39,533 bases of DNA from Lachnospiraceae bacterium (GTDB taxonomy: Bacteria; Bacillota; Clostridia; Lachnospirales; Lachnospiraceae), in assembly GCA_017437785.1 (NCBI GenBank), contig JAFRXH010000015.1, positions 1 to 39,533 on the forward strand, given 5' to 3'. Every line of letters begins with the position of its first letter. Position 1 is the first letter of the stretch. Below the pieces are notes generated by a model. The model made no database searches. It saw only the letters and a list, made by a program, of their open reading frames with translations, and was not told the DNA's origin. The position numbers were made by a program, and so were the translations under genes. Shown here in pieces: positions 1 to 39,533 of the stretch.

Positions 1-63
1 CTGGACTTTGCTCACTACAAGCCTAAGGAGTTGCACAAGAAGATAAAGAAATTTTTAACCTGA
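1..63 (+). CDS. 3' end of an unidentified gene, cut by the window edge
   Basis: The plus strand is open from the first base and ends at TGA 61-63, giving a 20-residue C-terminus with a very basic tail (KELHKKIKKFLT). The rest of the gene lies outside the window. The basic tail followed by a hairpin could fit the end of a transposase, but I cannot identify the family and see no clear terminal inverted repeat. This is the only plus-strand coding in the first 30 kb. Confidence 0.45.
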   Translation: MDFAHYKPKELHKKIKKFLT

Positions 64-83
64 GATGCCATATACAACATTCA

Positions 84-123
84 AACAGCCGGAATCCCTT
101 TAAAACAAGGCATTTCGGCTGTT
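84..123 (+). terminator. Hairpin downstream of the partial left-edge gene
   Basis: AACAGCC (84-90) pairs with the 3' arm GGCTGTT (117-123), and flanking bases extend the stem imperfectly around an A-rich loop. There is no T-run after it, so it is a weak rho-independent terminator candidate or a mobile-element end. Nothing else recognisable lies between 64 and 217. Confidence 0.35.
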
Positions 124-217
124 AAACTGTCAAAAACGGGATATTACCCCTAAGCAGGATTTATGTCAAATCCGGCAGGAGAGGGGCTGATCATTTGTCA
201 GGTCTCGTGGTCTTTGT

Positions 218-1702
218 TCAGGCGCTTAAGCGTATGGCTTCGTAGCGTTCACAGTTTATTATCTGTCTCATTGCTTCGACAGGCGTAAGTCCTATACAGG
301 AAAGCAGCTGCTTAAATGTTGACGCGGACTGACCGGAGCAGAGCTGCACGCCTTTTCTGCTGCTGTCCGCATGGAAGATATCATGGCGGCTGTTAACATT
401 CCAGAAGATTATATTGGGTATCTCGTAACCGGCACTGCGGTATCTGTCGCGCATCGTATCGTAAAATGTCCATTCACGATCGCTGCAGCAGTCTATCTCC
501 ATATCCGATATCACTATCAGGGACTTTACCATATCCTCTTTTGGAGTATTATTCTTAAGCGCAAGTTCGAGTACATTTTCAAATGCTGCCCTTAAGTCAG
601 TGTTCATTCCCCATTCGGATGTCACTATGGACAATAATTTCTGCATAAGTGTCTCGCCCTTTACTTTATGGATCTGAGACTCACCGCTGAAGGACATGAA
701 CAGGCCGTGATAGTCGCCGCGGTTATGCTCTGCAAAATACAGCGCCAGGCCAAGTGAGCTTGCCATGGGGCGGCCCATCATGGAACCTGATACATCGGCT
801 ATCACCAATGCATTGCAGCCTTCCTCAACATAGTCGGGAAGCGCTCGCCACTGTGCCTCCAATACGGCATTATCTTTTTCAGACAGATTACCTATCTTTA
901 AATTCCATGAATAAGAAAGGTACTTTTCCACTATGTCGTAAGGATACAGGGTATCCGCATTTATCTTTTCTTCTCCGCAGGCAGCGCGGTTTATATACTC
1001 GCTGAAACGCTCTTCATCATTACGGAAAAACGCATTACGATATATCATCATGGCGCGTGAAGGTACACTGCTGTAGCTTATCTCGCTCCAGCGGCCTGCG
1101 CTCATCAGCGCCTCAACGATACCTATATGCTTACGCATACGGTGTACTATACGTTTAAATTCGTATACGGAATATCCCAGTTTCTGCGCTGTAAGTATAC
1201 CCAGTTTACGGGTTTTCTCCGAGCTGGCGTCGGCAGTCTTTATCCACTTTGCAAGCAGGGATATGGCGTGTCCCTCTTCCATCATGCGCCTGTCTTCCTC
1301 GAACCGGGCTTTCATGGCCGCCCACATCTCTTCTTCGAGCTGTGTGCCTGTCAGCTCGTAGAGATCGTCGTAGCGGCCATAAACGCCTATCAGATCAAGA
1401 TTTGCACGCAGACTTTCAGGATGGTTCTGCGCCATGTAACGCAGCATTACCCTGAAGGTCCTGCGCTCACCAAGACCACCGCGGACATCGCGGCCATAGA
1501 ATGCCAGCTTTGTGGCAAAGAGCGCGTCTTCTTTATATGCATCGGCAAAAAGCCTCTCTATACGTGTTTCGTCTGCTTCGCGCAGCGCGCCTATGCTGCC
1601 GAAAAGATCCAGGCATGCATCCTGTGTCGTGTTAAGCGCTGCTGCGCCGTTTTCGGTTCGTGTAAAGCCTGCTGCTTTATTAAGTACTTCCGCAAAACTC
1701 AT
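218..1702 (-). CDS. DUF2828 family protein: helical repeat region plus von Willebrand A domain (TROVE/Ro60-like architecture)
   Basis: 494 aa, with a strong AAGGAGG (1712-1718) ahead of ATG 1702. The N-terminal ~290 residues are helical and carry family-typical stretches: RDVRGGLGERRTFR (71-84), GVYGRYDDLYEL (106-117), and a lysine/arginine-rich 180-192. A vWA domain follows with an intact metal-ion site: DVSGS at 303-307, T368 and D400 (VISDME). There is no signal peptide or membrane segment, so it is probably cytosolic. DUF2828 resembles TROVE proteins (Ro60, bacterial Rsr) in pairing an alpha-helical RNA-binding-type region with a C-terminal vWA domain. Its own function is not established, to my knowledge. 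It stands alone in its transcription unit, but its leader holds two tRNA-like RNA elements (1804-2014), which suggests that it works with them. Family call is from recognised motifs; RNA binding is inference. Confidence 0.85.
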   Translation of the reverse strand: MSFAEVLNKAAGFTRTENGAAALNTTQDACLDLFGSIGALREADETRIERLFADAYKEDALFATKLAFYGRDVRGGLGERRTFRVMLRYMAQNHPESLRANLDLIGVYGRYDDLYELTGTQLEEEMWAAMKARFEEDRRMMEEGHAISLLAKWIKTADASSEKTRKLGILTAQKLGYSVYEFKRIVHRMRKHIGIVEALMSAGRWSEISYSSVPSRAMMIYRNAFFRNDEERFSEYINRAACGEEKINADTLYPYDIVEKYLSYSWNLKIGNLSEKDNAVLEAQWRALPDYVEEGCNALVIADVSGSMMGRPMASSLGLALYFAEHNRGDYHGLFMSFSGESQIHKVKGETLMQKLLSIVTSEWGMNTDLRAAFENVLELALKNNTPKEDMVKSLIVISDMEIDCCSDREWTFYDTMRDRYRSAGYEIPNIIFWNVNSRHDIFHADSSRKGVQLCSGQSASTFKQLLSCIGLTPVEAMRQIINCERYEAIRLSA

Positions 1703-1725
1703 CTCTATGTTCCTCCTTAGATCCA

Positions 1726-1787
1726 GGACGCTTTTTGTTTGATCATTACCAATATCAATAAATCCACCCTTTTTGCTGATAGCGTCC
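1726..1787 (-). other. Inverted repeat in the leader of the DUF2828 gene
   Basis: On the minus strand GGACGCT (1787-1781) can pair with AGCGTCC (1732-1726), a 7-bp perfect stem closing a ~48-nt loop between the second tRNA-like element and the ribosome binding site. No T-run follows, so it is not a standard terminator. It could close or end a structured leader RNA. Confidence 0.4.
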
Positions 1788-1803
1788 CCATTGTATTACT
1801 CCA

Positions 1804-1899
1804 TGACACATCTTCCTTTATGCAGGATTCGAACCTGCTCTATCGCAGCCGTTTAGGCATACGATATTTATCCGTTGGAATAGTATGCTGTTTGTGTCA
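1804..1899 (-). ncRNA. tRNA-like element B (T-arm, no D-arm or anticodon arm)
   Basis: On the minus strand a perfect T-arm is present: stem GCAGG (1838-1834), loop TTCGAAT (1833-1827), stem CCTGC (1826-1822). The element is closed by a 7-bp stem, TGACACA (1899-1893) with TGTGTCA (1810-1804). Between them GCATAC pairs with GTATGC (about 1888-1857). No D-loop with GG is present, and the T-arm is separated from the closing stem by 11 nt, so this is not a decodable tRNA. It shares AACAGCA, AAATATCG and TATGsC landmarks with element A, which suggests duplication and divergence. A stand-alone RNA processed from the DUF2828 leader is inference. Confidence 0.5.
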
Positions 1900-1903
1900 C
1901 AAA

Positions 1904-2014
1904 TAGCAGGGGCCGGAATCGAACCGGCTACACCGAAGCCATACGCGATATTTGCTGTTAAGATCACTGTAATGATCTGTTTTTCTCGTGCTCTACCAAT
2001 TGAGCTACCCTGCA
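1904..2014 (-). ncRNA. tRNA-like element A (acceptor stem, D-arm and T-arm, but a 61-nt insert in place of the anticodon arm)
   Basis: Minus strand: acceptor GCAGGG (2013-2008) pairs fully with CCCTGC (1911-1906). T and A at 2007-2006 occupy the U8/A9 positions. The D-arm is GCTC-AATTGGTA-GAGC (2005-1990) with the usual GG. The T-arm is GCCGG-TTCGATT-CCGGC (1928-1912). Between D- and T-arms lie 61 nt (1989-1929) where a normal tRNA has about 23. They contain a perfect 6-bp hairpin AGATCA-TTACAG-TGATCT (1978-1961) and a GGCT...AGCC hairpin, but no 5-bp/7-nt anticodon arm. It also has no encoded CCA and a T:T mismatch at 1:72. It is either a degenerate tRNA or a tRNA-mimic RNA serving the adjacent DUF2828 protein. 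Confidence 0.6.
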
Positions 2015-2039
2015 TGTTCACAGGATAACAGAGACAGTG

Positions 2040-2067
2040 ATGATAATCATTTCAAAAAAGCTGCGAA
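2040..2067 (-). promoter_or_regulatory. Candidate promoter for the tRNA-like RNAs and DUF2828 gene
   Basis: A -35-like TTCGCA (2067-2062) is separated by 16 nt from a -10-like TATCAT (2045-2040). Transcription would start about 20 nt before element A. The match is only moderate. Confidence 0.3.
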
Positions 2068-2091
2068 CGTAGAGATCTTTCTTTTACGGCA

Positions 2092-4161
2092 TCATCCGGC
2101 AGTCAAACGTATGCTCTCACCGTCCCGCCCCAGGAATACGATCCGGCCGCCTTCCGGCATCGGCAGGATATCTGTCATGCCTTTCACATGGGTCGTATAG
2201 ACCACCTCGCCGAATTTGTTATATACATAAACCGCGCTGTGTTCAGGCATATCCGTGATCGCGATCTCTGCATTTGCCATTTCTTTTCCTATCTTAAACC
2301 ATGCCGGTGCATCAGAGACAAACGCGATCTCACTTAAGGAAGCATCAAAGTACGGTATGTTCTCTTCCGAAATAAACTCCAGACCGTTGCTTGTTACAAG
2401 CTTAAGTCCATCCTCATCTTCTTTCAGTGTACCATCCATCAGATCGCGGTTTCTGCTGGATGGTATATCCGTAAATGCTGCCGCATGAGTAGCGTCCGTG
2501 ATCTTTAACAGACGTGTTCCCAGCCCGCTGTTAATAACAAATACATATCCCGGAAACTCAGCCGCCGGCACCACTTCCAGAAACGCCATATCATAAGCGC
2601 TTGATGAAGGTCTTTCACTGCAGATGAGAAATTCCCTGCCGCTTACCTTCTGCACAAAAGCCTCTGCTTCCGCACACGCTGGATCCCCGTCCATCTTTTC
2701 ACCTATGTATAAATGCTGTGCCTGCTCTCCGATCCCGGGACACCGTGTATTCCGATCGGCCGCCAGCAGGATCTTTCCGTCAGCATCCGTTTGAAAGGAA
2801 ATATACATCGGATTTAAAGAAAACCGCATTTGATCCGTCCCACCGTCTTCCACCTCATAAGCAAGATCTGCAAACCTGCCGTCTTCCGTCAGTGCAAAAT
2901 CCTGACAGGTGGTTTTATACGGCCCTATACTTTCCACATGCATATACTTATGTTCCGGAAAAGTGATCTTGTTGATCACGGCTCCCTCCATCCCCGAAAC
3001 CGCATACGCACCGGCCAGCGCATCATATTCTTCCGGGATATCACAAATTCCTGCTGCTGCCGGCCACGAAGGATCCGTAAGCTGTATCCCCTCTTCCTCC
3101 AGGCACACATCCAGGATTGCCTCTGCCATAAGTCCGTTCAAGGTACTGGTGCCGCCGTTTGTAAGCACGGATACACTGATCTGTTCCTCCGGCGCAACCA
3201 GGAGAAAAGCGTGATTCATCAAAGCATCACCGCCTTTTCCCAGCACCTTGATACCGGCGTCCCCATACCGCTTCACTGATACAAAGTCCCAGCCAAGGCC
3301 GTTTTCATCCATATAGATATCCTTATCCGACCAGGGCGCTGCCATCGCTGCTTTGGAAGCTTCCGAGAGGATGCTCTTATTTCCCGCAAAAAAGGCAGAG
3401 CCGAATCTAGCCGTATCGGAAGCCGTTGCATAGATGCCTCCGGCCCCGATCACCTGTGTGCCGCCCTGCTCATAAAGAACATGTCCTGCGGTATACGCCG
3501 GTGCGAGATCCTTCATCGAAAGATATGTCACACCGGATCCCGTGCTGTCACCACCTGTAGGCTCCATCAGATACTTTTTAACATATTCCGTATAGTCCAT
3601 GCCGGATACGCGCTGTGTAATGAGCGCCAGCAGATCAAATCCGTCGTTGCAGTAAGAAGCATATTCCCCGGGATCCGCTTTCAACCGTTGTCCGGCCAGG
3701 TGCTCCGGCAGCTGATCCAGCAGATCCTCGTTTTGATCTTCATACAGATACGCTCCGAAATAAGTTGATCCCATCAGCCCGGACGTGTGATCCATCAGCA
3801 TTCGTACCGTGATATCCTTATACCTCGGATCCTCCATGCGAAACTCCGGAATATAGTCCGTCACCGGCGCATCCAGCACCACCTTTCCTTCCTCCGCCAG
3901 ACGCATTACCGCAGCAGTCGAATAGATCTTGCTGACCGATCCCACGCAATAGACATACTCGGTATCCCTGTTCGCCGCTTCCCAGCCGTTTTCACGCTGT
4001 TCTTCAAGACCTTCCTGCCCGTTACCCGATCCTTCCGCAAAAGCCTTTCCGCTGTTTCCGGAAAGGGCGTTAAAGCCCAGGATGCCTGCAATGCCTAATG
4101 CAGCTGCGCAGCCGAAAATACTGCTGCCGATTATTGTTTTTCTATCAGTTTTCTTTTTCAT
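2092..4161 (-). CDS. Serine beta-lactamase-fold hydrolase (class C / PBP-related), membrane-anchored or secreted
   Basis: 689 aa from ATG 4161, chosen because GGAGAAGG lies directly upstream. An in-frame TTG at 4179 lacks a properly spaced site. An N-terminal hydrophobic segment (about 9-33) acts as a signal or anchor. The catalytic SVSK tetrad (S75, K78) and a YCN second motif (GEYASYCNDG) are present, with a GKGGD stretch where the third motif (KTG/HxG) is expected. About 320 further residues follow the catalytic domain. Family members are extracytoplasmic esterases, D-amino peptidases or carboxypeptidases; the substrate cannot be told. The segment between signal and SVSK is only ~40 residues, shorter than usual, as if the first helix and strands had been lost. 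It lies last in the ABC/two-component cluster, 72 nt after the permease, and may be co-transcribed. Confidence 0.8.
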   Translation of the reverse strand: MKKKTDRKTIIGSSIFGCAAALGIAGILGFNALSGNSGKAFAEGSGNGQEGLEEQRENGWEAANRDTEYVYCVGSVSKIYSTAAVMRLAEEGKVVLDAPVTDYIPEFRMEDPRYKDITVRMLMDHTSGLMGSTYFGAYLYEDQNEDLLDQLPEHLAGQRLKADPGEYASYCNDGFDLLALITQRVSGMDYTEYVKKYLMEPTGGDSTGSGVTYLSMKDLAPAYTAGHVLYEQGGTQVIGAGGIYATASDTARFGSAFFAGNKSILSEASKAAMAAPWSDKDIYMDENGLGWDFVSVKRYGDAGIKVLGKGGDALMNHAFLLVAPEEQISVSVLTNGGTSTLNGLMAEAILDVCLEEEGIQLTDPSWPAAAGICDIPEEYDALAGAYAVSGMEGAVINKITFPEHKYMHVESIGPYKTTCQDFALTEDGRFADLAYEVEDGGTDQMRFSLNPMYISFQTDADGKILLAADRNTRCPGIGEQAQHLYIGEKMDGDPACAEAEAFVQKVSGREFLICSERPSSSAYDMAFLEVVPAAEFPGYVFVINSGLGTRLLKITDATHAAAFTDIPSSRNRDLMDGTLKEDEDGLKLVTSNGLEFISEENIPYFDASLSEIAFVSDAPAWFKIGKEMANAEIAITDMPEHSAVYVYNKFGEVVYTTHVKGMTDILPMPEGGRIVFLGRDGESIRLTAG

Positions 4162-4177
4162 TTCCTTCTCCTTTATC

Positions 4178-4206
4178 AAGATTCCTCACATTCGTTCGGA
4201 ATGACA
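4178..4206 (+). repeat. REP-like dispersed repeat, diverged copy
   Basis: AAGATTCC...GGAATGACA, a diverged copy of the repeat at 30056-30152. It lies between the FtsX permease and the beta-lactamase-fold gene. ATTCC and GGAAT can pair. Confidence 0.5.
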
Positions 4207-4233
4207 TGGTTGCTTGATCCTTTTACGATCACT

Positions 4234-6753
4234 TTATTCCGTCATCAGCTCTGTAACCGATATCTTCCGTATCCTTCCCGCGCTCAGATAGGCTACAGCA
4301 AAGCAGAAGATCAGCATGAGGATATCTGTAATAACAACCGTCGAAACATTGACTTTGGAAAATGCCGCAAAGAGCAGCCCCCAGAACAGATCATTGATCC
4401 ACAGTCCGCATACCGTTGCGATAGCAGTACCGGCCAGTATCACCGGCATGTATTTCAGCGCCAGCTGCATCATCAGGTCCTTTGATGAATATCCCAGCCC
4501 TTTCATGATACCCAGCGCATGCCGCTGTCTTCTCACATCATTCGAAGTGATGATCGTGATCAGTACCGCGACGATCCCCGAAACAAGGATCAATGCGTAA
4601 AAGCAGAAGTTTTTTGTCGTCTCCGCAATAGGCACCATCTGTGTCTTAATGATACCTTCGTAGGAGAAGCATTCTTTTATCACAAAGTTCCTGCTGTTTC
4701 CCGTGATCAGTTCATCCCCGATCTGCACGGCATAATCAACATCCGTAACACCATATTGATTCAGCATTGCAGCTATCTTTTCCTCCGCAGCTGCGCGGAT
4801 CCTCTCATCCCGGCTTTGTCCGGACAATCCGCCTTCCGCCGCCTGCTTTGCCGTGCCTCCGAAATGCGCATCGATGGCAGCCTGAAGCTTTGATATGCTT
4901 ACACCTTCCGCCGGATATATCTGCACAACGTTTTCAGCCGCAAAGATGTTTAAGCGTTTATATCCGTCATTGGTCAAATACACAACCGTTCCTCCATTCT
5001 GTATGGTTCCCACGATGCCGCTTACGATATATTTTTTTTCCAGTCCGTTATACTCCAGCACGATACTGTCACCGACTTTAATGTTTTCCTCCCTGCTCCT
5101 TCTCAGCCCTATCATCACTTCGTTATCATACTGCGGCAGCCTTCCCTCATAAGGGTGTACGTTTTCCGAATCCGCATAATCCCCAAAGCTGATCACCTCT
5201 GCCGAATCTGAAGATCCCTTGACGGAAACATGTTCTCCGTGAAAGCCCTTGATCGCCTTTCTTACTTCCGGCAGAGTCAGCAGTTCCTGCCTGAATGCGT
5301 CGATATCTGTATCACTTAAGGTGTATACCATTAACACTTCCCAATCCGTTCCCATCATTGCAGCAAATCCATAAGGACCGTTACTGGAAAAATCATAGGT
5401 AAGCGCTCCGAACATGATCGCCGTTCCTGCCGTAATAATGCAGATCAGGATCCCCGCGGAAGCCTTCAGATTGCCAAAGAAGCCCTTCATCGCCAGTCCC
5501 AGATTGATATTCCAATGCATCTTATCCAGTGGCAGGATATTTTTACCGAAATGATGGGTTCTGATCCCTTTCCGGAGTGCCACCACCGGGGGATATTTTT
5601 TCACCCGCCTTGCCTTAAGAAGCGCAAACACAGCCACCAAAAACAATACAGCAGCTACGGCAATCACGGCCCCGCCCATCCCGCTGCCTCCGGCTACGCT
5701 GCGTCCCAGCATAACGCTTATACCGGTATTCACAAACGGTGTGATCAGACAGGCGATCACCGCTCCCAGTACTGAGCCAAGCCCGCCCGCGATCACATAC
5801 TCATACAGATAGGATAAGGATATCTCTGCCGAGCGGTATCCCAATGCTTCCAGCACTCCGATCTGCTGCATCTGATCCTCAATGTCGCCGCTGATCTTAT
5901 GACGTATCATAAACAGTGACGCGATCAGAGTGACCGCAGATATCCCGATGATCATCATCATAAAGATCTCCAGGAAATTCGTCTCATTCATCTTTTCCCA
6001 CCTGTAACAATTAAAATACGTTGTAAAACTCAGATTCTCCGATGCCACCTCATTACAGTCTTCCAGATACCGGTCAAAATCGATCTCTTCCCCGTCAAAA
6101 AACAACCCGACACACTCATAATCCTTAGACGAATCAAAAAGCATGGCAAAGAGCGCGTAATCTTCATCTGACAGGATCACTTTATAGAAATACCCGTCAT
6201 TCGTCATAAGTCCTGCTTCAAAAAAACCAACAATGGTAAAGGGATACTCTTTCCCGTTTTTAAGGATCAAGAAATCATCACCGGCAACATACCCCTTCGT
6301 GATCCGAAATCCTTCCGGAAGCCAGATGGGATGTTCGACCCCCGCGATCTCTTCCTCCGGCAGCTGCTCCAGTTTGTGAAAGGCTTCCATCTTGCGTTCG
6401 CTTTTTTCCGTTGCAAACATCAGATTATACGCGACGGTATCGCCGTCTTTGCCAAGTACATCAACCATGTTGCTATAGATCAGGCGTCCTTCGCTTACTT
6501 TTTCTATTCCGTAATCCTTAAGAAGGATGTCTGCAAAAGCATTGCGGTATTTATCGACTTTGAATAATACAGTCTGCCTCACACAGCCGGATCTTTCATA
6601 ACTCTCATCAAAAGCCGTATCGATCTTCTTTTGATTGATCAGGACAACGGACAGCATCAGCACCGTAACTAAGGTCATAAAGATTATGCCCAGGACTTCA
6701 CGCCTGTTCTTTTTCAGATTAAACAGAGATAATCGAAGTATCTTGTTATTCAT
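4234..6753 (-). CDS. ABC transporter permease with two FtsX domains
   Basis: 839 aa. A first membrane segment lies near 18-40, followed by an extracytoplasmic domain of ~210 residues. A cluster of three membrane segments (about 265-385) is the first FtsX domain. A second TM-extracytoplasmic-TM unit ends in another three-segment FtsX domain (about 725-835). This duplicated layout matches MacB/LolE/BceB-like mechanotransmission permeases rather than a channel importer. It starts 3 nt after the ATPase stop, so the two are translationally coupled. With the two-component genes upstream this resembles antimicrobial-peptide or lipoprotein-type exporters controlled by their own sensor. The substrate is unknown. 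Confidence 0.88.
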   Translation of the reverse strand: MNNKILRLSLFNLKKNRREVLGIIFMTLVTVLMLSVVLINQKKIDTAFDESYERSGCVRQTVLFKVDKYRNAFADILLKDYGIEKVSEGRLIYSNMVDVLGKDGDTVAYNLMFATEKSERKMEAFHKLEQLPEEEIAGVEHPIWLPEGFRITKGYVAGDDFLILKNGKEYPFTIVGFFEAGLMTNDGYFYKVILSDEDYALFAMLFDSSKDYECVGLFFDGEEIDFDRYLEDCNEVASENLSFTTYFNCYRWEKMNETNFLEIFMMMIIGISAVTLIASLFMIRHKISGDIEDQMQQIGVLEALGYRSAEISLSYLYEYVIAGGLGSVLGAVIACLITPFVNTGISVMLGRSVAGGSGMGGAVIAVAAVLFLVAVFALLKARRVKKYPPVVALRKGIRTHHFGKNILPLDKMHWNINLGLAMKGFFGNLKASAGILICIITAGTAIMFGALTYDFSSNGPYGFAAMMGTDWEVLMVYTLSDTDIDAFRQELLTLPEVRKAIKGFHGEHVSVKGSSDSAEVISFGDYADSENVHPYEGRLPQYDNEVMIGLRRSREENIKVGDSIVLEYNGLEKKYIVSGIVGTIQNGGTVVYLTNDGYKRLNIFAAENVVQIYPAEGVSISKLQAAIDAHFGGTAKQAAEGGLSGQSRDERIRAAAEEKIAAMLNQYGVTDVDYAVQIGDELITGNSRNFVIKECFSYEGIIKTQMVPIAETTKNFCFYALILVSGIVAVLITIITSNDVRRQRHALGIMKGLGYSSKDLMMQLALKYMPVILAGTAIATVCGLWINDLFWGLLFAAFSKVNVSTVVITDILMLIFCFAVAYLSAGRIRKISVTELMTE

Positions 6754-6756
6754 AGA

Positions 6757-7518
6757 CTACCACCCCATTTCTTCCAGGAATGCCGTGAGAGAAGCGCGTC
6801 TGTCCTTTTCATCATCTTCTCCAAATACCGGCATCCTGTGATCACCGACCACACCACCGTCACGAAGATACAATACTCTTGTTCCGCGCAGCGCAGTTTT
6901 AAGATCATGTGTTACCAATACGATGGACTGTCCGTTTTTGTGGACTTCGGTAAAGATATCCAGCACATCCTTTCCCGAAGCACTGTTGAGCTGTCCTGTA
7001 GGTTCATCGGCAAATAATATCTTCGGATCATTGATGATAGCCCTCACGATACCGACACGCTGCGCTTCACCACCGGATAGCTGGTTGGGATATTTCTTCC
7101 ACAATCCTTCCGCGATGCCGACTTTCGTCAGCAGATCTTTTGCTTTTTTTACCAGTTCCGGTGAATTCTTCTGCACGATGAGTGCTCCGGTCAGAACATT
7201 ATCCAGCACGGTCTGATTATCCAGAAGATAAACGCTCTGGAATACAAAGCCGCAATTGCCGCGACGGAATACCGCCAGCTCATCGTTGGAATAATCCTGG
7301 ATCTCCTTCTCCCCAAAACGGATCTTTCCCATGCTGGGTTTATCCATTCCGGACAGCGCATACAAAAGAGTAGACTTTCCGGATCCGGATGCTCCCATGA
7401 TCACGGTAAAGTCACCTTCTATGATCTCCAGATCAAGATTCTTGATAACGTGCTGCAACGCGCCGCCGTTTGAAAATGATTTACAGAGTTTTTCTGTTTT
7501 TAAAATAGAAGAAGCCAT
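6757..7518 (-). CDS. ABC transporter ATP-binding protein (MacB/LolD-type)
   Basis: 253 aa. Walker A GASGSGKST (42-50), signature LSGGEAQRVG, Walker B ILFADEPTG and a switch histidine (VLVTHD) are all intact, so it should be an active ATPase. It belongs to the short LolD/MacB-type ATPases that partner FtsX permeases, and the next gene is such a permease. The C-terminus carries a 30-residue charged tail. It is first in its transcription unit: a -10 TATAAT and direct repeats that look like a response-regulator site lie upstream (7563-7626). Confidence 0.92.
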   Translation of the reverse strand: MASSILKTEKLCKSFSNGGALQHVIKNLDLEIIEGDFTVIMGASGSGKSTLLYALSGMDKPSMGKIRFGEKEIQDYSNDELAVFRRGNCGFVFQSVYLLDNQTVLDNVLTGALIVQKNSPELVKKAKDLLTKVGIAEGLWKKYPNQLSGGEAQRVGIVRAIINDPKILFADEPTGQLNSASGKDVLDIFTEVHKNGQSIVLVTHDLKTALRGTRVLYLRDGGVVGDHRMPVFGEDDEKDRRASLTAFLEEMGW

Positions 7519-7562
7519 ATATAATACATCCTTTCGTTCATGTTCACCATGTTACGATCTGT

Positions 7563-7568
7563 ATTATA
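7563..7568 (-). promoter_or_regulatory. -10 element of the ABC ATPase/permease promoter
   Basis: TATAAT on the minus strand, about 45 nt upstream of the ATPase start codon. The -35 position with a 17-nt spacer reads AAGAAC, a poor match. This is what one expects of a promoter that needs an activator bound at the direct repeats just upstream. Confidence 0.6.
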
Positions 7569-7608
7569 TATGGCTTTTGTTATATGTTCTTTGTTAAACT
7601 ATTATCGA

Positions 7609-7626
7609 ATTCTTATCAGATTCTTA
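7609..7626 (-). promoter_or_regulatory. Direct-repeat operator for an OmpR-type response regulator
   Basis: TAAGAAT occurs twice on the minus strand (7626-7620 and 7615-7609) with an exact 11-bp period, one helical turn, as OmpR/PhoB dimers require. It sits just upstream of the weak -35 of the ABC promoter and overlaps the stop codon of the kinase gene. The cognate regulator is most simply the neighbouring 8916-9668 protein (inference). Confidence 0.55.
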
Positions 7627-8919
7627 ACTGAGGGGGATCATCAAAGTGATCTTAAAGCCCTTGTTTTCATTGGAAGGCACCAGCTCCCCGTCCATTTTTT
7701 CCATCAGGGTGCTTGCGATATAAAGTCCAAGTCCGCTGCCTTCTTCCTTACTTTCCGCCCATTTCTTTCCGCGATAGAATTTGCCCAGGATCATTCCCAG
7801 TTCCTCTTCCGGCACTCCCGGTCCGTGATCGCGTATGCTCATTTCAAGATATTCTTCCACTAAGCGGTAACTCACCTCGATCGCGGTGCCTGCATATTTA
7901 TAGGAATTGGAAATGATATTGCCGATCACCTGATTCATGCGCTTTGGATCTATATGTATCAGCACTTCCGGCACATCCTGCGCCTGCACCAGTCCCTTAT
8001 CATCATATTTATTTACGATATCTGTAAGGATAAGTGAGCTCTCATCCGTACAGTTCACCTTAAATTCCCCCAGTTCTTCCAGTGTTGCGGAAAAAAGGTC
8101 ACTTACCAGCACATCTATCTGGTCTGCCTTTTTATAAATATTGGCTATCTTTTCCTTATGATCTTCCATACCATCCGAAGCATCAAACTTTGCAGTCAGT
8201 AATTCGCATGTCACTTTGATCCCCGTAATGGGCGTTTTCAGATCATGGCTTAAGGATGCCACCAGTTCTTTTTCACGCTTTTGCAGATCAGCTTCACGCA
8301 GGCGGGATGAGCGGAGTTCTTCACGCATGATATCAAAGCTTTCGGAAAATGCCCCGAACATATTATTCCGGTCCATAGAAAGCGGTTCGTCAAGTTTTCC
8401 CTCTGCAACCCTTCCGGCAAAATCATTAAGCTCCCTGAAGGGACGATAGATCCGCTTTGTTACATACATTCCAAATACACCTGCGGTTATTAAAAGCGCC
8501 ACACCGGTAACACACAGTCCTATTATGATCCTTATACGCAGCTGCAAGGTCTGTCCCATGCCGTCATCCGGAATGATCACATAACCGGATGTTTGTCCGT
8601 TCACAAAGATATACCGGTACGGATATCCTTTTTTGATCGCCGTTTCTACAGAAAGTCTGCCACTCTCTACAGGCACGCTGCTGAACAATACCTCTCCGAT
8701 CGTATCTGTTACGACCAGATCAACTCCGTACTGTGCATTGCTGATACTGCCGGTATCTGTGAGATCTGCTTCGACCTTATGCGCTATCTCATTAAGTTTC
8801 AGCACCAGCTCCTCTCTGCCGTAATCTTCTCTGACATTCAAGGTAAGAATGGCAAAGATCAATACCGCAAGAAAATATAACGCACCGCATGCGATTACCA
8901 CATTTCTGTATCTTTTCAT
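7624..8919 (-). CDS. Sensor histidine kinase (HisKA/HATPase, HAMP)
   Basis: 431 aa. TM1 8-27, a ~100-residue extracytoplasmic sensor, TM2 131-151, HAMP about 153-205, then an H-box SLSHDLKTP with H225 as phosphoacceptor. The N-box (QVIGNIISNSYKYA) and G-boxes (DHGPG, GSGLGLYIA) are intact. It overlaps the response regulator by 4 nt (ATGA), so the pair is coupled. It lies directly upstream of the ABC transporter that it probably controls. The sensor domain is larger than in intramembrane BceS-type kinases, so it may sense its ligand directly. Confidence 0.92.
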   Translation of the reverse strand: MKRYRNVVIACGALYFLAVLIFAILTLNVREDYGREELVLKLNEIAHKVEADLTDTGSISNAQYGVDLVVTDTIGEVLFSSVPVESGRLSVETAIKKGYPYRYIFVNGQTSGYVIIPDDGMGQTLQLRIRIIIGLCVTGVALLITAGVFGMYVTKRIYRPFRELNDFAGRVAEGKLDEPLSMDRNNMFGAFSESFDIMREELRSSRLREADLQKREKELVASLSHDLKTPITGIKVTCELLTAKFDASDGMEDHKEKIANIYKKADQIDVLVSDLFSATLEELGEFKVNCTDESSLILTDIVNKYDDKGLVQAQDVPEVLIHIDPKRMNQVIGNIISNSYKYAGTAIEVSYRLVEEYLEMSIRDHGPGVPEEELGMILGKFYRGKKWAESKEEGSGLGLYIASTLMEKMDGELVPSNENKGFKITLMIPLS

Positions 8920-9668
8920 AATGTACGTTCAAGTATATAGCCTACGCCCCATATAGTTTTTATAAGGCGCGGGGCCTTGGGATCTTCCTCTGTCTTTTCG
9001 CGCAGATGTCGTATATGCACAGCCAGTGTGCCTTCACCGATAAATTCATCATCCCAGACTTCTTTTAAAAGTTCATCTTTGGTTACCACCCTGCCCGAAT
9101 GATCATAAAGATACTTAAGCAACTTATACTCCATCGCCTTTAAGCCGATCTCTTCCGAACCTTTGCGAAGCTTATGTTTAGCGGTATCCATGATGATAGT
9201 TTCCGTAAGGGCGATCTGCGTGTCATCCACCCCCTTATTATCTGAATGAGCCACTTTTATATTATTGGCAGCTTCCGCCTGCAGCAGGGCCTCTTTCGCC
9301 TTTTCATAGCGCTCCAGTATCGCTTTGACTTTTGCCAGCAGGATGCTTAAGGTAAAAGGCTTTTTTATATAATCGTCGCCGCCGATATTAAGAGCTATCA
9401 AAACATCATCATCACTGCTGCGCGCGCTGATGAAAAGTATAGGCATATCATAGTTTTCCCGTACCCTCTTGCACAGATCAAAACCTGTGCGTTCACCCAG
9501 ATTGATATCCAGCAGCATAAGTGAGACCAGATTTTTCTCAAGGAAAGCGACCGCTTCATCATATCCCGTCACGTATGCGCTCTTAACATCAAACATATTA
9601 AAGTATTCCGCAGTTGACTGGGCGATCACTTCGTCGTCATCAATGATCAGTACTTTGTATTGTTCCAT
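8916..9668 (-). CDS. OmpR/PhoB-family response regulator
   Basis: 250 aa. The receiver domain has acidic residues D10-D12, phospho-acceptor D54 (MLLDINLG) and the conserved lysine in IKKPF. A winged-helix DNA-binding domain occupies the last ~95 residues (VTKDELLKEVWD, GTLAVHIRHLREK). A linker of ~45 residues between domains is longer than usual. A TATAAT at 9729-9724 upstream is a likely -10. The likely target is the ABC operon promoter carrying TAAGAAT repeats at 7609-7626. Confidence 0.93.
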   Translation of the reverse strand: MEQYKVLIIDDDEVIAQSTAEYFNMFDVKSAYVTGYDEAVAFLEKNLVSLMLLDINLGERTGFDLCKRVRENYDMPILFISARSSDDDVLIALNIGGDDYIKKPFTLSILLAKVKAILERYEKAKEALLQAEAANNIKVAHSDNKGVDDTQIALTETIIMDTAKHKLRKGSEEIGLKAMEYKLLKYLYDHSGRVVTKDELLKEVWDDEFIGEGTLAVHIRHLREKTEEDPKAPRLIKTIWGVGYILERTL

Positions 9669-9769
9669 CTGCCTCCATGCCCTCCGTTCCCATCGGTTTC
9701 AAAGCTGTTTTCATACTGTATTATTATATCAAAAAACGGAGGTGAAGTATATGTCGGATTTACGGCCGG

Positions 9770-10246
9770 TCATTTGTCAAACCCGGATTTGAATTTGTCG
9801 AGTGCCTCCTGCATTTTCCGGTTCTCCGACTTTTCCGCAAGCCTTGTAAGCAGCGCGCTGATCCCCATGCTTATGGCAAAAGAGATAAAGAAACCGCACC
9901 AGGCTTTGGGATCATCTACCGGAAACCACTTAAATATCACTGTCATGATGATCATGACCAGCATTATGGTAACAAAGAATAATATATATCTGAGTACCAT
10001 AGACATACCTTTGATCATCCTGTCCGTAAGAAAGAGTACCTGTGATAAAGTTATAAAAAGGGCAAGCAGCAATAACTGCAGCAGAGTAGGTATGCCAAGC
10101 GCCGCATCTTTATAGCTGAATAAAGCAGAATACTCGTCTGCACCGTTTCCGATCACCAGTGAGAATACTATAAAGATCATCACTATGACTCCGTAGGTCG
10201 CAAACAGCTGACTTATATAATTAAATACGGTCTTTTTTTCTTCCAT
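9770..10246 (-). CDS. DUF3021 family membrane protein, partner of LytTR regulator
   Basis: 158 aa with four predicted membrane segments (about 17-34, 52-74, 84-106, 117-136) and a charged C-terminal tail. DUF3021 proteins usually sit beside a LytTR-only DNA-binding protein. Here the start codon overlaps the LytTR stop (TAATG). Such pairs are analogous to LytTR regulatory systems such as HdrRM and BrsRM of Streptococcus mutans, where the membrane protein restrains the regulator. That role is inferred by analogy. Confidence 0.85.
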   Translation of the reverse strand: MEEKKTVFNYISQLFATYGVIVMIFIVFSLVIGNGADEYSALFSYKDAALGIPTLLQLLLLALFITLSQVLFLTDRMIKGMSMVLRYILFFVTIMLVMIIMTVIFKWFPVDDPKAWCGFFISFAISMGISALLTRLAEKSENRKMQEALDKFKSGFDK

Positions 10247-10686
10247 TACTTTAACCCCAGCTTTCTTCTTAATTCATCGGAATACATTCGTGATACCACG
10301 ATCTGTTCGCCGTTGATAAGGCTGATGCGGATCTTCCTGTTGATATCCGCTTTCAGACTCTTTATCTTTCTGATATTGACTATGCTCTGCTTGCTGATGC
10401 GCAAAAAATCCCTCTCCAGAAGCTCCTGCTCTATCTCATACAGTTTAAGTTCGGATTCATAGGTATCTTCCTCGGTATAAACAAAGGTCTTCCTGTCAAC
10501 ACCTTCTATATAAAGGATCTTATCAATATCCAGAAGATAAGTTTCATCATCCTTTTTAACACCGATCTGCATATCGATCATCCGCATAATGGCAACAGTC
10601 TTTTCCACCTCACGCGAAAAGCGCGGTGCCTTTATGATAACTGTAGTATCTGTGTATTTGTCATCAATATCTATCTCGATCTTCAT
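10246..10686 (-). CDS. LytTR DNA-binding regulator without receiver domain
   Basis: 146 aa. The C-terminal ~100 residues form a LytTR domain (DKILYIEGVDRKTFVY, LLERDFLRISKQSIVNI, GEQIVVSRMYSDELRRKLG). The short N-terminal part is not a receiver, so activity must be controlled otherwise, probably by the DUF3021 membrane partner. It is co-transcribed with the ABC-2 exporter upstream. The 21-bp-period direct repeats at 12298-12329 ahead of that operon are the best candidate binding site (inference). Confidence 0.88.
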   Translation of the reverse strand: MKIEIDIDDKYTDTTVIIKAPRFSREVEKTVAIMRMIDMQIGVKKDDETYLLDIDKILYIEGVDRKTFVYTEEDTYESELKLYEIEQELLERDFLRISKQSIVNIRKIKSLKADINRKIRISLINGEQIVVSRMYSDELRRKLGLK

Positions 10687-11373
10687 CTATTCCAGTCCCT
10701 TTTTCCTGAAGGCTATAAAGAAGAGTATCATCGCCAGTGCTGCATTTAATAACAGTATTATAACACTTTCTTTTCCTGCATTACATAATGACATATCTTC
10801 AAGAAAATTCCTTATCTGCTGGGTATAGAAGATCTTTGAAAAACTCCTGATATTCTCGTTGAACATCGCCAGCATAGGCGCAAAGGAAAGTACCATCATT
10901 ACAGGCATACAGATCGATGTGGCAACCATCTGATTCTTTGCATATATACCTATACAGGCTCCTGCCAGAACAGATACGGCAAATCCCGCTCCCATTAAAG
11001 CCATGTAAAAAACTATCCCGCTGCCCTTAAAACCTGTTGCCATCACGCCGGCTCCGGCCATGCATATAAGCCAGACATATACGCCCACGCCCAGAAGATA
11101 CTCAACAGGTTTTACATTTGCCATCATAAGCACACGCAGGGTATTTTTTTCTTTTTCTTCCGATATCACAGCTGCCATGGAAGTGACCGGCGCCATCCCC
11201 ATATACATTACCGAAAAAAGCTTAGTAAAGAAAAGCTCCGGCATTCCTTCCATTTTTACTGTATTTTCCATTATCAGCGTCATGGCCGGAAAAAGAATAA
11301 ACTGTATCAATACCGTCTTATTCTTTAATGTATCGATCAACTGCTTTTTAAAAACTATCATGCTGTTTTTCAT
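10687..11373 (-). CDS. ABC-2 type transporter permease
   Basis: 228 aa from ATG 11373, preceded by GAGGAGG. An in-frame TTG at 11391 is less likely. Six hydrophobic segments fit the ABC-2 membrane fold, with a short cytoplasmic N-terminus (MKNSMIVFKKQL). It overlaps the 3' end of the ATPase gene by 26 nt and is followed directly by the LytTR gene. Probably one half of a drug, peptide or lipid exporter; substrate unknown. Confidence 0.85.
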   Translation of the reverse strand: MKNSMIVFKKQLIDTLKNKTVLIQFILFPAMTLIMENTVKMEGMPELFFTKLFSVMYMGMAPVTSMAAVISEEKEKNTLRVLMMANVKPVEYLLGVGVYVWLICMAGAGVMATGFKGSGIVFYMALMGAGFAVSVLAGACIGIYAKNQMVATSICMPVMMVLSFAPMLAMFNENIRSFSKIFYTQQIRNFLEDMSLCNAGKESVIILLLNAALAMILFFIAFRKKGLE

Positions 11374-12223
11374 TCTCTTCTTCCTCCTCAAGCTTTCTTC
11401 CTGTCAGTTCCAGAAATACGGTTTCCAGATCCGGTTCCGACGAGTGGATAGTTTCTATCTTCCCTTCCTTCATCAGTCTGCATATCTCATCAGCCGCTCC
11501 CGGGGTGTGCGTTAATTCCTCATCCTTCCCGGAAGACAAATGGATCATTATCTTTTTCTGATGGTTATACTTTCTGCAGATCTCTTCCGGTGCGCCGCTT
11601 TCAACTATCTTTCCTTCGTTTAACAAAGCCACCCGGCCGCACAGTGACGCAGCCTCCTCCATATTATGTGTGGTAAGAAAGATCGTACATCCGCTTTCCT
11701 TCTTATCCAGGATTATCCTGTGGATCTGCCTGGTGGTCTGCGGATCAAGACCGCTTGTAGGCTCATCAAGGAACAGTATTTTCGGATCATGCATGAAAAC
11801 TCTTGCCAGGCACAGTCTCGCACGCATGCCCTTTGAAAGGTTGACAGCCCGGGTATGATAAGCATCCGCCAGGCCTACCTGTTCCAGAGCCTCTTTTATC
11901 CTGCTTTGGGGAACTCCATAGATATCTGCAAATACTTTCAGATTATCTGCGCATGAGAATCTTTCATATACTCCGAACTGATCCATCATGATGCCGATCT
12001 TCTTTTTGTCTTCACCGCTTAATGCTTTCACATCTTTATCAAGCACGGTAACTCTTCCGCTGTCAAAGCCCAGCTGACCGGTCAATATCTTTATCAGAGT
12101 AGTCTTTCCCGCACCCGAAGGGCCCAGCAGGCCGAATATCTGCCCGTTGGGAATATCGATGTTTACTCCCGAAAGCACTTCTCTGCCGGCAAATCTTTTA
12201 TAAACATTAAGGCATTGGATCAT
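11348..12223 (-). CDS. ABC-2 transporter ATP-binding protein (CcmA-type)
   Basis: 291 aa. Walker A GPSGAGKTT (34-42), signature LSKGMRARLCLAR (a variant of LSGGQ typical of ABC-2 exporters), Walker B ILFLDEPTSGLDP and switch TTHNMEEA. The C-terminal ~70 residues resemble the extra domain of exporter ATPases. It is first in the ABC-2/LytTR/DUF3021 operon, with AAGGAGG before its ATG. The promoter (12255-12283) and paired direct repeats (12298-12329) upstream suggest autoregulation by the LytTR protein. Confidence 0.92.
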   Translation of the reverse strand: MIQCLNVYKRFAGREVLSGVNIDIPNGQIFGLLGPSGAGKTTLIKILTGQLGFDSGRVTVLDKDVKALSGEDKKKIGIMMDQFGVYERFSCADNLKVFADIYGVPQSRIKEALEQVGLADAYHTRAVNLSKGMRARLCLARVFMHDPKILFLDEPTSGLDPQTTRQIHRIILDKKESGCTIFLTTHNMEEAASLCGRVALLNEGKIVESGAPEEICRKYNHQKKIMIHLSSGKDEELTHTPGAADEICRLMKEGKIETIHSSEPDLETVFLELTGRKLEEEEENEKQHDSF

Positions 12224-12254
12224 AACGCACCTCCTTTATCTGCTTGTTGAAACA

Positions 12255-12283
12255 AACATATCAGAGGTATGCATTACTATCAA
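12255..12283 (-). promoter_or_regulatory. Promoter of the ABC-2/LytTR/DUF3021 operon
   Basis: TTGATA (12283-12278), 17-nt spacer, TATGTT (12260-12255) on the minus strand, about 32 nt before the ATPase start. The -35 is close to consensus and the -10 moderate. Confidence 0.55.
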
Positions 12284-12297
12284 TGCCTTAATACGTA

Positions 12298-12329
12298 AGT
12301 TGCCCAAATAGCCACATCAGTTGCACAAA
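12298..12329 (-). promoter_or_regulatory. LytTR-type direct repeats upstream of the ABC-2 operon
   Basis: TTTGTGCAACT (12329-12319) and TTTGGGCAACT (12308-12298) on the minus strand differ at one base and are exactly 21 bp apart (two helical turns), ending 15 nt upstream of the -35. LytTR proteins bind such paired direct repeats. The natural ligand is the LytTR protein at 10246-10686. Confidence 0.6.
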
Positions 12330-12362
12330 AATACTGTCAGGATGTCGCCGCTACTGAAGCAG

Positions 12363-13529
12363 TCACTCTTTCAGGGGCATGAGTATCTCAGCCTCCACCA
12401 GGTAGATATCCCCTTCTTCGCTGCAGTTTATATTAAACTCTCCGCCATATTTTTTAACGGTGCGTTTGATGTTTAAGATCCCAAAGCCGTGATCCGGAGA
12501 ATTTTTGGAAGAAACTAAATTGCCCGGCGTCAACCTGCTGACGCTTTTATTCTTCTCTGTTATAAGTATAAAATTGGCATTCTTCTTAAATTCCAGAATT
12601 ATCTTCTTGTCTTCATCGGAAAGATCCCTTCCGTATGCCCTGCTTAATGCCTCTATGGCATTGTCCAATAAATTGGACAGTATCGTAACCAGGTCGGCGC
12701 TCTCGATATCAAGTCCCGCCAGATCACCCGATATGCATAATTTAAGTCCGCGTTTTTCTGCCTTTGCATACTTATCTGCTATTATCACATCCGCTATGTC
12801 ATTGCCGCTCCTGAAAGGCGGCGCTGCAGCTTCTATCTGCTCGGCTATGGAATCTATATAAGCAAGGAGCTCTTCGCTTCGTGACTGCGACGCCAGTTCC
12901 TTTAAAGCTATCAGATGATTCTTCATATCATGTCTTAAGCGTCTGGTCTCCATGCTGCTTTTTTTTACGGCTTCATAATGGGCATTGCGCGCTTCTGAAA
13001 CCATATCATCTATCTTCTGAAGCTCTGCCCTGTAACGGTCCCGTGAGCGCATAGGTGCAGTGTATATAATGATGCTGCAGATGATCGCAGAAACCAGAAA
13101 GCTCAGCGCACCATACAGATCAGAATGATCACCTGTCACGCAGAGACACAAAAGATTGATCAGTACCATATAAAGGCAGGTTAAAAAGACTGCTGTCACA
13201 CCCGGAATGAGATTTTCTTTTTTAGTATTTATCACACTTCCCGGGATCATTATCAAAAGAACGGTTAATGCGCTTACCGGGAAAAAAACCGCATTCAGTA
13301 TTTCCTTTTCTCCGTATGATTCCAGATATACCAGCGCGCGTCTTACATCAAATGTCATGATAAGGCTCATAAGTATGCAAAGACCCGCGGATATGATATA
13401 GTCTGCTTTTACCGTTGCTACGTTAAGACTCTGTCTGCTAATTCCTCTTCTTCCCAATATAAAAAACCACATCAAAAATGCGGCTGCCGGTATCAGTATC
13501 AAAGTAAGTGCATAACATAATACGGTCAT
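12363..13529 (-). CDS. GHKL-type sensor histidine kinase (AgrC/NatK-like)
   Basis: 388 aa. The N-terminal ~160 residues hold about five membrane segments. A dimerisation/H-box follows, ETRRLRHDMKNHL with H200. The HATPase domain has an N-box (ILSNLLDNAIEAL) and a C-terminal GFGILNIKR. This layout is typical of peptide-sensing kinases that pair with LytTR response regulators. The gene follows its partner regulator by 2 nt. The signal is unknown; no small signal-peptide gene was seen nearby. Confidence 0.9.
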   Translation of the reverse strand: MTVLCYALTLILIPAAAFLMWFFILGRRGISRQSLNVATVKADYIISAGLCILMSLIMTFDVRRALVYLESYGEKEILNAVFFPVSALTVLLIMIPGSVINTKKENLIPGVTAVFLTCLYMVLINLLCLCVTGDHSDLYGALSFLVSAIICSIIIYTAPMRSRDRYRAELQKIDDMVSEARNAHYEAVKKSSMETRRLRHDMKNHLIALKELASQSRSEELLAYIDSIAEQIEAAAPPFRSGNDIADVIIADKYAKAEKRGLKLCISGDLAGLDIESADLVTILSNLLDNAIEALSRAYGRDLSDEDKKIILEFKKNANFILITEKNKSVSRLTPGNLVSSKNSPDHGFGILNIKRTVKKYGGEFNINCSEEGDIYLVEAEILMPLKE

Positions 13530-13531
13530 TC

Positions 13532-14233
13532 CTATCTCACCGTTTTCTTAACATGTTCATAGAGCTCTTTTTTAAATTCGTTATAAGCAGACCGGCTTAT
13601 ACCTACTATGCTCCCGTCATCCAAAACAACCTCTTTGTCCCTTAGCCTTGCAACATGATCAAGATTTACCGCACTGCATCGGTGAACCTTTCTGATAGTG
13701 TCATTGATCCTATTAAATATATCTATGGCTTCCGTAAGTTTCATCCTGGTGGTAAACGAACCGGATCCGGTTATTATCCTTACATTATTATTATCCGATT
13801 CCAGGAATAAAACTTCCGACGGCACCACTACTATCTCTTCCCCGGCAGACTTGATCATCACTCCCTGCATACTGGCTTTCATAAGTTTTATATCCTGCAG
13901 GGTCTGCTTAAGTTTTTCATCCTCTACGGGCTTTTTCAGGAAACGGAAAGCCCCCACCTCATAGCCGTCAATTGCCATCTCCGTATGACTGGTCAGGAAT
14001 ACTATTGGCGTGCCATTGTTTTTTGATCGCATCTGCCTGGCAGCGCTCATCCCGTCCATGCCGCCCATCTCTATATCCAGAAATATCAGGTCAAATACAT
14101 CTTTCGAAGCGAGCAGATCCTCTGCGCATGAAAACGAGATCACATCACAGTCAAGCCGTGATATGATCCCGTAGATCTTCTGCTCAAGGTCATTCAAAAA
14201 CACTTTTTCATCATCGCATATGGCGATCCGCAT
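13532..14233 (-). CDS. LytTR-family response regulator (AgrA/VirR-like)
   Basis: 233 aa. The receiver has D7/D8, phospho-acceptor D53 (LIFLDIEMGG) and KKPV. The C-terminal LytTR DNA-binding domain covers about 125-233 (VLFLESDNNNVRI, VHRCSAVNLDHVARL). No good ribosome binding site precedes ATG 14233, so it may depend on the upstream transporter genes. A REP-like hairpin lies in the 108-nt gap upstream. Its best target is the pair of 21-bp-spaced repeats ahead of the M13 peptidase/ABC operon (19633-19667). Confidence 0.9.
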   Translation of the reverse strand: MRIAICDDEKVFLNDLEQKIYGIISRLDCDVISFSCAEDLLASKDVFDLIFLDIEMGGMDGMSAARQMRSKNNGTPIVFLTSHTEMAIDGYEVGAFRFLKKPVEDEKLKQTLQDIKLMKASMQGVMIKSAGEEIVVVPSEVLFLESDNNNVRIITGSGSFTTRMKLTEAIDIFNRINDTIRKVHRCSAVNLDHVARLRDKEVVLDDGSIVGISRSAYNEFKKELYEHVKKTVR

Positions 14234-14263
14234 GGTTTATACCGGTCAAAAATAACTATTATA

Positions 14264-14303
14264 AAGATCCTTCGCTTCCTGAGGTTGCTAAGCTCAGGAT
14301 GAC
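14264..14303 (+). repeat. REP-like dispersed repeat with hairpin, between ABC ATPase and LytTR regulator
   Basis: AAGATCCTTCGCTTC...CTCAGGATGACTC, a longer variant of the repeat at 30056-30152, carrying an extra segment between its halves. CCTGAG and CTCAGG pair. It may limit read-through or stabilise the upstream mRNA end. Confidence 0.5.
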
Positions 14304-14341
14304 TCTAACTTTTTTCAGTGAACCATTATTGGATAATTGTA

Positions 14342-15013
14342 TCAAATAAGCTTTCCGTTGTCGAGTTGTACGACGCGGCTGCCGTAACGGCTGTTATGCT
14401 CGGAGTGGGTTACCTGAAGTATCGTCATGTTCCTCTCCTCATTGATCTTTTTAAACAGCTCCATTATGGTCTCGCCGGATTCCTTATCCAGATTTCCGGT
14501 TGGCTCATCCGCAAGTATTATCTCTGGCTCACCCATTAAAGCTCTGGCTATGGCCACACGCTGCTGCTGTCCGCCGGAAAGCTTGGACGGCATTACCTTA
14601 CGTTTATCAGCGATACCGGTTATATCCAGTATCTCAGTAAGTCGTTTGGCCGCGGCGCTGTCATAGCGCTTCGAAACCTTAAGCGGCAGGAGTATGTTAT
14701 CTTCAACCGAAAGATTCTGGACCAGATTATAGAACTGGAAGATAAAACCTATCTTTGAAAGCCTCAGCTGCGAAAGCTTCTTTTCCTTTATCTTTCCGAT
14801 ATTCTCACCGCATACCACTATATCGCCGGTATAGTTACGGTCCAGCCCGCCTATAAGATACAGCAGGGTTGATTTGCCGGAGCCGGAGGGCCCCATGAGC
14901 GAAACAAATTCTCCTCTCTTTACCGTCATATCTGCGCCCTGCAGCACTTTTACTTCCAGATCGTCTTTACCGAATGATTTGTATACATTATCTACTGTGA
15001 TTATCGTGTCCAT
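14342..15013 (-). CDS. ABC transporter ATP-binding protein (MacB/LolD-type)
   Basis: 223 aa. Walker [10 protein letters not shown] (41-49), signature [13 protein letters not shown], Walker [13 protein letters not shown], switch LQVTHSE. It is the standard length for LolD/MacB-type ATPases. AAAAGGAGAG precedes its ATG. It follows the FtsX permease by 16 nt in the M13 peptidase operon and should power that permease. Confidence 0.92.
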
Positions 15014-15029
15014 TTTATGACTCTCCTTT

Positions 15030-17513
15030 TTATTCGTACTTAAGCTCTTCAGCTATATTCATCTTACGTAAGTATCCTGCAGGTATCAGCGTGGTCAGCA
15101 GATATACGATAAGTATCACTGCCATATATGTCAGGCCGTTCGAAAAGCCTATGCCTCCGTTAGTCATGATGTCCATGTCCCCGTCGCCGATCACATCGAA
15201 AAGATGTGCCAGAACACGGTAAAGTAAGGGCGCCGACAATCCCGCTACAACAGCGGATACTCCCATTGAGAAGAGACTCTCCAGAAAGATCAGTCTCTTT
15301 AATTTATGTCTGGGCAGGGCTACCGAATAAAGCAATGCCGTTTCACGCTTGCGTGTTATAAAGCCCAAAGACTGGTTACCTGCTATTCCTATCAGGGTAA
15401 GAGCCGTGCTTCCTGCTACGATCAGCCTTATAACAGTGGTCAGTCCGGATGCATTCTTCTTTTTTTCTTCCTCACGTTCCGCCCTGGTCTCTACAGAAAG
15501 CGCTTCTGTCTCCGAACTCTTTTCGATCTTATCCTTCAGCGCATCCGGATCGGAGGTTCTTATAAGTATATCTCCCAGCCTTCCGGCATATGCATGATCA
15601 TAAAGGTCTCTGCTTATGACTACCGTAGCAATACCGCTGAATAAACTGTTCTTTAACTCCATGGTATCCTTTATAGTAAAATGTTTTTCCGTGGGAAAAT
15701 CACCGTCAGGATTGAATACAAATCTGATCTCATCCCCCGCATTAAGCTTATAACGCTTTGCCAGTTCTTTGCTTATCACTATTTCATCATCCTTAAGCCC
15801 GTATCCCTCTGCAGGCAGTTCGGTTATTATACTGTGCTCCGTATCTGAAAGGATCGTAAATTCTCTGCTCTTTTCATCATTTATTGCTCCCTGTACCACA
15901 GGAGTAACATATACATAATCCGTCTCCTCAACGCCTTCGACAGACCTGATATATCTGTATGTATGATCGTCATCGCTTCTTTGTATATTAACGATCACAT
16001 CACAATCGTAATTCACCGAATCAAGATCGCTCAACATGGATGCCCCCACTCCGCCGATAAGCAGTGAAAGCGTAAGTGATGTAACACACAATACCGCTGT
16101 TCCCATTATGATCCTGTTCCTGGACATATTTTCGGCGGCAAGCTGCGCTATGGGAAACGAAAACTTACGGCAAAGCCCGCTTATAAGCCGGGATATGATC
16201 CTGATAATAAAGGGGATCAATACTGCCGTGGCTACTACTCCGCATGCAAATGATACTGCCAGCGTAAAAAAGTTTTTAACCAGAAGCCCTGCAACTACAG
16301 CCACCACGCCCAGAACGATGCCTGTATAAAGCCTGCTCCATTTATATCTGAATTCCGTATCCTTATTCTCAAATATAATATCCCTTATAGGCGTCTTTAC
16401 GGCTTTACTCAACTCATACAGAGGATATGAGCACTCTACGATCACTGCTCCCAAAAGCACCAGCAGATATACCCATATAGGTGTAGGCGTTATATAATGC
16501 GATATAGCTTTGCCGGTATCTGCGCTTACAGTGAGCATCGATTCCAGGAATACAGGCTTTATGACAGAATACAGCCATATTCCCAAAACTGTTCCCAAAA
16601 CTGCATAGAGTATGTTTTCGATCAGCAGCACAAACGCCGTTTTTCCCTGTGTAACACCAAGACTCCTTAAAGTACCTATCACCGACATCCTCTCATTAAC
16701 GATCTTCTCTGCTATTGAGATCGTTACAAATATCACCAGAAGAAATGAGATAAGAAAGAGCAGATAAAACATATTATAGAGCCGTTCGATATCCCCATCA
16801 TCCTCCATATCGCTTATGACCTCGAGCATAGCGCCGGGATCGTTGCTTCTGATATGATCGGCTATCTCAGAGATACGGCTGTCATCCGCTACATCGATCA
16901 GCCATACTTCATAGTCATTATCCGCCAGACAGCTTATCCTTCTCAGATTTTCGTTTGAAACGATGATATATTCCCCGCTCCAGATGATATTTTTAATATC
17001 GATAATCTTAATGACTTTAAGTTTAAGTATCTCTTCATCCCTTGTCTCAAGCTCGATGGTATCTCCCACATCGTAGCCGTAATGCTCTGCATACTCTTTA
17101 CTTATCACGGCAGTACCGTCGTCAATTTCCAACTCTTCGGTAATAAATGCCATATCGTATGCAGCCTTCATATCGGATATGGCTGTTACATCTATATATT
17201 TCTCAAATGAATACTCATATCCGGTGGTATCTCTCTCATACTCATACAGCCCGGCCTGACTGATACCGACCTTCCTGATATCTGCTATATCCTCAACATC
17301 CTCTAACGCCTCGGGGGATGCATTCATAATGACGATATCTATCTTTCCGATCATATCCATCATATATCCCTTCATGAGGCCTTCTATATTGTTCCTCATA
17401 TCCACTGCCAGTAATGCCGCAAAGGAGGCAAAGGTGATACAGAAGACCAGAAGCAGAAGGCGCAGAGGTTTGGAAAATATGTTTTTTAATGAGTGTTTAA
17501 GAATTAAGTTCAT
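15030..17513 (-). CDS. ABC transporter permease with two FtsX domains
   Basis: 827 aa. TM near 16-38, an extracytoplasmic domain to about 250, the first three-segment FtsX cluster about 255-385, a second TM pair about 395-440, TM near 475, an extracytoplasmic domain, and a second FtsX cluster about 695-820. It is built like the 4234-6753 permease but is clearly diverged. It is flanked by an M13 metallopeptidase lipoprotein and its ATPase in one operon, which suggests export or processing of a peptide or lipoprotein, or resistance to one. The substrate is not evident. Confidence 0.88.
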   Translation of the reverse strand: MNLILKHSLKNIFSKPLRLLLLVFCITFASFAALLAVDMRNNIEGLMKGYMMDMIGKIDIVIMNASPEALEDVEDIADIRKVGISQAGLYEYERDTTGYEYSFEKYIDVTAISDMKAAYDMAFITEELEIDDGTAVISKEYAEHYGYDVGDTIELETRDEEILKLKVIKIIDIKNIIWSGEYIIVSNENLRRISCLADNDYEVWLIDVADDSRISEIADHIRSNDPGAMLEVISDMEDDGDIERLYNMFYLLFLISFLLVIFVTISIAEKIVNERMSVIGTLRSLGVTQGKTAFVLLIENILYAVLGTVLGIWLYSVIKPVFLESMLTVSADTGKAISHYITPTPIWVYLLVLLGAVIVECSYPLYELSKAVKTPIRDIIFENKDTEFRYKWSRLYTGIVLGVVAVVAGLLVKNFFTLAVSFACGVVATAVLIPFIIRIISRLISGLCRKFSFPIAQLAAENMSRNRIIMGTAVLCVTSLTLSLLIGGVGASMLSDLDSVNYDCDVIVNIQRSDDDHTYRYIRSVEGVEETDYVYVTPVVQGAINDEKSREFTILSDTEHSIITELPAEGYGLKDDEIVISKELAKRYKLNAGDEIRFVFNPDGDFPTEKHFTIKDTMELKNSLFSGIATVVISRDLYDHAYAGRLGDILIRTSDPDALKDKIEKSSETEALSVETRAEREEEKKKNASGLTTVIRLIVAGSTALTLIGIAGNQSLGFITRKRETALLYSVALPRHKLKRLIFLESLFSMGVSAVVAGLSAPLLYRVLAHLFDVIGDGDMDIMTNGGIGFSNGLTYMAVILIVYLLTTLIPAGYLRKMNIAEELKYE

Positions 17514-17530
17514 TGTTATAATCTCCTTCC

Positions 17531-19552
17531 TTACCAGCGCGTTACTCTGTCTTCCGGAGCGACATACATTGCGTCGCCTTCTTTGACATCATAGATCTCA
17601 TAAAATTGGTCAAAGAGCGGCACCACTGCATTTACGCGGATGATCGCCGGTGAGTGCTCATCCGAATAAAGCTGACTAAGCACACTGTCCTTAGGCGTAA
17701 TGCTTGCCCATATCCTTGCATAGTTTTCAAAAAGCTCTTTTCTCTGATCGTTGTTTTGTGTAAGCCGCAGTATGCAGTCCACACCGCTTATATCCGCCAG
17801 GTTTTCTCCAAGCGTAAGTTCTCCGTCCACGGGATGTACATCAAGTATCCTCTTTTCGGAATAATACTGTTTAATATGCTCTGCCATTCTGTCAAAAGCC
17901 TCGCGGTCCTCCTTAGGGATCCATTCCGGATTATAATTTCCGTTCATGTCAAAGAGCATGCCGTGATCATCAAAAGCATGAGAGATCTCGTGACCCACAA
18001 CAGCTCCTATCCCGCCCAGATTCTGCCAGTAACTCTGCTCATGACTGTAGAAAGGTTCATTCATTATGGCCAGCGTGATATTGATAGAATTGATATCCGG
18101 CGCATAGCAGGCATTGACAGCCTGCGGCGCCATATTCTCAAATCCGTTCCGCTCCACCCTACTGCTCATCATTTCAGCCCTGTCTTTATGATCCCTTATA
18201 TTCAGATTATGCTTTGTGTCAAAGACCGAATGTCCTATAAGCGCAGCATCTTTCGGATCGACTGTATGCGGCTCATCTGCTCCTATGAAATAAAGCATAT
18301 TATCAAGCTTCGTTTTTATCGCGCTTTTTCCTTTATCACTGAGCCATTCGCAGTCATCTATCATATATACATATTCATCTACGATGGCATCCGTGATCTG
18401 CTTTACTTCCTCTACCGCTTTTTCATCATAATAGCGCTTAGCGTATTCTTCACCCAGTTCCCTGCCGAAAGCGTATTTGAGTCCGTCTCTGGCATATTTA
18501 TCATTTGAAAACAGAACCGGGCGTCCTCCGTATTCTTTCGGAAGATAATCGCCGATACTGCACATATAATCATAAACAGCGATATCCTTCCACTGCTTAA
18601 GGTATTCATCGGTAAGAACGGAATCAACGAAAGAAAGCTGCCCCTCATCCCAAAGGTAGATACCCTCTGCCTTAAGCTGCCCAAGGCCCATGCTCCGCAG
18701 TATCCCGTCCATCCCTATATTGGGACACAAAGCATCTATCTCTTCCTTCGTTTTATATTTTGCCAGCTTCATGGATTCGCCCCAGTCTTTTGATATCAGC
18801 TCCACCAGCTCGATGTCGGTGGCCGTAGCTATATCTATTACCAGTCTGGCATCCGCTACGCTGCGCTCTTTACTCTCTTCGCCGTCCATGCCCGTGTCGT
18901 TCAACACTTTTTTAAAGCCGGCAGCAACAGCCTGCCCGTAATCTCCCGCCATACATACATCCTTAAGCCTGTGTCCGGTAGGATCGGTAAAAGGCCTTAT
19001 TAAAATGCTCGCAGATGACGCATCCTTAAGATCCGTACCGATATCAACACCCATGATGGGATCCGCGCCCCACTGCGTATACAGCTTTCCGCAGATGTCA
19101 ATGTATTCGTCCATGCTTGCGGCATTTTGTATCTCATCCACCATAGAGAGCATATCTTTTATGTCTTCCTCATTCATAATTGCGCCGCCTGTAGATGCAT
19201 CAAACAGCTGGTAGTAGGCATCATAGATCAGCTGCTCATTGCTGCCCGCTTTATAAGATGCTCTGTCGCCTTCTGCTATCTCTTTTATGATCGCATCCAG
19301 CTCTTCGTCCACCTTCTTATTGATCAGGGCAAAGGATCCGTAACTGCCTTTATACTCATCCAGATCCGCTTCGCACAGATACGCCGCATTTACATAACCG
19401 TTAAAATCGTCCTGCGCGCGGATACTTTCAGGATCAAAGCTTTCTTCCTCCTTTTCCGCTGCAGGCAGATCTTTGGGCGGTTCGCTTACGCTCACGCAGC
19501 CGTTAAGCAGCATCAGAGGTATGAGCAGTGCCGCTATTGTTTTTTTCTTCAT
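17531..19552 (-). CDS. M13 family (neprilysin/PepO-like) zinc metallopeptidase lipoprotein
   Basis: 673 aa. Lipoprotein signal with lipobox LLNG-C19. The zinc site is complete: HEISH (521-525) and ENLAD with E583 as third ligand and D587. The substrate-binding NAxY motif appears as NACY (480-483), and DEHSP...RVN supplies the conserved histidine (H633). Full family length, outer face of the membrane. M13 enzymes cut oligopeptides of up to about 40 residues, not proteins. Co-transcribed with an FtsX ABC exporter and close to a LytTR two-component pair, it probably trims or destroys a peptide that the system exports or senses. AAAGGAA precedes the ATG. Confidence 0.92.
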   Translation of the reverse strand: MKKKTIAALLIPLMLLNGCVSVSEPPKDLPAAEKEEESFDPESIRAQDDFNGYVNAAYLCEADLDEYKGSYGSFALINKKVDEELDAIIKEIAEGDRASYKAGSNEQLIYDAYYQLFDASTGGAIMNEEDIKDMLSMVDEIQNAASMDEYIDICGKLYTQWGADPIMGVDIGTDLKDASSASILIRPFTDPTGHRLKDVCMAGDYGQAVAAGFKKVLNDTGMDGEESKERSVADARLVIDIATATDIELVELISKDWGESMKLAKYKTKEEIDALCPNIGMDGILRSMGLGQLKAEGIYLWDEGQLSFVDSVLTDEYLKQWKDIAVYDYMCSIGDYLPKEYGGRPVLFSNDKYARDGLKYAFGRELGEEYAKRYYDEKAVEEVKQITDAIVDEYVYMIDDCEWLSDKGKSAIKTKLDNMLYFIGADEPHTVDPKDAALIGHSVFDTKHNLNIRDHKDRAEMMSSRVERNGFENMAPQAVNACYAPDINSINITLAIMNEPFYSHEQSYWQNLGGIGAVVGHEISHAFDDHGMLFDMNGNYNPEWIPKEDREAFDRMAEHIKQYYSEKRILDVHPVDGELTLGENLADISGVDCILRLTQNNDQRKELFENYARIWASITPKDSVLSQLYSDEHSPAIIRVNAVVPLFDQFYEIYDVKEGDAMYVAPEDRVTRW

Positions 19553-19601
19553 TGATCGCAGTTCCTTTCTGTAATGATAAGCTCACCTTAAGGTCATTGT
19601 A

Positions 19602-19630
19602 ATTATATATCCGTATCAATGCAAAAACCG
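19602..19630 (-). promoter_or_regulatory. Promoter of the M13 peptidase/ABC operon
   Basis: TATAAT at 19607-19602 on the minus strand. The -35 position (17-nt spacer) reads CGGTTT, a poor match, as expected for an activator-dependent promoter. Confidence 0.6.
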
Positions 19631-19632
19631 GA

Positions 19633-19667
19633 TTTGTGGTGAAATGTATTTTTTTTGTGGTGAAATG
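19633..19667 (-). promoter_or_regulatory. LytTR-type direct repeats upstream of the M13 peptidase operon
   Basis: CATTTCACCACAAA occurs twice, identical over 14 bp (19667-19654 and 19646-19633), with an exact 21-bp period, ending 2 nt upstream of the -35 position. This is the classic arrangement for LytTR response-regulator activation. The regulator at 13532-14233 is the likely ligand. Confidence 0.65.
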
Positions 19668-19692
19668 AAAAAAACTCCCGCTTATGCGGGAG
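19668..19692 (-). terminator. Rho-independent terminator of the ClpX-like/GGDEF/MATE operon
   Basis: Minus strand CTCCCGC-ATAA-GCGGGAG followed by seven T, 27 nt after the MATE stop codon. A perfect 7-bp GC-rich stem. Confidence 0.9.
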
Positions 19693-19718
19693 ATCACAAT
19701 GATATTTGTGCTGATATC

Positions 19719-21128
19719 CTATTCGGGTATCGGAGCAATGATCCTTTTGTAGATACGGACAAGGAAGAATAAGGTGACTACAAGGGACATAAGTTCTGCT
19801 ATAGGGAAACACCACCATATAAGAGACAGTCCTCCGATCTTTGAAAGCAGGAATGCCACAGGCACCAATACTACCAGCTGTCTGGCAACAGATACTATCA
19901 GACTGTATACGCCGTTACCAAGCGCCTGAAAGACCGTCCCGCCTATTATGCAAAACCACGCCAGCAGATAATGCCATGCAATGGTCCTGAGTGCCGGTAC
20001 GCCGTATACGATGAGGCTGTCATCTCCGGTATCGAATATCCTCAGCAATTGTTCCGGCATGAACTGAAAGAGCACAAATCCCACGGACATAAACAGCAGC
20101 GCATACATCATGGAAAGCTTTATTACATTCATCATACGCTTTCTCTTTCTGGCTCCGTAATTAAATGCCAGTATGGGTACCATGCCGTTATTAAGTCCGA
20201 ATATAGGCATGAAGAAGAGGCTCTGTAATTTAAAGTATACCGTAAATACGGCAACTGCCGCATCATTCAGGCTGCCCAGTATACGGTTCATCAGATATGT
20301 CATTACCGATCCTATCGCCTGCATGACTATCGAAGGGAATCCAACCGAATATATCCTTTTGATGATCTCAAGATCCGGTTTAAATCCCTTAAGGTCAACC
20401 TGTACATCCTCGTTAAACTTACGGTTTAATATGAATGCTATAGTCCCTGCCACAAACTGTCCCGTTATGGTAGCTATAGCAGCCCCGGCTACGCGCAGCT
20501 GCGGGAATCCGAACAGGCCGAATATCAGTATGGGATCAAGTATTATATTGATCACGGCACCCACGCCCTGGGTCAGAAGTGTAAAGATCGTTTTCCCCGT
20601 GGACTGTAAAAGCCTTTCAAAAATAAACTGCATATATATGCCCAGCGATCCTATACATACTATACGCAGATACTGGCTGCCGTATTCAAGTGTAAGTCCG
20701 CTCCCCTTCTGGGATGCTATAAGTGTGGGCGCCAGAAAAACACCTATAAATAAAAAGAGCAGGTAATTGCAGAACGAAAGGAACACACCGTTATTCGCTG
20801 CCTTTTGAGCAGTCTTTTTATCTTTCTCTCCCAGTGCTTTTGACAGTATCGCATTAACACCGACACAGGTTCCCGTTGCAAAAGCTATCAAAAGAGTTTG
20901 AAACGGAAAAGCCATGCCAAGCGCCGAAAGCGCAGCGGTACCCGCAGAAGACGCATCACCGCCTTCATCGACGATACGGGCCACAAAAATGGAATCAACT
21001 ATGTTGTAAAAAGCCGTAAACAGCATCGATATGATCATCGGTGTCGCCATTCCTATCAGAAGTCTGTTCATGGGCATATAGCCCATCTTATTTTCTTTTT
21101 CGCTCTGTATCTCTTCCTGCTTACTCAT
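19719..21128 (-). CDS. MATE family efflux transporter
   Basis: 469 aa from ATG 21128 (MSKQEE). AAGAGGAAA in the end of the upstream gene is the ribosome binding site, and the start overlaps the upstream stop codon. About twelve membrane segments form two homologous halves, beginning MPMNRLLIGMATPMIISMLF, typical of multidrug/sodium (DinF/NorM-like) antiporters. Last gene of the four-gene operon; the terminator follows. Substrate unknown. Confidence 0.92.
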   Translation of the reverse strand: MSKQEEIQSEKENKMGYMPMNRLLIGMATPMIISMLFTAFYNIVDSIFVARIVDEGGDASSAGTAALSALGMAFPFQTLLIAFATGTCVGVNAILSKALGEKDKKTAQKAANNGVFLSFCNYLLFLFIGVFLAPTLIASQKGSGLTLEYGSQYLRIVCIGSLGIYMQFIFERLLQSTGKTIFTLLTQGVGAVINIILDPILIFGLFGFPQLRVAGAAIATITGQFVAGTIAFILNRKFNEDVQVDLKGFKPDLEIIKRIYSVGFPSIVMQAIGSVMTYLMNRILGSLNDAAVAVFTVYFKLQSLFFMPIFGLNNGMVPILAFNYGARKRKRMMNVIKLSMMYALLFMSVGFVLFQFMPEQLLRIFDTGDDSLIVYGVPALRTIAWHYLLAWFCIIGGTVFQALGNGVYSLIVSVARQLVVLVPVAFLLSKIGGLSLIWWCFPIAELMSLVVTLFFLVRIYKRIIAPIPE

Positions 21129-22629
21129 CATTTTCCTCTTCTTCACTCTTTGTGTTCTCCGCCACAAAGTCCTCCCCTTTTTCTATTCCTTTTAAAGCAT
21201 TATCCGTAAATAATTCCATAAGGTTCTGCGAATTGATCAGGTCGTCCGAGAAGGTTATCACCATATCCGATCTGTTCATATCCATCTCTTCAACAAGCAG
21301 CAGACGATATGAAGGCTCAGGCTCGCCCGGTGTTACCACCAGCTGGTTTCTTCCGTTCTGTTTTCCGTAATACAGCTTCTCGTCCGCTTCTTTTATCATT
21401 TCCTCCATAGACCTGTCCGCTTTACCTTCAACCAGACCCATAGTCATGGTGACCCTTATATCCTGCGAACCGTATTTTATCCGCGCTGCTTTTATCTTAT
21501 CCAGAAAAGTTTCTATTGACGCAGCCACCGGTATCAGACGCATATCCTCGAATATCAGCAGGAATTCCTCACCACCCCAGCGCACTGCATGTCCTCTTCC
21601 TGCCATCAGGTTCTTAAGTTCCGATGCCACATGCTTAAGGACCAGGTCACCGGCGTCATGTCCGTATGTATCATTTACTTTTTTAAAGAAATCTATATCA
21701 CCTATTGCTATGCAGAAAGGCTCGCCTGATTCAAGAGCTTTCTTCTGCACTGCCTTCATCTTTGCATCACCGCAGCGTCTGTTGTACAGGGTTGTCAGCG
21801 GATCACATTCCACCAGGATCCTTACGGCATTCTGCATGTGGATGATACTCTGCCCCATTGCTCCTATCTCATCCTCACGCTTTAATATCTCCTGCGGCAT
21901 CTCATTACTGAGTCTGCCGGCAACCATCTTGGCAAGGAACGAGTGCATGCCTTCTATAGCCGATACGATGTTGTTGGTATATTTCCTGCTGATCACACTT
22001 GCTGCCAGCAGTCCTGCCGCAACTATCAAAAGAGTAGGTGCTACAGCCAGATCTTCCTTGCGTCTGACTTCCGCGGCTGTGATAGCGGTTCCAACCATTC
22101 CTACAAAACTGCCGTCGGAATTAAACAGCGGCACATAACATGCATAATAGTATTTTCCGCTCTCTATCTCCATCTTATAATGCAAAGGCTCCGGATTTTC
22201 GGTTCCTGTCATTGTACTTATCACAGTTGTATGCACTCCGCTGCCAACGTAGCGCTCTCCCTTATCATCTTTAAGCGTAGTAAGTATCCTGGCATCTTTA
22301 TAAAAAAGGGTCACGTTCATTCCGCTGGCAATGCGGACCCTATCAAGATATGCATGATCACCAGTAAGTTCCTTATCTCCTTTATAAAGAGAAACAACTT
22401 TTTTATCCCCTACCAGCTCGTAATCTCCGGGATACATGGTATCATATGCCGTTGCAACAGACGCCGCTACAGACTCCAGTGATCTGTATACTTCTTCTTC
22501 AAGAGCGCTCCTTGTACAAAGTATTACAGTGATCAGGATTACCGCGCACATGATCAGCTCAGGGATTATAGTCCTGAGCAAGACAGCTCTTTGAAGTTTA
22601 TTATTCTTCTTATTTTCCGTATTTTTCAT
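21121..22629 (-). CDS. Membrane diguanylate cyclase with extracytoplasmic Cache-like sensor
   Basis: 502 aa. TM1 21-41, extracytoplasmic domain about 42-195 (Cache-type features FYKDARILTTLKD, YYACYVPLFNSDGSFVGMVG), TM2 about 196-214, HAMP-like region to about 268, and a GGDEF domain about 275-435 with active-site GGEEF (352-356) and metal-binding DIDFFKKVND. It should make cyclic di-GMP. The inhibitory RxxD site upstream of GGEEF reads RGHA, so product inhibition may be weak. A ~70-residue acidic C-terminal extension is unusual. It lies 14 nt after a ClpX-like gene and overlaps the MATE gene. Confidence 0.9.
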   Translation of the reverse strand: MKNTENKKNNKLQRAVLLRTIIPELIMCAVILITVILCTRSALEEEVYRSLESVAASVATAYDTMYPGDYELVGDKKVVSLYKGDKELTGDHAYLDRVRIASGMNVTLFYKDARILTTLKDDKGERYVGSGVHTTVISTMTGTENPEPLHYKMEIESGKYYYACYVPLFNSDGSFVGMVGTAITAAEVRRKEDLAVAPTLLIVAAGLLAASVISRKYTNNIVSAIEGMHSFLAKMVAGRLSNEMPQEILKREDEIGAMGQSIIHMQNAVRILVECDPLTTLYNRRCGDAKMKAVQKKALESGEPFCIAIGDIDFFKKVNDTYGHDAGDLVLKHVASELKNLMAGRGHAVRWGGEEFLLIFEDMRLIPVAASIETFLDKIKAARIKYGSQDIRVTMTMGLVEGKADRSMEEMIKEADEKLYYGKQNGRNQLVVTPGEPEPSYRLLLVEEMDMNRSDMVITFSDDLINSQNLMELFTDNALKGIEKGEDFVAENTKSEEEENDE

Positions 22630-22643
22630 AGGCGTACCTCTAT

Positions 22644-24194
22644 TTATAAATACGTAGCCTTCTCTTCAAGCCTGGCAGCACCTTCGGTTATAAGTACTTC
22701 CTTTACCCCGTTCATCGTGGGTACTTCAAAAAGAGCATCCGACAGTATCTGCCTTACCACAGAATTAAGCCCTCTGGCTCCTATGCTCATTTCCATTACC
22801 CTGTCGGTTATCACATCCAGCGCACCGCCGGTCAAAGTCAGCCTTACCCCGTCATCTATGAGCATTTCCCGCTCATAACGTGACAATATGCTGTCCTCGG
22901 GTTCCGTCAATACGCGCTTCATCATTTCACGGTCCAGCTTTTTAAGAACCGTTACCGTAGAGAGCCTCCCGGCCAGCTCAGGTTTCATGCCGTATTCCAT
23001 AAGATGCTCGGTCTTTAAATGCATCCCCGTCATCTCAAAGCTATCATCCTTGTCAACTTCACTGCCAAAGCCTATCCCGCTCTTAACATAATCTTTTTTA
23101 ACTATCTTCTCCAGGCCTTCAAAAGCTCCCGCGCATATAAAGAGTATATTGGTAGTGTCCAGTATTATACTCTCGGCGCCGGATTTATCCTGAAGCGGCA
23201 CATCGATATCTGTCCCTTCAAACATTCCAAGAAGCTGTCCCTGAAGTTCCTGATTGATGTCCCCGCCCCGTGAATAGAGCTTTGACGGGATGATCTTGTC
23301 AAACTCATCACAGAATACTATCCCGCATTCCGTAAGTTCCGGATCCTTTCCGGATCTGATGTATAGATTTAAAAGTGACTCTTCCTTATTCCGTCCCTTC
23401 CACGGAGTGGCAACGATCCCGCTGAAATCCGTGATCACTACCGGAACAGGCAGCAGTTCGGACAATCTCCTGATGATCTCGGTCTTGCCGCAGCCGGAAG
23501 GTCCCACCATAAGAACGTTCGTCTTTAGAAGCTTCTCCTGCGGATGAAGTATGCGCAGCATATGATTATAAACCGCGGTACTCAGTATTTCCTTTGACTC
23601 ATCCTGTCCCAGGATAAATCTGTCCAGATAATCTTTTATGCGTTCCGGTGTATATTCATTAACGAACTTTTCACAATCCTTAAGAAACAGAGGCGTTTCC
23701 TTCTTTCCTTCCGGTCTGCTCCTCGAATTCATATGTATGTTTCTTACTTTGCTCTGCTGGTATTTTACCCTGCAGACTGCCAGCGTTCCCAGGGCGCTCT
23801 CGGCCGCACTGTCAACGCCGTCCTTTAAAAGCTCATATTCCATGAATGTGAATATCTCATCCATGTCTTCGTTGGTTATCTCGCGTTCTACATTACGTGC
23901 CTTATAAAACAGTTCATCATCCGGATAAGTGTTTCCCGCATCGCGTATGATCGCCCAGAAAGGTGTACGGAAGCCTTTTTCCTTATAGCTGGCTCCCATC
24001 AGTTTAAGAATGCTGTCCAGGTTATGCTCCGCAAACGGACGTACCACTGTGATATAATGGATCAGTATGCGGAGATAATCATACACCAGTGCCGGAGTGG
24101 TAAAGTACCCTCCCCGGTCCTGATATTCCTCCATCCTCCGCTCTATGTAAAATGCCGTTTCAGCATCATTTTTACAGATAAATACTTTTTTCAT
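22644..24194 (-). CDS. ClpX-like AAA+ unfoldase lacking the zinc-binding domain (paralogue 1)
   Basis: 516 aa from ATG 24194, which overlaps the upstream gene by 23 nt. An ATG at 24248 has no ribosome binding site. Residues 1-180 are unlike the ClpX N-domain and unrecognised. From ~182 the ClpX core follows: ERIKDYLDRFILGQDESK, Walker A GPSGCGKT (231-238), Walker B IVFCDEFDK (292-300), sensor 1 NILFICAGAF, arginine-finger AGR (408-410) and sensor 2 GARGLN (472-477). The pore loop reads PWKG (264-267) instead of GYVG. The ClpP-docking IGF loop is kept (374-376), so it could feed ClpP with its own substrates. It ends in ATYL, like SIYL in its neighbour. Confidence 0.85.
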   Translation of the reverse strand: MKKVFICKNDAETAFYIERRMEEYQDRGGYFTTPALVYDYLRILIHYITVVRPFAEHNLDSILKLMGASYKEKGFRTPFWAIIRDAGNTYPDDELFYKARNVEREITNEDMDEIFTFMEYELLKDGVDSAAESALGTLAVCRVKYQQSKVRNIHMNSRSRPEGKKETPLFLKDCEKFVNEYTPERIKDYLDRFILGQDESKEILSTAVYNHMLRILHPQEKLLKTNVLMVGPSGCGKTEIIRRLSELLPVPVVITDFSGIVATPWKGRNKEESLLNLYIRSGKDPELTECGIVFCDEFDKIIPSKLYSRGGDINQELQGQLLGMFEGTDIDVPLQDKSGAESIILDTTNILFICAGAFEGLEKIVKKDYVKSGIGFGSEVDKDDSFEMTGMHLKTEHLMEYGMKPELAGRLSTVTVLKKLDREMMKRVLTEPEDSILSRYEREMLIDDGVRLTLTGGALDVITDRVMEMSIGARGLNSVVRQILSDALFEVPTMNGVKEVLITEGAARLEEKATYL

Positions 24195-25659
24195 CCCCGT
24201 TTTCTGTTTCGGTAAGCGGCTCTGCCCCGCCGGTGACAACAGCCTCATTGATTATCACACGTTTAAGCCCCTTTATTCCCGGAGCTTTATACATTATCCC
24301 TCGCAGCACCTTACCCATGATACTTTGAAGTGCCCTGGCTCCTACAGGAGTCTGTATCGCTTCCTGCGCTATGGCATTAAGCGCATCTTCGGTAAATATG
24401 AGCTCTGCCCCCGAAGACAGCATAAGCTCCCTTTCATATCTTTTGACCAGACTGTCTTCCGGCTCCGTAAGTATGCGTATCATATCGTCGAGCTTAAGCT
24501 TTTCAAGGACCGCTATGCCGGACACACGCCCTGCCAGCTCCCTCTTCATACCGTATTTCATCAATACTTCGTGGTTGATATTCTCCCTTATATATTCAAG
24601 GTTCATATCTTTTTCGAGTACGGCCTTAAAGCCTATACTTCCCGGTATATTGCTCTTCTCCCGCTTATCGGTCCTTATATATTCATCTATTCCCTGAAAA
24701 GCTCCGGCCAGCACAAACAGTATCCTTGATGTATCAAACAAAAGCGGCTGTCCGTCGCATTTAATCTCCACTTCGCTGCCTTCCAGCATGGTGAGCATCT
24801 GGGACTGCACATCATCATGCACATTGACTCCTCTTTCACTCACTGCAGGCAGCAGCAGTTTATCAAATTCATCCATAAAGATTATGCCCTTTTCGGCCAG
24901 ACTCTTTTTCCTGCCTGATTCCTCATACAGTTCAAGGAGTATATCTTCTTTATGTCTGCCCCTGTACTGACTGGCCCCTAAGGAGGAGACATCCGTAAAT
25001 ACCATGGGATAATCCGTGATATCCCGGATCCTTCGCATTATCTCGGTCTTGCCGCAGCCCGACGGTCCTATAAGCAACACCACATCAGGCGCAAAGCGCT
25101 CCCCGGGGTGTCTTACCCTCTTACCATGCCCGTAAACAGCCGTACTTATAGCTATCTTTGCATCATCCTGCCCTATCACAAACCTGTCCAGATAATCTTT
25201 TATCTCCCTGGGCCGCAGGTTTTCCTTAACACTCTCGCGTTCTTTGGTAAAAAACTTGTTTTTAAGCCTTAAGATGCGCCCGAGTACTATACGTTCGCGC
25301 TCATTTGATGTTTTCTCGACCGCAGCCTTTAACGTATCCGCTTCAAGAAAATCCAGTATATAAGAAGCCCTGTCACCGAAGATCTCTACGGAATAATCCA
25401 GATCATCCTCGAGTTTATCGAGTATATTGAGCAGTGACCTGGTCTCTGCAGGAATGCGTTTATCATCCCTCACCCTGAAAAAGAGCATCTCAAGATAACC
25501 CAGGGCGTCCACATCCGCATTCTTTATATCATCGGATACCAGCATCAGCCTTGAGAGTATATATTCGGATACCCCTACCGTCTCCTGTTCGGTCAGTCTG
25601 GCACGTGACATCTGAAGACCGGTTCTTTTTTTATCCATTTCCTTGAAAATATTGATCAT
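24172..25659 (-). CDS. ClpX-like AAA+ unfoldase lacking the zinc-binding domain (paralogue 2)
   Basis: 495 aa. The N-terminal ~145 residues are helical, charged, without cysteines and unrelated to the ClpX zinc domain. The core starts near REIKDYLDRFVIGQDDAK. Walker A GPSGCGKT (198-205), pore loop QYRG (231-234), Walker B IIFMDEFDK (259-267), IGF loop (342-344), arginine finger AGR (376-378) and sensor 2 GARALQ (440-445). The ATPase is predicted active and ClpP-binding. First gene of the four-gene operon. The start is uncertain: ATG 25659 lies only ~10 nt after the -10, which would give an almost leaderless mRNA. ATG 25638 (MDKKRTG) follows AAGGA too closely. Confidence 0.83.
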   Translation of the reverse strand: MINIFKEMDKKRTGLQMSRARLTEQETVGVSEYILSRLMLVSDDIKNADVDALGYLEMLFFRVRDDKRIPAETRSLLNILDKLEDDLDYSVEIFGDRASYILDFLEADTLKAAVEKTSNERERIVLGRILRLKNKFFTKERESVKENLRPREIKDYLDRFVIGQDDAKIAISTAVYGHGKRVRHPGERFAPDVVLLIGPSGCGKTEIMRRIRDITDYPMVFTDVSSLGASQYRGRHKEDILLELYEESGRKKSLAEKGIIFMDEFDKLLLPAVSERGVNVHDDVQSQMLTMLEGSEVEIKCDGQPLLFDTSRILFVLAGAFQGIDEYIRTDKREKSNIPGSIGFKAVLEKDMNLEYIRENINHEVLMKYGMKRELAGRVSGIAVLEKLKLDDMIRILTEPEDSLVKRYERELMLSSGAELIFTEDALNAIAQEAIQTPVGARALQSIMGKVLRGIMYKAPGIKGLKRVIINEAVVTGGAEPLTETENGDEKSIYL

Positions 25660-25668
25660 AGTTCTTAT

Positions 25669-25697
25669 ATTTTACTCTGTTTGGCCCTAAGTTTCAA
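25669..25697 (-). promoter_or_regulatory. Promoter of the ClpX-like/GGDEF/MATE operon
   Basis: TTGAAA (25697-25692), 17-nt spacer, TAAAAT (25674-25669) on the minus strand: a near-consensus sigma-A promoter whose start point would fall within a few nt of ATG 25659. Confidence 0.65.
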
Positions 25698-25724
25698 GTT
25701 TTGATATCTCTTAAGGACTGCGGC

Positions 25725-25750
25725 AAAGGGGGGCATCCGCGCCCCCCCTT
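25725..25750 (-). terminator. Hairpin terminator after the surface protein gene
   Basis: AAGGGGGG and CCCCCCTT form a very GC-rich stem around a 7-8-nt loop, just 8 nt after the stop codon, followed on the minus strand by only TTTG. Likely but short-tailed terminator. Confidence 0.6.
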
Positions 25751-25757
25751 CCTTACA

Positions 25758-27881
25758 TCAGATCGATACGAATATCTCCCTGCCTATACGTTTTTCCTGA
25801 AGTTTTCCCCTGCTCTGAACGATGATCGTATGATCCTTATACCTGAGCGCGAACAATACCGGAAGCTTAAGGCAGAGCCTGTCGGTCTCACACCGTTCTT
25901 TAAGCTTCGAATTGATATGTATCATAAACGCCTTGCCCTTCTCCGAATGTATACTCAGCTTGCACAGGCGTTTCCTGCTGCCGTCGGGCCTTATGGTATC
26001 AACCTCTGCCATCGCAAAAATATAGACAAGTCCGGCGTACACAGCCAGTATGCTGCCTATCCCTCCGACAGTCACAGCTCCGGCCTTTGCCACCCGGCGC
26101 AATATGGGGATAGGCAGGGTCTGCGGTTTAGCGCCCGGATATTCACCCTTAACATTACCGTACAGCTCTTCCTGTGCTCTGCTGCCCTCATCCTTAAGCG
26201 CCATCGCAGATCCGCCCTGCTTTGTTTCATCTTCCGCAGCCGGCTCTTCTGCTGCAGCATACTCACTGCCGTCATTACCCTGATACGGCTCTGACGTATC
26301 CTCTGCATCCGTTTCCGGCAGGGCATCGTCTGTACTGACCGGACTGTCTGCAGCGAACGCGTTCCTTTTTCTCCTGCTGCCGCTGCCTCTCCCGCCTGCT
26401 TCGTTACCGCTTACAGAATTGCCGCTTATGCTGTTTTCGCTGCTGCTGCCGGGATCATTTTCGCTCACGCTGCCTCCGCCCGGCCCATCATCCCCAGGTC
26501 CTTCCCCGGGGCCGTCTTCTTCTCCGTCTCCCGTTTCTTCGCCCGGTCCGCTTTCCCCGCCTTCTTCCTCTTCTTCAGCGTTATCATTTCCACCTCCGCT
26601 TTCCGAACCTTTGCCGGGACCGTTCTCTTCCTCTCCGTCGTCTTTTCTTCCGGGACCGTCCTCTTCTCCGGGGCCGTCCTCTTCCCCAGGGCCGTCTTCT
26701 TCTCCCGGGCCGTCCTCTTCCCCGGGGCCGTCCTCTTCTCCCGGGCCGTCTTCTTCTCCCGGGCCGTCTTCTTCTCCCGGGCCGTCTTCTTCTCCGGGAC
26801 CGTCTTCCTCTCCGGGCGGAGTCCCGGCCGGCTCCTTCTCATGGCTCTTAAGCTCCAGCACGGGCTCATCTACATCCCAATGCCATATTCCCGCAGATAT
26901 CCCGTTCTCATCAAATACCATATCCTCCCCAAGATAATATCCGTCAAAGACCATATCTTCAGCAAGCTTTGGTACTTCCACATCGGGATAAGGCTCGTCA
27001 TATGTTACCTGCATACTCTCATCCGGCCTGCCGTCTCCGTCGGAGTCCGTCCCGTAGTGAATTGTATATCTGTGTGCCTCCCACTTAGCCGTAAGTATCA
27101 GTTCCGAATCATCAAGCACTTCTGCGCCTCTGCCGACAGGCATACCATCCGGATCATAGTATTGATCATCATACCTGTAAAATCCAAGGAAATCATATCC
27201 TGTTTTAACCGGAGGATCTGCTCTTTTAAGTCTGTCCCCATATTCAACTTCCATCTCAAAGAGCAGATCTTCACCATCCATGAACTTTACAACATGCACT
27301 GTTGTCCGCTCCGTGTAGGAGATCTTCTTTTCGATCCATTCATCCAGTTTTTTATCATGGTATCTCAATGTGGCGGTATAGGTTCCCCTGCCCGGAAGCG
27401 GCAGTATCTCTTCATCCCCCGAACCATACTCCCCTGCCCTGTCCCACGAGAGAGTATGATCGCCGACGATCTCCGATACTATCAGCACGCCTGCGGCAAG
27501 AGAAACCCTTTTGCCTTCCTGCCTTCTGTCGATATAGAGATCACCTAAATAATCCTCTTTGCAGGTACGTTCCCTCACGGTGTTTCCTTCATGAATATCA
27601 GGATGTTCCCCGCGCCATTCCTGCATACATTTCTGACATTGAAAAATCTGACCGGTCCCGTCATCACGCACAAAGACCACTTCCCCACCGCATGGGTAGA
27701 AAACATCTTCATAGCATCCGCTGTTACGGTTACCGTGCTCATGATAAAGCGATACACTTACCGTTCTTTCCGGAAGTGCCGGGTCGGCGGCCCCGGCAGG
27801 CATCGGACAGATCATGCCCTGCATAAGCATGCAAACGATAAGCACAAGATTGCAGATCTTTTTGAACTTGGCTTTCTTCAC
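25758..27881 (-). CDS. Secreted membrane-anchored surface protein with InlB-type repeat and PGEEDG tandem repeats
   Basis: 707 aa from GTG 27881 with AAGGAGG 7 nt upstream. Signal peptide ~1-31 (MPAGAA). Residues 45-107 hold a cysteine cluster (C56, C64, C82-x2-C85, C107) after a YHEHGN stretch. About 195-270 is a Listeria-Bacteroides (InlB B-type) repeat with the TGYDFLGFY and ILTAKWEA landmarks. A DSDGDGRPDE stretch (279-288) looks calcium-binding. A disordered acidic region (about 355-520) opens with nine PGEEDG units (356-409). A membrane segment near 600-623 is followed by a basic ~84-residue tail, rather than an LPxTG signal. Likely adhesin or stalked envelope protein. It has its own promoter and lies between zinc-finger ClpX and the ClpX-like operon. 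Confidence 0.8.
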   Translation of the reverse strand: MKKAKFKKICNLVLIVCMLMQGMICPMPAGAADPALPERTVSVSLYHEHGNRNSGCYEDVFYPCGGEVVFVRDDGTGQIFQCQKCMQEWRGEHPDIHEGNTVRERTCKEDYLGDLYIDRRQEGKRVSLAAGVLIVSEIVGDHTLSWDRAGEYGSGDEEILPLPGRGTYTATLRYHDKKLDEWIEKKISYTERTTVHVVKFMDGEDLLFEMEVEYGDRLKRADPPVKTGYDFLGFYRYDDQYYDPDGMPVGRGAEVLDDSELILTAKWEAHRYTIHYGTDSDGDGRPDESMQVTYDEPYPDVEVPKLAEDMVFDGYYLGEDMVFDENGISAGIWHWDVDEPVLELKSHEKEPAGTPPGEEDGPGEEDGPGEEDGPGEEDGPGEEDGPGEEDGPGEEDGPGEEDGPGEEDGPGRKDDGEEENGPGKGSESGGGNDNAEEEEEGGESGPGEETGDGEEDGPGEGPGDDGPGGGSVSENDPGSSSENSISGNSVSGNEAGGRGSGSRRKRNAFAADSPVSTDDALPETDAEDTSEPYQGNDGSEYAAAEEPAAEDETKQGGSAMALKDEGSRAQEELYGNVKGEYPGAKPQTLPIPILRRVAKAGAVTVGGIGSILAVYAGLVYIFAMAEVDTIRPDGSRKRLCKLSIHSEKGKAFMIHINSKLKERCETDRLCLKLPVLFALRYKDHTIIVQSRGKLQEKRIGREIFVSI
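26652..26813 (-). repeat. Nine tandem 18-bp repeats encoding PGEEDG
   Basis: Nine consecutive 18-bp units within the surface protein gene, differing only at synonymous third positions and flanked by degenerate units (PGRKDD, PGKGSE). Copy-number change would keep the frame and only alter the length of an acidic stalk. Confidence 0.92.
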
Positions 27882-28446
27882 AACATATCCTCCTTAATAC
27901 TGTTGATGATGGAGGATAGTCGATCCGTATCATTCCCGATCCATGACCGGGCTTTATTTGTGTAGTGGGAAGTATAGCTCATGATCCATCCGCTGTCAAT
28001 GACCATACTTATAATACTTTCATTATGCAACGGCTGAAACTGTAAGCATATTTATTATCCGGTAAACCACTGTATACAGGCTTCCATGCATTCGACATAA
28101 TACGCACTTATCGGATCTTATGTTAATTCATACGTCATCATTTTCATTTACATAAGTTTGGGTACGGATGAATGCTTGATTTACATAAATCACCACTTTA
28201 TCATGTGATCGACATAATCTTCTGTTCTTCTTAAATCCCGGGTTTTGTAAACCATAAACGCCTGATGATCTCCCTTTCAAATTCAGCCTTTATACTGATC
28301 TGTCTAAGCACGATTTGATTTATTCCGGTTTACATATTTCATACATTCCTTATCACTGCCGGTATCTTCACAAAAACACTGTTTGAGTTTGTCAACATAA
28401 CTTCATATAATCCTATACTTTACATAAAAAGTGCTTTCCGGCCGGC
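27882..28446. other. 565-nt intergenic region with four TTTACATA boxes and the surface-protein promoter
   Basis: AT-rich and without a convincing gene. TTTACATA occurs at 28147-28154, 28180-28187, 28329-28336 and 28419-28426 (plus strand), with further ACATAA variants. Several very short minus-strand ORFs exist, for example a 12-codon one behind AAGGA near 28340, but none is convincing. The right end holds the ClpX terminator and the left end the surface-protein promoter. Confidence 0.5.
27971..27999 (-). promoter_or_regulatory. Consensus promoter of the surface protein gene
   Basis: TTGACA (27999-27994), exactly 17 nt, TATACT (27976-27971). Gives an ~80-nt leader that can form a short CCCG/CGGG hairpin before the AAGGAGG site. 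Confidence 0.85.
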
Positions 28447-28470
28447 AAAAAGAGGCCCGAAGGCCTCTTT
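28447..28470 (-). terminator. Rho-independent terminator of clpX
   Basis: Minus strand AAAGAGGCC-TTCG-GGCCTCTTT with a T-run: a perfect 9-bp stem with a stable TTCG tetraloop, 50 nt after the clpX stop. It is symmetric enough to work in both directions. Confidence 0.93.
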
Positions 28471-28520
28471 ATAATTAATTTATGACAACTGCCATACGAA
28501 AAGTATCGCGCTCCCCTGTC

Positions 28521-30032
28521 TTACATCGTCCTGAGTTCTATCTTGGGTGCACCGGTCTTTTCAAGATACTCCTTAGTAATGGTAACCGTACCGATACTCT
28601 TATCTTTAGGTATCTCGTACATGATATCCACCATATAATCATCAAGTATGGAGCGCAGGGCCCTGGCTCCCGTTTCCTTTTTAAGAGCCTTTTCGGCTAT
28701 CAGTTCAAGCGCATCGTCCGAAAATTCAAGCTTGACTTCATCCAGCTCCAAAAGCTTCTGGTACTGTTTTATGATCGCATTCTTAGGCTCCTTTAAGATA
28801 CGAAGCATCATATCCTTATCCAGCCCTTCAAGAGCGAATACCATCGGAAGCCTTCCCACAAACTCAGGTATCATACCGAACTTCCTGATATCCTCGGTCT
28901 CTACTTCCTTAAGTATCGTCAGATCCTTTTCTTCGGGATTCTTTACCTCCCCGTGAAATCCTATCACACTGCTTTTGTTGAGTCTTCTCTTTATGATATC
29001 CTCGATCCCCGGGAACGCTCCTCCGCAGATAAACAATATATTACGTGTATTGATAGTAGTCGTGGGGACCATGGCATTTTTCGATGACGATCCAACAGGC
29101 ACCTCTATATCGGCGCCCTCCAGAAGCTTGAGCAGTCCCTGCTGTACGGATTCCCCGCTCACATCCCTGGAATTGGTATTCTGCTTCTTGGCTATCTTGT
29201 CGATCTCATCTATATATACTATTCCCTGTTCGGCTTTATCCACATCATTATCAGCAGCAGCCAGAAGCTTGCTTAAGACGCTTTCGATATCATCGCCTAT
29301 ATAGCCTGCCTCCGTAAGTGTGGTAGCATCCGTGACCGCAAGCGGCACCTTAAGTATGCGGGCCAGTGTACGCACAAGATATGTCTTGCCGCAGCCGGTA
29401 GGTCCCAGCATCAGCATATTGGACTTTTCTATCTCGATCTCATCCATGGTGTGGGTCGCCACCCTTTTATAATGGTTATAAACGGCCACACTCATACATC
29501 TCTTTGCCCGTTCCTGACCTACGACATATTCATCCAGCATTTCTTTTATCTTATGCGGTGCAGGAATATCTTTCAGCTCCAGAAGAGGGGTGTACTCGCC
29601 TTTGTTTTTCTTTTTAACCTTGGGTCTGCCGCCAAATCCCAGGTCAAAAGGCAGTGCCGTCAGATCTATGAAATTAACCTTCGGGCCGCCCTGTGAAGCT
29701 TTTTTATTCTCGTCTTCTTTATCATCCGCCGGTTTTAAATCTACATTTGATTTTTCTTCATCTTTTACAGCAGACGGCGTATCTTTATTTGTCAAATCCT
29801 CATTAGATTTATTATCATTTCCTCCGGGAGCCCCATACATTCCCATGACTTTACTCCAGTCTATAGCCCCCGCACCGTTCATGTTTCCCATCTGCGATTC
29901 AACCATGTCAGCTGTCCTGTCCATACACTCCGCACACAGGTACATATTCATAGGCAGCCTCATCAGCTTACCGGCTACACTCTCCGGTCTGTGGCAAACG
30001 CTGCACACTTTTTCATAAGCATCCTGATCCAT
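28521..30032 (-). CDS. clpX: ATP-dependent Clp protease ATP-binding subunit ClpX (zinc-finger type, long linker)
   Basis: 503 aa with GGAGG before the ATG. N-terminal four-cysteine zinc domain (C10, C13, C33, C36). Then an unusually long (~100 residue) acidic, low-complexity linker (about 45-145). The AAA+ core has Walker A GPTGCGKT (210-217), pore loop GYIG (243-246), Walker B IVYIDEID (271-278), IGF ClpP-docking loop (357-359), arginine finger VGRLP and sensor 2 GARALR (455-460). All ATPase and unfoldase elements are intact. Usual ClpX is ~420 residues, so this is an extended form. It is monocistronic, with no clpP, tig or lon beside it, so the genome may hold a second, housekeeping clpX. 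Confidence 0.9.
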   Translation of the reverse strand: MDQDAYEKVCSVCHRPESVAGKLMRLPMNMYLCAECMDRTADMVESQMGNMNGAGAIDWSKVMGMYGAPGGNDNKSNEDLTNKDTPSAVKDEEKSNVDLKPADDKEDENKKASQGGPKVNFIDLTALPFDLGFGGRPKVKKKNKGEYTPLLELKDIPAPHKIKEMLDEYVVGQERAKRCMSVAVYNHYKRVATHTMDEIEIEKSNMLMLGPTGCGKTYLVRTLARILKVPLAVTDATTLTEAGYIGDDIESVLSKLLAAADNDVDKAEQGIVYIDEIDKIAKKQNTNSRDVSGESVQQGLLKLLEGADIEVPVGSSSKNAMVPTTTINTRNILFICGGAFPGIEDIIKRRLNKSSVIGFHGEVKNPEEKDLTILKEVETEDIRKFGMIPEFVGRLPMVFALEGLDKDMMLRILKEPKNAIIKQYQKLLELDEVKLEFSDDALELIAEKALKKETGARALRSILDDYMVDIMYEIPKDKSIGTVTITKEYLEKTGAPKIELRTM

Positions 30033-30055
30033 GTATTACCTCCTCTATACTAAAT

Positions 30056-30152
30056 AAGATTCTTCGCTTCGCTCAGAATGACACGGGCCGGCACATAAGA
30101 TCCTTCGCTTCGCTCAGGATGACATGCCTGTATGCTTCGCTCAGAATGACAC
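30056..30152 (+). repeat. Cluster of three REP-like repeats
   Basis: AAGATTCTTCGCTTCGCTC and the following AGAATGACAC at 30056-30084, a near-identical copy at 30097-30125 (with TCC/GGA compensating changes in the stem), and a truncated copy at 30131-30152. The ATTCT/AGAAT or ATCCT/AGGAT ends pair, so structure is conserved by covariation. Diverged copies occur at 4178 and 14264. Confidence 0.75.
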
Positions 30153-30190
30153 GGCCGTTGATTACATGCCCGACTTCTCATGATACCACA

Positions 30191-30227
30191 AAAGTGCCTG
30201 TCTGTATATCCCTATACAGCCAGGCAC
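30191..30227 (-). terminator. Rho-independent terminator of the HtrA-type protease gene
   Basis: Minus strand: GTGCCTG and CTGTATA arms (separated by one mismatch) pair with TATACAG and CAGGCAC around a 4-nt loop, giving a 15-position stem followed by TTTT. It lies 35 nt after the stop codon. Confidence 0.85.
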
Positions 30228-30261
30228 CCGTTACCCTATCGAATAATACGTGCTCTCCTCA

Positions 30262-31716
30262 TTAATTGGTTCTGCCCAGCACGCTCTTATCACCAAGAGT
30301 TATCGTAAGGCTCATCTGCTTGTAGCCGTTTCCGTCCGGCCTCATTATCTCGACATCGATCTCATCACCTGCGCTGTAGTACATGAGCACTCTCTGAAGG
30401 CCTTCCATGGACGTTATGCTCTCACCGTCAAAAGCAGTGATATAATCGCCCTTTTGCAGGCCGCCCAGATCTGCCGCAGATCCGTCATTAACATTTGCCA
30501 CAAATACCCCTTCGGGATAACCGTATACCATTATCTCCTGCTGAGTCACGGTAGCGCCCGTTATGCCCAGATAACCTCTGTCCTCTTCATCAACCAGTGT
30601 ACGGGTAGTCTTCTGCATAAGCTCCTCTATGATGGGCTTTGCTGCCGATATAGGTATCGCATAGCCCATACCTTCCACTGAGTTGCCGCCGATCTTGTTT
30701 GAATTGATACCTATGACCTCTCCGTTTATGTTAAGGAGCGCGCCGCCCGAATTACCCGGGTTGATAGCTGCATCTGTCTGTATAAACTCTCCTTTGGTAT
30801 TCTCCATTTCCATCTGCCGGTTTACTGCGCTTATGACACCGGTCGTTACCGACTGACCGTATCCTAATGCATTACCTATTGCTATGGCAGGCTCACCCAC
30901 CTTAAGCGCTTCGGAATCGCCCATATTGGCTATCTTAATACTGTTAAGCGTTGAATCGCTCAGATCATCCAGCCTTACTGCTATAACAGCCAGATCCCTT
31001 GATGAATCGGTACCCTTTACCAGGGCATCGGCATCAGTGCCGTCCGCAAAGGCCACCAGCAGGCTTTCATTGTCGGCTACCACATGATAGTTCGTCACAA
31101 TCAGCAGCTCCTCGTCATTCGAACCCATGATTATACCCGATCCGCTCGATTCGCTGGGAACCGTATAGTAGAAATACTGATACGATCCCTTATTGGTTAT
31201 GGAAACTATCGAAGGCATAACCTCTTCGACCACCTTGGTCACATCCGTTACCACCGCAGTGGTGGCGGCAGTGGTCGCCGTTGACGGTATAGATGTTACG
31301 TTCTCTGTCTTGGCGATCTCCCTGGCTTCTTTTGCGCTGTCGTAGCTGCTCCTGCTCTGTGTCGTTGCCGTGATGGTGCTGCTCTGGTCTAATCCCAGCA
31401 GTCTGCTGCCCTGCTGTACCGCCAGCACTCCCACGCCGGCGAAGATACCGAATATAAGCCCTATAAACGCTCCCAGGCAGATCTTTCCGAAACTGCTCAT
31501 GGGCTTTTTCTTCCCGGTATTCCCTGTATTATCTGCTGCTGCAGTCTGATACATATTACCCGGCTGATAAGCCCCGTTATAGTATTCCGGATGCGACTGT
31601 GCATATGTCCCCTGGCTTCGGTAATTTATCCTGTAACTGCCGTCAGCAGCGCCTGCAGCGGATCCGGCTGCTTCCTGCGTATTATTTCCCGTTGTGTTTG
31701 TGTATTCATCATACAT
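30262..31716 (-). CDS. HtrA/DegP-like membrane-anchored serine protease with PDZ domain
   Basis: 484 aa. A cytoplasmic N-terminus of ~75 residues rich in N, Y, Q and G; one membrane segment (about 79-101); a trypsin-like domain with the full triad H211 (TNYHVV), D241 (SRDLAVI) and S323 (GNSGG); and a C-terminal PDZ domain (about 390-475). This is the usual Gram-positive HtrA layout for quality control of exported proteins. AAAGGAAG precedes the ATG. Monocistronic, with its own terminator, and divergent from the SulP gene. Confidence 0.92.
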   Translation of the reverse strand: MYDEYTNTTGNNTQEAAGSAAGAADGSYRINYRSQGTYAQSHPEYYNGAYQPGNMYQTAAADNTGNTGKKKPMSSFGKICLGAFIGLIFGIFAGVGVLAVQQGSRLLGLDQSSTITATTQSRSSYDSAKEAREIAKTENVTSIPSTATTAATTAVVTDVTKVVEEVMPSIVSITNKGSYQYFYYTVPSESSGSGIIMGSNDEELLIVTNYHVVADNESLLVAFADGTDADALVKGTDSSRDLAVIAVRLDDLSDSTLNSIKIANMGDSEALKVGEPAIAIGNALGYGQSVTTGVISAVNRQMEMENTKGEFIQTDAAINPGNSGGALLNINGEVIGINSNKIGGNSVEGMGYAIPISAAKPIIEELMQKTTRTLVDEEDRGYLGITGATVTQQEIMVYGYPEGVFVANVNDGSAADLGGLQKGDYITAFDGESITSMEGLQRVLMYYSAGDEIDVEIMRPDGNGYKQMSLTITLGDKSVLGRTN

Positions 31717-31843
31717 GATCTGACACTTCCTTTCCGTTTTATCTTTATATTCCGGGAATGATATCTCTTCCTTTTTTATGCTTCACATTCTAGAGCTCTT
31801 TTGTGATAAAAATGTGTTCATTCTGTACAAAAAATGTTAATTC

Positions 31844-31872
31844 TTGACATTTATGCGATAAAGGTATATAAC
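31844..31872 (+). promoter_or_regulatory. Promoter of the SulP transporter gene
   Basis: TTGACA (31844-31849), 17-nt spacer, TATAAC (31867-31872), about 50 nt before the start codon. Confidence 0.75.
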
Positions 31873-31923
31873 CCTGTATGTTGTGTCAAAAAACACGTAA
31901 AAACCTGAAAGGAACGATATAAT

Positions 31924-33579
31924 ATGCATCCGGACAAGATAAAACCCATGCTTTTCAGCAACATGAAGCATTACAGCGGCAAGCAGTTCATCACGGATGT
32001 GATAAGCGGTATCATAGTGGCGATAATAGCCCTGCCCTTATCCATAGCCCTTGCACTCGCATCCGGCGTAAGCCCTGAGCAGGGTCTTTATACTGCTATA
32101 ATAGCCGGTTTTATCATATCTTTCTTAGGCGGCAGCCGCGTTCAGATAGCAGGCCCCACAGCAGCATTTGCCACCATAGTAGCCGGGATCGTAGCAAAGA
32201 ACGGAATGGACGGCCTTATACTGGCCACGATAATAGCCGGCGTTCTTCTTATAATAATGGGTCTGTTAAGATTAGGCGGTCTGATCAAGTTTATCCCTTA
32301 TACCATAACCACAGGTTTTACTTCCGGTATAGCCGTGACGATACTCATCGGGCAGCTCAAGGATTTCTTCGGTCTGACATATCCCGAAGGGACGATCACC
32401 ATAGAGACCATGGATAAGGTCAAGGCTGTAGGCCTTAATATTAATACGCTAAATCCTTATGCTCTCCTGGTGGGCGCCGTATGCCTTTTAATACTCATCA
32501 TATGGCCTAAGATAAGCGAGAAGATCCCCGGATCCCTCATCGCCGTTATCGCAGGCATTCTTATGGTCAGATTCTTAAAGCTTCCCGTAAACACGATCGG
32601 CGATCTCTATACCATAAGCAATGAGCTTCCTTCCTTTCATCTACCGGTACTCAGCTTTGCAGCTATAAAGGAAGTTGCGCCTGACGGCTTTACAATAGCT
32701 GTCCTTGCTGCCATAGAGTCTCTTCTTTCCTGCGTGGTCGCAGACAGTATGATAAATTCACATCACCGTTCCAATATGGAACTTATAGCACAGGGCGTCG
32801 GCAATATCGGTTCCGCGCTCTTTGGCGGTATCCCCGCTACAGGCGCTATCGCGCGTACTGCTGCAAATATCAAAAACGGCGGCCGCACTCCCATAGCAGG
32901 CATGGTTCATGCGATCGTGCTGGTACTGGTACTTGTAGTCCTGATGCCTTATGCCGCGCTTATTCCCATGCCCACGATAGCAGCGATACTTTTCATGGTG
33001 GCTTATAATATGTGCCAGTGGCGTACCTTCGTTCATCTGTGCAAGACTGCTCCCAAGAGCGATATCATAGTGCTGGTCGCAACTTTTGTCCTTACGGTGG
33101 TTTTCGACCTGGTCATCGCGATAGAGATAGGCATGGGTCTTGCTCTGGTGCTTTTTATGAAGCGTATGAGCGAGGAGACCCAGGTCAAAGGCTGGGTATC
33201 CTACGATCCCGAAGAGGATCCCGACGGTCCGGCCTTAAAACCTCTTCCCAAACATGTAAGGGTATATGAGATATCGGGCCCCATGTTCTTCGGAGCAGCC
33301 GACCGTATCATTTCCATAGGTTACAGTGAAAATACAAAAGTCATCATCCTTCGTATGCGTGGTGTACCCGCGCTGGATGCCACCGCAATGCATGCCATAG
33401 AAGAACTTCATGCACGTTGCAGTGCAAACGGGATCACAATGGTATTCTCACATGTCAACACCCAGCCCATGCACACGATGGAAAAGAGCGGATTCATAAA
33501 AAAAGCAGGGGCAGAAAACTTCCGCCCCCACATAGACGATGCTATAGCACGTGCCGCAGAACTGGCAGCCTCTAAGTAG
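31924..33579 (+). CDS. SulP family anion transporter with STAS domain
   Basis: 551 aa, AAAGGAA before the ATG. About 10-12 membrane segments start near residue 25, with family landmarks SPEQGLYTAIIAGF and GGSRVQIAGPTAAF. The C-terminal ~110 residues form a STAS domain (MFFGAADRIISI, RMRGVPALDATAMHAI). SulP proteins carry sulfate, bicarbonate or dicarboxylates; the substrate cannot be read from sequence. It is the only complete plus-strand gene in the window, convergent with the DHH gene and divergent from the protease. Confidence 0.93.
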   Translation: MHPDKIKPMLFSNMKHYSGKQFITDVISGIIVAIIALPLSIALALASGVSPEQGLYTAIIAGFIISFLGGSRVQIAGPTAAFATIVAGIVAKNGMDGLILATIIAGVLLIIMGLLRLGGLIKFIPYTITTGFTSGIAVTILIGQLKDFFGLTYPEGTITIETMDKVKAVGLNINTLNPYALLVGAVCLLILIIWPKISEKIPGSLIAVIAGILMVRFLKLPVNTIGDLYTISNELPSFHLPVLSFAAIKEVAPDGFTIAVLAAIESLLSCVVADSMINSHHRSNMELIAQGVGNIGSALFGGIPATGAIARTAANIKNGGRTPIAGMVHAIVLVLVLVVLMPYAALIPMPTIAAILFMVAYNMCQWRTFVHLCKTAPKSDIIVLVATFVLTVVFDLVIAIEIGMGLALVLFMKRMSEETQVKGWVSYDPEEDPDGPALKPLPKHVRVYEISGPMFFGAADRIISIGYSENTKVIILRMRGVPALDATAMHAIEELHARCSANGITMVFSHVNTQPMHTMEKSGFIKKAGAENFRPHIDDAIARAAELAASK

Positions 33580-33590
33580 GCTGCCTATTT
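33564..33590. terminator. Shared terminator hairpin between convergent SulP and DHH genes
   Basis: GGCAGCC (33564-33570) pairs with GGCTGCC (33579-33585) around an 8-nt loop, followed by TATTTTA on the plus strand. The stem contains the last SulP codons and touches the DHH stop codon, so the genes are only 5 nt apart. Confidence 0.7.
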
Positions 33591-35093
33591 TACTTCTTCA
33601 TACGTCCTTTCAAAAATGTTACGCGCTATGATATATACATCTTTAAGATCATCCGTACGCACAGCCATATAATCGCCCGGAACCCCCAGAAAATAATTAT
33701 CCGGATCCCAGGTCGTAAATATCTTGATCCTGTGGTCTATCTGCTTTGCATATATCCCGGTACCGCCGGCTGCAATGCAGCTCTTTGCATACGGTATCAG
33801 CTCATAGCGATCACCGTTTAAACTATCAATGATCACCGGCTTATATTCCCCCGGATAAACATAGGGATCATCAACCGGTCTGTAGCTTTTTTCGAACTTC
33901 TCCCTCTTTATCGGATATATCTCTCCGTCCACGCCGATGATTATGATAGCTTCATCATCAAGCATAACGCTTATATCACCTTCAAGCGTGCGTATTGAGA
34001 ATTTCCTGTCAGGAAGTCCTATTGTCGATGCATCCACATATCCGATCGGGACTTCTTTTTTTACATACAGCTTATGCTGTGAGATATCTTCCGGCTTTAT
34101 CCCTGCATACTTTACTTCACTGTCGCGATGGTATGTGAGCATGCGCTGCTTTATCAACGCGGCGATACTTTCGCGGTCATACTTTATGCCGTCTTTTTCC
34201 AGCAGATCGCGCTTAAGCAGGCCACCCGCTTTTACTATATGTCCGCCGCCGCCGCCATATCCCTGTGCCAGATAATCAGCCAGTTCGCTTGCCCTGACAG
34301 TTTTGATGCAGCTGCGCACGGAAATCTTCACTCCAAAATCCTGTACACTGTATACCAGGCATGTATCCACTCCGTCCACTTCCAGCAGCATATCACTTAT
34401 TATCCCCAGTATATTCGGATCGCAGGGCCTGGTCTCTACTATACCATAAGTGTATTTATCGCTGAATTCCGCTTTCTTAAGCGCATCTCCGGCTATCTGC
34501 AGTTCCTCTTTAGAGAGATTTGAATTACGCATGCTTGTTATCTCAAAATTTGAAAAGCCTGCATTATCGCGCAGATCCTTATCAGAGGGATGGGAAATCT
34601 CCACAAAATTCCCCGTATCAGTCATCAGGCCGTAATACAGAGCAGTCGCTATCTTCGGGTCATCATTGATGTCTATATCTTCCTCCTTTAACAGCTCATA
34701 TATCAGGGTAGAGCATGAGCCGTAACTGCTGCGTACTTCCGAAAGCACAGGCAGCTCGCCCGACACCTGATGATGATCTATCACGGCAATATTATCTGCC
34801 TCAAACAAAGTAACGTTACTCTCCCCGTACTGGCAGTCCACACATATCAAAAGCTCCGGTTTATCGAGCTCTGTGACATGCTCTATACCGATATCGAGCA
34901 ATTCTACCATCTTAACCAAATTGCTTTTCTGTATCCTGCTGCGGCCTCCGTATATCAGCTTTGCTTCTATATCTTTTTTCTTAAGATACCATTGCATGGC
35001 ATATCCGCATGCCAATGCATCCGCATCTGGATTATCATGGCACTGTATCACCACATCCTTATACTTTATCAGATCCGACAATCTCAAACTCAT
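33585..35093 (-). CDS. DHH/DHHA1 phosphoesterase with extra C-terminal domain
   Basis: 502 aa. The DHH domain shows H19, DAD (23-25), VDCQ (D86), DHH (106-108) and TDTGNF (D159), so the two-metal site is intact. The DHHA1 domain has GGGGGH (280-285). This is the core of NrnA-like oligonucleases and cyclic-dinucleotide phosphodiesterases. The last ~170 residues (from about 330) do not belong to either domain and are not recognised; NrnA itself is only ~320 long. It lies downstream of the TIR/DUF3021/LytTR genes with a 44-nt gap, possibly in the same operon. Substrate undetermined (nanoRNA, pAp or cyclic dinucleotide products). Confidence 0.87.
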   Translation of the reverse strand: MSLRLSDLIKYKDVVIQCHDNPDADALACGYAMQWYLKKKDIEAKLIYGGRSRIQKSNLVKMVELLDIGIEHVTELDKPELLICVDCQYGESNVTLFEADNIAVIDHHQVSGELPVLSEVRSSYGSCSTLIYELLKEEDIDINDDPKIATALYYGLMTDTGNFVEISHPSDKDLRDNAGFSNFEITSMRNSNLSKEELQIAGDALKKAEFSDKYTYGIVETRPCDPNILGIISDMLLEVDGVDTCLVYSVQDFGVKISVRSCIKTVRASELADYLAQGYGGGGGHIVKAGGLLKRDLLEKDGIKYDRESIAALIKQRMLTYHRDSEVKYAGIKPEDISQHKLYVKKEVPIGYVDASTIGLPDRKFSIRTLEGDISVMLDDEAIIIIGVDGEIYPIKREKFEKSYRPVDDPYVYPGEYKPVIIDSLNGDRYELIPYAKSCIAAGGTGIYAKQIDHRIKIFTTWDPDNYFLGVPGDYMAVRTDDLKDVYIIARNIFERTYEEVK

Positions 35094-35137
35094 ATGATCA
35101 AAACCTCTCTATACCGGTATGCTCCTGCTGATATTCC

Positions 35138-35605
35138 TCAAATACTCTTCTTTATCATATCCTTGATCGCTTTGACACGGCTTCTGGCTGCCCATGTCCG
35201 CTCGCCGTTTTCAAAAATAATCCCTATTGTTCCCGCTGTATTGATATCAAAGCACTTGACCTTATACAGATTTATTATCTCAGACTGGGATATCCTAAGA
35301 AACCTGTCCTTATTAAGCACTTCCTCAAGCGAGGTCAATGTCCTGTTGACAATATATACTTTTCCCTCTGTCTGCAGTAAGATCTTTCTTCCTTCCGTAA
35401 ATACCCTTATGATATCACGCTGGGAAAGCAATTCTATCCTTTCGGCATCGATGCCGGGTATCATGGGATAATCGCTCTCTGCCGCCTTCTCGACTGCGTC
35501 TATGATACTGTCCACACGGGCATTTTTTTCCTTTGTATATATAGTTACCTTAGGATCTGTACGGGACTCATCAAGGATCACTTCTACATCAACCATCTTC
35601 CTCAT
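35138..35605 (-). CDS. LytTR DNA-binding regulator without receiver domain
   Basis: 155 aa. A short N-terminal domain (about 1-55) then LytTR (IRVFTEGRKILLQTEGKVY, LNKDRFLRISQSEIINL, ERTWAARSRVKAI). Start overlaps the DUF3021 stop by 4 nt (ATGA). It is the second regulator of this class in the window, with the gene order reversed relative to 9770-10686. No transporter accompanies it; the neighbours are a TIR protein and a DHH phosphoesterase. Targets unknown. Confidence 0.85.
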   Translation of the reverse strand: MRKMVDVEVILDESRTDPKVTIYTKEKNARVDSIIDAVEKAAESDYPMIPGIDAERIELLSQRDIIRVFTEGRKILLQTEGKVYIVNRTLTSLEEVLNKDRFLRISQSEIINLYKVKCFDINTAGTIGIIFENGERTWAARSRVKAIKDMIKKSI

Positions 35606-36042
35606 GATCTGTCACCGTCCTGCTTTTTTTTCATAAGTTCCAGATCACGGTTCATTTCCTTAACCGAACGTTTTTCCCAAAAGTAATTCACAAGCCAGAT
35701 GATAGCATATATCACTGTTTCTATCAGCAAAAAAACTATGAGCATATCGGAAGAAAACCAGCCAAGCACCTTACATGCAAGGCAGAGCGTAAACATGACC
35801 AGTAAATAATGTATCAAAGTAGCCTTCAGGATCCCCAGGCTCTCTATCCTGTATATGGTGCTTCCACCCATTCCGACAACTCCCACCAGCATCGAGCCGA
35901 TGATCTGCGCAAGCAGGGCCGGACGATCCAGCTCCTTAGGATACCCGCCGCACATAAAAAGTACCGCCCAGACTGCAAACCCCAAAACTGCACCCAACAG
36001 TATATTTATTATGAACATGTATTTCAGCTTTTCATCGCTCAT
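35602..36042 (-). CDS. DUF3021 family membrane protein, LytTR partner
   Basis: 146 aa from ATG 36042 (MSDEKLKY). A GTG at 36048 is possible, and neither has a strong ribosome binding site. Four membrane segments (about 9-28, 41-60, 70-90, 98-118), then a charged tail rich in K, E and D. It follows the TIR gene by 34 nt without a clear promoter, so it is probably co-transcribed. Likely regulates or senses for the LytTR protein, as in the other pair. Confidence 0.82.
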   Translation of the reverse strand: MSDEKLKYMFIINILLGAVLGFAVWAVLFMCGGYPKELDRPALLAQIIGSMLVGVVGMGGSTIYRIESLGILKATLIHYLLVMFTLCLACKVLGWFSSDMLIVFLLIETVIYAIIWLVNYFWEKRSVKEMNRDLELMKKKQDGDRS

Positions 36043-36076
36043 AACCACACCATTAATACCTGATCCATACTAACGC

Positions 36077-39000
36077 TTAATCAATATTGTAGGTCTCTTT
36101 TTCTTCATCACTTAAGGAAGAATCCGGGAACTGTCGCTTATACTCCTCATACAGCTCGGAAACATTCATGTAAGTAGTGTAAAACTGTTTGCCGTTTTTT
36201 CTCTGTATAAAACCGTTTTCCTCCGGGATATAAACCATGGCCACCGGAATATTCGCTATCCTCTTGTAGCTTTCTGTCTCCAGCAGATATATCCCGTTTA
36301 TGTCAAGTAATGCCAGATACTTACCATCAGCGGAGTACCAGACATTTCTAATAGTATAGGAAATATCAAATGATGACACCCACTGGTTTTTCTCCAAAGA
36401 CCAGATCCGTACTTTATAGTCATCACCCTGCGTTATAAGATATTCGCCATCTAAAGAAAAGCGCATAAACAGACGTTCCGTAGCTCCAAAAGGCAGCTCC
36501 TCTATCACTCTGTCTGAATTATTCTCTATTATCCTTATCTTATCATCCAGACAGCACATTGCCGTAAAACGCCCGTCGGGACTTAATATAAGAAACGGCT
36601 TGGAAGAAAGATTCGACACCTGCCTTAATCTTTCTCCCTCAATATCTATACGCTCCCCCGTAGCTATATCAACATAATAAAGATCGGTACCCACCTGGGA
36701 GATGTAGAGCCTTTTCAGATCATCTGTCGTTACCGCTCTTCTTATATTCTCATCGGCTTCATATTGAAAGACAACGCTATGCGTGGCAACATCGATTACA
36801 TATGCTTTATTGACGCTATATACTGTCAGATATGAAGCTTTATCGCTTATGGTACCTGTAGATATTCCCGACTTATCAATTCCCATATCCTTGAATTTAA
36901 AGCTCTCTGATCTCCCTGCTACAGGATCTACAAGGATCATCTCATCTTTGGTAAAAATAAGATGTTTATCCTCATAATAAGCAGAGTCACAGACAAATAA
37001 TCCCGGATCGAAAGTATATATACTATCACCGTTTCTGTCCAGATAGCAGAAAGTCTCCACCCCTGTCATGTCACCCATGGAATAATAAGCCCCTTTGTCA
37101 TTCCATCCCACGCAATACTGGTCCCTTACACTATCATCCAGAGGCGTAAGCTCATTCACCCTTTCTCTATCCGGATATCCCACGATAGTTACGTCCGCAG
37201 AAAACATGGATCTGAACACAATGTTTTCGTGAACCTGAACGGCATCGTTGATAGCTTCACCTGTATCTATAGCATCCCCTGTATACTCAATACCTGTTAT
37301 AGGATCTATCGGTACTATCCTTCCGTCATCATATCCTACATGAACAAGCCTGCTGCTGTCATCAGACATAAACACATAGATATCCTTATCAAATAAAAAC
37401 CCGTTTACAATACTGCCGTCTTCTTTATAAACAAAGAGCTTGTCCTCTATGCCAAACATTATCACACTCTCCTTTGTACCGTTCCCGTCATCGTAACGTC
37501 CGGATGAAAGAAAAGTTCTGAACAGCCCCAGGCTTTTTATCTTAATATCAGAATCTTTAGACCATATAAGCTCTCCGGCAGGCGAATAGAGTTCCAGATA
37601 TAATCTGCCCGCATCCCCTTCAAGCAGAAAATCTTTTTCGCATCCGAAAACCGCTATGTTCCCATCTTTCGTCAACCCCATCTTAAATATACTTTTTCCG
37701 GGAAACTGCACACCGATAACACTCTTATCGTTAATGTTTATAAACGAAATGTATGTATTATGATCCACACCATCCGCATGTATACAAACGTATACCCCGG
37801 CATCCGCATTTAAACAAGTTTTCTTTGAAAACTCGTCATCCACCTCTTTATCGTATGTATCTATCAATATACCGTTTCTAGTATCATATCGCTGGATATA
37901 CTTAGGAAAGACAACAAAAGCCTCGTTATTTTCCGGTGAAAAATCCGCATATCTGACAATATCCGGCATATCTTCTTTCCAGACGATATTACCCTGATTA
38001 TCATATCTGTACAGACTCTCGGTAGTCGCAAGATATATGCTGTCTTCGTCCGCATCCTCATTTACAATGTTGGTATAGTAATCATTATCCTGTAATGTAT
38101 GTGCTACATACATATCTTCCTTCCAGCCGTCCACTGTCCAAACATGCAGATTATGGCTTGAATCTTCGGTGATCAATCTTTTGCCGTCACTGCTTAGTTT
38201 CAGATCACGTACGATGAAATCATGATGCAGATTCCTGTCGGAAGCAATAGTTGTAGGATAATCGTATACCCTAAGTGCATTAGCCAGAGCATATTCCGCC
38301 TCCGGTACATAAGGACGTTCATTTCCTTCCGCGGGGATAGCCTCTGCCGCAACCATCACGGCCGCCTCTCTTTTTCCTTTTGTTAAAAGAGACAACGATG
38401 TCTCAGCATAAAACCTTGACTGGTTTTTCAGCTTATCCTGATATTCCTCCATTATTTCATTGGCCAGCTGCGTTTTTTCTTCCGCCAGCTCCCCCATCTG
38501 CGTCGCCAGCTGTGCTTTCTCATCAGCCAGCTTTTTCATGTCATCGGCTACCCTGGCATTATATACACCGAACAAAGCACCGGCCAGGGCAACTACTCCG
38601 GCCAGGGCCGATATCTCGATAACCATCCTTCTGATAAAACGTTCCCGGTGTCTCTGCTTCAGATCATCATAAGAACATCCAAGTATCGGCGCCGCAAGCC
38701 GCAAAAGTTCCGTATTAAATTTCCTGTTTCTCTCCTGCCTGGTCTCACCGCGTACATCCGCTGCGAGCGGCTCAACGGTATTACCGTCATCGTCGATAAG
38801 AAGCTGTTTGGGAAAACTCTCCTCCGGCTCGCCTTCGATGAGTATCGCCAGCACATGGCTTCGGTCATGCATGGATACAAAGGTCTCGATCTCCCTCTGG
38901 ACCCATGTGGACTCCGGCGTAAAATGCGAGCAGACTACGATAAGGTATTCGGATTCTGCCAGGGCTGCCGATATCTCTTCTGTCAGATTGCTGCCTATCG

Positions 39001-39163
39001 GCAGTTCTTCCTGATCACGGAATACCCTTTCGATCTTCTTTTTTCCGGAGCTCTCACGCACGGCTGCAGGAACAGGAAAGGTTTCAAGTCCCTTATGGAG
39101 TTTCTTAGCCATCTCCATATCCAGCGGCATATGACGGTAGCTTATAAATGCATCGTATTTCAC
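36077..39163 (-). CDS. TIR-domain membrane protein with coiled coil and WD40-like propeller
   Basis: 1028 aa from GTG 39163 (MKYDAFISYRH), chosen because AAGGAGG lies 5 nt upstream. A TTG at 39229 coincides with the predicted transcription start. TIR domain ~1-150 with YDAFISYRH, EELPIGSNL and TWVQREIETF; E91 aligns with the catalytic glutamate of SARM1-type NAD hydrolases. TM 181-200, coiled coil about 205-245, a helical stretch to about 310, then ~700 residues of WD40-like blades (VRDLKLSSDGKRLI, VRIWSLEKNQ, VWYSADGKYLAL). The propeller follows a single TM, so either TIR or propeller faces outward depending on topology; an internal TIR is more likely. Possible sensor-NADase or defence protein; function unproven. 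Confidence 0.82.
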   Translation of the reverse strand: MKYDAFISYRHMPLDMEMAKKLHKGLETFPVPAAVRESSGKKKIERVFRDQEELPIGSNLTEEISAALAESEYLIVVCSHFTPESTWVQREIETFVSMHDRSHVLAILIEGEPEESFPKQLLIDDDGNTVEPLAADVRGETRQERNRKFNTELLRLAAPILGCSYDDLKQRHRERFIRRMVIEISALAGVVALAGALFGVYNARVADDMKKLADEKAQLATQMGELAEEKTQLANEIMEEYQDKLKNQSRFYAETSLSLLTKGKREAAVMVAAEAIPAEGNERPYVPEAEYALANALRVYDYPTTIASDRNLHHDFIVRDLKLSSDGKRLITEDSSHNLHVWTVDGWKEDMYVAHTLQDNDYYTNIVNEDADEDSIYLATTESLYRYDNQGNIVWKEDMPDIVRYADFSPENNEAFVVFPKYIQRYDTRNGILIDTYDKEVDDEFSKKTCLNADAGVYVCIHADGVDHNTYISFININDKSVIGVQFPGKSIFKMGLTKDGNIAVFGCEKDFLLEGDAGRLYLELYSPAGELIWSKDSDIKIKSLGLFRTFLSSGRYDDGNGTKESVIMFGIEDKLFVYKEDGSIVNGFLFDKDIYVFMSDDSSRLVHVGYDDGRIVPIDPITGIEYTGDAIDTGEAINDAVQVHENIVFRSMFSADVTIVGYPDRERVNELTPLDDSVRDQYCVGWNDKGAYYSMGDMTGVETFCYLDRNGDSIYTFDPGLFVCDSAYYEDKHLIFTKDEMILVDPVAGRSESFKFKDMGIDKSGISTGTISDKASYLTVYSVNKAYVIDVATHSVVFQYEADENIRRAVTTDDLKRLYISQVGTDLYYVDIATGERIDIEGERLRQVSNLSSKPFLILSPDGRFTAMCCLDDKIRIIENNSDRVIEELPFGATERLFMRFSLDGEYLITQGDDYKVRIWSLEKNQWVSSFDISYTIRNVWYSADGKYLALLDINGIYLLETESYKRIANIPVAMVYIPEENGFIQRKNGKQFYTTYMNVSELYEEYKRQFPDSSLSDEEKETYNID

Positions 39164-39235
39164 TTCATCCTCCTTAGTGAGCCGGTAACGGTCTTTATCA
39201 TGCAATAGCCGGGATCTGCTTTCCCACAAACAAAT

Positions 39236-39264
39236 ATGATACCATTTTTGCGGCCGGTGTGCAA
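39236..39264 (-). promoter_or_regulatory. Promoter of the TIR gene
   Basis: TTGCAC (39264-39259), 17-nt spacer, TATCAT (39241-39236). Start point near 39229, giving a ~65-nt leader before the GTG start. Confidence 0.65.
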
Positions 39265-39315
39265 TGTCAGCCCTATACCTTGCAGAGCAGGCTGTTAAAT
39301 GCTAATATTCTGATC

Positions 39316-39533
39316 ATGGATAATAAAGAAACGGTTTTTTACCTTGGAGAAAAAGATAAGACCGGGGATATCCGTTTTCAGCTGATCATCGTAATGCTCT
39401 TTGCTATAGGCATCCCATCGTGGATCGTCATGATCATGTCGGGCGTCAATATAGCATTGGCGCTGATCCTTCTGGCACTTTTTATTGCGTTTTGCGCCGT
39501 CGCCTTAAAACTGAATTCTGCCTCCTTCAAAAG
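39316..39533 (+). CDS. 5' part of a small membrane protein gene, cut by the window edge
   Basis: Open from ATG 39316 to the window end (72 codons, no stop). Begins MDNKETVFYLGEKDKTGDIR, then two hydrophobic segments (about 22-42 and 45-65), the first with GIPSWIVMIMSG. The ribosome binding site is weak. Divergent from the TIR gene. Family not recognised. Confidence 0.55.
   Translation, partial: MDNKETVFYLGEKDKTGDIRFQLIIVMLFAIGIPSWIVMIMSGVNIALALILLALFIAFCAVALKLNSASFK

Follow-up and report, generated by a model that had tools for sequence, protein, structure and literature searches.

The DUF2828/vWA gene of this Lachnospiraceae contig is preceded by three small RNA elements built on one shared module, and related elements accompany DUF2828 genes in other bacteria and in phages. 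Comparison of these sequences reveals a constant handle that occurs in two permutations, carries tRNA-derived heads, and is linked to DUF2828 in bacteria and phages alike, with RtcB nearby in a minority of cases. On this basis, we think it very likely that DUF2828 and these RNAs form a dedicated ribonucleoprotein, and we lean toward the fuller reading that DUF2828 is the protein of a Ro60/Y-RNA-like particle with a tRNA-directed function.

Three RNA elements upstream of a DUF2828/vWA gene

The gene (positions 218-1702, minus strand, of the window, i.e., the whole 39,533-nucleotide stretch of DNA analysed here) encodes a 494 aa putative Ro60-like RNA-binding protein, which matches the Pfam families DUF2828 (E 4.4e-44) and DUF7788 (E 1.4e-42) and the PHROG 850 profile "RNA-binding protein" (E 5.1e-128). 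The DUF7788 match, together with an alignment of relatives, defines a vWA-type domain at residues 297-468 (299-814, minus strand), and a weak vWA match overlaps it; D303, S305, G306, S307, and M308 of this domain are unchanged across 36 aligned relatives and presumably form a metal site. NCBIfam gave no match for the protein, and a profile search of PDB sequences returned nothing significant (best E 0.029). As read from the sequence, an inverted repeat 3' of the gene (84-123, minus strand) is a possible terminator, and the tail of a convergent reading frame on the plus strand runs to position 63.

The first-pass annotation had described two tandem tRNA-like elements upstream of the gene on the same strand. 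T-arms were indeed found in both (A and B), but the number of elements is three, a further element, C, having been overlooked. Element A (1904-2014, minus strand) is a tRNA-like RNA, identified with the Rfam tRNA model, our model R1, and our alignment A1, in which a module hairpin replaces the anticodon loop. Its T-arm (1912-1928, minus strand; T-arm search and Rfam tRNA alignment), its D-arm (1990-2005, minus strand; Rfam tRNA match and alignment A1), and an acceptor stem of six standard pairs are all present, as had been described. Judged as an RF00005-type cloverleaf, element A exceeds the Rfam score (41.3 bits under relaxed filters, gathering threshold 29) yet is without an anticodon loop, and ARAGORN reports 0; at default settings, neither ARAGORN nor Rfam found anything in the window. 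Model R1 gives element A 98.5 bits, A being among the 41 sequences from which R1 was built. The earlier view that A has no anticodon arm at all has to be given up, because a short anticodon-like stem of three pairs is supported across relatives. It is the place of the loop that is taken, by the hairpin AGATCA-ttacag-TGATCT followed by TAACAGCAA; this module (AGATCA-loop-TGATCT, then TA-ACAGCAA) lies at 1952-1978 on the minus strand and was defined by module search, alignment, and covariation.

Element B (1802-1899, minus strand), found by module search, differs from A in architecture in that TGACAC/GTGTCA pairing joins its two ends, i.e., a permuted module (TGACAC-AA-ACAGCA ... GTGTCA-TG) closes the element around a perfect T-arm (1822-1838, minus strand), which was located by T-arm search and has a weak partial R1 match. 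Element C (1724-1787, minus strand), likewise from the module search, is a minimal permuted element (GGACGC-TA-TCAGCAA ... GCGTCC-TG) in which a clear anticodon-like loop is absent. Five nt past its end, a Shine-Dalgarno-like AAGGAGG can be read at 1712-1718 (minus strand). Folding z-scores were -2.15 for A, -3.32 for B, and -2.27 for C, the folded sequence of B lacking the last 4 nt at the 3' end and that of C carrying 1 nt extra. Upstream of A, a block conserved in relatives, TTCGCAGCTTTTTTGAAATGATT ... TATCCT (2022-2067, minus strand), is by eye a possible promoter region of this element; the TTCGCA-T-run block is also present upstream in 7 of 59 loci.

Common to A, B, and C is thus a 6-bp helix, one strand of which is followed by NNACAGCAA (TCAGCAA in C) and the other usually by UG, element A being an exception with UU after its first module strand. 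In A, the module is a hairpin at the anticodon-loop position of a tRNA-like cloverleaf, and in B and C a circular permutation turns it into a helix that joins the ends. Among the landmarks proposed earlier as shared, AACAGCA proved real, whereas AAATATCG and TATGsC are common to A and B only, and no such block is found in the 41 aligned elements.

The module is conserved upstream of DUF2828 genes

The module or the tRNA-like form was found upstream of 49 of 54 DUF2828 relatives (the tRNA-like form in 32), counting loci for which 300 nt or more of sequence lies upstream, so that 5 of 59 loci with less were left out. These 54 loci hold 105 module sites, versus a mean of 0.7 and a maximum of 3 in shuffles; a recognised element was absent from five of them (L006, L007, L008, L010, and L043). 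The upstream regions of the window gene and of 59 relatives gave 95 module pairings (a few ACAGCAA sites being counted twice), compared with 0.8 on average over 20 dinucleotide shuffles, 1 on the opposite strand, and 7 within genes on both strands. Modules also arise by chance, as in those 7 inside genes and in 5 found in phage regions on the opposite strand. In a further 29 loci, which overlap in part with the set of 59 (L046/L071 and L022/L066), a strict finder was positive in 21 and negative in 8; this count carries no matching shuffle, and a looser finder on the same loci gave 60 sites against 4-15. Since the element finders were altered several times, every count is paired with the control that belongs to it, where there was one. 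The proposal that DUF2828 has its own tRNA-mimic RNAs would, by the test set beforehand, have been refuted if other DUF2828 genes lacked a conserved tRNA-like structure upstream; the outcome was the opposite, and the proposal is supported by these 49 of 54 loci together with strong covariation.

Covariation was scored in alignment A1, which comprises 41 tRNA-like elements from 53 candidates, 13 of which were taken out manually as ordinary tRNAs, as wrong choices of acceptor, or, in one case, as element B, with one re-cut and restored. Over the whole cloverleaf, 93.1% of cells were paired and the score was 0.680, versus 0.176 when shuffled and at most 0.158 when slid; the candidates had been selected for pairing in the acceptor stem and the T-arm and for a pattern at the start of the D-arm, so those helices are no fair test of covariation. 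The module helix alone, which was no script criterion for A1 although the removal by hand was not blind to it, scored 0.794 versus 0.221. The three-pair anticodon-like stem, whose position was set after inspection of the alignment, scored 0.343 versus 0.123.

These data bear on two readings in which the elements are, or once were, ordinary tRNAs. One, close to the alternative of tRNA-array remnants named in the first-pass annotation, would see in them a degenerate tRNA array, or tRNA pseudogenes, beside an unrelated gene; their cloverleaf features are clearly tRNA-derived, and several phage copies lie inside or beside tRNA arrays. However, compensatory changes maintain the pairing, and a shared module that is foreign to tRNAs turns up, in its two permutations, in Lachnospiraceae and other Clostridia, in an Anaerolineae bin, and in a variety of phages, which makes remnants scarcely credible. 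The other would see real tRNAs with a removable insert, as the module sits at the position of an anticodon-loop insert within a short covarying stem. We regard this as most improbable, because removing the module from A leaves, by eye, no proper anticodon loop, and the same handle also stands alone or encloses anticodon hairpins or T-arms. We instead favour RNAs dedicated to the DUF2828 protein.

Relation to Ro60/TROVE and bacterial Y RNAs

Ro60 particles are found in animals and some bacteria, and in the bacterial Y RNAs a protein-binding helix closes the ends with tRNA parts inside. The permuted elements resemble Y RNAs in enclosing tRNA parts within an end-closing helix, at which the true RNA ends and protein binding are predicted to lie, and they share with YrlA a tRNA-like domain. 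Unlike the handle of YrlA, the conserved handle here is ACAGCAA/UG, and some DUF2828 RNAs take the form of an unpermuted cloverleaf or of a single anticodon-like hairpin. The YrlA model (RF02553) gave the window RNAs 13.5 bits (E 6.8), below its gathering threshold of 69, and among 20 bacterial loci and 14 phage regions none had a YrlA match at gathering. Weak Rfam matches to YrlA and plastid models in the window under relaxed filters were judged meaningless.

On the protein side, TROVE (PF05731) had no match in the window protein at a maximum E of 10 with HMMER filters on, and none was found in 299 family genomes. The window protein does have the C-terminal vWA domain (DUF7788) that is a trait of TROVE/Ro60, and sub-threshold vWA_Ro60 matches occur in the proteins of L060, L070, and L135. 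A profile comparison of DUF2828 with TROVE gave E 3.6e-7 over 388 columns, the significant part being the vWA half. The likeness to Ro60 that had been suggested for both halves therefore holds for the C-terminal vWA half (hhalign E 1.3e-7; reversed controls 0.36-0.38), while the N-terminal halves, which in Ro60 form the helical (HEAT-like) ring, align collinearly over 80 columns without significant similarity, at E 0.006 and a probability of 6% (reversed controls 0.26-0.5; cross-half controls 0.034-0.45).

The bacterial Rsr protein is encoded with the Y RNAs YrlA and YrlB in an rsr-yrlBA-rtcBA operon (PMC7790460). The DUF2828 system is similar in that a locus encodes both a vWA-containing putative RNA-binding protein and RNAs that mimic tRNA, with a link to RtcB in a minority of cases. 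In Deinococcus, Rsr and a Y RNA are combined with PNPase (PMC7790460), and by analogy the RNAs described here might tether PNPase or a similar exonuclease to DUF2828 for the decay of structured RNA, with mimicry only aiding docking or stability. The overall plan and the ends-closing handle of the permuted elements would suit such a tether. Nevertheless, PNPase was absent from the best 25 of 71 families matched in 49 neighbouring proteins, a search that is blind to an unlinked tether gene, and decay leaves the specific anticodon loops unexplained; we consider this reading unlikely, if still worth weighing. Within the same best 25 of 71 families, sought for a conserved operon partner, only RtcB had more than two matches (5 of 49). 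RtcB ligase lies near 15 of 88 DUF2828 loci, and it is found 1.3 kb after the DUF2828-type gene in Listeria phages P100 and CKA15; the window's own genome had no RtcB match.

Co-occurrence, phages, and the position of the elements

Ten of the 11 genomes with an R1 match of at least 75 bits carry DUF2828, versus 30 of 299 across the family sample, although R1 was built including sequences of the window's genome, G118 (L046), and G260 (L022), which makes the matches of these genomes, at a minimum, a product of how the model was made. In G131, an element is present and DUF2828 is absent, and 20 of the 30 DUF2828 genomes have no R1 match of at least 75 bits.

Relatives of DUF2828 were found in 681 phage records, a figure that counts both RefSeq and GenBank copies. 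Modules were present in 15 of 18 phage or plasmid regions, some of them enclosing circularly permuted tRNAs; eight of the 18 are related pairs (L127/L130, L128/L142, L132/L141, and L139/L150), so the independent number is nearer 14. The regions examined of phages XbC2, SNUABM_19, and AsFcp_2 held no recognised element. The phage "Ro-like RNA binding protein" or PHROG 850 is the same protein family as the window protein, and all seven phage proteins examined match both DUF2828 and DUF7788. Overexpression of the Ro-like protein of mycobacteriophage LeBron is toxic to the host (PMC13148394). In the annotated phage regions examined, the elements are unlabelled, save one labelled tRNA-Undet, and Ro-like annotations name the protein only.

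The first-pass annotation knew of no published DUF2828-associated RNA, which was nearly right: a 2025 Listeria phage study proposed as Y RNAs some abundant unannotated non-coding RNAs near CKA15_055, a gene linked to Rsr by HHpred (PMC12282133). CKA15_055 lies in DNA 96.7% identical to a region of P100 whose protein matches DUF2828. As far as the account in PMC12282133 goes for these putative Y RNAs, it comes without a structure, motif, or family. We find CKA15 modules at 25,289-25,551; the idea that the most abundant CKA15 RNA is one of these elements found no support, as its region (26,236-26,727) holds no module. ROT/TROVE proteins in a few jumbo phages have been described as an RNA-repair RNP platform that works with a tRNA-like partner (PMC7824862), in an account whose relevant parts neither name DUF2828 nor describe these RNAs.

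The position of the elements raises the possibility of a leader acting only in cis, in which DUF2828 would bind the handle in its own mRNA and stop translation, the tRNA parts serving for processing by RNase P and RNase Z. At 16 of 28 measurable loci (L012 and L053 seemingly being one locus), 2-37 nt separate the end of the last permuted element from the start codon; in Vibrio phages VH7D and K491, the DUF2828 start codon itself lies within the helix (its position being set by eye in VH7D), and element C of the window ends just ahead of the Shine-Dalgarno-like sequence. A leader needs neither multi-element arrays nor varied anticodon loops, however, and the elements are 3' of the gene in Mycobacterium phage Halena, Escherichia phage TP1, and Staphylococcus phage CoN_Ph11, while G118 has extra copies ~7.5 kb upstream of the gene and ~1.8 kb beyond its end, past two other ORFs. 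We find a purely cis-acting role improbable; in addition to acting as partner RNAs, the gene-nearest element probably also feeds back on DUF2828 translation in some hosts.

Variable tRNA-derived heads and a proposed function

The heads carried by the module vary, from a cloverleaf body in A and a T-arm in B to a circularly permuted tRNA or a single anticodon-like hairpin in relatives. Five permuted tRNA bodies have a D-arm (identified by eye), and many permuted elements enclose the single hairpin. Hairpins with an anticodon-loop frame numbered 26, versus 1.6 in shuffles, and loops of 4, 6, 8, and 9 nt were likewise slightly above every shuffle; these counts used 158 unique loops of 166, some of which, e.g., one inside a CKA15 gene, are probably chance sites. 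Within the frame, C32, mostly U33, A37, and A38 are constant, and the anticodon letters, chiefly the first, vary between relatives.

We propose that the upstream RNAs would be partners of the DUF2828 protein, as Y RNAs are of Ro60 (Rsr). The protein would grip the constant handle, i.e., the 6-bp helix with NNACAGCAA 3' of one strand and UG 3' of the other, and the variable head of each RNA, which appears to copy some part of a tRNA, would recruit, gate, or competitively occupy tRNA-acting enzymes, above all anticodon nucleases. The role would probably be tRNA damage repair or, in phages, escape from tRNA-cutting defences. Competitive inhibition of an anticodon nuclease has been suggested for the tRNA mimicry of bacterial Y RNAs (PMC7790460), and phage tRNAs evade tRNA-cutting defences (PMC10264068, PMC11555353); the latter, as those reports present them, are true tRNAs, whereas the DUF2828 RNAs, likewise tRNA-based, are a handle with partial tRNA copies. 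A decoy role taken by itself is plausible, if short of probable. More tentatively still, the cloverleaf bodies, T-arms, and anticodon stem-loops might be a swappable set of tRNA decoys on a fixed handle. Such a set would broadly shield the tRNA pool from anticodon nucleases, helping phages to withstand host immunity and bacteria to withstand toxins, and would often work together with RtcB.

DUF2828 would thus be a second, apparently widespread family (681 phage records, Lachnospiraceae, and others) with what seems to be an RNA family of its own, whose single handle displays individual tRNA parts, isolated anticodon arms among them. The idea of anticodon-nuclease inhibition becomes directly testable, by asking which nuclease cuts or binds which loop. 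The unannotated RNAs next to phage tRNA arrays gain a likely identity, and a domain of unknown function a candidate function. Gut bacteria and many phages would share a machine of RNA and protein that has been overlooked so far and whose task may be to guard tRNAs or to repair them.

Elements upstream of the window gene

The window, which comprises one entire contig, probably of a Lachnospiraceae genome to judge by its relatives, has as its first gene a 494 aa reading frame matching DUF2828 and DUF7788 in Pfam (218-1702, minus strand). Upstream of this gene, also on the minus strand, lie the tRNA-like element A (1904-2014), element B with a T-arm inside (1802-1899), and the short element C (1724-1787), which ends 5 nt ahead of a Shine-Dalgarno-like sequence. 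The first-pass annotation had described two tRNA-like RNAs here; A and B are indeed present, and the third element, C, had been missed. Element A and the Rfam tRNA model aligned end to end, scoring 41.3 bits; 49 nt of A occupy the anticodon-arm position. A block of the form TTCGCAG-N-TTTTTTGAAATGAT (2022-2067) stands in several relatives at a fixed distance, by eye 22 nt past TTGAAA, ahead of a TAT-rich box; this spacing is unlike that of ordinary sigma-70, and the block could be an operator. The minus-strand genes at 2092-9668 encode a beta-lactamase-family protein, an FtsX/MacB-type permease, an ABC ATPase, a histidine kinase, and a response regulator, i.e., what looks like ordinary transporter and two-component control functions with no relation to the DUF2828 locus.

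A shared module in DUF2828 loci

Inspection of the sequences preceding the window gene and those of 16 relatives pointed to a common module, a 6-bp helix with NNACAGCAA after one strand and UG after the other; in the window, element A has UU in place of UG, and element C has TCAGCAA. The helix of A-type elements is a hairpin that sits where a tRNA has its anticodon loop. The B and C types have the module circularly permuted, with the ACAGCAA strand 5'-terminal and the UG strand 3'-terminal, so that the helix would bring the two RNA ends together.

When the regions preceding the window gene and its 59 relatives were searched for the pairing pattern, 95 module pairings came up, a few sites being double-counted; 20 shuffles that preserved dinucleotides averaged 0.8. 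The same search returned 1 pairing upstream on the opposite strand and 7 within the genes themselves, both strands included. With a revised search, 105 sites were found in the 54 loci having at least 300 nt of upstream sequence, compared to 0.7 in shuffles (maximum 3). By any of three finders, the module is present in 48 of these 54 loci, the tRNA-like form in 32, and one or the other in 49, which upholds the earlier expectation of a conserved tRNA-like structure upstream of other DUF2828 genes. Neither form was found upstream by the three finders in loci L006, L007, L008, L010, and L043; the RNAs of the first four may be located elsewhere or lost. A strict finder detected the module in 21 of the 29 DUF2828 loci of a 299-genome set from the same family.

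Covariation of the tRNA-like form

In an alignment of 41 tRNA-like elements, the covariance check suggested by the first-pass annotation came out in favor of the cloverleaf, with 93.1% of cells paired, both-sided changes in 22 of 25 pairs, and a covariation score of 0.680 versus 0.176 when shuffled and at most 0.158 when slid. The sequences had been chosen by acceptor pairing, T-arm pairing, and D-arm start, so the module helix and an anticodon-like stem are the fairer tests. The module helix by itself was 95.4% paired and scored 0.794 (0.221 shuffled, at most 0.209 slid), although the removal of sequences by hand was not blind to this helix. The 3-pair anticodon-like stem, placed after viewing the alignment, was 68.5% paired and scored 0.343 (0.123 shuffled, at most 0.174 slid). 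For these two short helices, neither the double-change pair count nor the pair-type count rose above shuffles. The covariation of the anticodon-like stem goes against the earlier claim that the anticodon arm is absent; the tRNA-like elements seem to have kept a short anticodon stem, with the module in place of its loop.

tRNA-derived heads

Five of the 17 T-arm-bearing permuted elements enclose a circularly permuted tRNA body, in the order T-arm, acceptor strand, short loop, second acceptor strand, and D-arm (8 candidate rows less 1 duplicate and 2 poor ones). These occur in the phages FADO, Halena, TP1, and CCS1 and in an uncultured Clostridia locus (L059). Smaller permuted elements often enclose a single hairpin. 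Hairpins with a 5-bp stem and a loop of 7 nt were found in 78 of 158 non-redundant loops versus 28.5 in shuffles (maximum 38). Loops of 6 nt (43 vs. 28.3), 4 nt (41 vs. 30.4), 9 nt (38 vs. 25.7), and 8 nt (35 vs. 26.4) were less raised, each barely exceeding its shuffle maximum, which those of 5, 10, and 11 nt did not. With T-arms left out, 26 loops fit an anticodon frame (pyrimidine 32, U33, A37) versus 1.6 in shuffles (maximum 5), and they carry 16 different anticodon triplets. Among 14 hairpins chosen by a common stem, two of them apparently from one locus, positions 32, 37, and 38 do not vary. T occupies position 33 in 11 hairpins, position 36 in 13, and position 35 in 12, the other 2 having G there; position 34 is the most variable (G in 7, T in 4, C in 3), making the first anticodon letter the chief changing part. 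No clear anticodon-type loop was seen in window element C. At L044:2878-2983, a permuted element surrounds a tRNA-Phe(AAA) called by ARAGORN, with the anticodon loop CTAAAAA; several ordinary tRNAs are close by.

Distribution among family genomes

A covariance model of the tRNA-like element was scanned over the 299 family genomes, with 12 candidates scored per genome and with filters whose stricter settings may drop weak matches. All 299 genomes gave matches, because ordinary tRNAs match as well; 73-nt matches, taken as tRNAs, reached at most 64.1 bits among the matches listed. Matches of at least 75 bits occurred in 11 genomes, 10 of which have DUF2828, three or more of these 10 being training genomes. 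DUF2828 itself is present in 30 of the 299, and 20 of these 30 gave no match of at least 75 bits in the scan. The exception, genome G131, has one full tRNA-like element within the 12 kb examined (G131:C13:42090-42205, equivalent to L121:6091-6206), with a similar TTCGCA-T-run block upstream. No DUF2828 match was found in this genome. The element may be an orphan or act in trans; it precedes a reading frame that by eye is isochorismatase-like.

In genome G118, two elements stand immediately ahead of the DUF2828 gene. Further ones lie about 7.5 kb before this gene and about 1.8 kb beyond its end, on the far side of two other ORFs, so the gene's leader cannot account for every element. The elements might alternatively be cis-regulatory leaders purely; this reading leaves distant and downstream copies unexplained.

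Phages and a plasmid

Of 50,697 phage records searched at the protein level, 681 contain DUF2828 relatives, 678 of them at a coverage of 80% or more. Several mycobacteriophage records name the relative "Ro-like RNA binding protein". For the window protein, PHROG 850 ("RNA-binding protein") gave a match at E 5.1e-128, and the seven phage proteins that were examined have matches to DUF2828 and DUF7788 alike. When 15 regions (14 phage and 1 plasmid) were scanned with UG or AG accepted after the second strand, the gene strand had 34 module sites, versus a shuffle mean of 2.6, and the opposite strand had 5. With L129, CKA15, K491, and AsFcp_2 counted in, modules are present in 15 of 18 regions, in several cases just one; none was found in XbC2, SNUABM_19, and AsFcp_2. 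The tRNA-like form, here with ACTGCAA, is carried by a feature of Synechococcus phage B23 that bears the annotation tRNA-Undet. In the Vibrio phages VH7D (L139:3923-3965) and K491 (L150:1940-1980), the helix of a module extends over the DUF2828 start codon, which hints at self-regulation or self-repression of the gene.

Relation to Ro60 and RtcB

Profiles of DUF2828 (36 sequences) and of TROVE, the Ro60/Rsr family (5 sequences), aligned over 388 columns with E 3.6e-7 and 93% probability. The Ro60-type domain logic proposed earlier stands for the vWA halves, which matched separately at E 1.3e-7; the helical halves matched weakly, if collinearly, at E 0.006 and 6% probability, better than the reversed controls at 0.26-0.5. 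DUF2828 is thus best named Ro60-like and not a TROVE member. The 299 family genomes yielded no TROVE gene, and 7 of 348 genomes in a phylum sample had a TROVE match. The window RNAs do not match the model of the bacterial Y RNA YrlA.

The RNA ligase RtcB was the sole recurrent neighbor seen (5 of 49 neighboring proteins). A translated search of at most 3 kb of flanking DNA per side, or 1.5 kb for loci from the 299-genome set, placed it near 15 of 88 loci, upstream of DUF2828 in some and downstream in others. RtcB is also near the DUF2828 gene of Listeria phages P100 and CKA15, and other RNA ligases are annotated near that gene in phages P100, 4_4572, and XbC2. No RtcB match was found in the window's own genome, so RtcB is not essential.

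Published context and possible function

Judged by titles and abstract beginnings, open-licence PubMed Central papers on DUF2828 or DUF7788 do not deal with this association, and none of the papers listed there describes this RNA family in its title or abstract beginning. The first-pass annotation knew of no published DUF2828-associated RNA; this is close to correct, with the qualification that the available text of a paper on Listeria phage CKA15 describes abundant non-coding transcripts, for which its authors propose a Y RNA identity because HHpred ties CKA15_055 to Rsr (PMC12282133). That text describes three transcribed regions, with coordinates for one, and reports CKA15_055 protein in purified particles, the authors warning that some detections of this kind may be spurious (PMC12282133). 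We found three modules straight ahead of the CKA15_055 gene (25,289-25,551), preceded by eye by a promoter-like TTGACA-17-TATCAT, and no module in the region with published coordinates, which is the most abundant RNA region (26,236-26,727; L142:2167-2658).

Across the loci compared, a constant handle, i.e., the module, and variable tRNA-derived heads are linked to DUF2828; a minority of the loci add a link to RtcB. As a sequence-level association, a new RNA family with a putative dedicated Ro60-like particle is strongly supported. By analogy with Deinococcus, the RNA might alternatively serve as an exonuclease tether. A jumbo-phage survey reports TROVE proteins with a tRNA-like partner in a few phages (PMC7824862), and for the Salmonella rsr-yrlBA-rtcBA operon, the tRNA-like domain of YrlA was proposed as a possible competitive inhibitor of an anticodon nuclease (PMC7790460). 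In the most likely working of the Ro60-like particle, DUF2828 would grip the handle of the RNAs while the tRNA-derived heads engage enzymes acting on tRNA. Such a particle may protect, repair, or sample tRNAs, and in the most specific version, its heads would act as decoys for anticodon nucleases.
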